Shown: one piece after another, positions 1 through 64,000 of the stretch | Layout: each line of letters starts with the position of its first letter | How positions within the stretch are numbered: position 1 is the stretch's first letter | Source of the DNA: Nostoc sp. JL34 | GTDB taxonomy: Bacteria; Cyanobacteriota; Cyanobacteriia; Cyanobacteriales; Nostocaceae | Assembly: GCF_017114945.1 (NCBI RefSeq) | Contig: NZ_JABXKQ010000156.1 | Coordinates: 1-64,000, forward strand | DNA: 64,000 nucleotides | Reading direction: 5' to 3' | Notes under the pieces: model-generated | The model's database searches: none | What the model saw: the letters and a program-made list of their open reading frames with translations, nothing else | What the model was told of the DNA's origin: nothing | Made by a program: the position numbers and the translations under genes

Positions 1-907
1 GTGGGCATCTGTGGCATCATCGTTCGGTGCAGTCTGGATTGCAGATGCATCGACATTAGAAGCAGTCAAAAAACATTTGGGGCAACTTCAAGAAAAAACA
101 GGTGCAGTATTGGGAGGGAAGATGTTGATGGTAGTGGAAGCATTTAGCCATCGCCCAGTTGCAGCATTTTTCGATGCCGATGCCAAACGCAATGAAACCA
201 AGTGGTGGCAAGAACTACAAATGCGCTTACCAGTGGGTGGTTTACTGATAACAGATATGGGCTTCTACGGGTTTGAGTGGTTTGATACCCTGACTGAGCA
301 AGGGAAATATGTCTTAACTAGACAGAAAGCCAAGGTACGCTATCAAGTAGTGCGTGTACTTTCGAGTAGTTCTCACTATAAAGACGAAATTATTAAAATG
401 GGACTTCACCATACTGACCCATGTCATCATCAGATGCGACAAGTCTCTGTATTATGGGGTCAAACTTGGTATCATTACTTGACTAATGTTCTTGACCCAC
501 AACAACTTTCACCACAACAAGTTTGTGATTTGTATCGCCGACGTTGGCAAATCGAAGATGCATTTTTACTAACTAAACGCTTACTGGGTTTATCTTATCT
601 GTGGGTCGGTGGCACTAATGGCGTACAGATGCAAGTGTATGCTACTTGGATTTTTTACACAGTACTCAATGATTTATGCGCTGATGTCGCTGTCGCTTTG
701 CAACAGCCTATTGAACGTATTTCGGTGGAAATGGTTTTTCGTAGCTTGTATTTTTTCCAGCGCGCACTCCTACAAAACCCACAACTACAACTTATCTCTT
801 GGTTGGTTGAGTATCAAGGCTCTATGGGCTTGGTCAAAGCCGTGCGTCGGCGACACCGACGCAACGCTGCAACCTCACTTGACATTTGGGCATCTGCCTT
901 AACTTGA
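1..907 (+). CDS. IS4-type DDE transposase, 5' end outside window
   Basis: The frame is open to the left edge, so this is the C-terminal ~300 residues of a transposase that cuts and rejoins its own insertion sequence. Counting from the first in-window GTG, the C-terminal catalytic block reads YRRRWQIEDAFLLTK, with Y175, R178, E182 and K189 spaced exactly as the IS4-family Y-(2)-R-(3)-E-(6)-K signature. Asp82 in TDMGFY and Asp12 in IADAST are candidates for the other two catalytic acids. The stop codon lies in a sequence that is repeated as the terminal inverted repeat of the MITE-like units at 49.98-50.47 kb. No frameshift is visible in the part seen, so the enzyme may be active. The IS subgroup cannot be named without the missing half. 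Confidence 0.85.
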   Translation, partial: WASVASSFGAVWIADASTLEAVKKHLGQLQEKTGAVLGGKMLMVVEAFSHRPVAAFFDADAKRNETKWWQELQMRLPVGGLLITDMGFYGFEWFDTLTEQGKYVLTRQKAKVRYQVVRVLSSSSHYKDEIIKMGLHHTDPCHHQMRQVSVLWGQTWYHYLTNVLDPQQLSPQQVCDLYRRRWQIEDAFLLTKRLLGLSYLWVGGTNGVQMQVYATWIFYTVLNDLCADVAVALQQPIERISVEMVFRSLYFFQRALLQNPQLQLISWLVEYQGSMGLVKAVRRRHRRNAATSLDIWASALT

Positions 908-967
908 CACCAATGGCAAGATGCCCACCCCACAAGATTGGATAATTTATTTCTTGGAAGTTCCTTA
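898..967. repeat. Right end of the IS unit plus shared 47-bp flank
   Basis: Positions 898-917 (CTTAACTTGACACCAATGGC) match, with two differences, the terminal repeat of two 232-bp units at 49977-50474. The next 47-50 bases (918-967) are identical, in reverse orientation, to the sequence just outside the left unit at 49930-49976. Either the flank belongs to the element or both copies entered the same kind of repeat. Confidence 0.75.
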
Positions 968-1082
968 TAATATCTGTAGTAGCACGTCAACCTTAAAACA
1001 TTGGGTTTAAAAAAACTTAGAAAGTCCCAAATAAAACTATTCTATGATTACTCAACCCAACAAATTAAGCTTGCCGCGCTAG

Positions 1083-1110
1083 TAGGTTGGGTTGAGGAAC
1101 GAAACCCAAC
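1083..1110. repeat. Dispersed hairpin repeat (GGTTGAGGAACGAAACCCAAC)
   Basis: A short stem-loop sequence whose arms read GTTGGGTT and AACCCAAC around GAGGAACG. A near-identical copy lies at 5315-5343. It sits in the gap between the transposase and the GTPase gene, which holds no gene that I can see. Confidence 0.7.
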
Positions 1111-1160
1111 ATTTGATGTTAATGTTGAGTTTCACTCCCGTACCCCTAGGAGGAAGCGTT

Positions 1161-1219
1161 TAAATTTTGGATTTTGAATCATTCAATCCAAAATCCAAAA
1201 TCCAAAATCTAAAATTTGG
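1161..1219. repeat. Heptanucleotide repeat tract (CCAAAAT type)
   Basis: Tandem copies of CCAAAAT preceded by the inverse motif (TTTTGGATTTTGAAT), so the tract can fold on itself. Typical short tandemly repeated repetitive (STRR) DNA of heterocystous cyanobacteria. It lies directly 3' of the GTPase gene and could act as its transcript end. Confidence 0.8.
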
Positions 1220-1236
1220 TAATTCTGTGTATGAGA

Positions 1237-2694
1237 TTATCCCACTGCCCTTTGAATGCCAACGACTTCAACTTGTTGTAATTCTGGCAACAAACGCTTC
1301 ACGCCTTGCTTAACAAACCCCTGCAAAAAACCAATCTGCTGATTTTGCTGAAATACCTTTTGCAATGTTTGCCGCAAATTATCCAAATTCAAACCAGTTC
1401 CAGAATCTATAGCTATTTCCTGCTGTTGGAAATACTCAACTAGACTTAACCCTGCGACTCTAGTCAGATAAGCTGCACTTACTCCCTGCACTACGCCACC
1501 AGCAACAAAGGTAAGGGCATTACTTTTCAGAACAGTACTAATCGCTTTTGTAGAAAGTTCAACTAAACCGAGTTTCAGCATCAAACTTCCCATTGTTCCA
1601 GCTACGGTTTGTGCCTGTTCTAGGGAGAATTTCTGCTGATAAATATTACCCAAATCCATTACCATTTGAGCATTAATTGCCGCAGTTGCCAGAATATCAA
1701 GGGCTGGTACTGGGTTAGCAAAGGCAGTAGCAGCAGCTATCCATTGATATTGTTCAATAATTGGGGTGGCGCGATCGCGTCTAGTTCCATTCAGCCAATT
1801 TTTCGCCTCAGCTTTCAACAATCCAGCTTTCCTCATGGTTGTCAACCAAACTAGCCGTTGTCCTTGCTGTGCCAAAACTTCACCCAACTGCTGAGTTAAC
1901 TGCTGAATATCAGCTGCTGGTTGTTCCATCCACTCTTGCACAGAACCATCAGCCTCATGCTTTCGGACTTTGATGGCAACGGGAGAGGCCGCAGTTGCAA
2001 CTACATTTCCCTGCATCCGCTGTTTCAATTGACTAAAGATGCTGGCGCTTTCATCGGTTAAATACTGGTCTTGTTTGTTGAAAACCAGCATATTAGGCTG
2101 ATTTGCTGCTTTTAGCTGTTGTAAGGTTTGAAATTCTGAGTCTGTCAAATCACCGTTTGTGATAAATAGAACAAAATCAGATTTTGCTACTTCTGCCAAA
2201 ATAGCCGCATCTGAATTTTCATCCACTTCTCTAAACAAAGGTGCTGTCTCTTGTAGAGATACCAAATTTGGTGTCTCTACATTTTGCTTTAGCACTTGAA
2301 TTAAAGTGCTTTTACCTACGGATTTCCCGCCAGTCACAGCCACTTTTATTTCTTGTCTGTCTAATTCCAACAATAATTGGGCAACTTGTTCTCTGAGTGT
2401 CTCTAAGGCTGGATGGTTTTCTGATTCTTGTGCCAGTTGATTAATTACAGTTTCAGTTTTAGCGATCGCACTTTCCACTGTTGTCCGATCGACCAGCATA
2501 CCATCTAGCTGCTCTAAACTATTTTTGGGGCGATTTTGCTGCAATAACCACAAACCACCGCCTACAGCTAAGGCACTCAACAAACCAAACTCACCCACCT
2601 GCACTATAGAATCGTGCCAACTGTCCAACATCCACAGGGAAAAGGAAAGTCCCAATCCTCCCACTAAAATTGGTCGCTGCAACTTCACAACCAT
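1237..2694 (-). CDS. Membrane-anchored GTPase with C-terminal DUF697-like region
   Basis: A predicted GTP-binding protein of 485 residues. Two hydrophobic segments at about residues 10-27 and 36-52 should anchor it in a membrane. The P-loop GGKSVGKST is at 122-130 and the G4 motif NKQD at 206-209, both hallmarks of Era/TrmE-type small GTPases. The C-terminal half (about 310-450) has hydrophobic Ala/Gly-rich helices as in the DUF697 family that often follows such GTPase domains in cyanobacteria. The ATG is preceded by GGAGA at good distance. It stands alone on the minus strand, with the tRNA and a terminator upstream. The cellular role of this family is not established; I infer only GTP hydrolysis at a membrane. 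Confidence 0.8.
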   Translation of the reverse strand: MVVKLQRPILVGGLGLSFSLWMLDSWHDSIVQVGEFGLLSALAVGGGLWLLQQNRPKNSLEQLDGMLVDRTTVESAIAKTETVINQLAQESENHPALETLREQVAQLLLELDRQEIKVAVTGGKSVGKSTLIQVLKQNVETPNLVSLQETAPLFREVDENSDAAILAEVAKSDFVLFITNGDLTDSEFQTLQQLKAANQPNMLVFNKQDQYLTDESASIFSQLKQRMQGNVVATAASPVAIKVRKHEADGSVQEWMEQPAADIQQLTQQLGEVLAQQGQRLVWLTTMRKAGLLKAEAKNWLNGTRRDRATPIIEQYQWIAAATAFANPVPALDILATAAINAQMVMDLGNIYQQKFSLEQAQTVAGTMGSLMLKLGLVELSTKAISTVLKSNALTFVAGGVVQGVSAAYLTRVAGLSLVEYFQQQEIAIDSGTGLNLDNLRQTLQKVFQQNQQIGFLQGFVKQGVKRLLPELQQVEVVGIQRAVG

Positions 2695-2744
2695 GATTCT
2701 CCGCGCTTTTTGGATGGCTATTTCTTCCAGAATAGATCAAAATA

Positions 2745-2786
2745 AAACAAAACCCTGCAATCTTTACTGACTGTAGGGTTTTGTTT
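2745..2786. terminator. Stem-loop terminator between tRNA-fMet and GTPase gene
   Basis: Fifteen-base arms AAACAAAACCCTGCA and TGTAGGGTTTTGTTT pair with one G-T wobble around a 12-base loop. On the minus strand it follows the tRNA at once and precedes the GTPase promoter region, so it probably ends the tRNA transcript. Its T/A-rich arms allow function on both strands. Confidence 0.8.
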
Positions 2787-2797
2787 CACATTTTATT

Positions 2798-2874
<77 letters not shown>

Positions 2875-2920
2875 TTGCTCTCGACTTATTTATAGTAACC
2901 TATAGTCAAGAGTTTGGCAA

Positions 2921-3874
2921 CTACAAAAACGATAATTCTCCAATTACTTCTAAACGCTTGTATTTTCCCAAGGTGACAAACTTTTCTGAGAGGCTTTCGG
3001 CGGCGCTGGGACTAATCCAACCCATTTGCTGGAGTAAGTGAATAGCCACAGCGTATTTTGCGCGTTTTGCCCCATCCATGACTTTGATTGCCAATCCCAA
3101 GCCTTCACCGAGTCTACCAATGCACTGTACTCCTTCGGCACCAGTTTTGCTGACTAGTTCTCCTGGAGTTAAGCGCATCAGTTCCGTATCAAATTCTCCA
3201 TCTCCTGCGACCATCGCGGGGTGATGAGTCATCGCACGGACAATGCGCTCCATATCCAAGTTGGTACTAGAGGCTAGCAGTGCATATAAAGATGCCATGT
3301 GACCGAGTTGCATCAGATAAGTTGGTGCGCCACAGTCATCATGAGCGCTGATAAATTCTGCTGCTGGCATTCGCAGCAGCTCTGCGACTTTGCCCAAAAT
3401 TAACTGCTGTATTGGATGCTTGCGATCCAAGTAGTTATTCAAGGGCCAATGGCGTTGCTGACAAACAGCTAACATTCCCGCATGTTTTCCAGAGCAATTG
3501 TATTCCAGAGGACTCCGCTTACCTTCAGGAATTGGACACTGGAGTATAGTCGGGTCAAGATCAGCCCGCCAAAGGATGTTAAATACCTGTCGGACTTGAT
3601 CTATTCTTCCTTTATGGGAACTTGTAATAATTGCTAAGTCGCGATCGCTGAGATCATAGCGTTCCAGTGTCCCTGTTGTCGTAACAGCGAGTGCCTGAAA
3701 TGGTTTGAGGGCTGAACGGATAAATGCAGCAGTTTCAGAATTTCCGGCAACGGTTAGAACCCGTCCTCGTTCGTCGCAGACAACAGCTTGAACTATATGC
3801 CTGGATTCAATAATACCTTCCCGCAGCAACCGGACTTCCAGTGCTGTGGCTTGAGTTCGTTTTCCCATTGTCAT
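2921..3874 (-). CDS. Asparaginase (Rhizobium etli AnsA / PF06089 type)
   Basis: A 317-residue protein expected to hydrolyse L-asparagine to aspartate and ammonia in the cytosol. It carries the residues known to be important in the R. etli type-3 enzyme: S54-x-x-K57 in RSALKPF, SSHKG at 85-89, CSGK at 127-130 and HDDCGAP with Cys181. It is therefore distinct from the classic bacterial AnsA/AnsB and from plant-type asparaginases. Length is normal for the family. Two close ATGs (3874 and 3868) are possible starts; an AAGGTGA lies about 14 bases upstream of the first. The gene follows a repeat tract and precedes the tRNA on the same strand. Some annotations call this family simply asparaginase; assignment is firm at the family level. 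Confidence 0.88.
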   Translation of the reverse strand: MTMGKRTQATALEVRLLREGIIESRHIVQAVVCDERGRVLTVAGNSETAAFIRSALKPFQALAVTTTGTLERYDLSDRDLAIITSSHKGRIDQVRQVFNILWRADLDPTILQCPIPEGKRSPLEYNCSGKHAGMLAVCQQRHWPLNNYLDRKHPIQQLILGKVAELLRMPAAEFISAHDDCGAPTYLMQLGHMASLYALLASSTNLDMERIVRAMTHHPAMVAGDGEFDTELMRLTPGELVSKTGAEGVQCIGRLGEGLGLAIKVMDGAKRAKYAVAIHLLQQMGWISPSAAESLSEKFVTLGKYKRLEVIGELSFL

Positions 3875-3903
3875 GGGTTTATATTTATCACCTTTTTTAA
3901 TTA

Positions 3904-3966
3904 ATTAGTCATTGGTCATTAGTCATTAGTCCTTAGCTAATGACTAATGACCAATGACCAATGACT
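3904..3966. repeat. STRR tract (CATTAGT/CATTGGT heptamers)
   Basis: About four heptamers GTCATTRGT followed by their inverse (TGACTAATGACC), forming a long hairpin. It fills the gap between the DUF1230 gene and the asparaginase gene and could end the upstream transcript. Confidence 0.85.
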
Positions 3967-3968
3967 CT

Positions 3969-4469
3969 TTAAAACAAATGCCAACCTATACTACCAATAA
4001 CGTACATTCCCGCCAAGCCAGCAAAGGTAAATTGTAACCGCCGCAAAATAGGTTTGATTTCGTATGCAACAATTAAGCGATCACGGTTGAGAATTTCCTG
4101 TGGTTTCGTCCAAGTTTGACCGTCATACCAGCCGGACTCTTCATAAAATACTGTGGGACTACAAAGGCGATCGCACACGTAGAACCAGCCTAAGTATAAT
4201 CTTACCAGTATCAGCACTAATCCGACACTCGCTCCTGCTGCACCACAAAGGATAAAATGTGCAATATACTTGTGAGGGGAAAAACTTGCCGCAGCTATCG
4301 GCCCTGCAAAGAGCCAAGATAAACCCCAAACCCAAACAAGTTTCGTGATATACCCGCGCCAATCTAAAGTAGTATCACGAAACAGCCAGGAAGTTTTTAA
4401 CTCTTCGTATTCATTGAGCGGTTGTTGGTCTATAGGAACTGGGCAATTAGAAACCGAAGACCTAATCAT
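3969..4469 (-). CDS. DUF1230 / Ycf36-CGLD27 family membrane protein
   Basis: A 166-residue protein conserved in cyanobacteria and plastids, known as Ycf36 in red algal plastids and CGLD27 in green algae. The N-terminal CPVPIDQQPLNEYEELK motif is the hallmark of the family. Three hydrophobic segments are visible at about 41-62, 72-92 and 147-164, so it is probably a thylakoid or plasma membrane protein. Its start overlaps the stop of rsfS by four bases (ATGA), indicating translational coupling. In algae the family has been linked to metal homeostasis or photosynthesis, but no biochemical activity is settled. It ends in a repeat tract. Confidence 0.85.
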   Translation of the reverse strand: MIRSSVSNCPVPIDQQPLNEYEELKTSWLFRDTTLDWRGYITKLVWVWGLSWLFAGPIAAASFSPHKYIAHFILCGAAGASVGLVLILVRLYLGWFYVCDRLCSPTVFYEESGWYDGQTWTKPQEILNRDRLIVAYEIKPILRRLQFTFAGLAGMYVIGSIGWHLF

Positions 4470-4924
4470 GTTGGCTTACCCTCACCCTCATCAGATTCTG
4501 GAAGGGAAATACGCTCTGCATGAATCCAGAACGCTTCTAAATTATAAAACTCCCGCTCCTTGGGCATCATGATGTGAACGATCACATCACCGTAGTCTTG
4601 TAGTACCCAACTCCCCTCGACTTTTCCTTCTGTCCTTAAGGGACGCCGTTGCAACTCAGTTTCGACTTTTCCTTCAATTGCTTGAGCGATCGCCCTGACT
4701 TGTACCTTAGAATAGCCAGTCATCATCACAAAGTAATCAGCCAGGTAAGATACTTCTGCTACTTTGAGCAATAAAATCTCACCTGCTTTGCGGTCTGATG
4801 CCGCAACAGCGATCGTTGCAGCTAATTTTTCGCTTGCCTCTTCGGTTTGGCCGTGGCTTATTACCGCACTCTTCGTCAGTGGGACAGATTGCAATGGGAA
4901 ATTTCCTTGGAAATAATCAGTCAT
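4466..4924 (-). CDS. rsfS: Ribosome silencing factor RsfS
   Basis: RsfS (DUF143, formerly YbeB, Iojap in plants) binds ribosomal protein L14 and blocks joining of the subunits when nutrients are short. The family signatures are DYFVMMTG at residues 63-70 and the block EGSWVLQDYGDVIVHIM plus FYNLEAFW at about 103-133. The N-terminal 30 residues are not conserved core and are usual in cyanobacterial members. Length 152. It is the first gene of a two-gene unit with the DUF1230 gene, overlapping by four bases. A 740-bp gap lies upstream. Identification is confident. Confidence 0.9.
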   Translation of the reverse strand: MTDYFQGNFPLQSVPLTKSAVISHGQTEEASEKLAATIAVAASDRKAGEILLLKVAEVSYLADYFVMMTGYSKVQVRAIAQAIEGKVETELQRRPLRTEGKVEGSWVLQDYGDVIVHIMMPKEREFYNLEAFWIHAERISLPESDEGEGKPT

Positions 4925-5664
4925 TAAACCTCAGGTGCTTTCTTCCTTTTGAAACAATTGTTGACATTTACTTACAAACAACAAACAATTGATCTGACAA
5001 ATGTGTCAATAGGTTTTTTTGAATACTAACAAAAAAACAGGTGTCTATGGGCCTAGTTTGATAATTAGCTGTTTAGATTTCAACATCTGCAACTGCTGAT
5101 TGCTGATGGTTATTGTGCAGCGATAAATCAACCAATAGCTTTCCAGCAAGAATTGACAGCGAAAATAATCGCAGATTCATCAGACAGCATAATATGCAAT
5201 GTAAAGCTAGTAATTTGCAGTTAACACCATATCTAGAGTTTAGACTGTCTGCTAAAAACTACGATACAACACAGATCAATACTGCGTAGGTTTTGCTTAA
5301 AAAATAGAAATGTGTAGGTTTGGTTGAGGAACGAAACCCAACCTAAGAATATTTTTAACTGAGCAGTCTTGCAACACAGCCGACTCATGACTAGTCTATC
5401 AAAAGCGCGATATCACATACGCATAATATATTAGTGATTTAAAATACTAATATTTCTTGCTGTATGGGTAGAAAATTGGTGTACCCAAGGATTGAATGAA
5501 GTGAAGCCGTGGGATTTTTAGTTCTACAATGCACCTGAAAACCTGCTTATCTATATGCTGTATTTTCCTACTAATAGAATTAGCTACCCTCAAAATCTCT
5601 TCCTACTTAGATATGAGGGCATAATTGCAATTTCTACAGATGCAACATAACTTTGCTGCAAAGA
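4925..5664. other. 740-bp gap with repeats, no supported gene
   Basis: AT-rich DNA between rsfS and the glycosyltransferase gene. It holds the upstream region of rsfS and a copy of the dispersed hairpin repeat at 5315-5343. Two overlapping frames of about 55 codons around 5080-5290 lack start codons and recognisable sequence, so I do not call them genes. Confidence 0.6.
5315..5343. repeat. Second copy of the GGTTGAGGAACGAAACCC hairpin repeat
   Basis: Matches the copy at 1083-1110 except for one base in the left arm. The arms are AGGTTTGGTT and AACCCAACCT. Confidence 0.7.
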
Positions 5665-6939
5665 TTAGACTTCTTGTTTCGTAACTATGCCTCTAGAATG
5701 AATTGCTCTACGATCTGCTGCTAATGAGTAACACAAGGACTCATACTGATTTAAAGCTTGCTCAAAAGCATATTGCTCAACGGCATATTGGCGACTTTTG
5801 TAACCCAGAGTTTTGACTTTTTCGGGGTTTTGGTACAAATCTAAAATTGCCATCGCTAAAGCTTGGGGATCTTCTGGAGGAACGATAATTCCGCCGCCAC
5901 TTTGCCTAATGGCTCTTGCTGCCGTACCATTGTCAGGGACAGAGGCAACTAAGGCCCCTCCACTAGCAAGTAGCACTTGAATTTTTGACGGCATATTGAA
6001 GGATACAACATTTTTCTTTTGCACCACTAAACCAACATCCGCAGCTGCTAACATTTGTGGCAAATCCTTGCGGGGTTGAAATGGTAGTAACAACACATTA
6101 TCTGCGCCGCAGTCTAGACATTCCTGTTGCAATCGCTGTAAACCTTTTGCCTCTCCAACGACGACAAAGACAATATCTGGGATATGGCGCAAAACAGAAG
6201 CAGCTTTGACGACGCTTTCTAGTCCTTGGGTTAAGGCAATATTGCCAGAATAAAGGACTACAAATTTGCCATTCAGATTATGTGTTGCGCGGAAAGGGTT
6301 ATCTTCTTTAGGCAAAGGGCGGATAAAATTTACATCAACCCAGTTGGGAATTTGCACAATTTTGTCAGCCTCTACGCCCTTAGATCGCAAATTCTCCACA
6401 AACCCATCAGCAATAACGCTAATTTTACTGGCACTGCGGTAAGCAAATTTTTCCAATAATGTAAACAACTGGATGAGTAATTTATTTTTCAGCAGACCAA
6501 CGTGGACAGCTGCTTCTGGTAATATATCTTGTAGATTTAAGATTACAGGACAAGCACGTAACCATCCTAAAAGAGCAACTGGTACACAGCTTGGCAAGGA
6601 TGGCGATGTTGAGAGGATCACATCAGGGCGCCAACCGATGAGGGCGGGTACAAAACTAGTGACGACGAAACTAGCATCTAGTAACACCCGATCTAATAGA
6701 TTGGGTTGTGGACGAATCCAAACGTAACTGCGTTGAATTTGAACACCATTTTTGTATTCGTTGAGATACCACTTGCCCCGATATTCCTGGTAAATTTGCC
6801 GCTCAGGGTAGTTGGGCATAGCAGTGACTACGCGCACTTCATGCCCACGTTTCACTAGTCCCTCTGCTAATTCAGTCATCAGGGGGGCAATACCAATTGG
6901 CTCTGGATAGTAGTTGTAGGAGTAAATTAAAATCCGCAT
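5665..6939 (-). CDS. GT4 glycosyltransferase, WcaI-like
   Basis: A 424-residue glycosyltransferase of the GT-B fold, family 4. The start MRILIYSYNYYPEPIGIAPLMTELAEGL is the N-terminal nucleotide-binding half typical of WcaI-type colanic acid and exopolysaccharide enzymes, with family motifs PNYPE near residue 63 and LQDILPEAAV near 155. The C-terminal half has the LYSGNIALTQGLE and PSKIQVLLASG stretches expected at the sugar-nucleotide site. It should transfer a sugar from a nucleotide donor to a polysaccharide or lipid-linked acceptor at the inner membrane. There is no neighbouring polysaccharide cluster, so substrate cannot be inferred. It is transcribed alone. Confidence 0.85.
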   Translation of the reverse strand: MRILIYSYNYYPEPIGIAPLMTELAEGLVKRGHEVRVVTAMPNYPERQIYQEYRGKWYLNEYKNGVQIQRSYVWIRPQPNLLDRVLLDASFVVTSFVPALIGWRPDVILSTSPSLPSCVPVALLGWLRACPVILNLQDILPEAAVHVGLLKNKLLIQLFTLLEKFAYRSASKISVIADGFVENLRSKGVEADKIVQIPNWVDVNFIRPLPKEDNPFRATHNLNGKFVVLYSGNIALTQGLESVVKAASVLRHIPDIVFVVVGEAKGLQRLQQECLDCGADNVLLLPFQPRKDLPQMLAAADVGLVVQKKNVVSFNMPSKIQVLLASGGALVASVPDNGTAARAIRQSGGGIIVPPEDPQALAMAILDLYQNPEKVKTLGYKSRQYAVEQYAFEQALNQYESLCYSLAADRRAIHSRGIVTKQEV

Positions 6940-7314
6940 AAAAATTTAGTCCGAAGTACCCCGGTTTTTTATTTAATGACAAATATTTGTCTGAAACATC
7001 ATTTGGAGCTTGGAAACTCCTATATTTCAATTGTGACTCCAGACTCTTTTTATGTCAGGGATTTTCCTTAAAGATTGAGTAAACTTTGATATAAAATACT
7101 TAGGGAAACTGTAAAATTTTTTCACTATTTAAGCAGCCTTAATATTGTTCATTTTTGATTGGTACGTACGTAGAAACCCTAAGTATATTAGGGTCTGCCA
7201 ACCCTTAAGACAAAATTGGAATAGTTAGTATTAATTCTCCTATCAGTTACGGACACAACCCATTTTCCGAGAATCTGAATATTAATAAGACTTTTTTATC
7301 ATACTAGTCATTCA
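6940..7314. other. Divergent promoter gap, 375 bp
   Basis: AT-rich gap between the divergently transcribed glycosyltransferase and DNA methyltransferase genes. It must hold both promoters. I see no RNA gene, repeat tract or small reading frame that I can support. Confidence 0.5.
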
Positions 7315-8493
7315 ATGAGCGATCGCCCTTGTATTTTCTCTTTTTTTGCTGGCTCAGGTTTTCTAGATTTAGGTTTTGAAACCAGCGGTTTTAATATTGT
7401 TTATGTCAATGAAATCTTCGCCCCATTCATCGCCGCCTATCGCCATTCACGGAAAGTTCTGAAAATGCGATCGCCTGAATATGGATATTATTACGGTGAA
7501 GTAGCAGATGTAACAAATCTTATCGCCGGAAAAGAAGCGCAACGCCTTCAAGAATTAGTCAAAGACTGCCGCAAATCTAATAATATAATTGGTTTCATCG
7601 GCGGGCCTCCCTGTCCTGATTTTTCTATTGGTGGGAAAAATAGAGGAGGTTTGGGAGATAATGGTAAGCTTTCAGCTTCTTATATTGAATTAATTTGTCG
7701 CAATCTTCCTGATTTCTTTTTATTTGAAAACGTTAAGGGGTTGTGGAGAACGACAAAGCACCGTTTATTCTTTGAATCGCTCAAGCAACAATTACAGGAA
7801 GCAGGCTATATATTAACAGAGCGGTTAATTAATGCTATTGAATATGGTGTACCTCAAGATAGAGAAAGAATTATTTTAATTGGTTTTAACAATAATTTTA
7901 TTCAGGATATCGGAATAAAAATAGGTAGTGAAAAGTTACTACCTGAGGGATATTTTCCTTGGAATAATTACATTTTACATCCTCCAGAAAAAGTTTTTGC
8001 TTACCCCTGGTGTAAGTGTGAACCATTCAAAGAAAATTCTCTAATACCTTGTCCTGATGGCATACCTGAAGAACTGACAGTTGAATACTGGTTTAGAAAA
8101 AATAACGTTCTGAAGCATCCTAATACTGAACACTATTTTCAACCAAGGGCAGGGATCACAAAATTTGCTGCTGTTCAGGAAGGAGATAATTCCAGGAAGT
8201 CTTTCAAACGTCTACATAGATGGCGTTACTCTCCAACAGCTTGCTATGGAAACAATGAAGTACATTTACATCCTTATAAAGTTCGGCGGATTTCTGTAGC
8301 AGAAGCTTTAGCTATCCAATCTTTGCCTACAAATTTTGTACTTCCAGAAAACATATCACTTACGAATATGTTTAAAACGATTGGTAATGGCGTCCCATAT
8401 TTGGCATCGAAGGCGTTAGCTCAAACTATTATTAACTTCTTAGGAACTGCTGTGAAAAACACTGTTAATACTGCTAACCTTACTACCACTTAA
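7315..8493 (+). CDS. DNA (cytosine-5) methyltransferase, orphan
   Basis: A 392-residue m5C DNA methyltransferase transferring methyl groups from S-adenosylmethionine to cytosine in DNA. Motifs in order: I FAGSGFLDLGF at 11-21, IV GGPPCPDFS at 97-104 with catalytic Cys100, VI FENV at 137-140, VIII QDRERI at 181-186, IX RRISVAEALAIQSLP near 320, X GNGVP near 357. Motif IV carries PCP where most family members have PCQ. The target-recognition region (about 190-310) is Trp/Lys/Tyr-rich and does not tell me the site. No restriction endonuclease gene is adjacent, so it looks solitary. Cyanobacteria often have solitary methyltransferases acting on HIP1-type sites, but that specificity is not shown here. 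Confidence 0.88.
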   Translation: MSDRPCIFSFFAGSGFLDLGFETSGFNIVYVNEIFAPFIAAYRHSRKVLKMRSPEYGYYYGEVADVTNLIAGKEAQRLQELVKDCRKSNNIIGFIGGPPCPDFSIGGKNRGGLGDNGKLSASYIELICRNLPDFFLFENVKGLWRTTKHRLFFESLKQQLQEAGYILTERLINAIEYGVPQDRERIILIGFNNNFIQDIGIKIGSEKLLPEGYFPWNNYILHPPEKVFAYPWCKCEPFKENSLIPCPDGIPEELTVEYWFRKNNVLKHPNTEHYFQPRAGITKFAAVQEGDNSRKSFKRLHRWRYSPTACYGNNEVHLHPYKVRRISVAEALAIQSLPTNFVLPENISLTNMFKTIGNGVPYLASKALAQTIINFLGTAVKNTVNTANLTTT

Positions 8494-8663
8494 CGTCAAC
8501 TTAAATACTTACAGTAATTCCGGGTTATCTGTAAAGCCAAAATTTCAGACAAGTCAGCAGCTTGTTTTCAGGATAAACTCGTAATAAATGTGGTTTAATA
8601 TATATATAAGAAATGTTTTAATTTTTTATAAAGTTTAATAATCAATCACTGGCAGAAGACACG

Positions 8664-9344
8664 ATGGCAGCAGACTATCCAGACATTGATATTGCGCCAT
8701 TTATCGATCACTCCCTGTTAATAGCGACAGCCACTCCAGAGCAGGTTGAGCAATGGTGTGAAGAAGCATACAGATTCAACTTTGCAGCGGTTTGTCTGTT
8801 CCCCTCTAATGTTAAGCAAGCAGTAGAACTCCTCCACGGTAAAAACCCCAAAGTCTGTACGGTGATTGGTTTTCCTTCTGGTGCAACGACTTCAGCCGTG
8901 AAACTGTATGAAGCTCAAGAAGCGGCGGATAGTGGCGCCACTGAGTTGGATGTAGTCATGAACTTGGGCTGGTTGAAAGCTGGCAAAACTGAAGAAGTCC
9001 ACCGAGAGATTGCCGAAATTTGCGAAGAGACTGGGCAAACAGTCAAAGTGATTTTGGAAACTAACCTGTTGACAGATGCAGAGAAAAAAATAGCTGCTGA
9101 AATAGCTATGGAGGCGGGAGCAGCATTCTTAAAAACTAGTACAGGTTGGAATGGTGGTGCCACAGTGGCAGATGTGCGACTTTTGCAGGAATTGGCAAAA
9201 GAAAGAGTGGGAATTAAGGCTTCAGGTGGTATCCACACTATCAATCAAGCCCTAGACTTAATCGTAGCGGGTGCTACTAGATTAGGCACATCTCGCGGTA
9301 TGGATTTGATCCGTCAGCGCGATAACCTGGGAAAGGGTGAATAG
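8664..9344 (+). CDS. deoC: Deoxyribose-phosphate aldolase
   Basis: DeoC cleaves 2-deoxyribose 5-phosphate to glyceraldehyde 3-phosphate and acetaldehyde in deoxynucleoside breakdown. The Schiff-base lysine is Lys157 in AFLKTSTGW, supported by Asp96 in TELDVVMN and Lys185 in GIKASGGI, which correspond to the catalytic D102, K167 and K201 of the E. coli enzyme. Length 226 fits the short bacterial type. The gene is followed after a repeat tract by recO on the same strand, a neighbourhood common in cyanobacteria. Confidence 0.95.
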
Positions 9345-9424
9345 TCATTTGTCCTTTGTCATTTGTCCTAAGCTAATGACCAATGACTAATTACTAATGG
9401 CTAATAACTACTAATGACTAATGA
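9345..9424. repeat. STRR tract running into the recO start codon
   Basis: Heptamers of the GTCATTTGT/GTCCTTTGT type followed by inverse copies (TAATGACCAATGACTAAT). The last copy supplies the ATG of recO itself, so no normal ribosome-binding site is seen directly before that gene. Confidence 0.85.
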
Positions 9425-10413
9425 GTAGAACCTACAAAGCAACTGGTATTAATCTTAAAACCCAGGCGCTAGGAGAATCGGATAAAATAGTGACGATTTT
9501 GACACGAGAATTCGGTTTGATTCGAGCCGTGGCTCCAGGGTCACGTAAGCACAACTCCAGCCTGGGCGGTAGGAGTGGAATGTTCGTTGTGAATGAACTA
9601 TTGATTGCCAAAGGGCGATCGCTTGATAAAATTACTCAAGCACAGACGTTAAAAACTTATCCTGGTTTAGCTAAAGATTTGGGAAAACTGGCTGCCAGTC
9701 AATATTTAGCAGAAATAGTTCTGTGTGAAGCTTTGAGCGAACAACCCCAAGAAGAACTTTATGATTTGTTCAACGAACATCTCCATCGCTTAGAGGCGGT
9801 GTCTAGTGCAAATCTATCTGGTGTTTTGCCTCATCTGGCTCATGGTGTATTTCACCTTTTGGCCTTAGCAGGACTGACGCCGCAAGTGCAAATCTGTTGC
9901 CTATCTCAGCACCCCCTCAAACCAGACTTTACAGATCCCAACTGGCAGGTAGGATTTAGTATCCCTGCGGGTGGAACGGTTTCCTTAGAAGCTAGGGAAC
10001 GTTTACGAAAAGAGGAGAGGGAGATGAGGGCAGAGGGGCAGAGGAGCAGAGGAGCAGAGGAGCGGGGGAAGATTAATAACCAATTCCCTATGCCTAATGC
10101 CCCATCCACAATGACGCCAGTTGCTTCAACGGAGGGAACCTCCGCAACGCACTGGCTCCCCAATGCCCAAACAATTGTTGTGCATCGGCAAGAAATACCT
10201 GTGATTTCTTGCCGTCTAAGTGCTATGGAACTGACTTTGCTTCAACATCTGTCACAACCAGAGATAATGCAAATTGATGGTGCTAGAGATCATGACTGGT
10301 TATCTGTTGAGCAGATTTTGCGCCAGTATGCTCAGTATCAATTAGGTCGCCCTATTCGCTCTGCTACCTTGATCGACTCTTATTTTGCTGCCAACCATGA
10401 TGCAACCGTCTGA
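9421..10413 (+). CDS. recO: DNA repair protein RecO with an internal repeat-derived insertion
   Basis: RecO acts in the RecFOR pathway, helping load RecA on single-stranded DNA covered by SSB. The N-terminal OB fold (about 1-80: [20 protein letters not shown] and the GRSL stretch) and the following helical region are clear. Between about residues 196 and 253 lies a low-complexity segment ([14 protein letters not shown], then [12 protein letters not shown]) that looks like translated intergenic repeat DNA; the normal RecO sequence resumes at [22 protein letters not shown]. At 330 residues it is longer than the usual 240-280. The reading frame stays intact. The start ATG lies inside a repeat tract. 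It overlaps the MFS gene by 17 bases. Confidence 0.88.
10009..10180. repeat. Repeat-derived insert inside recO
   Basis: Purine-rich copies of GCAGAGGAGCAGAG, then CCCTATGCCTAATGCCCC-type sequence, then a 47-base palindromic module (10115-10161) that starts CGCCAGTTGCTTC and ends GCACTGGCTCCCC. The ends of that module match those of the 46-base modules at 38618-38663 and 61327-61372. The whole insert keeps the recO frame. Confidence 0.75.
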
Positions 10414-12052
10414 TTTGGATAAGAAAATCCTGCCTTTGTCACCAAGCCTCGCCAAAAAACAGAATAGGGTATCAGATCCTACAGTCAGGAATCACTTGAG
10501 TGCTGTTCCTAAGTGTACACTTAGTCAAATAAATGACCAAGAAATGTCCCCAAAAGATGTTTCTCAAAACGATCAAAGTTGGACAGCGGAGATCCCAAAA
10601 ACTGATCTTCCAAGCCAATCAGAAACACAATCAGAGGACAAATTAACCACTGCTGAGGTAGATAGCAATGGCGTTGGCAATGGGCATAATTTGCCAGTAG
10701 CCACTATCCCAGAAAAAGAATTACCTAAATTAGATGGATCTGGTTCAGGTGGGGAAGCTGTTGTAGGGAACGTAAAACAGCTAGGATTTTTACCTGTATT
10801 GAAAAATCCTAATTTCTTGGCTCTTTGGGGCGGTCAAGTTTTCTCCCAACTAGCAGATAAAGTTTATTTGGTGCTGATGATTGCCTTGATTAATACTCAG
10901 TTTCAAGGGAGCAATCAGAGTATTAGTGGTTGGGTATCAGTCTTGATGATGGCTTTTACTATTCCAGCCGTATTGTTTGGTTCCGTTGCTGGTGTGTTTG
11001 TCGATCGCTGGTCGAAAAAGGCTGTGCTGGTAGCAACGAATATTTGGCGCGGCATCCTAGTTTTGTCAATTCCCTTCTTGCTGTGGTTGACTCATGATTG
11101 GAAACCCATAGGATTGCTGCCAGTGGGTTTTGTAATCATCTTGGGTGTGACTTTTTTAGTTTCAACTTTAACGCAGTTTTTTGCCCCGGCAGAACAGGCG
11201 GCAATTCCCTTAATCGTAGAGGAACAGCATTTACTCTCGGCTAATTCGCTTTACACAACAACGATGATGGCATCGGTGATTGTTGGGTTTGCTGTTGGAG
11301 AACCATTGTTAGCGATCGCAGATGGACTTTGGCTGCAAATTGGTGGTAGTGGTAGTTTGGGCAAAGAACTTTTAGTAGGTGGCAGTTATGCGATCGCTGG
11401 ACTAATTTTGTTCCTTCTGGCAACTAAGGAAAAACACCACCACCCCGATACAGAATTCCCTCACGTATTCTCTGATTTGCGGGACGGTTTTGCCTACCTC
11501 AAAGCAAATCATCGCGTCCGCAATGCTTTGCTTCAACTGATTATCTTGTTTTCTGTCTTTGCAGCATTAACTGTTCTAGCCGTTCGGATGGCAGAAATCA
11601 TTCCCAACATGAAAGCTTCCCAGTTTGGCTTTTTACTAGCATCTGGGGGTGTTGGGATCGCTGGTGGAGCAACAATTCTCGGTCAATTTGGTCAACGCTT
11701 CTCCTATACTCAGCTAAGTCTGTGTGGTTGTATGGGTATGGCAGCATCCCTGATTGGTCTGTCAGTATTTACAACTCAACTGTGGCTTGTCTTGTTACTG
11801 GTAGCGCTCTTAGGTATCTTTGGGGCACTAGTGGGAATTCCCATGCAAACTGCCATCCAAACAGAAACACCTCCAGAAATGCGTGGTAAAGTTTTTGGCT
11901 TGCAGAACAATGTAATTAATATTGCCCTCTCCTTACCTTTAGCATTAGCTGGTGTCGCAGAAACCTTTCTGGGATTACAGGTAGTTTTTTTGGGATTAGC
12001 TGCGATCGTCTTTTCTGGAGGTATATTAACCTGGTATAACTCACACAAGTAG
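10397..12052 (+). CDS. MFS permease with long N-terminal tail
   Basis: A transporter of the major facilitator superfamily, MFS_3-like group that includes EntS- and LplT-type exporters. The first ~130 residues are polar, Ser/Asp/Glu-rich and probably disordered. From [25 protein letters not shown] (about residue 138) the fold is typical, with 10-12 hydrophobic segments. The loop signature [13 protein letters not shown] after the second helix matches the MFS motif A region (DRWGRR). ATG codons at 10397 and 10400 are the likely starts, overlapping recO by 17 bases and suggesting coupled translation. Substrate cannot be predicted. Length from 10397 is 551 residues. Confidence 0.82.
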
Positions 12053-12408
12053 TTATCAGCTAACAGGAGTTATTATTAATTACCTCAAGGTAATGAATAT
12101 TTACTTAAAGCTTTTGCGTTCATGGTAAACTGTGGTCAGTGAAAATTTATCACATACTTGCCGGATATGAATCTGACATTAGTCAGAATAAGTTGTTTAA
12201 ATATCAGAAATTAACAACTTATAACTAAAATAAATAAAGCCATCAATCCACTGGTTTAATTAGCTGACAATAAGCTTTTTAAACTAGTAGAAAGTTTTGG
12301 GAATTTTTAATAAATAAGAAAACCAGCAAGTATAGCTAGATAAAAGAAAAATCACAAAGGACACACAAGTAATACATTAAACCCGCTTTTCTTACAGCTA
12401 AATAAAGA
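12053..12408. other. 356-bp gap, no gene seen
   Basis: AT-rich DNA between the MFS permease gene and the second glycosyltransferase gene, both on the plus strand. It probably holds the promoter of the latter. I see no repeat tract, RNA gene or supported small frame. Confidence 0.5.
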
Positions 12409-13557
12409 ATGCGTATAGCCTGGATTGGAAAAAAATCACCCTTTTGTGGCAATGTCACCTACAGTCGAGAAATTACAAATGCCTTGCTAGATAGGGGACA
12501 TCAAGTTAGCTTTCTTCACTTCGCCCAGGAAGAGTCTGAACCTGATAATTGGCCAAATCTTCGAGAGGTTTCCCTACCTTTCATTTACAAGTCCCAGGTT
12601 TACACGATTCCCACTTTTAAAGCGACCAAAGTTTTAACCGATTCACTGCGGGAAATCAAACCAGATGTAGTCCATGCTTCCTTGACCTTATCTCCTCTAG
12701 ACTTTTTTCTACCAGAAATTTGTGAGGAACTGAGGTTGCCCCTAGTTGCCACTTTTCACACACCGTTTGCTGGCAAGGGAGCAAAGCTGGTATCGGGAAC
12801 ACAACTTTTGGCTTATCAGCTCTACGCGCCTTTTTTAGTTAACTACGATCGCGTGATTGTATTTTCTCAAATTCAGCGAGAATTATTGGCAGGGATGGGC
12901 GTAAGGGAAGAGAATATTGCCGTAATTCCCAACGGTGTTGATACCGCCAAGTATTCTCCAGGATTTTCTCAAATTAAAACAGAATTTAAAGCCGAACGCT
13001 TGTTTGTCTATCAGGGTCGCATAGCACCAGAGAAAAATGTCGAAGCTCTCCTCCGCGCTTGGAAGCAGTCGGCAATGGGGCCTGGTACGAAGTTACTAAT
13101 TGTTGGCGATGGCCCTTTGAAGTCTTCCTTAGAGCCGTTTTATGGTTCAGAATACGGCATTATCTGGTTGGGATTTGTCGCTGATGAAGACCGACGCATC
13201 GAAATTTTGCGGGGCGCAGATGTATTTGTTTTGCCTTCATTGGTAGAGGGTTTGTCTCTATCTCTGTTAGAGGGAATGTCATGTGGGTTGGCTTGTTTAG
13301 CAACAGATGTGGGTGCAGATGGAGAAGTATTAGAAAAGGGCGCAGGTATAGTTATTAGTACCAAAACAGCGCGATCGCAATTGAGAACGCTCTTGCCAGT
13401 GTTGCAAGACCATCCAGAGTTAACAACCCTACTGGGGCAAAAAGCTAGACAGCGTGTATTAGACCGCTATACCCTTAGTAAAAATATTAGTCTGCTGGAA
13501 GAACTTTATAAAGGAGTTTTAGCACAGCGACCTCTACCACTTAGTCGTAGAGCGTAA
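12409..13557 (+). CDS. GT4 glycosyltransferase, possibly glycolipid-synthesising
   Basis: A 382-residue GT-B fold glycosyltransferase of family 4. The N-terminus MRIAWIGKKSPFCGNVTYSREI has the Gly-rich acceptor-side loop. The donor half shows IPNGVDTAKYSPG near 174, YQGRIAPEKNVE near 201, and the E-x7-E block PSLVEGLSLSLLEGMSCG near 281-298. It should transfer a sugar from a nucleotide donor with retention of configuration. Cyanobacterial GT4 enzymes of this shape include the digalactosyldiacylglycerol synthase DgdA; I cannot confirm that this is it, so no symbol is given. Transcribed alone. Confidence 0.82.
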   Translation: MRIAWIGKKSPFCGNVTYSREITNALLDRGHQVSFLHFAQEESEPDNWPNLREVSLPFIYKSQVYTIPTFKATKVLTDSLREIKPDVVHASLTLSPLDFFLPEICEELRLPLVATFHTPFAGKGAKLVSGTQLLAYQLYAPFLVNYDRVIVFSQIQRELLAGMGVREENIAVIPNGVDTAKYSPGFSQIKTEFKAERLFVYQGRIAPEKNVEALLRAWKQSAMGPGTKLLIVGDGPLKSSLEPFYGSEYGIIWLGFVADEDRRIEILRGADVFVLPSLVEGLSLSLLEGMSCGLACLATDVGADGEVLEKGAGIVISTKTARSQLRTLLPVLQDHPELTTLLGQKARQRVLDRYTLSKNISLLEELYKGVLAQRPLPLSRRA

Positions 13558-13682
13558 GGAAAGGGAATAAACTGCGATCGCACTGGAAATTCTAAGATGC
13601 TAATGAGTGCGATCGAGCAAAATACTAATACCTGACTAAGAATTCTCTTACCAGTTTTACCAGACTATCTAGAGTTAACGAA

Positions 13683-14078
13683 ATGAACTATGATGCAAGT
13701 CAGATAAAGTTGAAAAATATCCCTGACTTAGAGCAGCTAGAAGATGGAAAGTGCTGCCGAACATACGTTTATTGCTTCACAAATCCGTTGCCCGAACAAA
13801 ACGTTATTGACCAAATTGCAAATAGTTTAGAGAAGAGATTCACCCTTTCAAAGGAAGTATATGAGATTCCTGAAGATGTTGAAATTTGTGCATCTATTTT
13901 CATAGAGCGTTTACAAGATAACGAAGCCAGAGTTCGTGTTTTGACAAATCAACCAGAAGAAGATTGCGTTTACATCTTTGGGACACACGCTCTGCCACGC
14001 AAAATTGAGGAAAGGTTTGGAATGGTACAGTCGATTCAGGGACAACAGCGAGAGGCTTGGATTACTGACAGACGTTAG
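13683..14078 (+). CDS. Conserved-looking small protein of unknown function
   Basis: A 131-residue soluble, acidic protein with no signal peptide or membrane segment. The sequence has alternating strand-helix character (RTYVYCFTNPLPEQNVIDQIANSLEKRF, then RVRVLTNQPEEDCVYIFGTHALP), suggesting a small alpha-beta fold. Codon use is like that of neighbours, and the ATG stands shortly after a repeat-like stretch. I do not recognise the family. It converges with the protease gene, from which it is separated by only 15 bases. Confidence 0.6.
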   Translation: MNYDASQIKLKNIPDLEQLEDGKCCRTYVYCFTNPLPEQNVIDQIANSLEKRFTLSKEVYEIPEDVEICASIFIERLQDNEARVRVLTNQPEEDCVYIFGTHALPRKIEERFGMVQSIQGQQREAWITDRR

Positions 14079-14093
14079 GGTATTACTTATCGA

Positions 14094-14906
14094 TCAATTA
14101 ATCTTTGAATTATTCACTAAAGACCATCCCAAAGTAGTTGGCTGTTCATAAACCCGCTTTAGAGTATTTATATCTCTGGGAGAAATAGACGGCGGGTTAC
14201 GAACTTGAGAAAAATATAGCGCATCAGTTAGTAGCGGACTATGACCCCAAATTCCCAGTGCATGACCGAATTCGTGACGGGTCGCTGCAATGAGATATTC
14301 ACCTGTTTGAGTAGGACTTAGCAAGATGGTGAAGCGGTGGGATAAAATTTTGTTGCTGGTGTATAAGTCGTAAGTAGTTTGTGCCGATCGCGCACGGGGT
14401 ATATTACTACCAGGCGAAATTTGTAGAGGTGGTGCTTTTCGCGCGATCGTAATATCAGCAATTTCTGGCTGTTCGACTATTGTTAAAGGTAAATAATTAC
14501 TCCACTCCTGTACACCCTGCAAGACAGCGTTAACCCATGCTTGAGCTTGTTTTTCGCTGATGGCTTTTGGTGGTTCTATGTAAACTCGAACAGGAAATTG
14601 CGACCAGACTAAATAACCAACTTGGGTTGTTGTGACTTGGGAAAAGTAGTCACCACTGTTAGTGCTATCTTGCCACTGTGCAAGTGTGGGCGGTAAGGGA
14701 TGGGATTTTGGAGAAGATGAGGAGAGAGAGATTATTAAGTTTGAAGATACATATTTTGGTATTATTGTAAACCCATCACTCGACTCGATATTAGTAAAAA
14801 CGATTAACAGCCCTATGCCAATAAATAAGGCAAGAGCTGTAATTAACCGTCGTGAAATTAAATTTATTAGGGTGTTAAGTATCGGGTGTTGGGTTCTTCT
14901 CCCCAT
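14094..14906 (-). CDS. Membrane-anchored metzincin-like zinc protease
   Basis: A 270-residue protein with one N-terminal hydrophobic anchor at about residues 20-38 and an extracytoplasmic domain. The zinc-binding stretch RHEFGHALGIWGHSP gives His211, catalytic Glu212 and His215, with Gly218 and a third His at 222. In canonical matrixins (HExxHxxGxxH) the third His comes one residue earlier; here a Trp is inserted. The region before it (RVYIEPPKA, QAWVNAVLQGVQEWSNYLPL) resembles the start of matrixin catalytic domains. A peptidase at the cell surface or in the periplasm is likely. Substrate is unknown. secG lies just upstream on the same strand. Confidence 0.75.
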   Translation of the reverse strand: MGRRTQHPILNTLINLISRRLITALALFIGIGLLIVFTNIESSDGFTIIPKYVSSNLIISLSSSSPKSHPLPPTLAQWQDSTNSGDYFSQVTTTQVGYLVWSQFPVRVYIEPPKAISEKQAQAWVNAVLQGVQEWSNYLPLTIVEQPEIADITIARKAPPLQISPGSNIPRARSAQTTYDLYTSNKILSHRFTILLSPTQTGEYLIAATRHEFGHALGIWGHSPLLTDALYFSQVRNPPSISPRDINTLKRVYEQPTTLGWSLVNNSKIN

Positions 14907-14916
14907 TTATTTATCC

Positions 14917-15150
14917 TTATTTAGGCAGCCAACCAGCACTTAAAACTACTGTTAAACCAAGAAAAATTACTGTCAATGCCCAAGTAATTCGGTTTAAGGT
15001 GTTTTCTGCACTTTTGGTGCTGCTAAATAGCTGGGCTTGTCCGCCAATGGCCCCAACGCCATCACCTTTAGGGCTATGCAGCAAAACTAAAATAATCAAA
15101 CCAGTGGCGGAAAATGCCCAAATGCCTTGCACGATATTACTAACTGTCAT
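14917..15150 (-). CDS. secG: Preprotein translocase subunit SecG
   Basis: SecG is the small third subunit of the SecYEG channel. From the chosen ATG at 15150 it has 77 residues: a first membrane helix (IVQGIWAFSATGLIILVLL), the conserved cytoplasmic loop HSPKGDGVGAIGGQAQLF, and a second helix (ITWALTVIFLGLTVVLSAGW). The frame stays open 17 codons further upstream, but those residues are not family-like and run toward a hairpin, so I reject the longer start. gpmI lies upstream, separated by a terminator-like hairpin. Confidence 0.9.
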   Translation of the reverse strand: MTVSNIVQGIWAFSATGLIILVLLHSPKGDGVGAIGGQAQLFSSTKSAENTLNRITWALTVIFLGLTVVLSAGWLPK

Positions 15151-15203
15151 GGTAGGAATCTCATTTATAAGAAGTTTCAAAAAACAGAATTCAGAATTCA
15201 AAA

Positions 15204-15258
15204 GTTAGGAGTTCACTAAAACTCCTAACTCTTGTAGAGACGCGATTAATCTCGTCTC
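15204..15258 (-). terminator. Two hairpins between gpmI and secG
   Basis: A perfect 10-base stem (GTTAGGAGTT / AACTCCTAAC, 15204-15229) and a second repeat-type hairpin (GAGACG / CGTCTC around CGATTAATCT, 15236-15258). On the minus strand the first stem is followed by T-rich sequence, so together they may end the gpmI transcript. The second is the dispersed ACGCGATTAATCGCGT repeat also present near 26040 and 29595. Confidence 0.6.
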
Positions 15259-15262
15259 TCTT

Positions 15263-16861
15263 TTATAGCCCTACTTGCACGGGGGTGCGAGTCCGTTGCA
15301 GCTCATAAGCTGCTGTTTTCAGCAGCGATCGCCCGGTCATTTCTGGTGGTTGAGGCAGCTGTAAAATCTCTAGAATTGTGGGGGCGATGTCGGATAGCTT
15401 GCCATCGCTTCGCAGTTCGACATTTGTACCATATCCAGGGATTTTGACTTTCTCTCCTTCCACCAAGATGAAGGGGACTGGGTTAGTGGTGTGGGCTGTC
15501 CAGGGATTACCCCCATGATCTAGCATATACTCAGCGTTGCCATGATCGGCAGTAATAATTGTTGTACCGCCGGCTTTAATAACGCTCTCTAACAAGCGAC
15601 CCAAACAGCGATCGACTGTTTCAACTGCTGTAATAGTAGCGTCGATTTGACCAGTATGCCCTACCATGTCTGGGTTAGCATAGTTAATCACAACTAGGGA
15701 ATACGTACCCTTTTGAATCGCTGCGATCGCCACATCTGTAACTGCTACTGCTGACATCGCTGGGGCGTGATCGTAAGTCGCTACCATCGGGCTGCTTACC
15801 AGTTCTCGATCTTCTCCGACAAAAGGTTCCTCCAGACCCCCATTAAAGAAATAGGTGACGTGGGCGTATTTTTCGGTTTCGGCGGTGCGGAACTGATTCA
15901 GACTGTGATTGGCTATGACTTCTCCCAGAATGTTACTGAGATTCTGAGGCTCAAAGGCTACAGCCACGGGTAAGTCTGAATCATACTGCGTAAACGTCAC
16001 AAAAGACAGCGGTGTGATTTGCTGTCTTGCAAAACCGTTAAATGTGGGACTGACTAAAGCTTGAGTCAGTTGTCTAGAGCGATCAGGACGGAAGTTGAAA
16101 AATATCACCCCATCCCCTGGTTCTATTGCGCCGGGAGCAATTCGGATTGGGTTGACAAATTCATCTTTTATCCCTTGATCGTAAGATGCTTGCAAGACTT
16201 CCACAGCCTTGAGACCATTACCAACACTATCTTGTATCATCATGTCGTAGGCGCGTTTGACCCGATCCCAGCGGTGATCGCGATCCATCGCATAGTAGCG
16301 ACCGCTGAGGGTGACTATGCGCCCAATTCCTGTGCGGTCTATATAATCTTGCAGCAGCGCGATCGCTCTTACACCATCAGTTGGTGCGGTGTCACGACCA
16401 TCGGTGATAGCGTGAATACAAACTTCTGGAATTCGCTGGTCTTTGGCTAAGTCAAGTAGTCCGAATAGATGGGTGATATGCGAATGTACCCCTCCCTCAG
16501 AACAAAGCCCGACTAGATGCAGCTTACTATTCCGAGAACGAACTTCCTGGCAAATTTTGACAAGTGCTGGGTTAGAGGCAATAGAACCGTCTTCAACCGC
16601 ATCGGAGATGCGTACCAGTTCTTGCGGTACAACTCGCCCAGCACCAATATTCAGATGACCAACTTCCGAGTTGCCCATTTGTCCCTCTGGCAACCCTACG
16701 GCTTTTCCTGATGTGCGGATGAGGGTATGCGGGTAAGCCGCCCATAAACTGTCCACAATGGGAGTTTTAGCAGCAACAATAGCGTTTCCTCGCTTTTCCT
16801 CGCAGTAGCCCCATCCGTCTAAAATGACTAGCACCACAGGAGCAACAGGTGCTTTGGTCAT
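15263..16861 (-). CDS. gpmI: 2,3-bisphosphoglycerate-independent phosphoglycerate mutase
   Basis: GpmI interconverts 3- and 2-phosphoglycerate in glycolysis with two Mn ions. The metal ligand Asp15 lies in VILDGWGY and the phosphoserine nucleophile is Ser65 in QMGNSEVGHLN. Further metal motifs are HAITDGRDT near 147-155 and TADHGNAE and HTTNPVPF near 455-478. Length 532 fits the family. The first base of the gene is followed upstream by a 221-bp gap holding its promoter. It is the upstream neighbour of secG. Confidence 0.95.
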   Translation of the reverse strand: MTKAPVAPVVLVILDGWGYCEEKRGNAIVAAKTPIVDSLWAAYPHTLIRTSGKAVGLPEGQMGNSEVGHLNIGAGRVVPQELVRISDAVEDGSIASNPALVKICQEVRSRNSKLHLVGLCSEGGVHSHITHLFGLLDLAKDQRIPEVCIHAITDGRDTAPTDGVRAIALLQDYIDRTGIGRIVTLSGRYYAMDRDHRWDRVKRAYDMMIQDSVGNGLKAVEVLQASYDQGIKDEFVNPIRIAPGAIEPGDGVIFFNFRPDRSRQLTQALVSPTFNGFARQQITPLSFVTFTQYDSDLPVAVAFEPQNLSNILGEVIANHSLNQFRTAETEKYAHVTYFFNGGLEEPFVGEDRELVSSPMVATYDHAPAMSAVAVTDVAIAAIQKGTYSLVVINYANPDMVGHTGQIDATITAVETVDRCLGRLLESVIKAGGTTIITADHGNAEYMLDHGGNPWTAHTTNPVPFILVEGEKVKIPGYGTNVELRSDGKLSDIAPTILEILQLPQPPEMTGRSLLKTAAYELQRTRTPVQVGL

Positions 16862-17082
16862 AGTAAAATTGCCCTTTACTTTTTGTAATACCCGAATGAT
16901 ACCACTGCTAATCCACGCCGCAAGTGAATTTTTGCTTATTAACTTCTTTTACGAAGGACTTGCAGTTTTTTGAAATAGTTTTTAACTTTTAGTAGTTTTT
17001 CTGTGATTTTTTTGAACGCTAATAACGAGTGATTACTTAGTAGTAGCGTTTTAGCACTACTACTAAGGTCTTATCCACTCCT

Positions 17083-18768
17083 TTATTTCCTTTTGGTGGA
17101 AGCTTTTGCAGCTTTTTTAGCCGCTTTTTGGGCTTCTATGGCAGCTAACTTTGCTTGTTCTTTTTCTTCGGCAATTTTCTGGAGATAATAATGATAATCT
17201 CCTAAGTAAACGCGGAATTCACCATCACGAATTTCGACGATTTTGTTTGCTACTTGAGAAATAAAGTAGCGATCGTGGGAAACTACAATTGCCGTACCAT
17301 CATAATTTTTGAGCGCTTCTTCCAGCATTTCTTTCGCTGGAATATCTAAGTGGTTTGTCGGCTCATCTAAAATTAGTAAGTTCGCCGGACGTAAGAGCAT
17401 TTTTGCTAACGCCAAACGAGCTTTTTCTCCTCCACTTAATGCCCCAACTGCCTTAAATACTGTGTCACCAGTGAATAAGAAGCGTCCTAAAAGCGTGCGG
17501 ACTTCTTGATTATCCCAGTCGGGAACTTCATCATGGATAGTTTCCATGACAGTTTTTTTCAAGTCTAAGGCTTCGGCTTGATTTTGCTCAAAGTAACCGG
17601 GAATAACGTTGTGATCCCCTAAATGAACGCTACCTTCTGTGGGTGGTTCCATACCCATAATTACGCGCAGAAGGGTAGATTTTCCAGCACCGTTGGGGCC
17701 AAGAAAAGCAATGCGATCGCCTCTTTCAATTAGCAGATTTGCTGCCAAAAACAAGATTTTATCACCATAAAGATGAGTTAAATCTTTAATGTCCACTACT
17801 TCGCGTCCACTGCGGGGTGCTGGAGGAAAACGGAAGTGTAGAGTTCTTACCCCAGCAATGGGTGCTTCAATGCGCTCAATTTTATCGAGTTGCTTTTCCC
17901 GGCTTTTTGCCTGGGTACTGCGGGTAGCACTGGCGCGAAATCTATCAACAAAGGTTTGCTGTTTCTCTAATTCTTTTTGCTGACGTTCGTAAGCACTAAG
18001 CTGTGCTGATTGACTTTCGGCTTTTTGTTCCAAATATGCCGAGTAGTTACCAAGGTAAGTACTGGAAACGCCACGTTCAGTTTCCACAATTTGGGTGCAG
18101 AGGCGGTCAAGGAACTCTCGGTCATGGGAGACTATTACCATAGGGGTAATCAGTCCTCTGAGGTAATTTTCCAACCACTCAATGGTTTCTAAATCTAGGT
18201 GGTTAGTCGGTTCATCCAGCAGCAACAAGTCGGGTTTTTGCAGCAGGATTTTACCTAAACTCATCCGCATTTGCCAACCACCACTGAAGGCACTGACGAG
18301 GCGATCGCCATCTTCTAGCCCAAACCCCATCTCTGGTAAAATTTTCCCGATGCGTGCATCTAAGTTGTAGCCATCTAAGGCTTCAAATTTGCGCTGCAAG
18401 CGATCCAACTTGTCGATCAGTCGATCTAGTTCCTCTGGGCTAGCCGTTTCCATCTCTTGTGGGATGTGCGCCAGAGATAACTGGACTTCGTTGGCTTCTT
18501 TGAAGACAGTCCAAAATTCTTCTCTAACGGTGCGGGTGGGGTCTACTTCAAACTCTTGGTTAAGATAAGCTATGTGTAAGCTATTAGGACGGATAATTTC
18601 GCCTGCGGTAGGTTCAATTTCCCCAGAGATGATTTTGAGTTGGGTAGATTTTCCAGCACCGTTGACACCGACTAAGCCAATGCGATCGCCTGGTTTAACT
18701 TCCCAGTTGATATCTTTGAGAACTTCGCCTGTGGGATAAATTTTACTTATATGTTCTAGTCGCAGCAT
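17083..18768 (-). CDS. ABC-F type ATPase (ribosome-associated)
   Basis: A 561-residue protein with two ABC ATPase domains and no membrane segments, the plan of ABC-F factors that act on the ribosome. Domain 1: Walker A GVNGAGKST at 34-42, signature FSGGWQMR, Walker B DLLLLDEPTNHLD. Domain 2: GPNGAGKST near 353, LSGGEKAR, NLLILDEPTNHLD. Between them is the charged linker (about 240-310) typical of the family, and the C-terminus ends in a Lys/Ala-rich helix. Subtype (EttA, Uup or YheS-like) cannot be fixed by eye; translation modulation is inferred from the family. Confidence 0.9.
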   Translation of the reverse strand: MLRLEHISKIYPTGEVLKDINWEVKPGDRIGLVGVNGAGKSTQLKIISGEIEPTAGEIIRPNSLHIAYLNQEFEVDPTRTVREEFWTVFKEANEVQLSLAHIPQEMETASPEELDRLIDKLDRLQRKFEALDGYNLDARIGKILPEMGFGLEDGDRLVSAFSGGWQMRMSLGKILLQKPDLLLLDEPTNHLDLETIEWLENYLRGLITPMVIVSHDREFLDRLCTQIVETERGVSSTYLGNYSAYLEQKAESQSAQLSAYERQQKELEKQQTFVDRFRASATRSTQAKSREKQLDKIERIEAPIAGVRTLHFRFPPAPRSGREVVDIKDLTHLYGDKILFLAANLLIERGDRIAFLGPNGAGKSTLLRVIMGMEPPTEGSVHLGDHNVIPGYFEQNQAEALDLKKTVMETIHDEVPDWDNQEVRTLLGRFLFTGDTVFKAVGALSGGEKARLALAKMLLRPANLLILDEPTNHLDIPAKEMLEEALKNYDGTAIVVSHDRYFISQVANKIVEIRDGEFRVYLGDYHYYLQKIAEEKEQAKLAAIEAQKAAKKAAKASTKRK

Positions 18769-18935
18769 TAAGTTTCTCTCAGGTAGGGAGTGGGTGGTTG
18801 AGGACGAAGTACTAACACCGCCTCTAATATTAACAAAAATTAACTATAAAATCGTCGCGATCGAGTTTGGAAGCCACAAACCAAATTTGGCTTGAGCTAC
18901 GGATAAAATTTACCACATCCATCTCAAGGCTGGCT

Positions 18936-19742
18936 TTATACTACTTGTCTAACTTCTTCGACACTCAAATCTAACGCCTGTGCTACTTGTTCTACAGTCA
19001 AACCTGCTGCCAACATTGCTGGTACTGCTTTTAGTTTCCCTTTAATCTCACCTCTAACCTCACCTTCTTCAATACCTTGTTCAACACCTTCCTGAAAGGC
19101 TTCCTGATAAAATCTGGTTTGCTTTAACTCGCTTAAGCCAAACATTTCCTCCATCTCCTCCCTACTCATTGTGGGAAACTTGTAAGCCAAAATAGTCTCT
19201 ATAAATTGTAATAATTGCTGCTGTTTTGGTGGTGAATTTATCTCGGACTTGGTTCTGTCTATCAACTCCCTTGCTTGTGCGATCGCTATGTCGTTGGTTG
19301 CAATTACTAATTTAGCAGTTGCAATACCAATTGGAAGCGATGCGGCTTCACCTAATTCATCCAAATAAATGCGTCTGACGCGCCCACTTGTGAAAAACTC
19401 ACGGTAATGTTTGATATTGCCTGTATCTACATTCCTGTTTGGGTATAAAACCACAGCACCCCAGTCATTTGATGGTTGATTTTGACGGAGGTATAAACAT
19501 ATTTCTGCAATTAGCCGGGAATAAATTTCCCCATCAGCTTGAAATTGCACTTCTACAAAGTAAATCGTGTTCTCGCTTCCTTGTGTAGGTAGAAACACAC
19601 CATCTATTCTGAAGGCTGTTTGTTTGATTTCAACTGATGAAAATTGATAAACGCTAGCTGATTCTGGAGGATTACCAATAAGTTCAAAAAAGATATCAGG
19701 GAATTCTTGAAACAGCCGATAAAAGATGATGTCTGTTTTCAC
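18936..19742 (-). CDS. Rpn/DUF2887-type PD-(D/E)XK nuclease-like protein
   Basis: A 268-residue protein of the recombination-promoting nuclease / transposase-like group common in cyanobacteria. Residues Asp47 (FRIDGVF) and Glu64-x-Gln66 (YFVEVQFQ) form the PD-(D/E)XK-type pair, with the Gln variant usual in this family. Later blocks RLIAEICLYLRQ and DWGAVVLYPNR fit the core. The C-terminus has the EQGIEEGEVRGEIKGK repeat-like helix and ends with LSVEEVRQVV. Start is GTG. Relatives of this group can cut DNA in vitro and are linked to RecA-independent transfer, but function in the cell is unclear. A putative HTH gene is just upstream. Confidence 0.78.
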   Translation of the reverse strand: MKTDIIFYRLFQEFPDIFFELIGNPPESASVYQFSSVEIKQTAFRIDGVFLPTQGSENTIYFVEVQFQADGEIYSRLIAEICLYLRQNQPSNDWGAVVLYPNRNVDTGNIKHYREFFTSGRVRRIYLDELGEAASLPIGIATAKLVIATNDIAIAQARELIDRTKSEINSPPKQQQLLQFIETILAYKFPTMSREEMEEMFGLSELKQTRFYQEAFQEGVEQGIEEGEVRGEIKGKLKAVPAMLAAGLTVEQVAQALDLSVEEVRQVV

Positions 19743-19776
19743 AATTTTATATTATTTGAAAATTTTGATTTGCTGT

Positions 19777-20274
19777 TTATGTGTTGCTTGATTCTTCACA
19801 ACCATCTCGCACTTTCAGCAATTGCTCTTTTGCCATGCCTAATATACGTGAAAGGGGCGCTAGTAAACTATCATCAAATGCTTGTCCAGCATAAATATTA
19901 TTCAGTTCAGTAGGGGATAATTTAAAGGTATCGCAGAACTTAGCAAACTCCTGGTTACTCAAGTCAAGCTCTTTTTGCCTATCTTGAAGTAAAACTGCGA
20001 TCGCTCTAGTTCCATGCTTCGGACGCTCACTACTTTTTACATATTTTTCCATTAAATAATTGACTTTTCTGGTATCACCACCGATTTTTTTAATTAAATC
20101 AGTACAAGCCATTTTTAGCGCTTTCTTTAAAACTTCTTCTTCATTTAAAATTTTAATAACTTCACTGGCATATTCTGGCTTAAAAAATCCCACCAAATTA
20201 CCTTGATGATAAACTGGTATATAAGGATTATTCGTTTCAAGTTGCCAATCTAAAGGCTCATTGCGTAGCGACAT
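19777..20274 (-). CDS. Putative HTH-containing protein of unknown function
   Basis: A 165-residue protein from the chosen ATG at 20274, which has AGGGG about eight bases upstream; the frame could run 15 codons further. The first 40 residues (PYIPVYHQGNLVGFF) may be a small beta domain. The C-terminal 60 (DLSNQEFAKFCDTFKLSPTELNNIYAG, then LAPLSRILGMAKEQLL) look like a helix-turn-helix of the kind found in XRE-like regulators. It lies 34 bases upstream of the Rpn-type gene on the same strand, so the two may be co-transcribed. I do not recognise the family, and regulator or antitoxin roles are only guesses. Confidence 0.55.
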   Translation of the reverse strand: MSLRNEPLDWQLETNNPYIPVYHQGNLVGFFKPEYASEVIKILNEEEVLKKALKMACTDLIKKIGGDTRKVNYLMEKYVKSSERPKHGTRAIAVLLQDRQKELDLSNQEFAKFCDTFKLSPTELNNIYAGQAFDDSLLAPLSRILGMAKEQLLKVRDGCEESSNT

Positions 20275-20387
20275 AGCTGCACCCCTAAATATTTTAATAT
20301 TGCACCATTTTAAAACCATTTATTAGTTACCCGCCAGTGGTTATATTTTGGTCATATATAAAAATATGGTTTTATTCTTGCTAAGTC

Positions 20388-20501
20388 AGGACTTACGTAA
20401 GGACTATGGTTTTACGTCATGACGAGTGTTCGCGTTAGCGTCTCGAAGAGAAACGAAGTAATCGCAAAGGCTTAGTTTTTCGTCACGAGTGTGTAAGTCC
20501 T
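20388..20501. repeat. Small dispersed element with inverted ends
   Basis: About 114 bases bounded by AGGACTTAC and GTAAGTCCT. The interior contains a GCGTTAGCGTCTCGAAG stretch typical of Nostoc interspersed repeats, and ACGTCATGACG. A lone end-like AGGACTTACG is also present near 51543. Too short to code for anything. It makes up much of the 326-bp gap between the HTH-like gene and the AT-rich gene, where I see nothing else. Confidence 0.6.
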
Positions 20502-20600
20502 ACAAGTATACTTAATCTGGTATTATCCTTGACTAAGTATTATAATTCAAGTTATAGTATTGCAGAGCTTATAAGATTATCTAATAAAACCTGATTTAGA

Positions 20601-21614
20601 ATGAAAACAGATGATATAAATGCTCGAATAGCGAGAATAGATTACAAGTTAAGAACTCAGAAAAAATCTGTTGCTGAAAGAATTGGTCTAGTACAAGGTG
20701 AATTATGCCCTGATATAAATGATTTAACAGACAGATTCATCAACAATAGATTCCCAGCATTAAGTAATAACGAATTAGAACGATTTCTTCCTACATTGAA
20801 TGTTGATAATTGGTATCGAGAAAATTATGGATTTAAAATAACACCTGATTATTTAAATCTCAAAGAAATTCCATTTGTTATGCAAGGCAACATTTATTAC
20901 TTTATATATCCTGAAAAAACTGAAAATTGCAATATAATTGACTGCACAAATTTACCGCAAATAGTAAAACAAGATTTAACAGAAGTAGAAATTGAATATT
21001 TACAAAATTCCTTTAAATGTGGGAGAAGAAAATTATTAGCTGTAGAATATCTAGAAGATGTTGTTCAGTATCGTGATAAAAAGAAGAGTAGCGAAAATGA
21101 TTTTTTTGCAATCCCTGACAAACTCAAGGATAATTTCTATTTGTCTACTGAAACAATAGATTTTATTCGTTTTGCTATTGAGGATTTAAATCTTGCTATC
21201 GTTACTTTAAAAAATACCAGAAGTTATCAATTTATAATTTTTCCAGCTTCACAAGCAATTGAAAAACTATTAAAAGCTTGTATATTATCAGAAAAATTAA
21301 TCCTGGCAAAAGAAGTGCCAGAATTATTGAATACGTTAAGAAAGAAAAAGTATGGACATAAACTATTCAACATAATTGGAGATGAAGATTTCAATAAATG
21401 TTTTCCTTCCCCTGAAAAAATAAAATCAGAAATACAAAATTTTCCAGAAGCAGAAAAAATGTTTAAAGACCCAACTATAAATCCTAGATATGATCCAATG
21501 GAAGTTTCTTCCGAGAAAGCTGTGAAGATTATAGACGCTACATTAAATATTTTTGAATTAGTAAGCGAGAAGTTTGTTACACCTTTACACAGAGTAATGT
21601 ATTATCCAGAATGA
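20601..21614 (+). CDS. AT-rich gene, protein with possible C-terminal HEPN domain
   Basis: A 337-residue soluble protein with markedly AT-rich, Lys/Asn/Ile-heavy sequence unlike the ribosomal and metabolic neighbours, which suggests recent acquisition. The N-terminal ~180 residues are not recognised. Residues about 185-320 are helical, with SYQFIIFPASQAIEKLLKAC resembling the second helix of HEPN domains, and R247-KKKYG-H253 matching the Rx4-6H spacing of catalytically active HEPN RNases, followed by a KLFNIIG helix. HEPN proteins are frequent toxins or defence effectors, but no paired nucleotidyltransferase is adjacent. Function is unproven; the domain call is tentative. Confidence 0.6.
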   Translation: MKTDDINARIARIDYKLRTQKKSVAERIGLVQGELCPDINDLTDRFINNRFPALSNNELERFLPTLNVDNWYRENYGFKITPDYLNLKEIPFVMQGNIYYFIYPEKTENCNIIDCTNLPQIVKQDLTEVEIEYLQNSFKCGRRKLLAVEYLEDVVQYRDKKKSSENDFFAIPDKLKDNFYLSTETIDFIRFAIEDLNLAIVTLKNTRSYQFIIFPASQAIEKLLKACILSEKLILAKEVPELLNTLRKKKYGHKLFNIIGDEDFNKCFPSPEKIKSEIQNFPEAEKMFKDPTINPRYDPMEVSSEKAVKIIDATLNIFELVSEKFVTPLHRVMYYPE

Positions 21615-21775
21615 GAGGAGTATTATCCTCAATTAAAGGAATATTATGATCGATTAGAGGATGATGATTCCTTTCTTGACGAATGACGAATAGAGTTTAA
21701 ATTTTCGATTGGTGATTGCTTTAAGTAGTTTTGGCAATTTCCATGTTATGAATTAATCAAGAGAAATGGTAAGAA

Positions 21776-22234
21776 TTATCCTTCCCAGTCTTGACGAGTA
21801 TCGCACAGAAAATTGTCTGCGATCGCATCATCAAATGAACACGGGCAATGCTCTGGAAAAGTTCGTAATGGTAAGTTAGTTTCTCGTAGCGCCAAATCGA
21901 CTCCCCCTTCAAAGCCATCTAACAAAGCTTCTTCTATTCGAGACTTTAAGCTAGGGTTCTGCCGCAGATGCCTATGGATAGCGCGGCGCTGTTCTCGAAT
22001 TGTTAAAAACCAACTGCGAGAGCGTTGTTCGGGTTGATACTCCCACTTCAAGAGATGACCAAGTAATACACTCAGAAGGCTCACGAGTTCCCGATATTCC
22101 TGTCTCCCCAAAGCTTGAATTTCCTCTTGCAGGTGTTGCCAGTCTAGTTCCATAACTAGCCTCTGCTCTAACGCTTTAGCCTGCTGCTGTGTCCAGCCAT
22201 AAAAGTCTTGGTCATACAAAAAAGGTTTGTCCAT
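21776..22234 (-). CDS. DUF29 family protein
   Basis: A 152-residue protein of the DUF29 family, abundant and multi-copy in cyanobacteria, of unknown function. The N-terminus LYDQDFYGWTQQQAKALEQR and the block LDWQHLQEEIQALGRQEYRELVSLLSVLLGHLLKWEYQP are the family hallmarks. The ATG at 22234 is preferred over a TTG seven codons upstream because family members begin just before the YDQDFYGW block. It lies next to a tandem ATTACGA repeat and the XRE gene, on the same strand. Confidence 0.82.
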   Translation of the reverse strand: MDKPFLYDQDFYGWTQQQAKALEQRLVMELDWQHLQEEIQALGRQEYRELVSLLSVLLGHLLKWEYQPEQRSRSWFLTIREQRRAIHRHLRQNPSLKSRIEEALLDGFEGGVDLALRETNLPLRTFPEHCPCSFDDAIADNFLCDTRQDWEG

Positions 22235-22283
22235 AGAGTTGAATTTTGACAGCAAGAAACCACGAGCTAGCTAAAAAAACTTA

Positions 22284-22321
22284 ATTACGAATTACGAATT
22301 ACGAATTACGAATTACGAATT
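22284..22321. repeat. Five tandem ATTACGA heptamers
   Basis: Five perfect head-to-tail copies of ATTACGA (22284-22318) plus a partial unit. No spacers between units, so this is an STRR and not a CRISPR. It lies in the gap between the XRE regulator and the DUF29 gene. Confidence 0.95.
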
Positions 22322-22331
22322 ATTTTAATAT

Positions 22332-22694
22332 TCAACTTGCTTTTGCCTCATCCCCAGATGCTTCAGCCACAGCCGCCAATCTATCTGCCGCAGCTTGCAC
22401 AATTTGAGCCACTTGGGCCAAAGGCATGTGCTGGATTTGTCTAAGAATCAGACTCAAATCTGAGGTTTCTGGAATTGGCTTGCCATCTATGCAGCTGATT
22501 AACTCTTCCATTGTGTAGCCTGCTTTCGATGCGATTCGAGCCAAATTTTCTGTATCTGGCACCTTCACACCTTTTTCCCACATCTGAACAGCAGTGGCAG
22601 ATACTCCCAAAAGCTTACCAAAGGCTCGCTGACTCATTGAACCGCGAGCTAGTTTAATGATTTCAATCAGTTTTTGTTTGCTTTCGATCTTCAC
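22332..22694 (-). CDS. XRE-family transcriptional regulator
   Basis: A 120-residue protein with a classic Cro/CI helix-turn-helix at about residues 9-62: IIKLARGSMSQRAFGKLLGVSATAVQMWEKG, then PDTENLARIASKAGYTMEEL. The C-terminal part (HMPLAQVAQIVQAAADRL) is an amphipathic helix that may dimerise. GTG is the start. It would bind DNA as a repressor or activator; its target is unknown, and it could regulate itself or the DUF29 gene downstream. Confidence 0.85.
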   Translation of the reverse strand: MKIESKQKLIEIIKLARGSMSQRAFGKLLGVSATAVQMWEKGVKVPDTENLARIASKAGYTMEELISCIDGKPIPETSDLSLILRQIQHMPLAQVAQIVQAAADRLAAVAEASGDEAKAS

Positions 22695-22934
22695 TGCTTA
22701 TATAGCTAGCCAACTGTATTTATAAGTCTACTTTCAATATTACAATTTTACTTTTATATTGACAGCCTTGTGTTTTAGTACTAAACTATATCTCTGGTTG
22801 TAAATCAGCAACTACAGGCATCAAGCTAGTAGACCAACCCATCTATCTTTAATCAACCCAAAAAACTTAGTTTGCTACGGCAGTTGTGCTAGTAGCTAGA
22901 CTTTGCTGCGAAGAAATAATATCGAAGGTGCATC

Positions 22935-23381
22935 ATGTTTCGCCAGCCACGCAAAATTAATCAATATCGCCGCAAAGGCAAAAACCTTATAGCCACTAAT
23001 AAAATTAAACCAGAACAGTGGAACATTTCTGACGCAGAAACCAAAGAAGCTTTAAAAGTTAAAGGCTACGATGTTAAGCAAATCAAAAAAATCCACCTTC
23101 TGAAACATCAAGTGTGTATTTCCTACTGGGATGCAAAAGGCAATATATGCAGCAGCTTTTTTAGCTACCGGATTTTTGCACGTTGGCAAGAAGAAGTGGA
23201 AAAGCTAATTTATACCTGTGAAACCATGAAGGAATGGGCAAAGTTAAATTACCTTATGAAGTACGAATTTGCCTATTACAATTATCCCAGTGAAATAGAA
23301 GATACACTCCACGCGATATTAGAAAACCACCTGTTTGTGTTAAAAGCAACAGTACAACAAGTGGTTTTACAGGATATTTAA
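22935..23381 (+). CDS. Hypothetical basic protein
   Basis: A 148-residue Lys/Tyr-rich protein with no signal peptide or membrane span. The first 35 residues are strongly basic, and the remainder shows KIHLLKHQVCISYWDAKGN followed by helical segments rich in Tyr and Trp. I do not recognise a family. The ATG lies downstream of a 240-bp gap that separates it from the divergent XRE gene. It converges with prfA, with a long inverted repeat (23384-23467) between them. Confidence 0.55.
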   Translation: MFRQPRKINQYRRKGKNLIATNKIKPEQWNISDAETKEALKVKGYDVKQIKKIHLLKHQVCISYWDAKGNICSSFFSYRIFARWQEEVEKLIYTCETMKEWAKLNYLMKYEFAYYNYPSEIEDTLHAILENHLFVLKATVQQVVLQDI

Positions 23382-23383
23382 CC

Positions 23384-23467
23384 AATACAGTTCAGATAAG
23401 CCCAAAACCCTCATGTAGTCTTCAAAGACCAATTACCTACACCAATAACTCTTAACTGAACCGTATT
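23384..23467. repeat. Inverted repeat between convergent genes
   Basis: Twelve-base arms AATACAGTTCAG and CTGAACCGTATT (one mismatch) around a loop of about 60 bases, located between the hypothetical gene and prfA, where both transcripts should end. Possible bidirectional terminator or dispersed repeat. Confidence 0.5.
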
Positions 23468-23487
23468 GGGATATTTAACAACAAAAA

Positions 23488-24585
23488 TTAGTTAGCGGCA
23501 GCAGTCGCTAACTCCGCCAGACGTTCCTGTTGGTCTAGAGATATACAAGATTGGATAAGCGTCTCTAAATCACCATCCAAAACAGGGTTAAGGGAATAAT
23601 TCTGACCTAACCGATGATCGGTAGCGCGGTTATCTTTATAATTATAGGTGCGAATTTTTTCTGATCGCGATCCAGTACCAACCTGCGATCGCCGCATGGA
23701 AGTTACAGCTTCTTGTTGTTCGCGTAACTTCATCTCATATAACTTCGCCCGCAGAATTTGCATCGCCCGTTCTTTGTTTTGCAACTGGCTGCGTTCTTCT
23801 GTACAGAAAATGCGTATTCCCGTCGGTTTGTGCATCAAGTCAGCGGCTGTTTCCACCTTGTTGACGTTTTGCCCACCAGCACCACCAGAACGGGCTGTAG
23901 TCATTTCAATATCTTTCGGGTCAATGTGAATTTCCACATCATCCACCTCTGGCATAATCGCCACGGTAGCTGTGGAAGTATGAACCCGTCCCCCAGATTC
24001 AGTTGCCGGCACGCGCTGCACACGATGCACTCCAGCTTCAAATTTTAACTGGCTGTAAACGTCATTACCTTTGATTTCGAGAATGACCTCTTTCCAGCCA
24101 CCCATTTCTCCACGAGATTCGCTTACTAGAGAAACTTTCCAACCTTGAGTCTGAGCATAGCGGGTGTACATCTGCATCAAATCACCAGCCCAAATACTTG
24201 CTTCATCACCACCAGTACCAGCGCGAATTTCCAACATGATATTCTTTTCATCATTGGGGTCGCGTGGTAGCAGTAAAACTTTCAAGCGAGACTCTAAATA
24301 TTCTATTTTTTCTTCAAGTTCCTTTACTTCCAGTGCTGCCATTTCTTGCAACTCTGGATCACTCGCAGATTCTTTGTAAACCTGACGCGCTCCGGTCAAG
24401 TCTTCTTGGGCTGTTTTCCAAATTTCATAAGTATTAACTACCTCTTCCAAAGAAGAACGAGACTTAGCAATTTCTTGATACTCATCAGGATTGCTAGCTG
24501 TATCGGGGTCGCCAAGACGACGTGTTAACTCATTAAAAGTTTGTTCAACGGATTTTAGTTTGTCCAGTAAGTATGATTCAGCCAT
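23488..24585 (-). CDS. prfA: Peptide chain release factor 1
   Basis: RF1 recognises UAA and UAG in the ribosomal A site and triggers peptide release. The peptidyl-release GGQ motif lies in [11 protein letters not shown] near residue 235, and the codon-recognition tripeptide appears as PAT in RVPATESGG near 190, the PxT form that marks RF1 and not RF2. Length 365 is normal. A strong AAGGAG is seen nine to ten bases before the ATG. It is the last gene of the long ribosomal cluster, 104 bases after rpmE. Confidence 0.95.
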
Positions 24586-24689
24586 GACAAGTGCGATCGC
24601 TCCTTAAAAAAATAACAAATTGGCTCGAGCATATAAATGAAAATCGACCCAGCTGATGCAGGGCCGTCGTTAACAGCAGAGCCAACTCG

Positions 24690-24932
24690 CTACTTTTTGT
24701 TTTGGTCGTCCCCAGATGTTTGAGTGCTGCTCATACCGTACTTACGGAGGAAGCGCTCTACTCGACCCTCAGTGTCAATAATCTTCTGAGTGCCGGTGTA
24801 AAATGGGTGATTTCCAGACCAAACATCTACGTGCAATTCTGGCTTGGTAGAGCCAATGGTCATAACAACTTGACCGTTGCAGTAAACTTTAGCATCTGGA
24901 TACCACTTGGGGTGAATATCAGCTTTAGCCAT
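24690..24932 (-). CDS. rpmE: Ribosomal protein L31
   Basis: An 80-residue large-subunit protein that bridges to the small subunit. The blocks ADIHPKWYPDAKVYCNGQ and HPFYTGTQKIIDTEGRVERF are diagnostic. Only Cys18 of the four zinc-binding cysteines of the Zn form is present (WSGNHPF replaces CSKCHPF), so this is the zinc-independent type usual in cyanobacteria. It lies between rpsI and prfA. Confidence 0.93.
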   Translation of the reverse strand: MAKADIHPKWYPDAKVYCNGQVVMTIGSTKPELHVDVWSGNHPFYTGTQKIIDTEGRVERFLRKYGMSSTQTSGDDQNKK

Positions 24933-25027
24933 TGTTCTTTTTGTGATGAATCTTATATTAATTATAACTTTCAGCGTTCAATTGAAGCTAGGGATTGGGG
25001 AGTGGGGAGATGAGGGAGTCGGAGAAA

Positions 25028-25062
25028 CCAATGCCCAATGCCCAATGCCCAATGCCCAATGC
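25028..25062. repeat. Five tandem CCAATGC heptamers
   Basis: Perfect head-to-tail CCAATGC units between rpmE and rpsI. Same motif type as the sequence inside recO (near 10090 and 10160). Confidence 0.9.
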
Positions 25063-25070
25063 CCAATTCC

Positions 25071-25487
25071 CTAACGCTTAGAGTACTGAGGCGCTTTCCG
25101 AGCTTTATGTAAACCATATTTCTTCCGCTCTTTTGCTCTCGGATCGCGAGTCAAATAACCTTCGGTTTTCAAAGGTGGGCGGTTATCTGGGTCTAGTTGG
25201 CACAAAGCACGAGCAACTCCCAAACGAACAGAATCAGCCTGTCCGGTCAAGCCGCCGCCTTCTGCTTTCACCAAAATGTCATATTCGTTTTCTAGTCCCA
25301 GAGTTTCCAGGGGTGCTTTGATCACTCCCAGGTAGTTGGGGTTAAATTGGAAATATAAGTTTCCATCTTTACCATTCACAGTCAGTTGACCGCTGCCTGG
25401 AACCAAGCGTACCCGTGCTACTGCGTTCTTACGACGGCCAGTACCCCAGTATACGGCGCGACCGCTATTAGCATCTGCTACTACCAT
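25071..25487 (-). CDS. rpsI: Ribosomal protein S9
   Basis: A 138-residue small-subunit protein whose C-terminal tail reaches the P-site tRNA. The [19 protein letters not shown] block at residues 15-33 and the terminal RKAPQYSKR are diagnostic. It overlaps the stop codon of rplM by one base, so translation is coupled. rplM-rpsI is a universal gene pair. Confidence 0.96.
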
Positions 25488-25948
25488 TAATTTTCTTCTC
25501 CAGGAATTGTACTAACTTTTAGTTCTTTGGGTTTTTGAGCATCATGGGGATGCGTAGGCCCAGCGTAAACTTTCAGCTTGGTGAACAACTGCTTACCCAG
25601 GCTATTTTTAGGTAGCATACCTTTAACAGCTTGTTCTAAAATTCGCTCTGGTATGCGCTGTTGCAGTTTAGCGAAAGTTTCGGTTTTCATCCCACCGGGA
25701 CGACCAGAATGGCGACGGTAAAGCTTTTGAGTGCGCTTTTTGCCTGTGACTGCTACTTTTTCGGCATTGATGACGATTACGAAGTCACCTGTATCTAGGT
25801 GGGGTGTATATTCGGGTTTCTTTTTGCCTCTCAATACCTGGGCGATTTCGCTGGCGAGGCGACCGAGGCGTTTATCGGTGGCATCTACTATGTACCACTC
25901 ACGCTCAAGAGACGCTTGAGAAGGAAGGTATGTTTTACTCGTTGTCAT
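25487..25948 (-). CDS. rplM: Ribosomal protein L13
   Basis: A 153-residue early-assembly protein of the large subunit. [36 protein letters not shown] and RMLP-like [26 protein letters not shown] are present. Its start region abuts a STRR tract, the first codons [10 protein letters not shown] being only weakly conserved. Paired with rpsI downstream. Confidence 0.96.
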
Positions 25949-26096
25949 TTGTCATTTGTCCTTTGTCATTTTTAATTTGTCATTAGTCATTAGTCATTAG
26001 TCATTAGTCCTTTGTTATTCACTAATGACCATTGTACAGACGCGATTAATCGCATCTCTACTGACCAATGACTAATGACTCTTGACTAGTGACGAA
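25945..26096. repeat. STRR tract containing the CGATTAATCG palindrome
   Basis: Runs of GTCATTTGT, GTCATTAGT and inverse copies, interrupted by GACGCGATTAATCGCATC, a dispersed palindrome also near 15240 and 29595. Its right end encodes the last residues of truA. Confidence 0.85.
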
Positions 26097-26906
26097 CTTT
26101 GGCAAGGTGTCGTACCAAATCTCTTTTGGAAAGGGAAAATCGGGATAGCCGACTCGCAACAAGCACAAGCCTTGAGGCGGTGCGGCGTGTTTCACTTCTT
26201 CCCGGCGTTGTTCTTTCCAGAGTTCGGTGAAGCTAGAAAGTGTTCGTTGTTCAGAACCTACTTGTACCAGCATCCCTACCAACAGCCTTACCATGCCATA
26301 CAAAAATCCATCTGCCTGTATTTCAATATGGATAAATGGCCCACTGCGACGACACTCTGCTGCTTGCACCTCTACCCAGGAATGCGATCGCTTTGAGCCT
26401 GCACGGTGAAAAGCAGCTAAGTGATGCTTTCCCAAGAGAGGTTTCAAGGCAGCTTGAATTAAAGATTCATCCAGGGGTGCATAATAATAATGCCAACTGA
26501 AGGGTCTTACAAACAAGTTAAGCCGATCTTCAGTATATATTGTGTAGCGATACCGTCGATAGGCTGCACTAAAGCGAGCGTGCCAACGGTTATCGACACT
26601 AGCTGAAGCCCTGATTAATATATCTGGCGGCAGGTAGCTGTTGAGGATTGTTGCCCACTTGTGAGGCGGAATTAAACCTGTTGCTTCAAAATGGGCTACT
26701 TGAGCAGCAGCGTGAACTCCTGAATCGGTTCGTCCAGCCCCATGTAGTGTTACATGGTACCCAAGAATAGTCGCGATCGCAATTTCGATCTCTTCTTGAA
26801 CTGTCCGGTGTTGTTTTTGCCGTTGCCAGCCATGAAAATGAGTGCCCAGGTATTGGATTACCAAGGCTACTCGATGAGTTTGTGTAGGCTGGTGGCTTTC
26901 TAACAT
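26058..26906 (-). CDS. truA: tRNA pseudouridine synthase A with repeat-derived C-terminal tail
   Basis: TruA isomerises uridines 38-40 in the anticodon stem-loop of many tRNAs. The catalytic Asp lies in GRTDSGVHA, with YLGTHFHGWQRQ near the N-terminus and GFLYGMVRLLVG near residue 205. I choose the ATG at 26906 (MLESHQPTQ), about 282 residues; a further ATG seven codons upstream lies in a repeat. The last ~13 codons (TSQESLVIGQ) are translated STRR sequence, showing that a repeat has extended or replaced the natural end. Its place between rplQ and rplM is common in cyanobacteria. Confidence 0.92.
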   Translation of the reverse strand: MLESHQPTQTHRVALVIQYLGTHFHGWQRQKQHRTVQEEIEIAIATILGYHVTLHGAGRTDSGVHAAAQVAHFEATGLIPPHKWATILNSYLPPDILIRASASVDNRWHARFSAAYRRYRYTIYTEDRLNLFVRPFSWHYYYAPLDESLIQAALKPLLGKHHLAAFHRAGSKRSHSWVEVQAAECRRSGPFIHIEIQADGFLYGMVRLLVGMLVQVGSEQRTLSSFTELWKEQRREEVKHAAPPQGLCLLRVGYPDFPFPKEIWYDTLPKFVTSQESLVIGQ

Positions 26907-26922
26907 ACAGATTTTGCCCTTT

Positions 26923-26993
26923 GTCATTTGTCTTTTGTCAGTTGTCCTTTGTTATTCACTAATGACCAATGACTAATGACCAATGACTAATGA
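26923..26993. repeat. STRR tract between rplQ and truA
   Basis: GTCATTTGTCTTTTGTC-type heptamers followed by inverse TAATGACCAATGAC copies, forming a hairpin just upstream of the truA start. Confidence 0.85.
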
Positions 26994-26994
26994 C

Positions 26995-27345
26995 TTAAAC
27001 CAATTCAATTATTGCCATTTTTGCATTATCACCCCGACGCGGTACGGTACGCAGGATGCGGGTATAACCGCCCTGGCGATCGCCATATCGAGTTGGAGCT
27101 TGCTCAAACAGAGCATGAACCAGTTGTTTGTCGAAGATATAGCCAAGAGCTTCCCGACGTGCTGACAAGGAGCCATTTTTGGCTAGGGTAATCATTTTTT
27201 CCACTTCACTTCTTAGAACTTTCGCTCTAATTAAAGTGGTGGTGATCTTACCATGACGGATCAGCTCGGTGGCGAGCGATCGCAGTAAAGCACGGCGTTG
27301 ATCGGCTGGTTTACTGAGTTTTTTGACGCGACAACGGTGACGCAT
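26995..27345 (-). CDS. rplQ: Ribosomal protein L17
   Basis: A 116-residue large-subunit protein near the exit tunnel. [24 protein letters not shown] and [19 protein letters not shown] are conserved in family members (usually MRHR...KLNR). It follows rpoA by 31 bases, the standard alpha-operon end, and stops in a STRR tract. Confidence 0.96.
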
Positions 27346-27376
27346 AATTATGCACTATGAATTATGAAGGTTTTTC

Positions 27377-28324
27377 TTAAGGGTGTTTAGAGCCTCTTTC
27401 CATTGGCAGGGTGATGCCCAAGCGTCGCTGCAAAGCTTCCACAACTTCTTCTGCTGATTTCTGCCCAAAGTTCTTAATTTCTAAGAGGTCTTCTTGGGTA
27501 TAATCCAGCAAATCTGCCACAGAGTTAACTTGTGCCCGTTTGAGACAGTTATATGCCCGCACAGAAAGTTGCAACTCTTCAATGGGTATCTGGGCAGTTG
27601 GATCGTCTGGAATATCTGAACCTGTGTCTGTTGGTTCTAGGGAGATATCTTTCAACGGGTTGAATAAATCTACCAAGATCGCAGCAGCCGAAGATAGTGC
27701 TTCTTGGGGGGAAATACTGCCATTCGTCCAAACTTCCAACAGGAGTCGGTCTTTTGGAATCAAGTCTTCCCCACGAGATTCTTCAACACTATAGTTGACT
27801 TTTCGCACTGGCATAAATATGGAGTCGATTTGCAGAAAATCCAACGATGTGGCTTCCTCACGTCCTCGCTCTACGGTGCGATAGCCTTTGCCCTTCTCGA
27901 TCCGAAATTCCATTTCTAGCTTTCCACCCTCAGCGATGGTGGCTACGTACTGGGTAGGATCGATGACTTCTACTTCACTGGGCAAATCAAAATGTGCCGC
28001 AGTGATTGTTGTTGGGCCGGTAACGAGTAATCTCCCAATCTGAGGCTGCGAAGAATAGTTTTTGAGGATAACTTCCTTCATTTTCATGAGGATTTCCAGA
28101 ACATCTTCCCGCACGCCCGGAACTGTGGCGAACTCATGTGAAACGCCTGCAATCCGCACTGCTGTAACTGCTGTACCTTCTAGATTAGACAGTAAAACCC
28201 GCCGCAGTGCGTTGCCAACAGTTGTTCCTTGACCGCGTTCGAGAGGTTCCAATACAAATTTACTGTAATGGTTCCGACTTTCTTCGGTATTCGACTCTAC
28301 ACATTCAATTTGAAACTGCGCCAC
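27377..28324 (-). CDS. rpoA: RNA polymerase alpha subunit
   Basis: The alpha subunit nucleates RNA polymerase assembly. The N-terminal dimerisation domain includes FVLEPLERGQGTTVGNALRRVLLSNLEG near residues 24-51; the C-terminal domain (about 245-305), which contacts promoters and activators, has VRAYNCLKRAQVNSVADLL and IKNFGQKSAEEVVEAL. Length 315 is normal for cyanobacteria. An unusually long 393-base gap with repeats separates it from rpsK, so it may have its own promoter. Confidence 0.97.
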   Translation of the reverse strand: MAQFQIECVESNTEESRNHYSKFVLEPLERGQGTTVGNALRRVLLSNLEGTAVTAVRIAGVSHEFATVPGVREDVLEILMKMKEVILKNYSSQPQIGRLLVTGPTTITAAHFDLPSEVEVIDPTQYVATIAEGGKLEMEFRIEKGKGYRTVERGREEATSLDFLQIDSIFMPVRKVNYSVEESRGEDLIPKDRLLLEVWTNGSISPQEALSSAAAILVDLFNPLKDISLEPTDTGSDIPDDPTAQIPIEELQLSVRAYNCLKRAQVNSVADLLDYTQEDLLEIKNFGQKSAEEVVEALQRRLGITLPMERGSKHP

Positions 28325-28717
28325 GGATGAGCCTCCCTTTTTCTAAGGTGCTGCTAGCAGACAAATCAATTGCCTCCAGAATTGATTGCCAATTTTCGAT
28401 TTTGGACTTTGGATTTTGGATTGTGCTTCTTTCGTTCATGCTCCGCCTCTGATTGGCGCAACAAATCTTAAATCATCAACTTAAAATCCACGAGGCCCAG
28501 CACCCTTATAGTCGGGTTCAATCTAAAATCGCAAATCTAAAATCCAAAATTGATTAATAATATTTTGGGTAGCCCGAAGCTTAACAGCTTTCCCAGCGGG
28601 AAAATCTGACACGCTTCTGGTTGCCCAAGCTTTCACCTAATTACAGTTTGCACGTTAGACGCTCAAGCGGTCATTGCTGGCTGTAACTTTTCGTCCTCAC
28701 TGCCCAAGTTTTGGTGT
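28325..28717. other. 393-bp rpsK-rpoA gap with repeats and inverted segments
   Basis: Contains CCAAAAT/ATTTTGG-type repeats at about 28387-28425 and 28515-28553, and a stretch (28570-28712) holding two GCTTGGGC-like segments and TTACAG/CTGTAA arms on the minus strand. This could be a structured leader or a promoter region for rpoA-rplQ. No gene seen. Confidence 0.5.
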
Positions 28718-29113
28718 TTAAACTCGACGGCGCTTGGGTGGACGACAACCATTGTGAGGAATCGGGGTAATATCCCGAATCAGTGTAATTTCCAGTCCTG
28801 CTCCTTGAAGCGCCCGGATAGCGGTTTCTCTACCTGCTCCTGGCCCACTGACCATTACCTCAATTTGGCGCATTCCTTGATCGATAGCTCGACGGGCTGC
28901 ACTTTCAGCAGCGGTTTGCGCTGCAAAGGGAGTTCCCTTTTTTGCTCCCTTAAAACCGCTAGAACCAGCACTGGCCCAGGAGATGACATCTCCATTTTGA
29001 TCAGTAATGGTGACAATGCTATTGTTGAAAGTAGACTGGATGTAGGCCATCCCACTGGGCACATTCCGTTTCTGCTTCTTGCTCCCGGATTTTTTAGTTG
29101 GTTGTCTCGCCAT
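28718..29113 (-). CDS. rpsK: Ribosomal protein S11
   Basis: A 131-residue small-subunit protein near the mRNA exit. [21 protein letters not shown] near residue 21 and the C-terminal [13 protein letters not shown]-like end ([15 protein letters not shown]) are diagnostic. It lies 54 bases after rpsM and before the long gap to rpoA. Confidence 0.96.
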
Positions 29114-29167
29114 ACTTGTTTAGTTGATTTAAGGTAAAACTTGCTCGGATTAGCAAGCGTTGCAAAA

Positions 29168-29548
29168 TTATTTCCCTGGAGCCTTCTTCTTCCCGGCCAC
29201 TGTCTGCCTTCTGCCTCGACGGGTTCTGGCATTTGTGCGAGTTCTTTGGCCTCTAACTGGTAAGCCCATGCGATGACGACGACCTCTGTAGGTACCAATG
29301 TCAACTAAGCGCTTGATGTTCAAAGACTCCAAGCGCCGCAAGTCGCCTTCAACTTGATAGTTGCTTTCTATTTCCCCTCGTAGGGCTGTCACATCAGCAT
29401 CACTTAAGTCCTTAACGCGGGTGTCTGGGTTCACACCAGTTGCCGCTATAATTTCTTGAGAGCGTGATAATCCAATTCCGTAGATGTAAGTCAGACCGAT
29501 CTCGACGCGTTTATCGCGTGGAAGGTCTACTCCGGCAATACGTGCCAC
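29168..29548 (-). CDS. rpsM: Ribosomal protein S13
   Basis: A 126-residue protein of the small-subunit head that contacts tRNA and L5. [26 protein letters not shown] and the C-terminal basic [18 protein letters not shown] are family hallmarks. It follows rpmJ by 115 bases, with a copy of the dispersed CGTGATTAATCGCGTC palindrome (near 29595) in the gap. Confidence 0.96.
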
Positions 29549-29663
29549 AATGAACTCTCCCTATTGTTCTCGCAATTACTGTTGGTTGGAAAAACGTGAT
29601 TAATCGCGTCTTTTCGTTTTAATGATGATATGCGTGTTACAACTCACTCTGTTGGTAAGAGTA

Positions 29664-29777
29664 TTATCCTTGACGTTGCTTGTGCTTGGGGTTCACGCAA
29701 ATCACCATAACGCGACCACGACGTTTGATCACGTTACATTTTTCACAAATTTTCTTGACTGAGGCTCTAACTTTCAT
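29664..29777 (-). CDS. rpmJ: Ribosomal protein L36
   Basis: A 37-residue protein that is too short for most ORF lists. It reads [18 protein letters not shown] in its first half and ends NPKHKQRQG. Cys11, Cys14, Cys27 and His32 form the zinc ribbon, so it is the zinc-binding form. The position between infA and rpsM is the standard one. ATG at 29777 on the minus strand, TAA at 29664. Confidence 0.95.
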
Positions 29778-29894
29778 GCCTTTTATTCTTTGACTCCAAA
29801 TATAAAATTATAGCATTTCTAGGGAAATTAATCCAGTTAAATGACTGGTAAACAGTCAAAAAAATGGTTTTATGGTAAAATTCTCTACATATAC

Positions 29895-30119
29895 TTACTT
29901 CTTTCGTAGTCGATAGGTAATTCTGCCTTTGGTCAAATCGTAGGGGGTTAACTCCACCTTGACGCGATCGCCGGGCAAAATCTTGATATAATTTCGGCGA
30001 ATTTTGCCGGAAATGTGTGCTAGCACGTTAAAGCCATTGTCCAAGTCAACGCGAAACATCGCATTGGGCAAGGACTCTGTAACCGTGCCTTCCATTTCAA
30101 TCAAATCTTGCTTAGACAA
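29895..30119 (-). CDS. infA: Translation initiation factor IF-1
   Basis: IF-1 occupies the ribosomal A site during initiation. The 74-residue S1-like OB fold has [24 protein letters not shown] and the end [18 protein letters not shown]. It lies 206 bases after adk, and before rpmJ, as in many bacteria. Confidence 0.96.
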
Positions 30120-30325
30120 TTTGTTTTTTCCTCAACTCAACAATTTCGTGTTCAGTTGCAGCGCTTCATCTGCAAATAAACACATTTTAAGAAATATATC
30201 AACAGTCTATTAATATATCTTAGCTAAAATTGATCTTTTTATTGATAGGGTGTATGTGGCATTGAGCATAGGGGAAAGAATTACTGTAGCTCTTTCCCTG
30301 CTCCCTCATCCCCTCCCCCTCTTTT

Positions 30326-30880
30326 TCAGGAAGCGATTACCTTTTGTAGTTCACTAGTGACATCTTCTTGGGACTGATTGCCATTGACTGTTAAGAGTTT
30401 TTTGCGATCGCCATAATAATCAATTAAAGGTGCAGTTTCAGCGCGGTACACTTCTAAACGACGACGAATCACCTCTTCGGTATCATCTTTTCGTCCTCTA
30501 GCTAGCAAACGTTCGATGACAATTTCATCTGGTGCATCTAAATTGACTACCCTTTCGCCACCTTGATGTATTGCTTCCAGTAACTTCTCCAGAAAAGCTG
30601 CTTGGGTCACTTTTCGGGGAAATCCATCTAGAATCCAACCATTTTTGGCATCTGGTTGACTGAGGCGCTCCTGTACCAAGTACTCCACTAGCTGGTCGGG
30701 TACTAACTCGCCGCTATCAACATAACTTTGAGCTTTGATTCCTAAAGGAGTCTGCTCTTTCATGGCTTGTCTTAATATTTCACCCGTAGAAATATGGGGA
30801 ATATTCAAGTGTTCAGCCAAGGTTTGAGCTTGTGTTCCTTTACCCGCTCCAGGTGGCCCCAAGAAGATTAATCGCGTCAC
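30326..30880 (-). CDS. adk: Adenylate kinase
   Basis: Adk equilibrates AMP and ATP with ADP. The P-loop [10 protein letters not shown] is at residues 8-17, the AMP-binding [10 protein letters not shown] near 85 and the LID Arg residues in [22 protein letters not shown]. At 184 residues it is the short-LID type without zinc finger. GTG is the start, two bases after the secY stop, so it is coupled to secY. Confidence 0.95.
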
Positions 30881-30882
30881 TA

Positions 30883-32193
30883 TTATTTCACCATTCCTTC
30901 ATAGCGCTGAGAGATGACATAAGTTTGGACTTGTTTGGCTGTCTCAATTGCCACACCAACTAAAATTAACAACGAGGTTGCACCTATTCCCCGGAAAGTT
31001 TTCACATTCAAAGCGCTTTCTACGGCTGTGGGGATAATAGCAACGAAGCCCAAAAAGATTGCACCCAAAAAAGTGAGTCGGTTGGATACGCGTTCGATAT
31101 ACTCGCTAGTTGCCTTGCCAGGACGAATCCCAGGAATACTAGAACCCATTTTCTTCAAGTTCTGCGCCACGTCTACCGGGTTGAGAATCAACGAAGAATA
31201 GAAGTAGCTAAAGAAAACAATGGAAACCATGTAGACCAAAGCATAGACCCAGGAGCTAGAACCGCTTGGACTCAAATAAGTGTTAACTATATTCGCCAAA
31301 TCGGCATTTTTAGTAAAATTGGCGATTAGCAGTGGCAAACTGAGGATGGCAGCAGCAAAAATAATTGGCATTACGCCGCCTTGATTTAGCCGCAGGGGCA
31401 GATAACTCCGCTGTTCTGCCAAAACTCTTCGACCTACTTGACGACGAGCCGAAATAATTGGGATGCGGCGCATTCCTTCCTGCACAATCACAATCCCAAC
31501 AATTGTTGCGAGGAAAACTAATATCAGCACGATCACCCGACCAACTGCTTCCCGACCGCCGACTTGCACCAAGTCGATGGTATCACCTAAAGCCTTTGGT
31601 AATGATGCAACAATGTTGACAAAAATCAATAATGATGCTCCATTGCCAATACCCCGTTCTGTAATCAGTTCTGATGCCCACATCACGAACATAGAACCAG
31701 CAGTCAGAGCGATCGCAGTTTCAGCGACAAATATAGGCCCTGGCTTGAGGGCGAATTGCTGGAGGAATAATGCCGAAAAAGCTGTACTTTGAAGGATTGC
31801 CCAACCTACAGTTACATAGCGGGTGATTTGCGATATTTTTCGCCGACCAGCTTCCCCTTCATTTTTCTGTAAATTTTCTAAAGTTGGAATCGCCGCCGTG
31901 AGTAATTGGATGATAATAGACGCATTAATGAAGGGCAAAATTCCTAAAGCAAAGACTCCCAAAGTCGAAAGTCCCCGCCCGGAAAATATATCCAATAAGC
32001 CGAATATGGAATTACTGCCCGATATGGCTTCGGCAAATCTCGGTCTATCAATACCTGGGACGGGTAAGAAAATACCCAGGCGAACCAAAATTAAAATACC
32101 GACGGTGACAAGCAGCCTACCTCTGAGGCCAGCTGCCTGTGCCATCTGCATAAAAGTTTCTTGAGCCGTTGGGGCTTTATCTCGACTGATCAT
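30883..32193 (-). CDS. secY: Preprotein translocase subunit SecY
   Basis: The 436-residue channel protein of SecYEG, with ten expected membrane helices in plasma and thylakoid membranes. The plug-region [27 protein letters not shown] and the C-terminal loop [15 protein letters not shown] are conserved family features. It sits between rplO and adk, the usual spc-operon end. secG is in the same window at 14.9 kb. Confidence 0.96.
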
Positions 32194-32267
32194 AGAGTGC
32201 TACCTTTATAGTGAACCAAGCACTGGCAGCGAGTTGGCTTGCATTTAAGTGCGCTGTTCCGGCTCAC

Positions 32268-32711
32268 TCATAAGACTTCACAACTACCACCAGCTGCCTC
32301 AATTTTGCTACGAGCTGAAACTGTAAAAGCTGCCGCTTGTACTTTGAGCGGAATGCTCAATTCCCCGTTACCTAAAACTTTTAATGGCCCTTTGACAGCA
32401 GTCAGAATACCTGCGGCTTTCAATGAGGTCAAAGTTACTTCCGTATTCGCGGGAAGGGAGGCTAGCTTCTCTACATTAATCGTAGTGTAAATCTTCTGAT
32501 TAACAATCGGAAAGCCCTTCAGCTTAGGTAAGCGGCGGTACAATGGCTGTTGACCACCTTCAAAACCTGGTCGAGTCCCGCTACCAGAACGAGATTTTTG
32601 ACCCCGCATACCTAAACCAGCACTAGCGCCTTGACCGGCAGAAATACCTCTAGCTACACGCTTCTTGCGTTTCTTTGAGCCTTTTTGCGGCTTAACATCA
32701 TGGAGTCTCAT
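32268..32711 (-). CDS. rplO: Ribosomal protein L15
   Basis: A 147-residue large-subunit protein. [22 protein letters not shown] and the Gly-rich [20 protein letters not shown] near residues 27-46 are diagnostic. It lies 89 bases after rpsE, without an intervening rpmD, as expected because L30 is absent from cyanobacteria. Confidence 0.96.
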
Positions 32712-32725
32712 AATTTATCAAGTTC

Positions 32726-32798
32726 TCATTTGTCGTTTGTCATTTGTCATTTGTCATTTGCCCTTTGTTATTCACTAATGACCAATGACTAATGACTA
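32726..32798. repeat. STRR tract between rpsE and rplO
   Basis: GTCATTTGT heptamers and inverse TAATGACCAATGAC copies. Confidence 0.85.
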
Positions 32799-32800
32799 AA

Positions 32801-33328
32801 TTAGATGTAGAGATTTTGAATAGGAATACCGCGATCTTCGGCGACTTCAGAAAGGGTACGCAGTGTAGATAAGGCATTAACTGCGGCTCTAGCATTATTG
32901 AGTGGATTGTTGGAGCCTAGTTGCTTGGCTAAAACGTTACGAACTCCTGCCAATTCCAACACAGTTCGCACAGCACCACCCGCAATTACTCCAGTACCAG
33001 GTGCGGCTGGACGCATAATCACTTTTGCCCCGCCACCGACGCCATCAATGGGATGGGGGATGGAGTTGGATTTGGTGATTGGGATATCAATCAGGTGTTT
33101 TTTGCCATCGGCTACGCCTTTTTTGACGGCGCCAATTACATCTGAAGCTTTGCCTACTCCGACTCCAACCTGACCGCGTTCGTTACCAACGACAACGATC
33201 GCTCGGAAGCTGAGTTTTTTACCACCTTTGACCACTTTACTTACGCGGCGGATTTGGATAACCCGCTCTTGCCAAGTGGTTTCTTCTTTTTTGGCACGCT
33301 TTGTTCTACTTTTACGCTCTGTTGCCAT
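32801..33328 (-). CDS. rpsE: Ribosomal protein S5
   Basis: A 175-residue protein near the decoding site and mRNA entry. [30 protein letters not shown] (dsRNA-binding fold) and the [18 protein letters not shown] stretch are conserved. The first ~18 residues are charged and variable. A 128-base STRR-filled gap separates it from rplR. Confidence 0.96.
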
Positions 33329-33348
33329 AATTTATGCTCTGGTGAACG

Positions 33349-33454
33349 TCATTTGTCTTTTGTCTTTTGTCCTTTGTCATTTGTCCTTTGTCATTTGTCC
33401 TTTGTTTATTCACTAATGACCAATGACTAATGACTAATGACCAATGACTAATGA
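33349..33454. repeat. STRR tract between rplR and rpsE
   Basis: About seven GTCATTTGT/GTCCTTTGT heptamers, then inverse TAATGACCAATGAC copies, the longest simple STRR tract in the ribosomal cluster. Confidence 0.88.
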
Positions 33455-33456
33455 CT

Positions 33457-33819
33457 TTAGAAATCTAAACCAGCTTCTCGGGCTGCATCAGCTAGTGCTT
33501 TGACACGACCATGATATAAGTTACCACCGCGATCGAAGACTACTTTGGTAATGCCTTTTTCTAGCGACCGCACTGCGATCAACTTACCAACTTGCGCCGA
33601 TGCGTCGCGGTTTGCACATGACCCTAAACTAGATTTCAAATCTGGTTCTACAGTCGATGCGGACACGATAGTTTGATGCTGAGTATCATCAATTAGCTGG
33701 GCATAAATATGCTCATTAGAACGAAACACCGCTAAACGTGGACGTTCTGGGGAGCCAATAACTTTGCCACGAACACGTCGATGACGACGGTTTTTTGATT
33801 CTCTACGAGTAAGTTTCAT
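33457..33819 (-). CDS. rplR: Ribosomal protein L18
   Basis: A 120-residue protein binding 5S rRNA with L5. [31 protein letters not shown] and the end [25 protein letters not shown] are diagnostic. It starts two bases after the rplF stop, so the two are translationally coupled. Confidence 0.96.
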
Positions 33820-33821
33820 TT

Positions 33822-34370
33822 CTACTTCTTACCACCCTTACCAGTCTTACCAGCTTTCCGTCTGACCACTTCACCGGCATAGCGAATGCCTTTACCTTTG
33901 TAAGGTTCTGGTGGACGAACGGCGCGAATTTTGGCGGCTGTGTTGCCGACGATTTCTTTGTCATAGCCGCTGACAATGACGTTAGTGGTACCTTCTACTG
34001 CAAACTGAATTCCTTCTGGTGGTTCAATTTGCACTTGATGGCTATAACCCATATTCAAAACTAGGTTACGACCTTGAATTTGTGCCCTGTAACCAACGCC
34101 TTGAATTTCCAAGCGGCGCTGAAAACCTTGGGAGACTCCCTCAACCATGTTGGCAACTAAAGTCCGGCTCAAGCCGTGCAATTGCTTTGAGGTGCGAGTT
34201 TCATCCCGACGATTTACGTGTAATATTTCCCCCTCTTGAGAGAGTGAGACATTATCTCTGAGAGTGCGAGAAAGTTCTCCCTTCGGGCCTTTCACCACAA
34301 TAGTTGTACCATCGATCGCCACTTGAACTTTGGCGGGAATAGTAATTGGACGTTTACCAATACGAGACAT
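33822..34370 (-). CDS. rplF: Ribosomal protein L6
   Basis: A 182-residue protein at the base of the L7/L12 stalk. [17 protein letters not shown] starts the first repeat of the fold, and the C-terminal [27 protein letters not shown] is a family hallmark. It follows rpsH after an 86-base STRR gap. Confidence 0.96.
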
Positions 34371-34373
34371 GAC

Positions 34374-34456
34374 TTTTTGTCCTTTGTTATTTGTCCTTTG
34401 CCTTTTGTCCTTTGTCTTTCACTAATGACTAATGACAAATGACTAATGACCAATGA
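34374..34456. repeat. STRR tract between rpsH and rplF
   Basis: TTTGTCC heptamers followed by inverse TAATGACAAATGAC copies. Confidence 0.85.
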
Positions 34457-34858
34457 CTACCAAACGTAACAAAGCACTTCGCCACCCAAGTTCTGACGCC
34501 GCGCTTCGCGGTCAGTCATAATGCCACTGGATGTAGAAATAATGGCAATGCCAATGCCGCCTAGTACCCTTGGTAATTCTTTTCGATTTGAATAAACACG
34601 CAAGCCAGGTTTGCTGACCCGCTTTAAGGCGGTGATCAGAGGCTGACGGTTTTTACCTTTGTATTTCAGGGAAATCACCAGATTGTGTTTTACCCCTTCT
34701 TCTGCTTCTTCGATTTCAGCAATAAAGCCTTCCTCCCGTAGCACTTTGGCAATGCTCCGGGTCATTTTCGTCGCTGGCACTTGTGTAGTTTGATGCCGCG
34801 CCAGGTTGGCATTGCGGATGCGCGTCAGCATATCTGCAATTGTGTCGTTAGCCGCCAT
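34457..34858 (-). CDS. rpsH: Ribosomal protein S8
   Basis: A 133-residue 16S rRNA-binding protein. [22 protein letters not shown] at the start and the end [25 protein letters not shown] are conserved. It follows rplE by 20 bases; rpsN, which lies between them in many bacteria, is absent here, as in other cyanobacteria. Confidence 0.96.
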
Positions 34859-34878
34859 CGTTCCCTCTATAGATGAAC

Positions 34879-35427
34879 TTATTGATCGCGAAAGGGCATT
34901 CCTAATTCTTTAAGTAAGGCGCGTCCCTCTTCGTCGTTTTTTGCTGTGGTGATGATGGAAATATCCATCCCACGGACTTGATCGATGCTGTCGTATTCGA
35001 CTTCTGGAAAAATTAGCTGTTCTCTTACACCCAAAGTGTAGTTACCGCGTCCGTCAAAGCTTTTAGGGCTAACGCCGCGAAAATCCCGAATTCTGGGTAG
35101 TGACAGGCTAACTAACCGATCGAAAAAGGCATACATCCGTTCGGCTCTGAGTGTCACCATGATCCCCACAGGCATCCCTTGACGAATCTTAAAGCCAGCG
35201 ATTGCCTTTTTTGCCCGTGTCACCACTGGTTTTTGACCTGTTACCAGGGCAATTTCGTTGATGGATGCTTCTAGGGACTTTGCATTTTGAGCTGCTTCAC
35301 CCAAACCTCGGTTAATCGTAACCTTTACCAACTTCGGTACTTGATGAACGTTGGTATATTGAAACTGATTAATCAGTTTGGGGACGATTGTCTCTTGATA
35401 TAAGGTTTTGAGTCTTGTTGTCGGCAT
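34879..35427 (-). CDS. rplE: Ribosomal protein L5
   Basis: A 182-residue 5S rRNA-binding protein touching P-site t[24 protein letters not shown] and [20 protein letters not shown] are diagnostic. Upstream is a 103-base gap with CTAAAAT-type repeats. Confidence 0.96.
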
Positions 35428-35470
35428 AGTTTTTTGTCCTGATATCCCTGGGCTTGGTCAGGGAAGCTTT

Positions 35471-35517
35471 AATTTTTGATTTTAGATTTTTGATTAAATT
35501 TAAAATCTAAAATCTCA
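35471..35517. repeat. Heptamer repeat between rplX and rplE
   Basis: TTTTTGATTTTAGATT-type units followed by the inverse TAAAATCTAAAATCTC, able to form a hairpin. Confidence 0.75.
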
Positions 35518-35530
35518 AGTTGACTAATTC

Positions 35531-35884
35531 TTATTTATCGAGAATTTCGCCAGTTTTCTTGAGTTTTCTGACCTTTTTGCCTTCTGAGGTAAAGGTGTAA
35601 CCAACACGACTGGCAACGTTTTGCTTGGTGGAATAAAGCATCACGTTGGAGCTATGAATTGGGAATTCTTGGGTAATAATTCGCCCTGATTCCCCTTCTT
35701 GCTGGGGTTTAACGTGCTTTGTTTTAATGTTGACACCTTTGACGATAACTTTACTCAGTTGGGGAAGTGCCTGAGTAATTTCGCCAATTTTTCCTTTATC
35801 TTTGCCAGCAATCACTTGTACAGTGTCGCCAGTTTTGACGTGCATTTTGTGGAATACTTTGGGCGTACCCTGTTTGGTTGCCAT
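35531..35884 (-). CDS. rplX: Ribosomal protein L24
   Basis: A 117-residue assembly initiator of the large subunit. The KOW motif is in [25 protein letters not shown] at residues 17-41, followed by [20 protein letters not shown]. Its start overlaps the rplN stop by one base. Confidence 0.95.
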
Positions 35885-36252
35885 TAAAGCACCTCCGGAG
35901 CCAGAGAAACAATTTTGGTAAAGTTTTTATCGCGTAGTTCCCGTGCAACTGGGCCAAAAACCCGTGTGCCTCTGGGATTACCGTCTTTATTGATGATTAC
36001 AGCGGCGTTATCATCAAAGCGAATACTCATGCCGCTGTCACGACTTACGGCTTTACGAGTCCTCACAATTACTGCTTCCACAACATCAGACTTTTTTACA
36101 GCCATGTTGGGTGTAGCATCTTTGACAACGGCGATAATTTTATCACCGATAAAACCATAACGACGATTGCCTCCGCCTAAGATGCGGATGCACATTAGTT
36201 TACGGGCGCCGCTATTATCTGCGACATTCAGGTAAGTCTGGGGTTGAATCAC
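35884..36252 (-). CDS. rplN: Ribosomal protein L14
   Basis: A 122-residue protein at the subunit interface and the binding partner of RsfS, whose gene is at 4.5 kb. [25 protein letters not shown] at the N-terminus is diagnostic. It overlaps rplX by one base and follows rpsQ by 46. Confidence 0.96.
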
Positions 36253-36298
36253 AATTATTCTCCCTTGTAATGTTGTTAGTTTCTAACAACGATGAGGT

Positions 36299-36547
36299 TT
36301 AAGCAGGCTTGACGTTCAGGACTTCTGTGATTTTCCAGCGCTTGGTTTTACTCAGGGGTCTAGTTTCCTGAATGCGAACGCGATCGCCTACTTTACACTG
36401 ATTTTCTTCATCGTGAACTTTATATCGTTGGGTGTTAACCACAATCTTGCCGTACTTGGGGTGAGGAGCGCGGTTTTCTATGGCGACTACCACAGTTTTT
36501 TGCATTTTATCGCTCACTACCAAGCCAACTCGTTCTTTAACTGCCAT
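36299..36547 (-). CDS. rpsQ: Ribosomal protein S17
   Basis: An 82-residue primary 16S rRNA-binding protein with OB fold. [30 protein letters not shown] and [16 protein letters not shown] are the family signature. It starts six bases after the rpmC stop. Confidence 0.96.
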
Positions 36548-36553
36548 AATCTC

Positions 36554-36781
36554 CTACTTTTTTTCTTTAGCCGATTGACTTGCTGCCCGTTTGCGTTCTG
36601 TTTCTAGCGTCAGCAATTGGGCTAGGCGGTGGCGCAATTGTCGAAACTGGTGGGGCTTTTCTAGTTGTCTGGTGGCTTTTTGCAAGCGCAACTGAAATAG
36701 TTGTCTTTTGATCGCGACAATTTCATCAGAGAGCTTCTCGTCGCTTAATTCTCTAGCTTCTGAAATCTTGGGAAGAGGCAT
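36554..36781 (-). CDS. rpmC: Ribosomal protein L29
   Basis: A 75-residue two-helix protein at the exit tunnel. ARELSDEKLSDEIVAIKRQLFQLRLQKATRQLEKPHQF and the Arg-rich second helix fit the family. It starts three bases after the rplP stop. Confidence 0.95.
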   Translation of the reverse strand: MPLPKISEARELSDEKLSDEIVAIKRQLFQLRLQKATRQLEKPHQFRQLRHRLAQLLTLETERKRAASQSAKEKK

Positions 36782-36784
36782 AAG

Positions 36785-37210
36785 CTACTCCTGCTCCTGT
36801 GGTTGAGAGCGCACAATAAATTTAGTTTTGATGGGCAGTTTAAATGAAGCCAAACGCATAGCTTCACGGGCGATTTCTTCAGAAACCCCACCGATTTCAA
36901 ACAAAATTCGTCCTGGCTTGACTACAGCTACCCAAAACTCTGGATTACCTTTACCAGAACCCATCCGGGTTTCAGCAGGACGCATGGTTACAGGTTTATC
37001 AGGGAAAATCCGAATCCAGATTTGTCCACCCCGACGAATATAACGAGTCATTGCCCGACGGGAAGCCTCGATTTGACGCGAGGTAATCCAAGCAGGTTCT
37101 TGGGCTTGGAGTGCAAAATCACCGAAGTTGAGGGTACTACCACGGGTGGCTAGTCCTTCCATCCGTCCGCGCTGTTGCTTGCGGAATTTAGTTCTTCTAG
37201 GGCTTAACAT
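36785..37210 (-). CDS. rplP: Ribosomal protein L16
   Basis: A 141-residue protein shaping the A site of the large subunit. [24 protein letters not shown], then [23 protein letters not shown] near residues 67-89, are diagnostic. A 104-base gap with GGGGATTAGGGATTG-type repeats lies upstream. Confidence 0.96.
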
Positions 37211-37212
37211 GA

Positions 37213-37313
37213 TTGGCTACTGGGTACTAGGTACTGGGGATTAGGGATTGGGAATTAGGGATTGGGGATTGAGAATTCTTACCCAGTCCCCAGTCCCCAT
37301 TCCCTAGTCCCCG
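37213..37313. repeat. GGGATTG heptamer repeats between rpsC and rplP
   Basis: GGGGATTAGGGATTGGGAAT-type units followed by inverse CCCAGTCCCCAGTCCCC, a third repeat family in the same operon. Confidence 0.8.
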
Positions 37314-37314
37314 T

Positions 37315-38094
37315 TTACCCTTCATTTGAGCGGTCTTCAAATTGCTGGCGACGACGTTGTTGTTGACGACGACGGGGTTCACGATCGCGATCACCACGAT
37401 CGCGGGGATCGCGGGTTGCGGGTGGTAGCGGAGCTGGTTCCTGTCCAGGAATAATTTCTCCTTTAAACACCCATACCTTGATACCCAAAATGCCGTAAAC
37501 AGTTTTTGCTGTGCAATAAGAGTAGTCAATGTCAGCCCGTAAGGTATGTAAAGGTACTCTACCTTCACGAGTCCACTCTGTCCGGGCAATTTCTGCACCG
37601 TTGAGCCGACCGCTGACCTGGATTTTAATTCCTTGCACACCAGCGCGTTGGGCACGCTGAATGGATTGTCGCACTACCCGCCGAAAGGAAACCCGACGTT
37701 CCAATTGTTGAGCAATGTATTCGGCAATTAGGTAGGCATCAGCATCAACTCGTTGGACTTCAACTACGTTAATGCGAATTTGGCGATTGCTACCCAACAG
37801 TCCTTGGAGTCCGGTACGTAAGGATTCAATGCCTTGACCACCACGACCTACTACTACGCCTGGTCTAGCTGTGCGTACTTCTAAGTCGATTTGGTCGGCT
37901 TTGCGCTCAATCCGTACTTCGGAAATTCCGGCGTTGTTTTGAGCCAGTCTACCCAGCTTTTGTTCTATGTATTGACGGAGTTTGTAGTCTTCTTGTAGAA
38001 GTTCTGGATAGCGATCAGGAACAGCAAACCAACGGGATTGATGTTCATGTGTAATACCCAGGCGAAAACCAACTGGATGAATCTTCTGTCCCAC
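37315..38094 (-). CDS. rpsC: Ribosomal protein S3
   Basis: A 259-residue small-subunit protein with mRNA helicase role. [24 protein letters not shown] and the KH-domain [20 protein letters not shown] near 78-97 are conserved. The C-terminal ~40 residues are an Arg/Asp/Gln-rich tail ([20 protein letters not shown]), longer and of lower complexity than in many bacteria, which makes it variable among cyanobacteria. Confidence 0.96.
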
Positions 38095-38147
38095 GAATGC
38101 TTCCTCTAAAATTTCTTACTTTACGCAATTTATTCGTGTAAAAAAGC

Positions 38148-38504
38148 TTATTTTTCTGGGGCGGCTGCAACAGCCACAGTAATATGACACGTCGGCTTGC
38201 GAATTTGGTAAGCTCGACCTTGCGCCCTCGGCTGAAACCGCTTCAATGGCGGTCCTTGATCGGCATAAGCCTGAGTAATCACAAGTTGAGTCCGATCTAA
38301 CCCAGCGTTGTGTTCGGCATTGGCAGCAGCGCTTCTGAGAACCTTCAATATGGGATCAGTGGCGCGATAGGGCATGAATTCCAGGATGATTAACGCTTCT
38401 CGGTACGATCGCCCCCGGATTTGATCGAGTACCCGACGGACTTTGTAAGCCGAGATGCGGATAAAACGAGCGATCGCTTTTACTTCAGTAGTATCATTAG
38501 CCAT
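38148..38504 (-). CDS. rplV: Ribosomal protein L22
   Basis: A 118-residue protein lining the exit tunnel. [24 protein letters not shown] near residues 15-38 and the beta-hairpin region [25 protein letters not shown] are diagnostic. The ATG at 38504 is chosen because GGAG lies seven bases before it; the longer frame from a TTG would consume that binding site. A long composite repeat separates it from rpsS. Confidence 0.95.
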
Positions 38505-38520
38505 AATTTTCTCCAATTTT

Positions 38521-38698
38521 GTCCTTCGTCCTTTATCCTTTGTCCTTTGTCTTTTGTCGAAAGCTAATAACTAATGACCCTTCGGGTGACGCTCCTGCGT
38601 CGCTATCGCTTCGCTAACGCCAGTTGCTCATGCGGGAAACCCCCAAGACCGCACTGGCTCACCAATGACTAATGACAAATGATCAATGACTAATAACT
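38521..38698. repeat. Composite repeat inside the rpsS-rplV gap
   Basis: STRR heptamers (GTCCTTTGT) on one side and inverse TAATGAC units on the other enclose CCCTTCGGG, GCTATCGCTTCGCTAACGC and a 46-base module (38618-38663, starting CGCCAGTTGCTCATGCGGG and ending GCACTGGCTCACC). The same module, inverted and with two differences, is at 61327-61372. Confidence 0.85.
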
Positions 38699-38700
38699 AC

Positions 38701-38979
38701 CTACCTACCTGCTTTTTTGTCGCTTTTCCCATGACCCCTGTAGGTGCGTGTCGGGGCAAATTCACCCAACTTGTGTCCTACCATCTGTTCATTTACAAAA
38801 ACGGGAACGTGTTGGCGTCCGTTGTGAACAGCTATGGTATGACCTACCATTAGAGGCAAAATTGTCGAAGCTCGTGACCAAGTTTTAATAACTTCTTTTC
38901 TGTTATTGTCGTTGAGCTTTTCAATTTTCTTGAGGAGATGATCCGCAACGAAAGGACCTTTTTTTAGAGAACGACCCAT
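38701..38979 (-). CDS. rpsS: Ribosomal protein S19
   Basis: A 92-residue protein of the small-subunit head. [20 protein letters not shown] and the end [21 protein letters not shown] are diagnostic. It lies 142 bases after rplB, with GGAATTAGGATTTAGG-type repeats at about 38993-39030 and CTAAAAT repeats near 39090-39120 in that gap. Confidence 0.96.
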
Positions 38980-39121
38980 AGTTCAATTTTGGAATTAGGA
39001 TTTAGGAATTAGGAATTAGAATTTCGGATTTTGGATAGTTAGGTGTCTGGTCAAGTTTCACAAATTTTCAATGTTCACAAGCAGACCCCAATCTAAAATC
39101 CAAAATCTAAAATCTAAAATT

Positions 39122-39985
39122 CTATGATTCACGACCACCGCGACCGCGTTTAGAAGACTTCCGGCGACGACGCACAATCAACTTGCTGCTAAGTTTCTTG
39201 CGATTGCGTGTCTTCGCACCCAATGTGGGTTTACCCCAAGGTGTAACAGGCCCCGATCTACCGATAGGCGCTCTACCTTCACCACCTCCATGTGGGTGAT
39301 CCACTGGGTTCATGACGCTACCTCTAACCTTAGGACGGCGACCTTTCCAGCGATTTCGTCCGGCTTTACCTGCACTCAGGTTTCTTGCATCGGTGTTGCC
39401 TACTTGCCCAATGGTGGCGTAGCATTCGCGTCGAATCAAGCGGACTTCTCCTGAAGGCAACTTAAGAGTTACGTAATTACCTTCTTTTGCCACAACTTGG
39501 GCGCTAGCACCAGCAGCACGGACAATTTGACCACCTTTACCAGGTGTAAATTCTACGTTGTGAACACTAGTACCTAAGGGAATCTTCCAGAGCGGTAAAG
39601 CATTACCATCTTCAAAGGGAGAATCAGGCCCAGAAACAATTATTGTTCCAACTTTCAACCCGTTGGGGTGAAGGATGTACCGTTTTTCGCCGTCTTGGTA
39701 ATACAAAAGGGCAATTCTGGCATTGCGGTTAGGATCGTATTCAATTGCTGCGACTTTGGCAGGAATATTATGTTTATCCCTTTTAAAATCGATGATCCGG
39801 TAAAGCTGTTTGTGTCCGCCGCCCCGGCGACGACTAGTAATCCGTCCGTGATTATTCCGACCTTTGGCGCGATGCTTCGAGGTTGTTAAGGATTTTTCTG
39901 GCTCGGTTCTGGTAATTTCCGCAAAGTCAGAGATCGTAACTTGGCGAGTGCTGGGGGTATAAGGGCGATAAGAACGAGTACCCAT
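39122..39985 (-). CDS. rplB: Ribosomal protein L2
   Basis: A 287-residue protein essential for peptidyl transfer. The core shows [18 protein letters not shown] near 54-71 and the C-terminal [22 protein letters not shown] near 222-243, the strongly conserved block near the catalytic centre. It follows rplW by 85 bases of repeat. Confidence 0.97.
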
Positions 39986-39990
39986 ATTTT

Positions 39991-40064
39991 TAAGTGCTGA
40001 GTGCTGAGTGCTGAGTTTTAAGTTTTAAGTTTTGAGTTCAGTAACTCCTAACTCCTAACTCACA
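39991..40064. repeat. Heptamer repeat between rplW and rplB
   Basis: AGTGCTG units, then AAGTTTT units, then the inverse CTCCTAACTCCTAACTC, so the tract can fold. Confidence 0.8.
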
Positions 40065-40070
40065 ACTTTT

Positions 40071-40385
40071 TTAGACTTCTGGGAATAGAACTTGTCTAAT
40101 CTTGTCTTCATCCCCAGGTGCGACGGTGACAATGGCTCGCTTATATTGGGGCTTATAACCAATAAATTTACCAACACGGCGCTTTTTACGCGGTGGTAGG
40201 ATGGTGTTGACTTTTACAACCTTGACCTGAAATAAATCTTCGATCGCAGCCTTAATTTCTGGCTTTGATGCCTTGGGAATTACTTCAAAGGTGTACTTGT
40301 TTTGCTCCATCAAGATGGTCGCTTTTTCGGTGACGATTGGGCGACGCACTAAGTCGGCAAGATCACGGGGGTCAAAGCTAGGCAC
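40071..40385 (-). CDS. rplW: Ribosomal protein L23
   Basis: A 104-residue protein at the tunnel exit where signal recognition particle and trigger factor dock. [22 protein letters not shown] and [30 protein letters not shown] are diagnostic. It overlaps rplD by eight bases. Confidence 0.96.
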
Positions 40386-41016
40386 TGTAGACCTCCTGAA
40401 TTTTTTCTAGGGCTGATGCCGTAACTACAATCTTGTCAGCGTGCAGTAAATCAAAAACATTTAGCTGGTCAGCTGCAATTAGTTTTAAATTTTCAATGTT
40501 GCGGGCTGACAGATAAACGTTATCTGTATCCGCAATCTCAGACAAAATTAACAGTGCCTTACTTTCTGGTACTACTCCCCAACGGGCAAGCGCTGCCACT
40601 AATTCTTTAGTCTTGGGGCGAGATAGCTCAGTGCTAAATTCTTCTACTACGATCAAGTCGTCAATGCGGCTGACAAATGCTGTCCGCAGTGCCAAACGTC
40701 GCTCTTTGCGGTTCAATTTAAGGTTGAAGTCTCTGGGTTTTGGCCCAAAGATCACACCACCACCACGCCACAATGGTGAACGAATAGACCCTGCACGAGC
40801 GCGACCAGTACCTTTTTGTCGCCAAGGTTTCCGACCGCCACCTCTGACTTCAGCACGAGTTTTTGTGCTGGCATTTCCTTGACGAGCATTGGTCAATTGC
40901 CGTACTAAGGCGCGATGCACAATATGAGACGCTGTTTGTTCCTTGGCAACGCGCAACTCGAAGGTCGTCTCGCCGACCTGTTCTCCTTGCCAATTTTTAA
41001 CTACGCTTTCAACCAT
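40378..41016 (-). CDS. rplD: Ribosomal protein L4
   Basis: A 212-residue protein with a tunnel-reaching loop ([36 protein letters not shown]). The chosen start is the ATG at 41016 ([15 protein letters not shown]); the frame stays open ten codons upstream only because a STRR tract is translatable there ([10 protein letters not shown]). In some bacteria L4 represses its own operon. It overlaps rplW by eight bases. Confidence 0.95.
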
Positions 41017-41027
41017 TTTTGTTATCT

Positions 41028-41121
41028 GTCCTTTGTCCTTTGTCATTGGTCATTTGTCTTTTATCACTTGTCCTTAGCCAATGACTTTTGACTAATGACT
41101 TTTGACTAATGACTTTTGACT
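41028..41121. repeat. STRR tract between rplC and rplD
   Basis: GTCCTTTGT, GTCATTGGT and inverse TTTTGACTAATGAC units. Its right end reaches the rplC stop codon. Confidence 0.85.
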
Positions 41122-41752
41122 ATCCCACTATTTTTGCAGGCACAACACTGACGAGAGCGCCTGGTTTACCAGGAATAGCTCCCTTAATTAGTAATAAGTT
41201 GCGTTCTGGGTCAACTCGCACTATGGTCAACTTGCGGATTGTGATGCGTTTTCCACCTAAACGACCTGCCATCCGCTTACCTGGATAGACACGACCTGGT
41301 GTTGTACCAGCACCGATTGAACCGGGCGCTCTGTGGTTTTTAGAACCGTGTGACATTGGCCCGCGAGCAAAGTTGTTGCGCTTCTGGTTTCCCGCAAAGC
41401 CGCGACCGATGCTTGTGCCGACTACATCGACAATTTGACCTGCGCTAAAAATATCTGCTTTAATCTGTTGACCTAAAGCATAATCACTAGAGCTATCGGT
41501 GTGATATTCATTTAAATGACGCAATGCTGGGGCAGATGATTTAGCTAAATGACCCAGTAGTGGTCTGTTAAGTGCCTTTGGTTTGACTTCGCCATAACCA
41601 ACTTGAATGGCAAAGTAACCGTCGGTTTGTTTCGTTTTAACTTGTGTAACGGTGCATGGCCCTGCTTGAATGACAGTCACAGGAATAGCTACTCCTGCTT
41701 CGTCAAATATTTGGGTCATGCCCAGCTTGGTGCCGAGAATACCTACAGACAC
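41120..41752 (-). CDS. rplC: Ribosomal protein L3, first gene of the cluster
   Basis: A 210-residue protein close to the peptidyl transferase centre. [20 protein letters not shown] starts it, and [31 protein letters not shown] is the conserved central block. GTG is the start codon, with AAAGGAGAA upstream. rpsJ, which precedes rplC in E. coli, is not here, as expected for cyanobacteria. The main operon promoter should lie in the 967-base gap upstream. Confidence 0.96.
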
Positions 41753-42719
41753 AGTAACTGGTTCTCCTTTCTACTTGCTGACCTTGGAATTGGACTCTAG
41801 AGGACACGCTTTGTACGCATCAGTTTAGGCTGGATTAGCCTGCGAATTTTGGAATGGCTTATTTACATAAACCGCTCCAAAAGCTTTCGGACACAACAAA
41901 CCGTGTCCGTACTGCTTGGTGAATCTGTTTAGCTTCACTCACTAGATCACCAGAACAGCCACAAGTCCCTTCCCATTGGGAAGGAGTAACTTCTGGAATC
42001 AATGCAAGGCGCTACAGCTTTTAGCTGTGTGCAGCAATGCTTTCGTCCAAGCAATTGCTCTGGCACTTTCTGGAGGCAGCGCTGTCGGCGGGTTTTCCGA
42101 TTTGTACACGCCCGAAGGGCGGCTTCCCGGAGATTGGCTACTGCCGTGTTGCAGTTGGACTTAAGCAGTTTTTACCACCCAGTATCCGTTAACTGAGACT
42201 GACGTAATGCCATGAAACCAACATTGCTGCTCAGTTTTACTTCCTTAAACACCTTAAACTATTGTTTAAGACTTTGCCTACTTTTTCAGAGGGGCAGGAG
42301 TAAACTTACCTTGGAGCCTACATAAGCTCCAATGTTGACCTGAAAGCTTTCTTAGTTTACCAGTCTATGATCAATCTGAGTTAGATAATCCAATTTTGGA
42401 TTAAGTCATTAGTTTTTGATGCTAACACTACTTCAGAATGACAGTAAAAAGTTAACTTATTTGCGTGTTTGGTCACAATCTAATAATATAAATTATTTAT
42501 TTATGTTTGTCTAGTAGTTTATAGAGTTATTTTTGGAGAGTGGGGAAGAAGCAAGGGAGTAGGGCGCAGGTGGCAAAGGGGAGAATAAAGAATTACCTCT
42601 TTCCCCTTTGCTCCCTGCTCCCTACCCCTCTGCCTCTTTTCAATGCCCAAAAAAATGCTTTTAATCTATCGGTTCAGGGTAAATAATAGAGATATCTAAG
42701 TGGGATAAGACGAAAATCT
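41753..42719. promoter_or_regulatory. 967-bp leader/promoter region of the ribosomal cluster
   Basis: Divergent gap between rplC (minus) and ndhN (plus). Near rplC it holds three compact hairpins: CGGACAC/GTGTCCG (41888-41909), CCTTCCC/GGGAAGG (41968-41984) and ACAGCT/AGCTGT (42014-42028). Such a structured leader may serve feedback by a ribosomal protein. The ndhN half is AT-rich, with a purine/pyrimidine inverted repeat of GGGAGTAGGG type at about 42536-42640. No gene supported. Confidence 0.5.
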
Positions 42720-43196
42720 ATGGCACTAATTACCACTGGCAATGGTTTAATCCGCGATTTGGAAAAATTTGGCGCTCTTGGAGTGTATGTACCTCTAGAA
42801 GGGGGTTATGAAGGTCGATATCAGCGCCGATTACGTGCAGCTGGCTATACCACCCTCCACATTACTGCTAAAGGACTGGGTGATGTAGCTGCGTATCTCA
42901 CAAGAATTCATGGAGTCAGACCTCCTCATCTTGGGAAAAAAAGCACTGGTAGTGGTGCAGCAGTGGGTCAGGTGTACTATCTGCCGCCAATTCTGAATTC
43001 TCATCTAGAACAACTACCACCAAAGTCAAAAGGGCTAGTCTTGTGGATTATTGAAGGGCATATTCTTTCCAATGAGGAAGTTGAGTATTTAACGAATTTG
43101 CCTCAGCTAGAACCACGAGTGAAAGTAGTCATGGAGAGAGGTGGCGATCGCACTTTCCGTTGGACTTCTCTAGAAAAAACTCTGTTAGCTAGTTAG
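42720..43196 (+). CDS. ndhN: NAD(P)H-quinone oxidoreductase (NDH-1) subunit N
   Basis: NdhN is a peripheral subunit specific to cyanobacterial and chloroplast NDH-1, which takes electrons from ferredoxin into the plastoquinone pool for cyclic flow and respiration. The whole 158-residue sequence fits, including LIRDLEKFGALGVYVPLEGGYEGRYQRRLRAAGY at residues 9-42 and VYYLPPILNSHLEQLPPKSKGLVLWIIEGHIL near 93-124. It is a single gene, ending before a small STRR tract (43199-43245). Confidence 0.95.
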   Translation: MALITTGNGLIRDLEKFGALGVYVPLEGGYEGRYQRRLRAAGYTTLHITAKGLGDVAAYLTRIHGVRPPHLGKKSTGSGAAVGQVYYLPPILNSHLEQLPPKSKGLVLWIIEGHILSNEEVEYLTNLPQLEPRVKVVMERGGDRTFRWTSLEKTLLAS

Positions 43197-43198
43197 TT

Positions 43199-43245
43199 CT
43201 TTGTCATTAGTCATTAGTCATTTGTTTATGACTAATGACTCAATT
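43199..43245. repeat. STRR tract after ndhN
   Basis: GTCATTAGT heptamers and inverse ATGACTAATGACTC; may end the ndhN and RND transcripts, which converge here. Confidence 0.75.
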
Positions 43246-43261
43246 CAATCAGCAATGCTCA

Positions 43262-46200
43262 TTAGCTGATAAGTTTTTTTGTAAATCCACGTAACCGGAT
43301 TAACACTGGCTTTGCCCAATTTCCACCTAGCAAATCGTGCAGCAGAATATAAAAACAGGGGATGATAAACAACGTCAACATTGTTGCGATCGCCATCCCA
43401 AAGAAAACTACAATCCCTAAAGGCTGCAAAAACTCAGAACCTTCGCCAATACCCAATGCCAAAGGAAACAATCCCAAGATAGTGGTGACTGTGGTCATGA
43501 TAATTGGGCGCAAGCGTTGAGGAGCAGCTTTCATAATCGCAATTTGGCGACTACAACCAACTTCATCCCGAATTTGGTTTGCTAGTTCTACCATGAGAAT
43601 CCCTGCGTTCACCACAATTCCCACCAGCAGTACGACACCAACAATTACAGTTGCGCCAATTGCAGTATGGGTAATGTAAAGTCCAAAAATTCCCCCAGCT
43701 AAGGCTAGTGGTACGGTGAACATAATTACCAATGGGTCAATCAGCGAATTGTATTGTACCGCCATAACTACAAAGATTAAGAACGTTGCCAACGCCCCCA
43801 AAGTTTTTAAAGCATCTTGAAGTTGCTGATTAGTTTCTTGGGCAGAACTAGGCACAATTGAAACACCATCAGGTAAGTCTACATCTTTGAGTACCTCGTT
43901 TACTTCTGCGATCGCTTCACCAAGACTAGCTCCCTCGCTGAGATTTCCTGCGACAATAAAAGCTTGGCGCTGATTAATCCGTTGCACCTCACCAGGCGCT
44001 TGACCTTCTTGAATGTTCGCCACATCCGAAAGCCGGATTAGTTGATTGTTTTCTGTAAATAGCGGTAATTGCTCTAGCTGAGAAGGACGCTGAATTGCTT
44101 CTTTATTTAGCTGCACCCGCACATCAACTAAACGATTACCGCGTTGAATTTGCGTGGGAACTGAACCTTCAATTGCTGTTTGAACTGTTGCACCAATTTG
44201 TCCGGCGCTCAACCCTAAAGCTGAAACCCGTTCCCAGTCGGGGCGAATTTGAATTTCCGGTTGTCGGGGGTCGGCATCTGGTCGGAATGTCGCTAATTTT
44301 GCCCTTTCCTGCAATGCTTGCAGCACTTGGGCCCCTGCTTGCGTTAAGTTTTCTTCATTCTCACCTTGCAGAATCACGTCAACTTCTGACCCTTGCACTG
44401 GAGAATTACTCAAGATTAAACCCCGCACCTGGCCAGGATTGAGACGCAGTAGAATTCCGGCTAAGTTGAGTTTGTTAAATTCTTGAGTTACTTTTTTGAC
44501 GAAAGCTTCGACATCCGTGCCTGGTTTCAGATTGATGGTGCTACTGGCACGTAAAGGATTTTCTGTAGTATTGCTGCCAAATAAATTACCACCCACAGTT
44601 GTGAAAGCAGACTCGGTTTCTGGTTGTTTAAGCAAAATGTCATCGACAATTTGCATAACTTTTTCAGAAGTTGCTAAAGGTGTACCAGGAGGAAACTGCG
44701 CTCTCAAGTTAGCTTGACCAGTACTGATGCGGGGTAAAATTTCTTGGGGAATTTGACCAAACATAAAGAAGCTACTGCCGCCTAAAATTAGCAAAGCAGC
44801 GGTCACTACGAGAAGCCGATAGCGTAAAACTTTGGTTAAGAAGTTTCCGTATCCGCGTGTCGCATCTTCAAATCGGTGATTAAACTGCCTAAGCAGCCAA
44901 AATTCGCTGATCCGACTAGACCAGCGAATTCCCAAGAGTCGGGAAGACAGCATCGGCACTATTGTAATTGCAACGACAAGGGAGGCTGCGACTGCGAAGC
45001 TAATTGTCAGAATCAGTTCATTAAATAGCAGTGCAATAAAGCCGCCAATTAAGAGAAATGGCACTACAGAAACTAAGTTGGCACCTGTAGCAGCAACTAA
45101 AGCAGATTCTACTTCTTGAGAAGCTGCGATCGCACTGTCAATAAAGAATTTTTTATTGAGGTTTCTCCCTCTTGCCTCTTCTCCCCCTTTCTCTTTGTCC
45201 ATCTCTCTCTGATTGGGAGTCATGCCTGCTTTTTCAGAAATGTTCTCTAAGATCACAACCGATGTGTCAATTGCTTGGCCGACTCCTAATGTCAGACCTG
45301 CCAAACTAAAAACATTCAAGGTCAAACCAAAGATTTTCATCAAAGCGATCGCCGCTAGAGTACACAGCGGAATCGTCAAACTGATAATAAATGTTTGCCT
45401 GAAAGATCCCAAAAATAACAATACTGCTGCTGCTGCTAACAATGCCCCAGAAATCCCCGAAAAGATGACATCATTTAAAGAATTGCGGATGAAGACAGAT
45501 TCATCTGTGGTGGGACTCAAAGTCATGTCTGCTGGAATTAAACCCGATTGCCGTAATTGTTCAATTCGCCGCTTAACAGCATCTACAACTGTGATTGTAT
45601 TGGCCTCAGGCTGCTTTTGAATCGAAAATTTCACCGCAGGCTGACGGTTGAGGTAAACAAATACTCGTTGTTCTTCTGTATCGTCAATTACCTCTGCAAA
45701 GTCTCGCAAATAAACGCGGCGGGAAGGTGTAGGTGTAGGTGTAGTAGTGGTACTGGTAGTGGTATTACTACTATTAGTGGTATTAGCACTAGCAGGAGAA
45801 GAAACTTCCAAGGAAAGGTTTTCAATTTCTTTGGCATTTTGGAAGCGTCCGACAGTGCGAGTCAATGGCTCAGAATTTTGCCCCAGAATCCGACCACCAG
45901 AAGTATCTTGGTTACGGGCTGTTAATTCGTCTAAGACATCATTTAACCCCACACCCAAAGCTTGCAATCGGTTTAAGTCAACAAGCACTCGGACTTCTTC
46001 CTCTGCACCGCCAGATACGTCAACTGAGGCGACTCCTGGCACGACACTGAGTTCCCGGTTCAACTCTTCATCAGCAAATACCCGTAAATCTTTCCCTTGC
46101 AACGAAGCAGATGTCAGCGCCAATTCATAAACTGGCAATTGAGAGGGATCGACTTTGAATAAGCGCGGCTCCTCTATCGTATCTGGCAGTTGTCCTCGCC

Positions 46201-46579
46201 CTCGGTTAAAAGCAGCAGTAGCATCGTTTAAGGCTTGGTCAATATCGCCTCCTGGTTGGAAGTATAAATCGAGGCTTACCTGTCCCTCACGAGTCCGGGA
46301 AAAAACTTGTACTACATTCTCGGTTGCTGCTAAGGCTTCTTCTAAGGGTCTGGTGATTTCATCTACTGCTACTTCTGGGGAAATACCAGGGGCTTCTAGC
46401 CGAACCCCAATTCGGGGATAGGTAATCGACGGTAGAAGATCGACTTGGATCGTTGTGAGAAAAAATACCCCAATGACAATTACTGCCACAGTGAGCATGA
46501 GTGTGCCAATGTGTTGGCGAATAGCGATCGCACTGAGGCTAAATCCACCATTGCCATTATGATTATTTACCTGTTGCAT
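43262..46579 (-). CDS. RND efflux permease (HAE1/AcrB type) with two low-complexity inserts
   Basis: A 1105-residue proton-driven inner-membrane pump. The first helix (IGTLMLTVAVIVIGVFFL), the periplasmic PGISPEVAVDEITRPLEEAL and the helix-4 stretch GLTLGVGQAIDTSVVILENI with the proton-relay acidic residue are in place, as is the second half starting RYRLLVVTAALLIL. Two inserts are unusual: a Ser/Thr/Pro tract at about 256-286 (NTTNSSNTTTSTTTTPTPTP) and a charged stretch at about 450-475 (REMDKEKGGEEARGRN) in the cytoplasmic loop after helix 4. The adaptor gene lies upstream, 74 bases away. Substrate is unknown; no TolC gene in view. Confidence 0.9.
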   Translation of the reverse strand: MQQVNNHNGNGGFSLSAIAIRQHIGTLMLTVAVIVIGVFFLTTIQVDLLPSITYPRIGVRLEAPGISPEVAVDEITRPLEEALAATENVVQVFSRTREGQVSLDLYFQPGGDIDQALNDATAAFNRGRGQLPDTIEEPRLFKVDPSQLPVYELALTSASLQGKDLRVFADEELNRELSVVPGVASVDVSGGAEEEVRVLVDLNRLQALGVGLNDVLDELTARNQDTSGGRILGQNSEPLTRTVGRFQNAKEIENLSLEVSSPASANTTNSSNTTTSTTTTPTPTPSRRVYLRDFAEVIDDTEEQRVFVYLNRQPAVKFSIQKQPEANTITVVDAVKRRIEQLRQSGLIPADMTLSPTTDESVFIRNSLNDVIFSGISGALLAAAAVLLFLGSFRQTFIISLTIPLCTLAAIALMKIFGLTLNVFSLAGLTLGVGQAIDTSVVILENISEKAGMTPNQREMDKEKGGEEARGRNLNKKFFIDSAIAASQEVESALVAATGANLVSVVPFLLIGGFIALLFNELILTISFAVAASLVVAITIVPMLSSRLLGIRWSSRISEFWLLRQFNHRFEDATRGYGNFLTKVLRYRLLVVTAALLILGGSSFFMFGQIPQEILPRISTGQANLRAQFPPGTPLATSEKVMQIVDDILLKQPETESAFTTVGGNLFGSNTTENPLRASSTINLKPGTDVEAFVKKVTQEFNKLNLAGILLRLNPGQVRGLILSNSPVQGSEVDVILQGENEENLTQAGAQVLQALQERAKLATFRPDADPRQPEIQIRPDWERVSALGLSAGQIGATVQTAIEGSVPTQIQRGNRLVDVRVQLNKEAIQRPSQLEQLPLFTENNQLIRLSDVANIQEGQAPGEVQRINQRQAFIVAGNLSEGASLGEAIAEVNEVLKDVDLPDGVSIVPSSAQETNQQLQDALKTLGALATFLIFVVMAVQYNSLIDPLVIMFTVPLALAGGIFGLYITHTAIGATVIVGVVLLVGIVVNAGILMVELANQIRDEVGCSRQIAIMKAAPQRLRPIIMTTVTTILGLFPLALGIGEGSEFLQPLGIVVFFGMAIATMLTLFIIPCFYILLHDLLGGNWAKPVLIRLRGFTKKLIS

Positions 46580-46653
46580 GATACTAAGTGATAAGTGCTA
46601 AGTGCTGACTACTGTGTACTTTTTCATTCGGATGGTGGTTATTGCTCACCCTA

Positions 46654-48168
46654 CTATTGCTTTTCTGAAAGAATTGAAAGACTTACAGTGTCACCTTCTT
46701 TTAACGGCTTACCACTACGAACAACATAGCGCTCTCCCGGTTGCAAACCGGATAAAATTTCCACTCTGCCATCGGCTCTTTTTCCCAACATTACGGCTCG
46801 TGCTGTTACCTTCGTTTTGCCTTCTGTGTCTTTGACAACAAATATTTCTCCACTTCGGTCTTGTGACTTTGCCTCTGCTATACCAGATGGGTTCGGTGGA
46901 GAAGAGTTTTGCGGTACATTTGTTTGCGTCTCCCCCGTACCCTTGGAGTTCTTACTGCCTGCTTGTTTCTGAATAGCTGTTTGCGGCACTACAACCCGCT
47001 GTTGTGTCTGGTTTTCAAAGTTGACTCGCGCCAGTAGTCCGCTGCCAATCTTGCCTTGAGTGTTGGGAATCACTACCTCTACAGGTATCAAGCGAGCTGT
47101 GGCATCGGCAGCTGGGGAAATGCGCGTAACTCTGCCAATTAATGTTTCGTTGGGGAAGGCATCTAAGCGCACTTGTACGGACTGTCCAACCTGAATTTGT
47201 GACAGTTCTAATTCGGAAACTTGTACAACGACTTTGACACGGTTAAAGTCTCCAATTTTCAAGACTTCGCTACCTGCTTGCAGAAGGTTGCCTGGTTCTG
47301 TCACCTTTTGTGTGACTACACCAGTGATGGGGGATGTCAGGCGAGCGTAAGACCTGCGCTCTTTGGTTTGAGCAACCAATGCCTGTTGGGCAAGTACTCT
47401 GCCTTGGGCAGCGGCGACGGCTTGCTGTTCTGTACGAACCTGCTCTTGGGCAGCCCGCAATGCCTGGGCGGCTGTTTTTGCCTGGGTACGTGCTTGCTGG
47501 GCAGTTTGTTCGGCGATCGCTCCAGCTTTGAATAAATTCTGTTGGCGCTCTGAATCTGCCTGAGCTTGTACCACTTCTAGCCGCGCCCGTTCAACCTCAG
47601 CACGAGCATTGCTTACCTGATTGCTTGCCCTAGCTACTTCTGATTTGAGGGCTGCTAGCTCTGCTTCTGTTTGCTTTAATTGGGTTGAAAGGATGGCATC
47701 ATCTAACTGCCCGACGTTTTGCCCAAGCTTTACCGTATCGCCGACATCAAGATTCAAAGCCAACAATCGGGCTTCTACTTGCGATCGCACTGATACAATT
47801 CGGAAGGGTGTTGTATTACCTGTATACTCTGGTTGTTTTTGCAGCAAGTCAGTTCGAGCGATCGCCGCATCTATAGCCGTTGCACCACCACGTTGTCCAT
47901 TACCAGGACTCTGAGATTGGGCATCAGCTGGTTCTTCCTTGGGTAGCGCTCCACAATTCGCACTCAATAGTCCTATGCCCAGCAAACAGGGAATCAATAA
48001 TATGGATGCGAAAGGGGAAGACCCCTTTGTATCAACGCTACTCTTTGTATCTACAACAGCCATATCAGTTTTGACAACTGAATCTAACTGGGCATTAATT
48101 ACCTGGTTAGCGGCTGCCAAAGGTGAGATTTTCACCTGCTTGTGCGGCTTTTTTCTGTCCAAAATCAT
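46654..48168 (-). CDS. RND periplasmic adaptor (membrane fusion protein)
   Basis: A 504-residue HlyD/AcrA-type adaptor that links the permease to an outer-membrane channel. A hydrophobic segment at about 53-70 ends LLSANC with Cys72, a possible but non-canonical lipidation site. The long coiled-coil hairpin spans about 155-270 (Gln/Ala/Glu-rich heptads), flanked by the lipoyl halves (VRSQVEARLLALNLDVGDTVKLGQ and SPITGVVTQKVTEPGNLL). Beta-barrel and membrane-proximal domains follow. The first 35 residues are unusual; an ATG at 48063 would give a shorter signal. Upstream of the permease gene, same strand, likely one operon. Confidence 0.88.
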   Translation of the reverse strand: MILDRKKPHKQVKISPLAAANQVINAQLDSVVKTDMAVVDTKSSVDTKGSSPFASILLIPCLLGIGLLSANCGALPKEEPADAQSQSPGNGQRGGATAIDAAIARTDLLQKQPEYTGNTTPFRIVSVRSQVEARLLALNLDVGDTVKLGQNVGQLDDAILSTQLKQTEAELAALKSEVARASNQVSNARAEVERARLEVVQAQADSERQQNLFKAGAIAEQTAQQARTQAKTAAQALRAAQEQVRTEQQAVAAAQGRVLAQQALVAQTKERRSYARLTSPITGVVTQKVTEPGNLLQAGSEVLKIGDFNRVKVVVQVSELELSQIQVGQSVQVRLDAFPNETLIGRVTRISPAADATARLIPVEVVIPNTQGKIGSGLLARVNFENQTQQRVVVPQTAIQKQAGSKNSKGTGETQTNVPQNSSPPNPSGIAEAKSQDRSGEIFVVKDTEGKTKVTARAVMLGKRADGRVEILSGLQPGERYVVRSGKPLKEGDTVSLSILSEKQ

Positions 48169-48695
48169 TTATTTTTCTCGTATTTGGGGAGCTTTTTGGG
48201 TTTAAACAGCCGTGCATTACCAAGTAATTTTGAGACATTATGAATAGTGAAAAGCGGCGAGAGTCAACTAGCTATCTTCTTGCAGAATTTTGTATCAAAA
48301 ATTACTTTTTTTCAAAAAAATTCTCACCACTTTAACTCATTACATTCAGTCGGCAGCTTTTTAGCTGTCGATGCAATTCTTAACTCAGTATAAATATTTT
48401 TAAATTTCTTGCAATCTGCCCCTAGTAGAAAACTTGCGTTTCCTGAATCAATCAGACTTTTACGCCCCTACTTTTAAAATCAGCAGTATCAAATAACTAT
48501 ATTTAAGCTTACATACTCAAACTTAGACATAGCAAAATCCCTAGTAATTTTTACGCTCTATCCAATATATTAAGAATAGTAAACATAAATTGCTTTTTTT
48601 GACGCTGTAATATTCTGGTCAAGCACTTGCATATACAGCAAAGAAAAGGGCGATATCTACTACAGCCACCAAATATTAGGTCAGGAAAGTTACAA
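48169..48695. other. 527-bp divergent promoter gap
   Basis: AT-rich gap between the divergent adaptor and bilin-lyase genes. No RNA gene, repeat tract or small frame that I can support. Confidence 0.5.
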
Positions 48696-49235
48696 GTGAC
48701 ACCATTGCTAAAAATTGCCCAAACTGCTGACGAATCCCAGATTTCCGAATTTTTCCAGGAATCAGCGGGTAAGTGGCGATCGCAACGCCGCTACTATACC
48801 CTCCCAGAGGGAGAAACTAAGGAGATGGAGAGTATAGTTACGATCAATTTTCTCGATCAGGGTTGTGATGAATTGCAAAAGCTAGCTCAGATGCACGATT
48901 TACCTGATACAGGTAGCTTGATCTGTGGTGCAGCAGTTACATGGGAAAGTACGGATCTGCTGAAGGACAGGAAAGAGTCGCAAGGTTCAACGATATTTGG
49001 GGTTATGGGAAACACTTTGTATCGCGATCGCGGTTTTGCCATATCCAAACCAGTCACTGCCCAGTATTATTTCTCCAACCCTAAAACACTGTGTTTGCGA
49101 ACTGAGTACAACGGTTCAGTATTTGAAGAAGAGTTAAAGTTAATTGGCAGCAAGTACCGCACCAGACAAACCATTATCTCCCGTGCTGGTGATCAGTTGA
49201 TGATTGGTCAATATTTAGAAAAGAGAGTGGATTAG
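48696..49235 (+). CDS. CpcS/CpeS-family phycobiliprotein lyase
   Basis: Lyases of this lipocalin-like family attach phycocyanobilin or a related bilin to a conserved Cys of phycobiliprotein subunits. ISEFFQESAGKWRSQRRYYTLP near the N-terminus and FGVMGNTLYRDRGFAISKPVTAQYYF in the core are hallmarks. I choose GTG at 48696, giving 179 residues, since AGGAAAG lies just before it; the frame can extend 23 codons to a TTG with no ribosome-binding site. Which subunit it serves (CpcS, CpcU, CpeS or other) cannot be told by eye. No phycobilisome genes are adjacent. Confidence 0.82.
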   Translation: MTPLLKIAQTADESQISEFFQESAGKWRSQRRYYTLPEGETKEMESIVTINFLDQGCDELQKLAQMHDLPDTGSLICGAAVTWESTDLLKDRKESQGSTIFGVMGNTLYRDRGFAISKPVTAQYYFSNPKTLCLRTEYNGSVFEEELKLIGSKYRTRQTIISRAGDQLMIGQYLEKRVD

Positions 49236-49417
49236 TTTATCGCGTGGGTGCGGTTCACTATCGCTTCACCCATTTTAGAATTAGCCACCACCTAGCTACC
49301 AACTAAAAATATAACTTTTTATAACAGTTTTTCAAACTTTTACCCAGAAAGTTAGTTGCTATGTCATCATGGGAAGTGAAATGAGAATTAATTCGGCGAC
49401 AGTGTTTGTTTTTAGTA

Positions 49418-49445
49418 TTGACAGGCTTTTCCCTTTTGGTATTAC
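49418..49445 (+). promoter_or_regulatory. Candidate promoter of the RRM gene
   Basis: TTGACA at 49418-49423 and TATTAC at 49440-49445, separated by 16 bases, would place the transcript start about 45 bases before the ATG. Resembles a sigma-70 type promoter; unproven. Confidence 0.45.
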
Positions 49446-49499
49446 AGACTTCTCTCCGAAATCTAAATCTCTACAAACTTATGATTTTGGAGACATTTA

Positions 49500-49820
49500 A
49501 TGTCAATTTACGTAGGTAACCTCTCCTATGATGTTACACAAGATGCGCTAAGTGCTGTATTTGCAGAATATGGTGCTGTAAAGCGTGTTCAACTACCCAC
49601 CGACCGTGAAACAGGTCGTTTACGCGGCTTTGCTTTCGTGGAAATGAGTTCAGAAGATGAAGAAGCAAAAGCCATTGAAGCTCTTGATGGTGCTGAATGG
49701 CTTGGTCGTGACCTGAAAGTAAATAAAGCCAAGCCCAGAGAAGACAGGGGTGGTGGTGGTTCCTTCGGTGGTGGTAACCGTGGCGGCGGCGGTGGCGGCT
49801 ACAACCGTAATCGTTACTAA
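49500..49820 (+). CDS. Glycine-rich RRM RNA-binding protein (Rbp type)
   Basis: A 106-residue protein with one RNA recognition motif and a Gly-rich tail. RNP2 is IYVGNL at residues 3-8 and RNP1 is RGFAFVEM near 43-50. The tail GGGGSFGGGNRGGGGGGYNRNRY is typical of cyanobacterial Rbp proteins, several of which rise in the cold and help target mRNAs to the thylakoid membrane. GGAGA lies eight bases before the ATG. A strong terminator follows. Confidence 0.92.
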   Translation: MSIYVGNLSYDVTQDALSAVFAEYGAVKRVQLPTDRETGRLRGFAFVEMSSEDEEAKAIEALDGAEWLGRDLKVNKAKPREDRGGGGSFGGGNRGGGGGGYNRNRY

Positions 49821-49852
49821 GCTGAATAGACGAAAGTAACTTAATTGAATCT

Positions 49853-49888
49853 AGAAAAGGCTCAGGCAGCATTGCTTGAGCCTTTTCT
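49853..49888 (+). terminator. Rho-independent terminator of the RRM gene
   Basis: Perfect-to-near-perfect arms AGAAAAGGCTCAGGCA and TGCTTGAGCCTTTTCT around a four-base loop, 33 bases after the stop codon. Confidence 0.85.
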
Positions 49889-49976
49889 GTGGAAAACTTT
49901 GACTCTAAATAATTTTGGGCAATTACTTAGGAACTTCCAAGAAATAAATTATCCAATCTTGTGGGGTGGGCATCTT

Positions 49977-50208
49977 GCCATTAGTGTCAAGTTAAGCTCA
50001 AACTTCCTATGTCAATAAGTATTTATGCTTAACAATTTGGTTTGAAAGGGACAAAAAACGAACTTTTTCAGGGACTATTAATGCTTTGTTTATTAGCATC
50101 ACTCCCAGCTTGCGTATAAAATTCAGAAAAAAGTTCACCTTTATACTTCGTTCCTAACAAAACCTATCGTTGACAAATGGGTTTTAACCTTAAGTTGACA
50201 CTAATGGC
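49977..50208. repeat. 232-bp unit 1 with 20-bp terminal inverted repeats
   Basis: Begins GCCATTAGTGTCAAGTTAAG and ends CTTAAGTTGACACTAATGGC. It differs from unit 2 at seven positions by eye (about 97% identity). The ends match the IS end at 898-917. Confidence 0.9.
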
Positions 50209-50242
50209 ATCTTGCCCGCCTTCGACTACGGGCGGGCGAGAC
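50209..50242. repeat. 34-bp hairpin spacer between the units
   Basis: CTTGCCCGCC and GGCGGGCGAG pair, with one mismatch, around TTCGACTACG, a dispersed repeat sequence. Confidence 0.7.
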
Positions 50243-50474
50243 GCCATTAGTGTCAACTTAAGCTCAAACTTCCTATGTCAATAAGCATTTAGGCTTAAAA
50301 ATTCGGTTTGAAAGGGACAAAAAACGAACTTTTTCATGGACTATTAATGCTTTGTTTATTAGCATCACTACCAGCTTGCGTATAAAATTCAGAAAAAAGT
50401 TCACCTTTATACTTCGTTCCTAACAAAACCTATCGTTGACAAATGGGTTTTAACCTTAAGTTGACACTAATGGC
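50243..50474. repeat. 232-bp unit 2 with 20-bp terminal inverted repeats
   Basis: Begins GCCATTAGTGTCAACTTAAG and ends CTTAAGTTGACACTAATGGC, a perfect 20-base inverted pair. Same orientation as unit 1, no coding capacity. Confidence 0.9.
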
Positions 50475-50575
50475 GAGACGCCCACCCCACAATAAATAGT
50501 TGTACTAAAGGCGGCAAGATACCACCTTAAAAGATTGAATAATTTATTTCTTGGAAGTCCCCGATCATACCGCAC

Positions 50576-50959
50576 CTATGATTCTCTAAGCAGAGTACCC
50601 TGATGAAAGATCATTTTCCATCGATGATTGTTCAATTTCCAGATGGAACTTCGCAGCGAATGAACAGACTGTTCGCCAGATATATGTCTGACTAGACGAT
50701 AAGTTACTAAAACAACCCCTGTTGCTAAAACTAAGGTTTTGAATTCTGTGATCGATCTTCGAGTCAGGGGTTCGATGGGTTCATTCTGCAAGCTTTTGAT
50801 AATTTGCTGTTTATCGAAAACATGCCCTGAGCTTCCAAACTCAATGAATTCATCAGCAAGTAAATCCATAATATCTTTAGCTGACTTTCGTACATCGGGT
50901 TGAAGCAAATGCTCCTCAAACTCACGAAAAAGCGATTCTTCTAAATAGTCTGCTTTCAT
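50576..50959 (-). CDS. DUF4440 / NTF2-like protein
   Basis: A 127-residue single-domain protein of the NTF2-like (DUF4440, SnoaL-type) superfamily. EEHLLQPDVRKSAKDIMDLLADEFIEFGSSGHVFDKQQIIKSL and the closing SLRSSIWKLNNHRWKMIFHQGTLL are typical. Such proteins form cone-shaped dimers that bind small molecules or act as enzymes; no activity can be assigned. Its end lies 17 bases from the MITE-like element, which may have brought in or replaced its original terminator. Confidence 0.78.
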   Translation of the reverse strand: MKADYLEESLFREFEEHLLQPDVRKSAKDIMDLLADEFIEFGSSGHVFDKQQIIKSLQNEPIEPLTRRSITEFKTLVLATGVVLVTYRLVRHISGEQSVHSLRSSIWKLNNHRWKMIFHQGTLLRES

Positions 50960-51138
50960 AAGTGTTCTGAAGACTAAATTGGATGGTGGTAAATAGCATT
51001 AAGCGATTGCTCTCAACTACTTTTATTTTGCGATCGCCTTCGTGGCACTTGAACACTATTTGGCAGCAGAGTTTCTGATTTAATCTCAAATCTTAACTTT
51101 GATTTTTACGCGATCGCGCCCCTTAAAAAAGTTAAAAA

Positions 51139-51173
51139 AAACCCCGCTGATTGGTAGGGATTCCAGCGGGGTT
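51139..51173 (-). terminator. Rho-independent terminator of the His-rich peptide gene
   Basis: Ten-base arms AACCCCGCTG / CAGCGGGGTT around a 15-base loop. On the minus strand a run of eight T follows, the textbook form. Confidence 0.88.
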
Positions 51174-51254
51174 AAATAATACAATTATTTTTTCAGAGAA
51201 ACCAACACTAAACTTTATTACAGAGCTACTAGCAACTTTTATGACTAATAGTAA

Positions 51255-51434
51255 CTATTTATAAGTTTTATGAGCTAGGTTTTTAGCATGATGCCTGTGA
51301 TGTCTAGTGTGATGAACTTTACCAGATTTTACGCTAGCATGATGGATAGTTTTAGCTTGAGCTTGAGATGCAAAAACGGTTACAGGGGCAGCAAAGATTA
51401 GAGCCAAAAGTAAAGCTTTAGCGAACTTATTCAC
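51255..51434 (-). CDS. Small exported His-rich peptide (59 residues, GTG start)
   Basis: GTG at 51434 on the minus strand, with GAGGA at 9-13 bases before it, opens a 59-residue frame: MNKFAKALLLALIFAAPV followed by TVFASQAQA, a clear signal peptide with likely cleavage after an AQA or ASQA site. The mature part of about 32 residues is very basic and rich in His (KTIHHASVKSGK, then HHTRHHRHH), with no Cys or acidic residues. It suggests metal or polyanion binding outside the cytoplasm. A strong terminator lies about 80 bases after the stop. I know of no named family. Confidence 0.75.
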   Translation of the reverse strand: MNKFAKALLLALIFAAPVTVFASQAQAKTIHHASVKSGKVHHTRHHRHHAKNLAHKTYK

Positions 51435-51659
51435 TTCAAAATCCTCATCAGGTAATCAACAATTTAACTATCCAATAGGTGTATGTCATAAGTTTGTAAT
51501 TGATATGAACCTTTCATGTCTATTTTTACATCCGTAAAATATAGGACTTACGTGGAATACTTAGCTAAAAATACTTGCTGGCATTTCCAACCTAGATGTA
51601 ACATTTTGGACATCATCCAAATAATTGGAATTTGGCAATGATGTCTGTGTTAATTTTAA

Positions 51660-52418
51660 TTAAGAAATGCTGACAGCCATCAATTCTTCTGATACGTCAA
51701 AGTTAGCTGTGACATTTTGCACGTCATCCAAGCTTTCTAGAGTGTCAATTAATTTGAAAAGCGATCGCGCCTGATCCGGATCAGTAACTTCTACACTATT
51801 ACTGGGAATCCAACGCAACTCGGCATCAATTACCTTAATGCCTTGATCTTTGAGTGTCTGGCTAAGGGTTTCTAAACTTGCAATGTCAGTAAATACCTCA
51901 GCCATCTCATCTTCAGTCATCTCATAAGACTCAGCACCACCTTCGAGAGATGCTTCTAAAAGCTGTTCTTCGTTAACCACACCCTGCACGACACAAACGC
52001 CTTTTTGGTGAAACATCCAGCTAACACAACCTGTTTCACCAAGATTGCCACCATTTTTACTAAAAGCTACACGCAAGTCAGCAGCAGTGCGATTGCGATT
52101 ATCTGTGAGGGCTTCAATTAAAATCGCTACACCACAAGGGCCATAACCTTCGTAGCGAATCGCTTCAAAGGTAGCATTATCGCCGCCAAAAGTGCCTGCA
52201 CCTTTAGCGATCGCTCGTTCAATATTATCATTGGGGATACTCGCAGCCTTTGCCTTGTCAATTGCCGTGCGAAGTTGAAAATTCAGCGCTGGATCTGGTA
52301 CGCCGCTTCTAGCCGCAACGATAATCGCCCTGGATAACTGAGTGAAGGTTTTTCCCTTTTTTGCATCTACTACGGCCTTTTGGCGCTTAATATTTGCCCA
52401 TTTACTGTGTCCTGCCAT
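51660..52418 (-). CDS. YebC/PmpR family regulator
   Basis: A 252-residue protein of the YebC/TACO1 family. [23 protein letters not shown] at the N-terminus and the [13 protein letters not shown] block near residue 59 are diagnostic. Members bind DNA as transcription regulators or, in recent work, the ribosome to ease polyproline stalling. Which role holds here cannot be told from sequence. Transcribed alone. Confidence 0.93.
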
Positions 52419-52748
52419 AATCTGAAATTATCAAAACTCTATTCAAGATTAGGATATACCTAGCTTTTGCCCTGATGCAAAGGTGCATTTGATAAAAGGG
52501 AGTGGGGAAGTAGTAGTACTGAGTGCAGGTTCTCACTTCTTTAATCATCACTGAGAACTCAGAACGGGCTAAAACTAGCTATCCGCTAACGGAACTGTTT
52601 TGCCCCATGCCCAATTTAATCAACATCATGCACGATTTTTTTCCCCTCCTCGCCATGCCAAGCGAAAAAGCAAGAAAGTGTCACACTACTTTCGGAGCTT
52701 ATCAGAGCTTACTACTTGTAGTTTACTGCCGTAGGCATCGCATCCCGT
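52419..52748. other. 330-bp gap with dispersed repeat
   Basis: Between YebC and the metallophosphoesterase, both minus. Ends with GCCGTAGGCATCGCATC (52728-52744), a dispersed module seen again inside the phosphoesterase gene at 53472-53487. No gene seen. Confidence 0.5.
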
Positions 52749-54335
52749 TTAAATCACAAAAGGTTCAAGTTCACTGTTATACCACTCTTCTTTAACCCGT
52801 TCAGTAATCAGCGGTCTGATGATAAACTTGGGTGGGCGACCATCCAGAACATCAATCCGCACGCATGAATAAGGCAATCGATTCTGGAAATTGTAGTCAT
52901 GACGACCCACAAAAAGCATTGAATCTGCAACTTTCCGAGTGGGTTTACCTGGAATCTCAGCAAAAGTCTCCATCAATTCAGTCCCCCCTCGCCGTTGATA
53001 ACGGGGACGATGACCGCTACCACCAGAGATAATGCAGTTAATGTGGGAGTCAGCAAATCCGGTATCAGTTGTGCAAAGATGCTCCAAACAGTGAGCGTGA
53101 CCGTTTAAAATCAAATCGACTATGGGACGTTCTTTAATTAGAGAACCAAGAGTTTCTGCCACTTGTTCAAACACCCAGCGCAAGCTGTGGCGAACCGCCA
53201 AGGTTTGTGCTTGATTCCACTTAGTAGCTTCTGTAACGTAGGGAGGATGGTGGAAAAAGATTACACGTCCGCGCACTTCAGAGGTGTTCCAAGATTCGAT
53301 TAGTCTGCTTCGCAACCATTCAAGTTGTTCAAAGTCGTTCGCAGGCATTTTATGAGATGCTAATTGTTTCTCAATATCGATTTTGATCTCATTTATTTGG
53401 TCTAATTTGGCACTAAGCTCATCGAGTTGTTCCGCTTCGCTGGGTTTATCCGGGTTGAGGCGTAGCTTGCCGCCGTAGGCATCGCATATTTTCAAAATCT
53501 GCAATTCTTCTCGATCTATCTCATGACGACGCTTTCGCAATTCCTGACGATAAATTTCCCCTTCTTGAGTTGCAGGTAAAGGTGACGGTGTATTAAAGGT
53601 ATTAGAATCCAGTGCGAAAAAGTCAATCCCACCGTAACGAAAGGTGTAATAGCGATTGGGTAAGCGGGTAAACTGTCCAGGTTCATAACGCAAACAGCGT
53701 CCTGTGTCGGTCTTAGCAGTGTAATGGCGATCTAAATGACGTTCTAACTCTGGTGGGGACATCGCCGCCGTGTAGTCCATAAATGCTCGTGCGTATGCAT
53801 TCCCTTGATACGATCCATGCCAGCCAATCTCGATATCTTTGTAGCGGAACAGGCGACGTAGTGACGATGTTGTGCCAGTAAATAGACGGTACATCAATGG
53901 CACATCGTAGTAATCATGATTACCAAGTACTGGCAAGAACGGCAGATTAAACACCATCCGATCGTAGGGAATGCCTTTCGGGTTGTCGCCACCTACAAGA
54001 AATTCCCGATAAGGCTCAATAAAGTTTGTTGAATAATACTCTTGAGAACCCACCACATAGATTACATCGCCTGTGTGCAACACAAAACTGCAATCATCGC
54101 GGTGAGGAAGCATTAGTTCGGCAACTTTTCGTTGGGGGTGGTGTCGAGAATGGGATTTGGTACCGGAATCACCGAGAACCATAAAGGAAAATTCTGGATT
54201 ATCCTGCCTGCGATCGTCAATAACTATACTGGTTTGGTCAATTCCCCGTTGCACAAAACTTGGATGCATCCACCGCACCCGTTCCTTCATCTTTTGAATT
54301 TTTACAGGAATCGGTGGATCGGAAATCAATTTCAT
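52749..54335 (-). CDS. Calcineurin-like metallophosphoesterase with coiled-coil insert
   Basis: A 528-residue phosphoesterase. Metal-binding motifs in order: GDSG at 55-58 (GDxH variant), HTGDVIY at 87-93, GNHDYYD at 138-144, FHHPPY at 361-366 and NGHAHCLE at 411-418. There is no signal peptide, so it is probably cytosolic. Between about 255 and 345 a charged helical segment (RQELRKRRHEIDREELQ, LDELSAKLDQINEIKIDIEKQL) interrupts the domain; it contains CDAYGGK, encoded by a dispersed repeat module. Substrate unknown (could be a phosphodiester or phosphomonoester). Confidence 0.85.
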   Translation of the reverse strand: MKLISDPPIPVKIQKMKERVRWMHPSFVQRGIDQTSIVIDDRRQDNPEFSFMVLGDSGTKSHSRHHPQRKVAELMLPHRDDCSFVLHTGDVIYVVGSQEYYSTNFIEPYREFLVGGDNPKGIPYDRMVFNLPFLPVLGNHDYYDVPLMYRLFTGTTSSLRRLFRYKDIEIGWHGSYQGNAYARAFMDYTAAMSPPELERHLDRHYTAKTDTGRCLRYEPGQFTRLPNRYYTFRYGGIDFFALDSNTFNTPSPLPATQEGEIYRQELRKRRHEIDREELQILKICDAYGGKLRLNPDKPSEAEQLDELSAKLDQINEIKIDIEKQLASHKMPANDFEQLEWLRSRLIESWNTSEVRGRVIFFHHPPYVTEATKWNQAQTLAVRHSLRWVFEQVAETLGSLIKERPIVDLILNGHAHCLEHLCTTDTGFADSHINCIISGGSGHRPRYQRRGGTELMETFAEIPGKPTRKVADSMLFVGRHDYNFQNRLPYSCVRIDVLDGRPPKFIIRPLITERVKEEWYNSELEPFVI

Positions 54336-54434
54336 GGCTGATAACTCTTGAATGCTTAACGCACACGCCGATTGTAACGAAATATTTATTTGTCATTTGT
54401 CATTTGTGAATAACCAATGCCCAATGAACAATCC

Positions 54435-54860
54435 TTACGGCAAATTTTCTCGCAGTAATGCTCGAAAACCTGCTTGTTGAAAATGCTCATCAGCAGTCAG
54501 TGCTTCAGTGATTCCGCTATATTCCATCACAATAAAAGATACGCAATCGACAAATCCCCATTCTTTCTCTGTTTGTTCGCGATATAGCTGAAAAGCACGT
54601 TCGTAGAGTTCTTGGGAGAGGGGGACAATTTCTACTTTGGAGTCTGCTACTAGAGAATTTAATAATATGATTGCCGCCTGACGATAAGGTTGTTGGGATA
54701 AGGCATTGCCAATTTCCAACATTACCGCCTGTGTTGTCACCAAACGAGTTTCTGCTGCTTGTAACATTTTAGCCAGATGTAAGGCTCGGTCGTGCAAGCG
54801 ATCGCTCGGTGCAGATAAGGCAATGGCAAATGATGTATCAAGAAAGACTTCAGAATGCAT
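54435..54860 (-). CDS. PIN-domain toxin (VapC-like)
   Basis: A 141-residue PIN-domain protein likely to be an RNase toxin. Catalytic acid positions are visible: Asp8 in VFLDTSFAIAL, Glu49 region in AVMLEIGNAL, and the Asp in WGFVDCVSF and LTADEHF near the C-terminus. Length and layout are as in VapC. An antitoxin-like gene lies seven bases upstream on the same strand, the usual order. Confidence 0.83.
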   Translation of the reverse strand: MHSEVFLDTSFAIALSAPSDRLHDRALHLAKMLQAAETRLVTTQAVMLEIGNALSQQPYRQAAIILLNSLVADSKVEIVPLSQELYERAFQLYREQTEKEWGFVDCVSFIVMEYSGITEALTADEHFQQAGFRALLRENLP

Positions 54861-54867
54861 GAAAAGT

Positions 54868-55083
54868 TTATTTACTGTACAAATATTTATCTATATTGGC
54901 AGACCAATCAGGTGGCCCATCTAAATTGAGCGATCGCGCCGTTTGCAAAAATGATACCGTTTCATGTTCACTTGGCGATAAAATTTCAATACTGATTCGC
55001 ACGCGGGTATTGATTGGCAGTGCGATCGGTTCAGCCGGATAGAACACTTTGCCATTAAACACGGCTGTGATTTTTTCTACCAT
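54868..55083 (-). CDS. Antitoxin-like protein (DUF104/AF2212 type)
   Basis: A 71-residue protein from the ATG at 55083, with GAGGAAA just upstream; a TTG three codons earlier is rejected. MVEKITAVFNGKVFYPAEPIALPINTRVRISIE is a near-exact DUF104 pattern (small beta N-terminus), and the C-terminal tail should wrap the toxin. Partner of the PIN gene, likely autoregulating the pair. Confidence 0.8.
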   Translation of the reverse strand: MVEKITAVFNGKVFYPAEPIALPINTRVRISIEILSPSEHETVSFLQTARSLNLDGPPDWSANIDKYLYSK

Positions 55084-55385
55084 TTTCCTCAAAAATTGCT
55101 TCTAGTCTATCCTAAGCTGGTTGTAGTGATACGGGTAGGGTAGACAACGCTATAACTAGTGAAGATACGTATACTTCTCTTACAAATTATCTCGATTTTT
55201 CAACGGGTCGCGCCCAAAATTCCCCAATTTCAGCTTTAGCTTGTTGGGTAGGAATGGGCGATCTGGGACTGGGTACTGGGTACTGCAAGAAAATTTGCCA
55301 ATACGATTTAGGCATTGGGAAGAAACTTGTTCAAAAATTCCCCCTTGTCCCTATTCATCTTTCCCAGTCCCCAATTCAAAATTGT
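55084..55385. other. 302-bp gap with GGGACTGGG-type repeat
   Basis: Between the antitoxin and the DUF89 remnant. Contains GGGACTGGGTACTGGGTACTG units near 55262-55285 and inverse CCCAGTCCCCAATTC near 55364. No gene seen. Confidence 0.5.
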
Positions 55386-55712
55386 CTAAGCCACTAACTG
55401 AACCACGCCCCACTGTCCATTTGTCAACCAAGAAGAGTCAGATTTTGCTACTTCCTCAATAACTTCTGGTTTTAAATCGACTGCTATTTCTGATTTCAGG
55501 GTGCGTAGAGCTACCATTGGCAGGGGTAAGTAGCAGACTATATCTGCAATGTTAGTGGTAAAGTCCCAGTGGCGTAGGTGCAGCGCGTCGTAGACATCGC
55601 CTAATAATTGGCGATAATTTGCATCTCCTTTGACTATAACCAAACTCGCATTGGCTAACTCATTTTTGAGGAGCATGAAAATAAAGTCTAAAAGCTGGGA
55701 ATCCTGTTGCAC
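55386..55712 (-). pseudogene. C-terminal remnant of a DUF89 (ARMT1-like) protein
   Basis: About 108 codons matching only the C-terminal third of DUF89 damage-control phosphatases: ASLVIVKGDANYRQLLGD is the signature and VALRTLKSEIAVDLKPEVIEE follows. Full family members have 300-400 residues, so the catalytic N-terminal part is lost. Seven residues (VYDALHL) between GD and RHWDF look like a translated dispersed repeat (GATGTCTACGACGCGCTGC). Not expected to be functional. Confidence 0.75.
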
Positions 55713-55804
55713 AAGATCCTAGACACCTGCCAATTGAGGAACGTCATGCTAATGGTATTGACCTTTTAGCACAAAGTATTGACGAAGTTCTAGACCACCT
55801 AAAA
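55685..55804 (+). pseudogene. Possible C-terminal fragment of another gene
   Basis: An open stretch ending HANGIDLLAQSIDEVLDHLK and TAG at 55804, followed by a hairpin with T-run. It has no start codon and overlaps the DUF89 remnant antisense by 28 bases. This looks like a gene tail joined to unrelated sequence, but is short and unproven. Confidence 0.3.
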
Positions 55805-55822
55805 TAGAATAATATTCTTTTA

Positions 55823-55854
55823 AATGCTTGGAATTCAGACTGATCGCAAGCATT
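55823..55854 (+). terminator. Hairpin with T-run
   Basis: AATGCTTG / CAAGCATT around 16 bases, followed by TTTAG. Fits a terminator for the plus-strand fragment at 55685-55804. Confidence 0.5.
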
Positions 55855-56001
55855 TTTAGCAGTGCGTTAAGCTGAGTGGTGAGCTATGAAAGATTGGGAA
55901 TTGGAGACAGAAGTAAAGCTTTTATTAGAGAAATGCTAAAGTTATTGAAATACCGACCTAATTCTGCTGTAAATCCGTTACTAACTTGGCAAACCTATAT
56001 T

Positions 56002-56406
56002 TTAGTTACATGAATCATTAGTATTGCCCAATGATGTCATTTGTAACTCTACCGCGTTGACGTAACTTGGATCATTCAAAACTTGCGCTGGTACTTTATT
56101 AGCCTTGACAGCAGCCTGAACCACATCTTTCGCAGTCAAGTTTCCGCTTTGGTATCTGAATAACAAAGTGCCTCCACTGGGAATACCCTGCTCTTTTAAA
56201 TAACCTTGATAAGCTAGAAAAGCAATATTGAAGGGTTGCAGATATTTGGCATCTGTGGAATTTTTGCGTAAAGTATTAGAGTTGGCATCTGTATTTATTT
56301 GTCCGCCACCATTGTTAGGATTAGGTGTTTGAGCGCCAGCAATTCCAGGTGCAAAAGCAATAGAAGCAATGATAAATGCAGAGTTGAACAAGGTTGTGAG
56401 TTTCAT
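56002..56406 (-). CDS. Secreted protein of unknown function, paralog A
   Basis: A 134-residue protein with a signal peptide (MKLTTLFNSAFIIASIAFAPGIAGAQ), probably cut after GAQ or IAGA. The mature part is Asn/Thr-rich at first, then has YLQPFNIAFLAYQGYLKEQGIPSGGTLL and a C-terminal helical region ending in a single Cys. No family recognised. A shortened relative (56498-56719) lies just upstream on the same strand. Confidence 0.65.
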   Translation of the reverse strand: MKLTTLFNSAFIIASIAFAPGIAGAQTPNPNNGGGQINTDANSNTLRKNSTDAKYLQPFNIAFLAYQGYLKEQGIPSGGTLLFRYQSGNLTAKDVVQAAVKANKVPAQVLNDPSYVNAVELQMTSLGNTNDSCN

Positions 56407-56497
56407 AATTTTATCCTCAGTATTACTAGTTTAATTAGCGGTGAAACTGTAAAAAATATAAGTTACAGTTCAAAAGCACAAAAGTAACTTAGAATAT

Positions 56498-56719
56498 TCA
56501 AAGATTACCAAAACCCATCATGTAATAGGCGATAAAAGCAGTATCAAAGGGTTTGAGATAATTGACATTCGGGGAATGTTTGGGGTAAGTGTCAGAAGTG
56601 ATGGCTGTGTTGATTAATGGGCTATTGTGATTCTTGGCTTTATGAAGGCTAGTGATTTTAGGCATAGAACTAATCCCAGCAACAATATGTGCAAAATTTA
56701 TCAAATTTATGAGTTTCAT
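56498..56719 (-). CDS. Shortened paralog B of the secreted protein
   Basis: A 73-residue frame that aligns with the first 70 residues of the 56002-56406 product: MKL-L-N-A-I, then NTAITSDTYPKHSPNVNYLKPFDTAFIAY against NTDANSNTLRKNSTDAKYLQPFNIAFLAY. It stops just after AY with MMGFGNL, losing the C-terminal half. Signal peptide is degraded (no clear cleavage site). Probably a decaying duplicate. Confidence 0.5.
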   Translation of the reverse strand: MKLINLINFAHIVAGISSMPKITSLHKAKNHNSPLINTAITSDTYPKHSPNVNYLKPFDTAFIAYYMMGFGNL

Positions 56720-57268
56720 AGAGTTATCTCAATTAGAGCAAAGGGCAATCAGTATTCTCTAGTAATAGAGTCCACTGTTTTATTAGTCTCAACCTTTGAT
56801 GGTCAGTTCATCTGATGGGTTGATTTGTTAATTATCCAGAGGGATGAGTCAAATTCACCCAAATTGGGGAAATTGGGAATTTGGATAAGGTTTAGTAAGA
56901 ACTTAAAAAGCGCAAAGATGTACTAGATAAAATCCTTGACTAGTCAGCATTTATAGAAGTGCGATCGTTCTCTCAGATATCTAGATATTTTTTCCTTGAG
57001 GCTATAATCCGAAATCTAACTTTGTTTTGGCTAATTAACTTTCCATACCAATATGCTAGAAAATATTTCCGATATAAGCAAATGTTTTTAATTTTCAAAT
57101 TAATAAATAAAAGTGATTCCAATTAATATCTAGAGGGAAATACCGACAACGCATTGCCTCTTCGTGACCTCTGAACTCTCTCAGCAGCGTCACAGGTTAC
57201 ATAAATTCACTACAAATAAGCTGATAGTGTCAAAATGTTATGTGTATAGTTTATTTACAAAGTCATTT
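56720..57268. other. 549-bp gap, no gene seen
   Basis: AT-rich DNA between the secreted paralogs and the DUF427 gene; holds both promoters. The upstream frame extension of the DUF427 gene from 57164 does not look like coding sequence. Confidence 0.5.
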
Positions 57269-57553
57269 ATGCCGAAAGCAATTTGGAATGGAACTGTTTT
57301 AGCCGAGAGTGATAATACTGTAGTTGTGGAAGGCAACCATTATTTCCCTGTTGACACCATTAACAAGCAGTACTTCACCGAAAGTAATACCCACACTACT
57401 TGTCCTTGGAAAGGTGTCGCCAGTTACTACAGTATCGATGTTGATGGGCAAATCAATAAAGATGCCGCTTGGTACTATCCCAGCGCTAAGGAGAAGGCTA
57501 AGAATATTGAAGGCTATATCGCTTTCTGGAAGGGTGTAAAAGTCGAGGCTTAA
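57269..57553 (+). CDS. DUF427 family protein
   Basis: A 94-residue protein of the DUF427 family (single beta domain, small-molecule-binding fold suggested by structures; function unknown). PKAIWNGTVLAESDNTVVVEGNHYFP, then CPWKGVASYYSIDVDG and AWYYPSAKEKAKNIEGYIAFWKGVKVE, are the family signature. ATG at 57269 is the natural start; the frame runs 35 codons upstream without family sequence. Confidence 0.88.
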   Translation: MPKAIWNGTVLAESDNTVVVEGNHYFPVDTINKQYFTESNTHTTCPWKGVASYYSIDVDGQINKDAAWYYPSAKEKAKNIEGYIAFWKGVKVEA

Positions 57554-57616
57554 TAAAGGTTCCTGGAGTTATTTTAGCTTCAGGTAATTGATATTACGTC
57601 CGACTAATTGCTCATA

Positions 57617-57650
57617 AAATACTTAGCCTGCACAGGCGGGCTAAGTATTT
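57617..57650 (+). terminator. Strong hairpin after the DUF427 gene
   Basis: AAATACTTAGCCTGC / GCGGGCTAAGTATTT pair (one G-T) around a four-base loop. The gene converges with the PEP-CTERM fragment, so it may work both ways. Confidence 0.7.
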
Positions 57651-57681
57651 AAACTACTTACGAATTTATTCTAGTACGTAA

Positions 57682-57936
57682 TTATACCTTCGCCTTGCGA
57701 AATGCTGCTTGCTTTCTCTTCGCCAACCAACCCAGACTACTAGCAAATATAGTACCAGTGATCGCACTGGGTTCAGGTACTGGTCTTGAGATAAGAATAT
57801 TATCGGTCATGAGAATTATACTGCCTCCATTATTGCTACCACCGCTAATTTGCCCAGAATTGCGGTTGGTGGTGCTATCAGGAATCGTTGCATTACTATC
57901 ATTGATTATCGTCAGTTCACTAAACATTAATATCAA
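57682..57936 (-). pseudogene. PEP-CTERM protein fragment
   Basis: The last 34 residues are a PEP-CTERM sorting tail: PVPEPSAITGTIFASSLGWLAKRKQ, i.e. VPEP, a hydrophobic helix and a basic end, recognised by exosortase. The preceding 50 residues are low-complexity (Asn/Ser/Gly) and there is no credible signal peptide; a TTG is the only start. Full PEP-CTERM proteins are longer, so this is probably a 3' remnant. Confidence 0.6.
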
Positions 57937-58098
57937 TACTATTGTTGCTGCTGATAGTGCTATTGATAAATGTTAGCCTACCAATACCAGTATCTATTTT
58001 AACATTGTTGCAGGCTCAAAATCTAATTAAAAAATTTTCAGAAGGCTGTGAAATCTTGCCTTTATCGCTAGAAATGCTTCAATATGTAGCTAAATTGC

Positions 58099-58124
58099 GC
58101 TTAGGCATAGCCCGTCGTAGACAT
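58099..58124. repeat. Dispersed module TAGGCATAGCCCGTCGTAGACAT
   Basis: Inverse of the GATGTCTACGACGGGC family also seen inside the DUF89 remnant (about 55568-55600) and, in related form, near 52730 and 53475. Confidence 0.55.
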
Positions 58125-58197
58125 AACTACTTGTTCTCATTTTGAGATAGATAGTGTTATCGTTGCCAGTGGCATTCTAATTATGAATTATCAATTT

Positions 58198-61100
58198 TTA
58201 ATTAGAAGCTGCCTTTCCGGCTACTGGAGAAATTATTTCCTCCAGCGTTTGAAGTAACTCTTGCTCGTTATAAGGTTTAGAAAAGTAAGCTCGCGCCCCC
58301 AATTGCATAGCTAGTTGCCGATGTTTATTACTGCTACGAGAAGTCAGCATCGCAACTGGAATATTTTTTGTATCAACGTCTGAATTTACCTTACCTAAAA
58401 AGCCATAACCATCAAGGCGAGGCATTTCAATATCACAAATAACTGCCTCAACTCTCAATCCACTATGGAGTTTTTCTAAAGCATCTTGACCATCTTTAGC
58501 TTGCTCTACTTGATACCCTCCTTTTTCCAGGGTCAGAGCTAAAAAGCGGCGAACATTAATCGAGTCATCTACGATTAAAATTGTGCCTTTCTGCTTAACA
58601 GATGCTGCTGATATTTTCTCTTCATCAAATATGAGGAACGGTGTTTTTAACCTTGCTGATGGTAATTGAGTACCTCTAGGAGTCCGCCGATTTGTAGCAA
58701 TCCAATACAGTAACTCATTGACATTAACTAGTGGCACTACTCGACCATCACCGAGAATTGTGCAGTTACTAAAACCTTCAGGCAAAGGTATATTTCCCTC
58801 AACTTGGCGAATAGCAACTTCTTGTTCACCCCAGCAACGGTCTATTTGGATTGCTACTGGCTGATTATTGCCTTTTACGACTAAGACGCTGTTAGTATTA
58901 ATGGCTGCTGGAGTTTCCAACTCTGGGCTATCATAGCGTAGGCAATTAAACTCTAAATAGCGAGTCAGGCGAATCAGTGGCAGCATGGTTCCTTGCCAAT
59001 TTAGAACTTCGCTACCTGCCATTTGGAAAACTCGCTCGTCTTGGAGTAAAGATATTTCTGAAATGACATCTGTGGGAAATGCCAATAGAATCTTGTTGAT
59101 TTCTACTAGCAGAACTCGGGCAACGGAAAGTGTAAAAGGTACTGATAAGGTGAAGGTAGTACCAACTCCTGGTTCTGTATCAACTTTGACATCTCCTCGA
59201 ATTAGTTTGAGGTTGTTCCGAACCACGTCCATACCAACACCGCGACCAGATAATGCTGTGACTTGCTCGGAGGTGGTAAAACCTGGTTCAAAAATTAGTG
59301 ATAACAGTTCTTCATCACTAGCATTAGCGAGTAGAGAAGCATCCAATCCCATCGCTAGGGCGCGGGTGCGAATTTTCTCCAGAGAAATGCCCCAACCATC
59401 ATCACGGATAGTAATCAGCGTGCGATTACTGCGGTGAGTAGCTGTAATTTCAATCAATCCTTGTTCTGGTTTACCCAAAAGGCGACGCGTGGTAGAGTCT
59501 TCGATACCATGATCGAAGGCATTCCTTAACAGGTGCATTAAAGGTTCGTTTAAGGCTTCTAAAATGCTGCGTTCAATTAAAGTGTTGCCACCTTCAATTT
59601 TTAACTGGACATTTTTCCCATACTCTACATTTAAATCGCGTAAAGCTCTAGGAAAACGTTCGACTAAATCGGATAGTGGCCGCATCCTGATGTGATTTAG
59701 CTTTGTCTGTAACTGTTTCGATGTTTTGTTGAGTTTACGAGCAATATGGTCTGTATCATCTACACTAAGTTGCACATCTGTTGTGACTTCCTGTACCTGA
59801 ACAATGGTTTCCATAACTTCCTGCGATCGCAGGTTTAAATCGTTATAGCGATCCATTTCTAAGGCATCAAATTCCCTGTCTGCGTCTTGTGTTTGGTGGC
59901 TATTTTCATCTTGCATTCGCACCCCAGTAAACATCGCAGCTTGAGTGGAAATTTTGTCGGATACTATACGTAATTCCTGGTTTTCGCGGTCGAGAACTTG
60001 GACTCGCTGGTTGAGGTTACGAACGAGTTTGCGTAATCTTTCTAGTTGCGAGTTTAACCCATTCCGCTGAACAATCAGTTCACTAAATAAATCATTAATC
60101 TGCTCTAGTTGTTTGCTAGGAACTCGGACGGTATTTTCATGAATTTCCCGATCTTTTGTAACGCCAACTGGCTCTCCTTTACTTTCACCAAATTTAGTAT
60201 CAGGAGGATTATCTTCTCTAGCAAATATTGTATTGTGCTCGGTGACATTGACAGCATTTACATCATCGGCAAATTCTGCATCCACAAATGTAAATTTGGC
60301 TGCGATACTTGCGCTGGGCTGTGCCAACGCTTCATCCTTAATCCAAGTTTCTGGAGTTATTTCTCCTTGCCAAACAGCTGTTGGCACTACTTCTGTATCG
60401 AGGATATCTGTGGGGAGAAGTTGTGGTATTACTTCTGCTGGTAATAGTGGCTGGGATTGCGTATAACTACCCAAGTCAATTTCTGTAGGCAAGTTATCTA
60501 GCTGATTTGTCAGCACCAAAGCTTGCGATCGCCGCCATGCTTGCAATGCTAGGCGGGCAATTTCGGGAATGTGTTCCCCGAAGGGGTTGTCGTTGGCGTT
60601 CGTCGCAGACAAGCCTCTCGTAGAGAAGACATTGCTACTAACAGTTTCCAAATGCTGCGTTACTGACTCACAAAGCTTGGTAAAAGCTGGCAACTGGAGC
60701 ATTTCCCCCAAACCACCCAATTCAGCTGCCATGATCACAACTTCTTCATGTAAACCGGGCTGTTCGCTATCTGCCAATATAGATTCTAAACGCTGCAAAC
60801 ACTCTTCTACTTCTGTTGCAAATAGCAAGGGGATAACGTCTTGCCCGTCCTCTGGGGATAGCATGGTTGAGGCATCCTCAGGGGTGGGGTCGCCCAAGCG
60901 ATCGTGCAACTCATCAAAAATTGGGTAACAAAAGGTTGCTAACCACTGATCTTCGACAACATTCCCTTCTGCAAGCAATTCTACAATCTGACGCAGCCAG
61001 TCAACTCCAGATAGCAATAAACTTTGTAACTGAGTATCAATTTCTAGAGAATTTTTTTTAGTTTTTAAAACTTTAAAGGAATCTTCCAGACGATGAGATA

Positions 61101-61299
61101 AATCACTTAGCGATCTAAATCCCATCATCCCCGCGCCACCTTTGATAGAATGAGCGGCCCGGAGTGCAGCATTGATTTTATCCAAATCGATGCGGTTACT
61201 AGTATCGATTTCTAGTAATACAGTTTCTAAGGTATTTAAGTAATCAGTTGCTTCTTCCAGAAATTGCATCTGGATTTCTAGTTCTTTATCTTGTAGCAT
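58198..61299 (-). CDS. CheA-type hybrid histidine kinase (Hpt, kinase, CheW, REC)
   Basis: A 1033-residue signalling kinase. Domains: Hpt at 1-115 with phospho-His50 in RAAHSIKGGAGMMGF; a second, degenerate Hpt-like region near 165-235; dimerisation and HATPase around 520-715 (NEPLMHLLRNAFDHGIED near 590, DDGWGISL, GRGVGMDVV); CheW-like domain near 720-870; receiver domain at about 905-1025 with VDDS near 907 and the phospho-Asp in VICDIEMP near 954. About residues 222-243 (FSTRGLSATNANDNPFGEH) seem repeat-derived. It follows the chemoreceptor gene on the same strand by 194 bases, like the HmpD-HmpE or PixJ-PixL type motility pairs of cyanobacteria. Confidence 0.92.
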   Translation of the reverse strand: MLQDKELEIQMQFLEEATDYLNTLETVLLEIDTSNRIDLDKINAALRAAHSIKGGAGMMGFRSLSDLSHRLEDSFKVLKTKKNSLEIDTQLQSLLLSGVDWLRQIVELLAEGNVVEDQWLATFCYPIFDELHDRLGDPTPEDASTMLSPEDGQDVIPLLFATEVEECLQRLESILADSEQPGLHEEVVIMAAELGGLGEMLQLPAFTKLCESVTQHLETVSSNVFSTRGLSATNANDNPFGEHIPEIARLALQAWRRSQALVLTNQLDNLPTEIDLGSYTQSQPLLPAEVIPQLLPTDILDTEVVPTAVWQGEITPETWIKDEALAQPSASIAAKFTFVDAEFADDVNAVNVTEHNTIFAREDNPPDTKFGESKGEPVGVTKDREIHENTVRVPSKQLEQINDLFSELIVQRNGLNSQLERLRKLVRNLNQRVQVLDRENQELRIVSDKISTQAAMFTGVRMQDENSHQTQDADREFDALEMDRYNDLNLRSQEVMETIVQVQEVTTDVQLSVDDTDHIARKLNKTSKQLQTKLNHIRMRPLSDLVERFPRALRDLNVEYGKNVQLKIEGGNTLIERSILEALNEPLMHLLRNAFDHGIEDSTTRRLLGKPEQGLIEITATHRSNRTLITIRDDGWGISLEKIRTRALAMGLDASLLANASDEELLSLIFEPGFTTSEQVTALSGRGVGMDVVRNNLKLIRGDVKVDTEPGVGTTFTLSVPFTLSVARVLLVEINKILLAFPTDVISEISLLQDERVFQMAGSEVLNWQGTMLPLIRLTRYLEFNCLRYDSPELETPAAINTNSVLVVKGNNQPVAIQIDRCWGEQEVAIRQVEGNIPLPEGFSNCTILGDGRVVPLVNVNELLYWIATNRRTPRGTQLPSARLKTPFLIFDEEKISAASVKQKGTILIVDDSINVRRFLALTLEKGGYQVEQAKDGQDALEKLHSGLRVEAVICDIEMPRLDGYGFLGKVNSDVDTKNIPVAMLTSRSSNKHRQLAMQLGARAYFSKPYNEQELLQTLEEIISPVAGKAASN

Positions 61300-61307
61300 G
61301 GTTTTTG

Positions 61308-61493
61308 TCCTTAGTCATTGGTCATTGGTGAGCCAGTGTGGTCTTGGGGGTTTCCCCCATGAGCAACTGGCGAACCCGAAGGGTCATTGGTCATTGGTCA
61401 TTAGTAAAAGGACAAATGACAACAGAAAAATAACAAAAGTCATTCGTCATTGGTCACTAGCAAAGGACAAAAGACAAATGACAAATGACAAAC
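61308..61493. repeat. Composite repeat between chemoreceptor and CheA genes
   Basis: STRR heptamers (GTCATTGGT, inverse GACAAATGACAA) on both sides of a 46-base module (61327-61372) that is the inverse copy of that at 38618-38663 (two differences), then CGAACCCGAAGGG. Same construction as in the rpsS-rplV gap. Confidence 0.85.
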
Positions 61494-64000
61494 TTAACTA
61501 ACTTTGAAAGCCTCGACAGTCTCTTGCAACTGCTGTGAAATCTCCACAGTTTGTTGCAGAGATTCGGAAACTTGTCGAGAAGAATCGCTGGTGCGTTGTG
61601 ATATAGCAGCGATATCTTTCATCAATTGGCTAACACTTTGCGATGTTTCAACCTGAGATGCAGTTGCAGTAGAAATTGACTGCACCAAGGAGTCAATTTG
61701 AGACGATACATTCAAAATTTCACTCAGACTTTGTTTAGCATCTTCCACAATTCGAGTCCCTTCTACCACTTGGGTGGTTCCTATTTCCATCGCCTGCACC
61801 ACTTCACTGGTTTCTCGTTGGATATTTTCAACAATTTGTTCAATTTCTTGGGTTGCTGCGGCACTCCTGACTGCTAATTCGCCGACTTCTTCAGCAACAA
61901 CAGCAAAACCTTGACCTTCTTCACCCGCACGTGCTGCTTCAATACCGGCGTTGATGGCAAGCAAGTTGGTTTGAATAGCGATTTGGTTAATCAAAGAAAC
62001 CACGCGAGAAATTTGTTGCGAAGACTCTCCCAAACGTTTCACTTTCTTAGCAGTTTCACCCACGGTTTCCCGTAAAGAGAGGATGTTTTGTACTGTTAAA
62101 TCCATCGCGTGTCCACTCTTGGTGGCCGTGTGGGCGGCATGGTTAGCAATGAAAGCGGCTTTTTCGGCACTTTCGGCTACGGCTTGCATGGATTGGGTCA
62201 TTTGGTCAACAGCATCAAGGGTGCGGTTGATTTCGGCAGCTTGGGTAAGTGCTTCTTCTGCTAGGTGGCGGATGGCTCCTTCGTTAGAGCCAATGGCACT
62301 ATTCACATGGATGGCAGCTTGTTTAACTTGGGTAACAATATCCCGCAAGCTTTCGACAATGGAGTTGAAAAAGTCGGCAACAGTGCCTATTTCCCCAGCA
62401 GTTACGTCTGCACGCACTGTCAGGTCGCCTCTGGCTGCACCTTCTACGTCGTTGAGTAGTTGTAAAAGTTGTTGTTGCAGTGTTTCTTTTTCTTGCCGTT
62501 CTTCGTCTGACCCGGTTACAGGAACATTTCTGACTTGTTCTATCTCTTCTAATAACTTGGCTTGTTCTAAGGCATAGCCGACTTGAGTTGCTATCTGTTG
62601 AAACAAGTCAATTTCCGGCTGTTGCCAAACACGAGGAGTTTCGCAATGATGAGCAATTAATAAGCCTAAAAGTTTTCCTTGGGCAAGAATCGGTACGATT
62701 AAATGACCTTTGACGGCAAATTTTTCCAAAAGTTGGATGTAACCATCGGCATTTTTCAGGCTTTGGTCTTGATGAATATTGGCGACTGCTTGCACCTCTC
62801 CATCGTGGTCACTTTCTAGATAACGTTCTCGAAAATAGGGGTCATCAATTTGCACTCCCAGCATTTCCGGCCAATTACCAGTTACTGATTCTGCAACGAC
62901 AACGCCAGCCAAAGTACCTGGATTCAGACTATAAATGATTACCCGGTCTGTTTTTAGGATTTGTTGAACTTCTTTGACTGCGGCGTGATAAATATCTTCA
63001 GTTTTGAGAACTTTCCGAATCCGTAGGGTAATATCTGCTAGTAATTTTGCCCCTTCAACGTCTAGTTCCTGTTGCTGTTCCTTAACTAAGACCTGCAATT
63101 GTTCGGCCATCAGGTTGATATTTGCACTCAATACCCCTAATTCGTCTTCTCTTTCAATTTCCAGACGGGTATTAAATTTACCTTGACCTAACTTTGCTAA
63201 TGCCGCAGTGGCATTGAGAATTGGCTGTGTAGTCAGTTTCGCTAACCGAGATGCGATCGCACCCACAATCAATGCTGTCAGTGCTGTGCCGATGGCTATA
63301 GTCCACAGTAATTGTCTTTGCGGCTCAAATACAATTGCGGTATCTGTAGCTAAAAGTACCTGCCAGTTTAAATTTGGTAAACCATCTAGTGTACTAGCTG
63401 GTACATAGCTAACTAGTTCTTGTTTTTTGTAAGTTTTGGGAACTTCTATAAAACTATCTACCTTTTTGGCTGCTAGCAGTTTAGGTAAATTAGAATACTC
63501 TCCCTTGGCCTGTTTCCCTAATAATTCCTTTTGGGGACTTAAGAAAACTATTCCTGAAGCATCGAGCAAATGGTATTGTTGTCCGTTAGCTACGTAGTTT
63601 TTGATGACTTCCTCTAAAGATTTTACGGGCATACGTGCTTGTACCACGCCAATAGTTTGGCCCGTCCTTGTCTCTTTCACAGGTGCAGCTAGATAAATAC
63701 TCACTACACCAGTATTTTTTGCCGCTTCCGGTTTGCTGATGACAGGAGTATCTTTTTGCAAAGCATCTTGAAAATAGGTACGGTCTTTTTGATTTTCCAG
63801 GGTTTCGCCTGTGGACTGCACAATCAAGTTACCTTGGCGATCAAAAACAGCAATACTGTCATAAGCTTTGTAAGCTTCGACAACCCGATCTAGAACTGCT
63901 TGCTTTTCTTGAGTAGTGATGCTGACACCAGCTTGGGGACTTGTCAAAAATAGCAAGTTTGATATTACCTGAATATCTCCGTAGCGTCCCAGCATGAAGC
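61494..64000 (-). CDS. Methyl-accepting chemoreceptor with Cache, HAMP and GAF domains, partial
   Basis: At least 833 residues; the N-terminal membrane helix is beyond the window edge and the frame stays open to it. An extracytoplasmic Cache domain (about 1-225: [29 protein letters not shown]) is followed by a membrane helix ([20 protein letters not shown]), HAMP, a GAF domain (about 340-480) and a signalling domain whose tip has [25 protein letters not shown]. The GAF resembles bilin-binding cyanobacteriochrome GAFs ([22 protein letters not shown]) but has Gly-Tyr near residue 415 where bilin GAFs have Cys-His. It should drive the CheA encoded downstream. Confidence 0.9.

Follow-up and report, generated by a model that had tools for sequence, protein, structure and literature searches.

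STRRs are tandem repeats of 7-nt units that are dispersed in the genome, and the elements called SDR (small dispersed repeats) are 21-27 nt in length. Those of Nostoc were reportedly characterized by Elhai et al. in 2008 as very small elements that are embedded in heptameric repeats and that show nested insertions and compensatory changes. Passages of two papers on these elements give the size of an SDR as 'some 20 bp' (PMC2884548) and describe the precise insertion of SDR5 in HIP1 (PMC4390886). Another 7-nt repeat of Nostoc PCC 7120, GGGGA(C/T)T, is 68% intergenic, and a greater fraction of it lies within genes than in Xanthomonas, according to PMC4692102. A part of PMC3488679 describes the P6b loop of the Nostoc tRNA-Leu intron as one tolerated hypervariable loop, which contains degenerate 7-nt repeats and other indels.

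Some palindromic repeats lie within protein genes. The RPEs of Rickettsia are presented, in the relevant passages of two papers, as dispersed palindromes located in frame in unrelated protein genes (PMC10969869; PMC3733652), which measure about 150 bp and encode a conserved peptide (PMC10969869). Many of the intragenic GTAG/CGTC REPs are found in genes for DNA synthesis and repair (UvrA, RecBCD, DnaE2, and others), and in the recB genes of two Xanthomonas they occupy about the same site (passages of PMC3733652; the main text of that paper has no word beginning recJ or recG, and the passages listed for words beginning 'reco' name no recO gene). Finally, REPINs, which a passage of PMC3116915 describes as short, hairpin-forming mobile repeats, are also described for Nostoc punctiforme.

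The recO linker of Nostoc sp. JL34

The window analyzed here is a stretch of 64,000 nucleotides from Nostoc sp. JL34 (contig NZ_JABXKQ010000156.1, positions 1-64,000, forward strand); other loci and genomes are given by L and G numbers. Its recO gene contains these features:

9421-10413, + strand: intact recO open reading frame, 330 aa, with profile matches
9997-10179, + strand: hypervariable repeat-derived linker, aa 193-253 (83 distinct linkers between conserved flanks)
10011-10063, + strand: 8-nt purine tandem repeat AGAGGAGC, about 7 degenerate copies (TRF score 64)
10071-10088, + strand: AT-rich spacer GATTAATAACCAATTCCC, between the purine and pyrimidine repeats
10086-10113, + strand: degenerate 7-nt pyrimidine repeat, first part (CCCTATG CCTAATG CCCCATC CACAATG)
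10114-10158, + strand: P45, a 45-bp palindromic element of exactly 15 codons (empty sites in L005 and L007)
10159-10169, + strand: 7-nt repeat, resumed after P45
10180-10413, + strand: conserved RecO C-terminal segment, which continues the frame of the linker (invariant residues; sum dN / sum dS 0.32)

The product is identified as RecO by the Pfam profiles RecO_N (residues 1-80, 76.8 bits) and RecO_C (residues 85-197, 56.5 bits), both above their cut-offs, and it also matches TIGR00613 (residues 6-163, 72.7 bits; cut-off 48.7). A first, sequence-only reading had taken RecO to be single copy and had placed a stretch of intergenic-type repeat inside the gene, at 10009-10180, with the frame kept. 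Both claims hold, as RecO_C has one match in the whole 7.8-Mb genome and the open reading frame is intact; over 10009-10180 there are no stops in the frame used, and 2 and 3 in the other forward frames. The flanks of the linker are conserved in an alignment of 33 RecO. Relative to 15 relatives, sum dN / sum dS is 0.12 for the N-terminal part of the gene and 0.32 for the C-terminal part, and this purifying selection past the linker supports the view that translation probably proceeds through it. (A profile search with the 33-RecO alignment found no solved RecO in the PDB at E 0.01, and the AlphaFold2 model made from this alignment, with a mean pLDDT of 44.7, was discarded.) At its other end, the gene also touches a repeat: the recO start codon lies at the end of a CTAATGA-type heptamer array (window 9373-9424), which is seen by eye in most of 34 relatives as well, and unit changes in this array would alter the sequence that precedes the start.

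Within the linker, the purine repeat has a period of 8 by TRF, rather than the 9 first read, and this period is beyond chance, since none of 1000 dinucleotide shuffles reaches its score. The 7-nt part in the window scores 5, which is not significant by the shuffle test; clear 7-nt arrays are present at the same place in relatives (e.g. L016, L019) and, by TRF, elsewhere in the window. As judged by the tandem 7-nt, STRR-type pattern, then, the heptamer part of this linker is degenerate, and its significant array, with a unit of 8 nt, is not a heptamer. Because periods of 7 and 8 nt are not multiples of a codon, such repeats arise as DNA. P45 lies between the ATG and the CCC of the 7-nt repeat. 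The palindromic module of the sequence-only reading is thus present, but its length is 45 bp, as defined by the empty sites in L005 and L007, and not 47. (Elsewhere in the window, positions 49977-50474 hold a 266-bp unit in about 1.9 tandem copies with 96% matches.)

Dispersal of the linker DNA and of P45

A BLAST search of positions 10000-10195 against the genome of the window gives 59 matches, itself included (E up to 10), and the linker is therefore composed of dispersed repeat DNA, as its intergenic-type appearance had indicated. The same plan, in which a purine repeat is joined through a TTAATAACCAAT spacer to a 7-nt repeat, recurs at L116, L122, and L125, among 29 other loci read (some overlapping). 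The repeats that write the RecO linker are of a kind that mostly lies between genes. One of these composite 8-nt/7-nt repeats, at L116:1501-1595, is located in a membrane protein gene of the window's genome that has no Pfam match; apparently the same gene in another species (L246) has P45 at a like place.

Linkers of other species differ in how well they match their own genomes. That of L022 gives 61 matches, itself included; the closest of the others is 98% alike over 124 nt, which proves little because this copy is at a contig end. Apart from itself, the linker of L028 finds five matches of weak to moderate strength, and that of L060 (HT-58-2) finds none. Although L060 seemed by eye to carry something like P45 and is among the 7 recO rows that a regular expression for P45 marked, it was dropped as a P45 carrier for lack of any other match in its genome.

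Within the genome of the window, no second near-exact P45 is found at up to 3 mismatches (the sole match is itself), and the other P45 matches found by BLAST are 84-88% alike. Using a gapped pattern, 163 copies are detected in 25 of 27 Nostoc genomes; the reversed pattern, used as a control, finds 0 copies in the same 27. The element folds into two stacked stems (-21.3 kcal/mol as RNA, -11.5 as DNA). Among 34 distinct bare copies compared by eye, the outer stem occurs as GCCAGT/ACTGGC, GGCAGT/ACTGCC, and GTCAGT/ACTGAC and the inner stem as CGGAGG/CCTCCG, CGGGGG/CCCCCG, and CGCGGG/CCCGCG, variants that look compensatory. Many of the copies (those of the CAAGTC type) have a shorter inner stem, and for this reason the RNAalifold consensus of all 34 retains no more than two inner pairs besides the outer stem. 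P45 is open in five of its six frames. Some copies contain a further, nested insert: outside genes this can be +25 (7 copies of 62 nt), while in the few cases within genes the inserts are multiples of three, either +24 (L261, L274, and the recO gene L008) or +30 (the recO genes L003 and L083).

Variation of the loop among relatives and across the class

For comparison, 98 of 111 RecO loci were read, and 83 linkers were counted (the window, 80 named loci, L090, and L099); the 13 loci outside the reading are all G loci, and the counts also omit other G loci, many of which duplicate named records. Each of the 83 linkers is distinct; their lengths are 19-80 aa, with a median of 38. Significant tandem periods are present in 36 of the 83, versus none of 83 core segments of the same length from the same genes, and 31 of the 36 are periods of 7, 8, or 9 nt. 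Conversely, 47 linkers have no significant tandem period and 40 fit none of the repeat signatures used (the 7-nt signature being a loose one), which indicates that many linkers are decayed repeats or have another origin.

The P45 site is seen in several states. In L005 and L007 it is empty, with ATG followed directly by CCC; in the window and L004 it holds P45, exactly 15 codons; in L003 and in L083, which duplicates the record L002, P45 contains a nested 30 nt; and in L008 it contains a nested 24 nt that differs from the 30-nt insert. Since the N-terminal part of recO in the window differs from that of L004 or L005 by a synonymous divergence of only 0.05-0.08, turnover of the linker is fast. 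The insert had been expected to be absent or variable in length in close relatives and to lack conservation at the level of residues, and the relatives bear out both: P45 is absent from two of them, and 83 distinct linkers stand between conserved flanks. On a recO tree of 52 rows, 6 of them with P45, six changes are needed, three of which are forced by starred branches. No clustering of P45 is detected on this tree, as 500 of 500 label shuffles score as low, and gains and losses are indistinguishable.

A broader view comes from 60 further RecO, picked for spread among the 140 of 145 genomes of the class Cyanobacteriia that have a match. The corresponding position, bounded by GFSxxAGG and the ELxxLQ helix, holds from about 0 to 130 aa in these proteins (by eye), and the RecO in which the loop is nearly absent are mainly those of small genomes (again by eye). 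The sequence-only reading had held that the repeat interrupts RecO between its helical core and its C-terminal segment. This location is correct, but the protein entered was not a continuous one, and a fresh interruption of RecO is ruled out by the length-variable loop of the 60. Because the loop varies across the class, the repeats entered a loop that was already free. At the loop position, the RecO of L223 has CDPC, which we take to correspond to the metal-binding turn of other RecO; this suggests that the loop may replace that turn.

In-frame repeats in other proteins

To see where P45 lies, 90 of the 163 copies were inspected, consisting of 30 pattern-search loci and 60 selected regions, with G203 (46 copies) represented by one. 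Fifteen of these are in open frames of at least 217 aa and the other 75 are outside long open frames; only spanning open frames were taken in, and genes broken by P45 would escape such a count. Profiles support 13 of the 15 (all except L246 and L167), in eight protein families: Lnt (three), RecO, LeuA-type, and Uma2 (two each), and a hybrid histidine kinase, a polyketide synthase, a penicillin amidase, and a glycogen debranching enzyme (one each). The two RecO are the window and L153, the latter being the recO also recorded as L004 and assigned without a scan of its own. P45 is read in forward frame 1 in RecO and the debranching enzyme, forward 0 in Lnt, reverse 0 in the kinase, LeuA-type, and Uma2 genes, reverse 1 in the synthase, and reverse 2 in the amidase. 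Consequently, the DNA element, and not a peptide, is the unit. Bare and +24 forms of P45 are found in different species in both the LeuA-type gene (L259 and L274, respectively) and Lnt (L147 and L238 bare, L261 +24). The genome of the window also has a decayed P45 (L297:1585-1629, G000:C123), which lies in frame in the receiver domain of a hybrid histidine kinase.

In the same genome, repeats of these kinds extend through several proteins, among them RecJ (L129), RecG in its N-terminal part (L133), LdpA, and a GNAT. When ten repeat-bearing ORFs were scanned with profiles (nine of the 8-nt type and one with the palindrome, L297; L139 was left out), 9 had Pfam matches; in L136 and L140 the repeat is close to an end and may not be internal. 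Across the genus, the hypervariable loop of RecJ that is flanked by RPTILLSTE and ARGSARSV (L298-L324; G000:C162:17560-20271 in the window's genome) has 10-93 aa with a median of 27, and 22 of the 26 readable loops (one of the 27 holds N) have a significant 7-, 8-, or 9-nt period. For RecG (L326-L352; G000:C89:128959-130800 in the window's genome), the linker after YLSQLQQ was captured by pattern in 9 of 27, with 50-87 aa including flanks; these nine appear repeat-like and variable by eye, and two of them differ by one residue. (In the five-contig genome G187, at C1:654072-656433, RecJ is seemingly split near residue 800 into open frames of 691 and 120 aa.)

RecO, then, is not special: the same kinds of in-frame repeats are present in RecJ, RecG, LeuA-type, Lnt, polyketide synthase, and other proteins. 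The grouping of RecO, RecJ, and RecG as repeat-bearing repair genes is a lead only. It is unlikely that the mobile and tandem repeats of Nostoc make translated linkers preferentially in proteins of recombination repair, with the repeats and the enzymes that handle their instability co-evolving in a way that tunes or switches repair.

Origin of the linker

Very probably, dispersed repeats repeatedly enter the RecO loop at the level of DNA, and this loop is constrained mainly in frame. In such a process, the loop of cyanobacterial RecO, which joins the helical core to the C-terminal helices, would be held mainly to a frame rather than to a sequence. In Nostoc it would have been filled by three parts that co-occur elsewhere in the genome: a purine array with 8-nt units, an AT spacer, and a pyrimidine array with 7-nt units. 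P45, as a presumably mobile element, would then have entered the last of these arrays, and P45 would in turn have received a second element, of 24 or 30 nt, in sister species. Insertions and unit changes that keep the frame and are free of stops would be retained and translated as a low-complexity, probably disordered linker, with RecO function presumably unchanged, and alleles that break the frame would be purged. The openness of P45 in five of six frames would help its entry into coding loops.

An unlikely alternative is selection at the protein level for a longer or charged linker, with the repeats serving as raw material for an adaptive tuning of RecO. A linker is indeed kept in most of the 60 class-wide RecO, falling to near nothing mainly in small genomes (by eye), and many linkers have a charged start and a proline-rich end; however, linker length varies about fourfold over the 83 RecO, and the same repeats enter unrelated proteins. 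Still less probable is a phase-variable contingency switch, in which the number of 7- or 8-nt units changes by slippage, the frame shifts, and RecO is alternately lost and restored, with a change in recombination capacity. The gain or loss of one such unit would break the recO frame, the repeats vary between close relatives, and similar arrays are present in RecJ and RecG. Yet, with one genome per species, there is no recO off allele among the matches listed (the open frames have at least 287 aa and no internal stops), the window's own array is short, with degenerate units, and the top period scores of the linker set belong to three 9-nt arrays, which are in frame (L022, L024, L012). It is highly improbable that the linker is a functional, sequence-specific RecO domain or peptide that is repetitive only in look: although it is present in all 83 of the Nostocales-type RecO compared and several Nostoc share an INN with Q or D after it, conservation at the residue level is absent (83 of 83 distinct, 19-80 aa), INN is the translated spacer, which is found in other genomic copies, and the P45 peptides differ between proteins.

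Repeated entry of dispersed DNA into a loop constrained in frame would make these genes a multi-species record of how dispersed repeats turn into protein in fixed loops of repair enzymes, in which the site is seen empty, filled, and filled twice over and one 45-bp element is read in five frames. It also carries a warning, as protein alignments and models of Nostocales can contain linkers derived from repeats.

Comparison with known systems

Among the literature matches listed, which mostly do not cover subscription papers, neither this RecO linker nor this 45-bp element is named. In its location, P45 resembles the Rickettsia RPEs, in that it is found in frame in unrelated protein genes, here eight profile-supported families including RecO. 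It differs from them in size (45 bp versus about 150 bp) and in that its five frames yield unrelated peptides, while a conserved peptide is reported for the RPEs; consequently, spread at the level of DNA and function of a peptide can be told apart better with P45 than in Rickettsia. Like the intragenic REPs, it is a short palindrome in frame in repair genes, but when compared by their ends, the 34 distinct bare copies with 4-nt flanks lack the unpaired GTAG or CGTC at one end. A REPIN is a REP doublet with an associated RAYT transposase, and P45 is likened to this class by the description of a hairpin, not by sequence. With 45 bp, P45 exceeds the size of an SDR; the nested 24-nt insert fits that size, as judged by size alone.

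The 7-nt repeats invite similar comparisons. The tRNA-Leu P6b loop is an RNA loop that has no reading-frame constraint, whereas the RecO loop lies within an open reading frame. The GGGGA(C/T)T repeats differ in unit from those of the RecO linker, and the part of their published account drawn on here has no in-frame reading in named proteins. Taken together, palindromes that lie in frame, repair genes included, are already known from the Rickettsia RPEs and the intragenic REPs; the form seen at recurrent RecO and RecJ loops of Nostoc, which is composite, nested, and read in five frames, has no counterpart among the literature matches listed.
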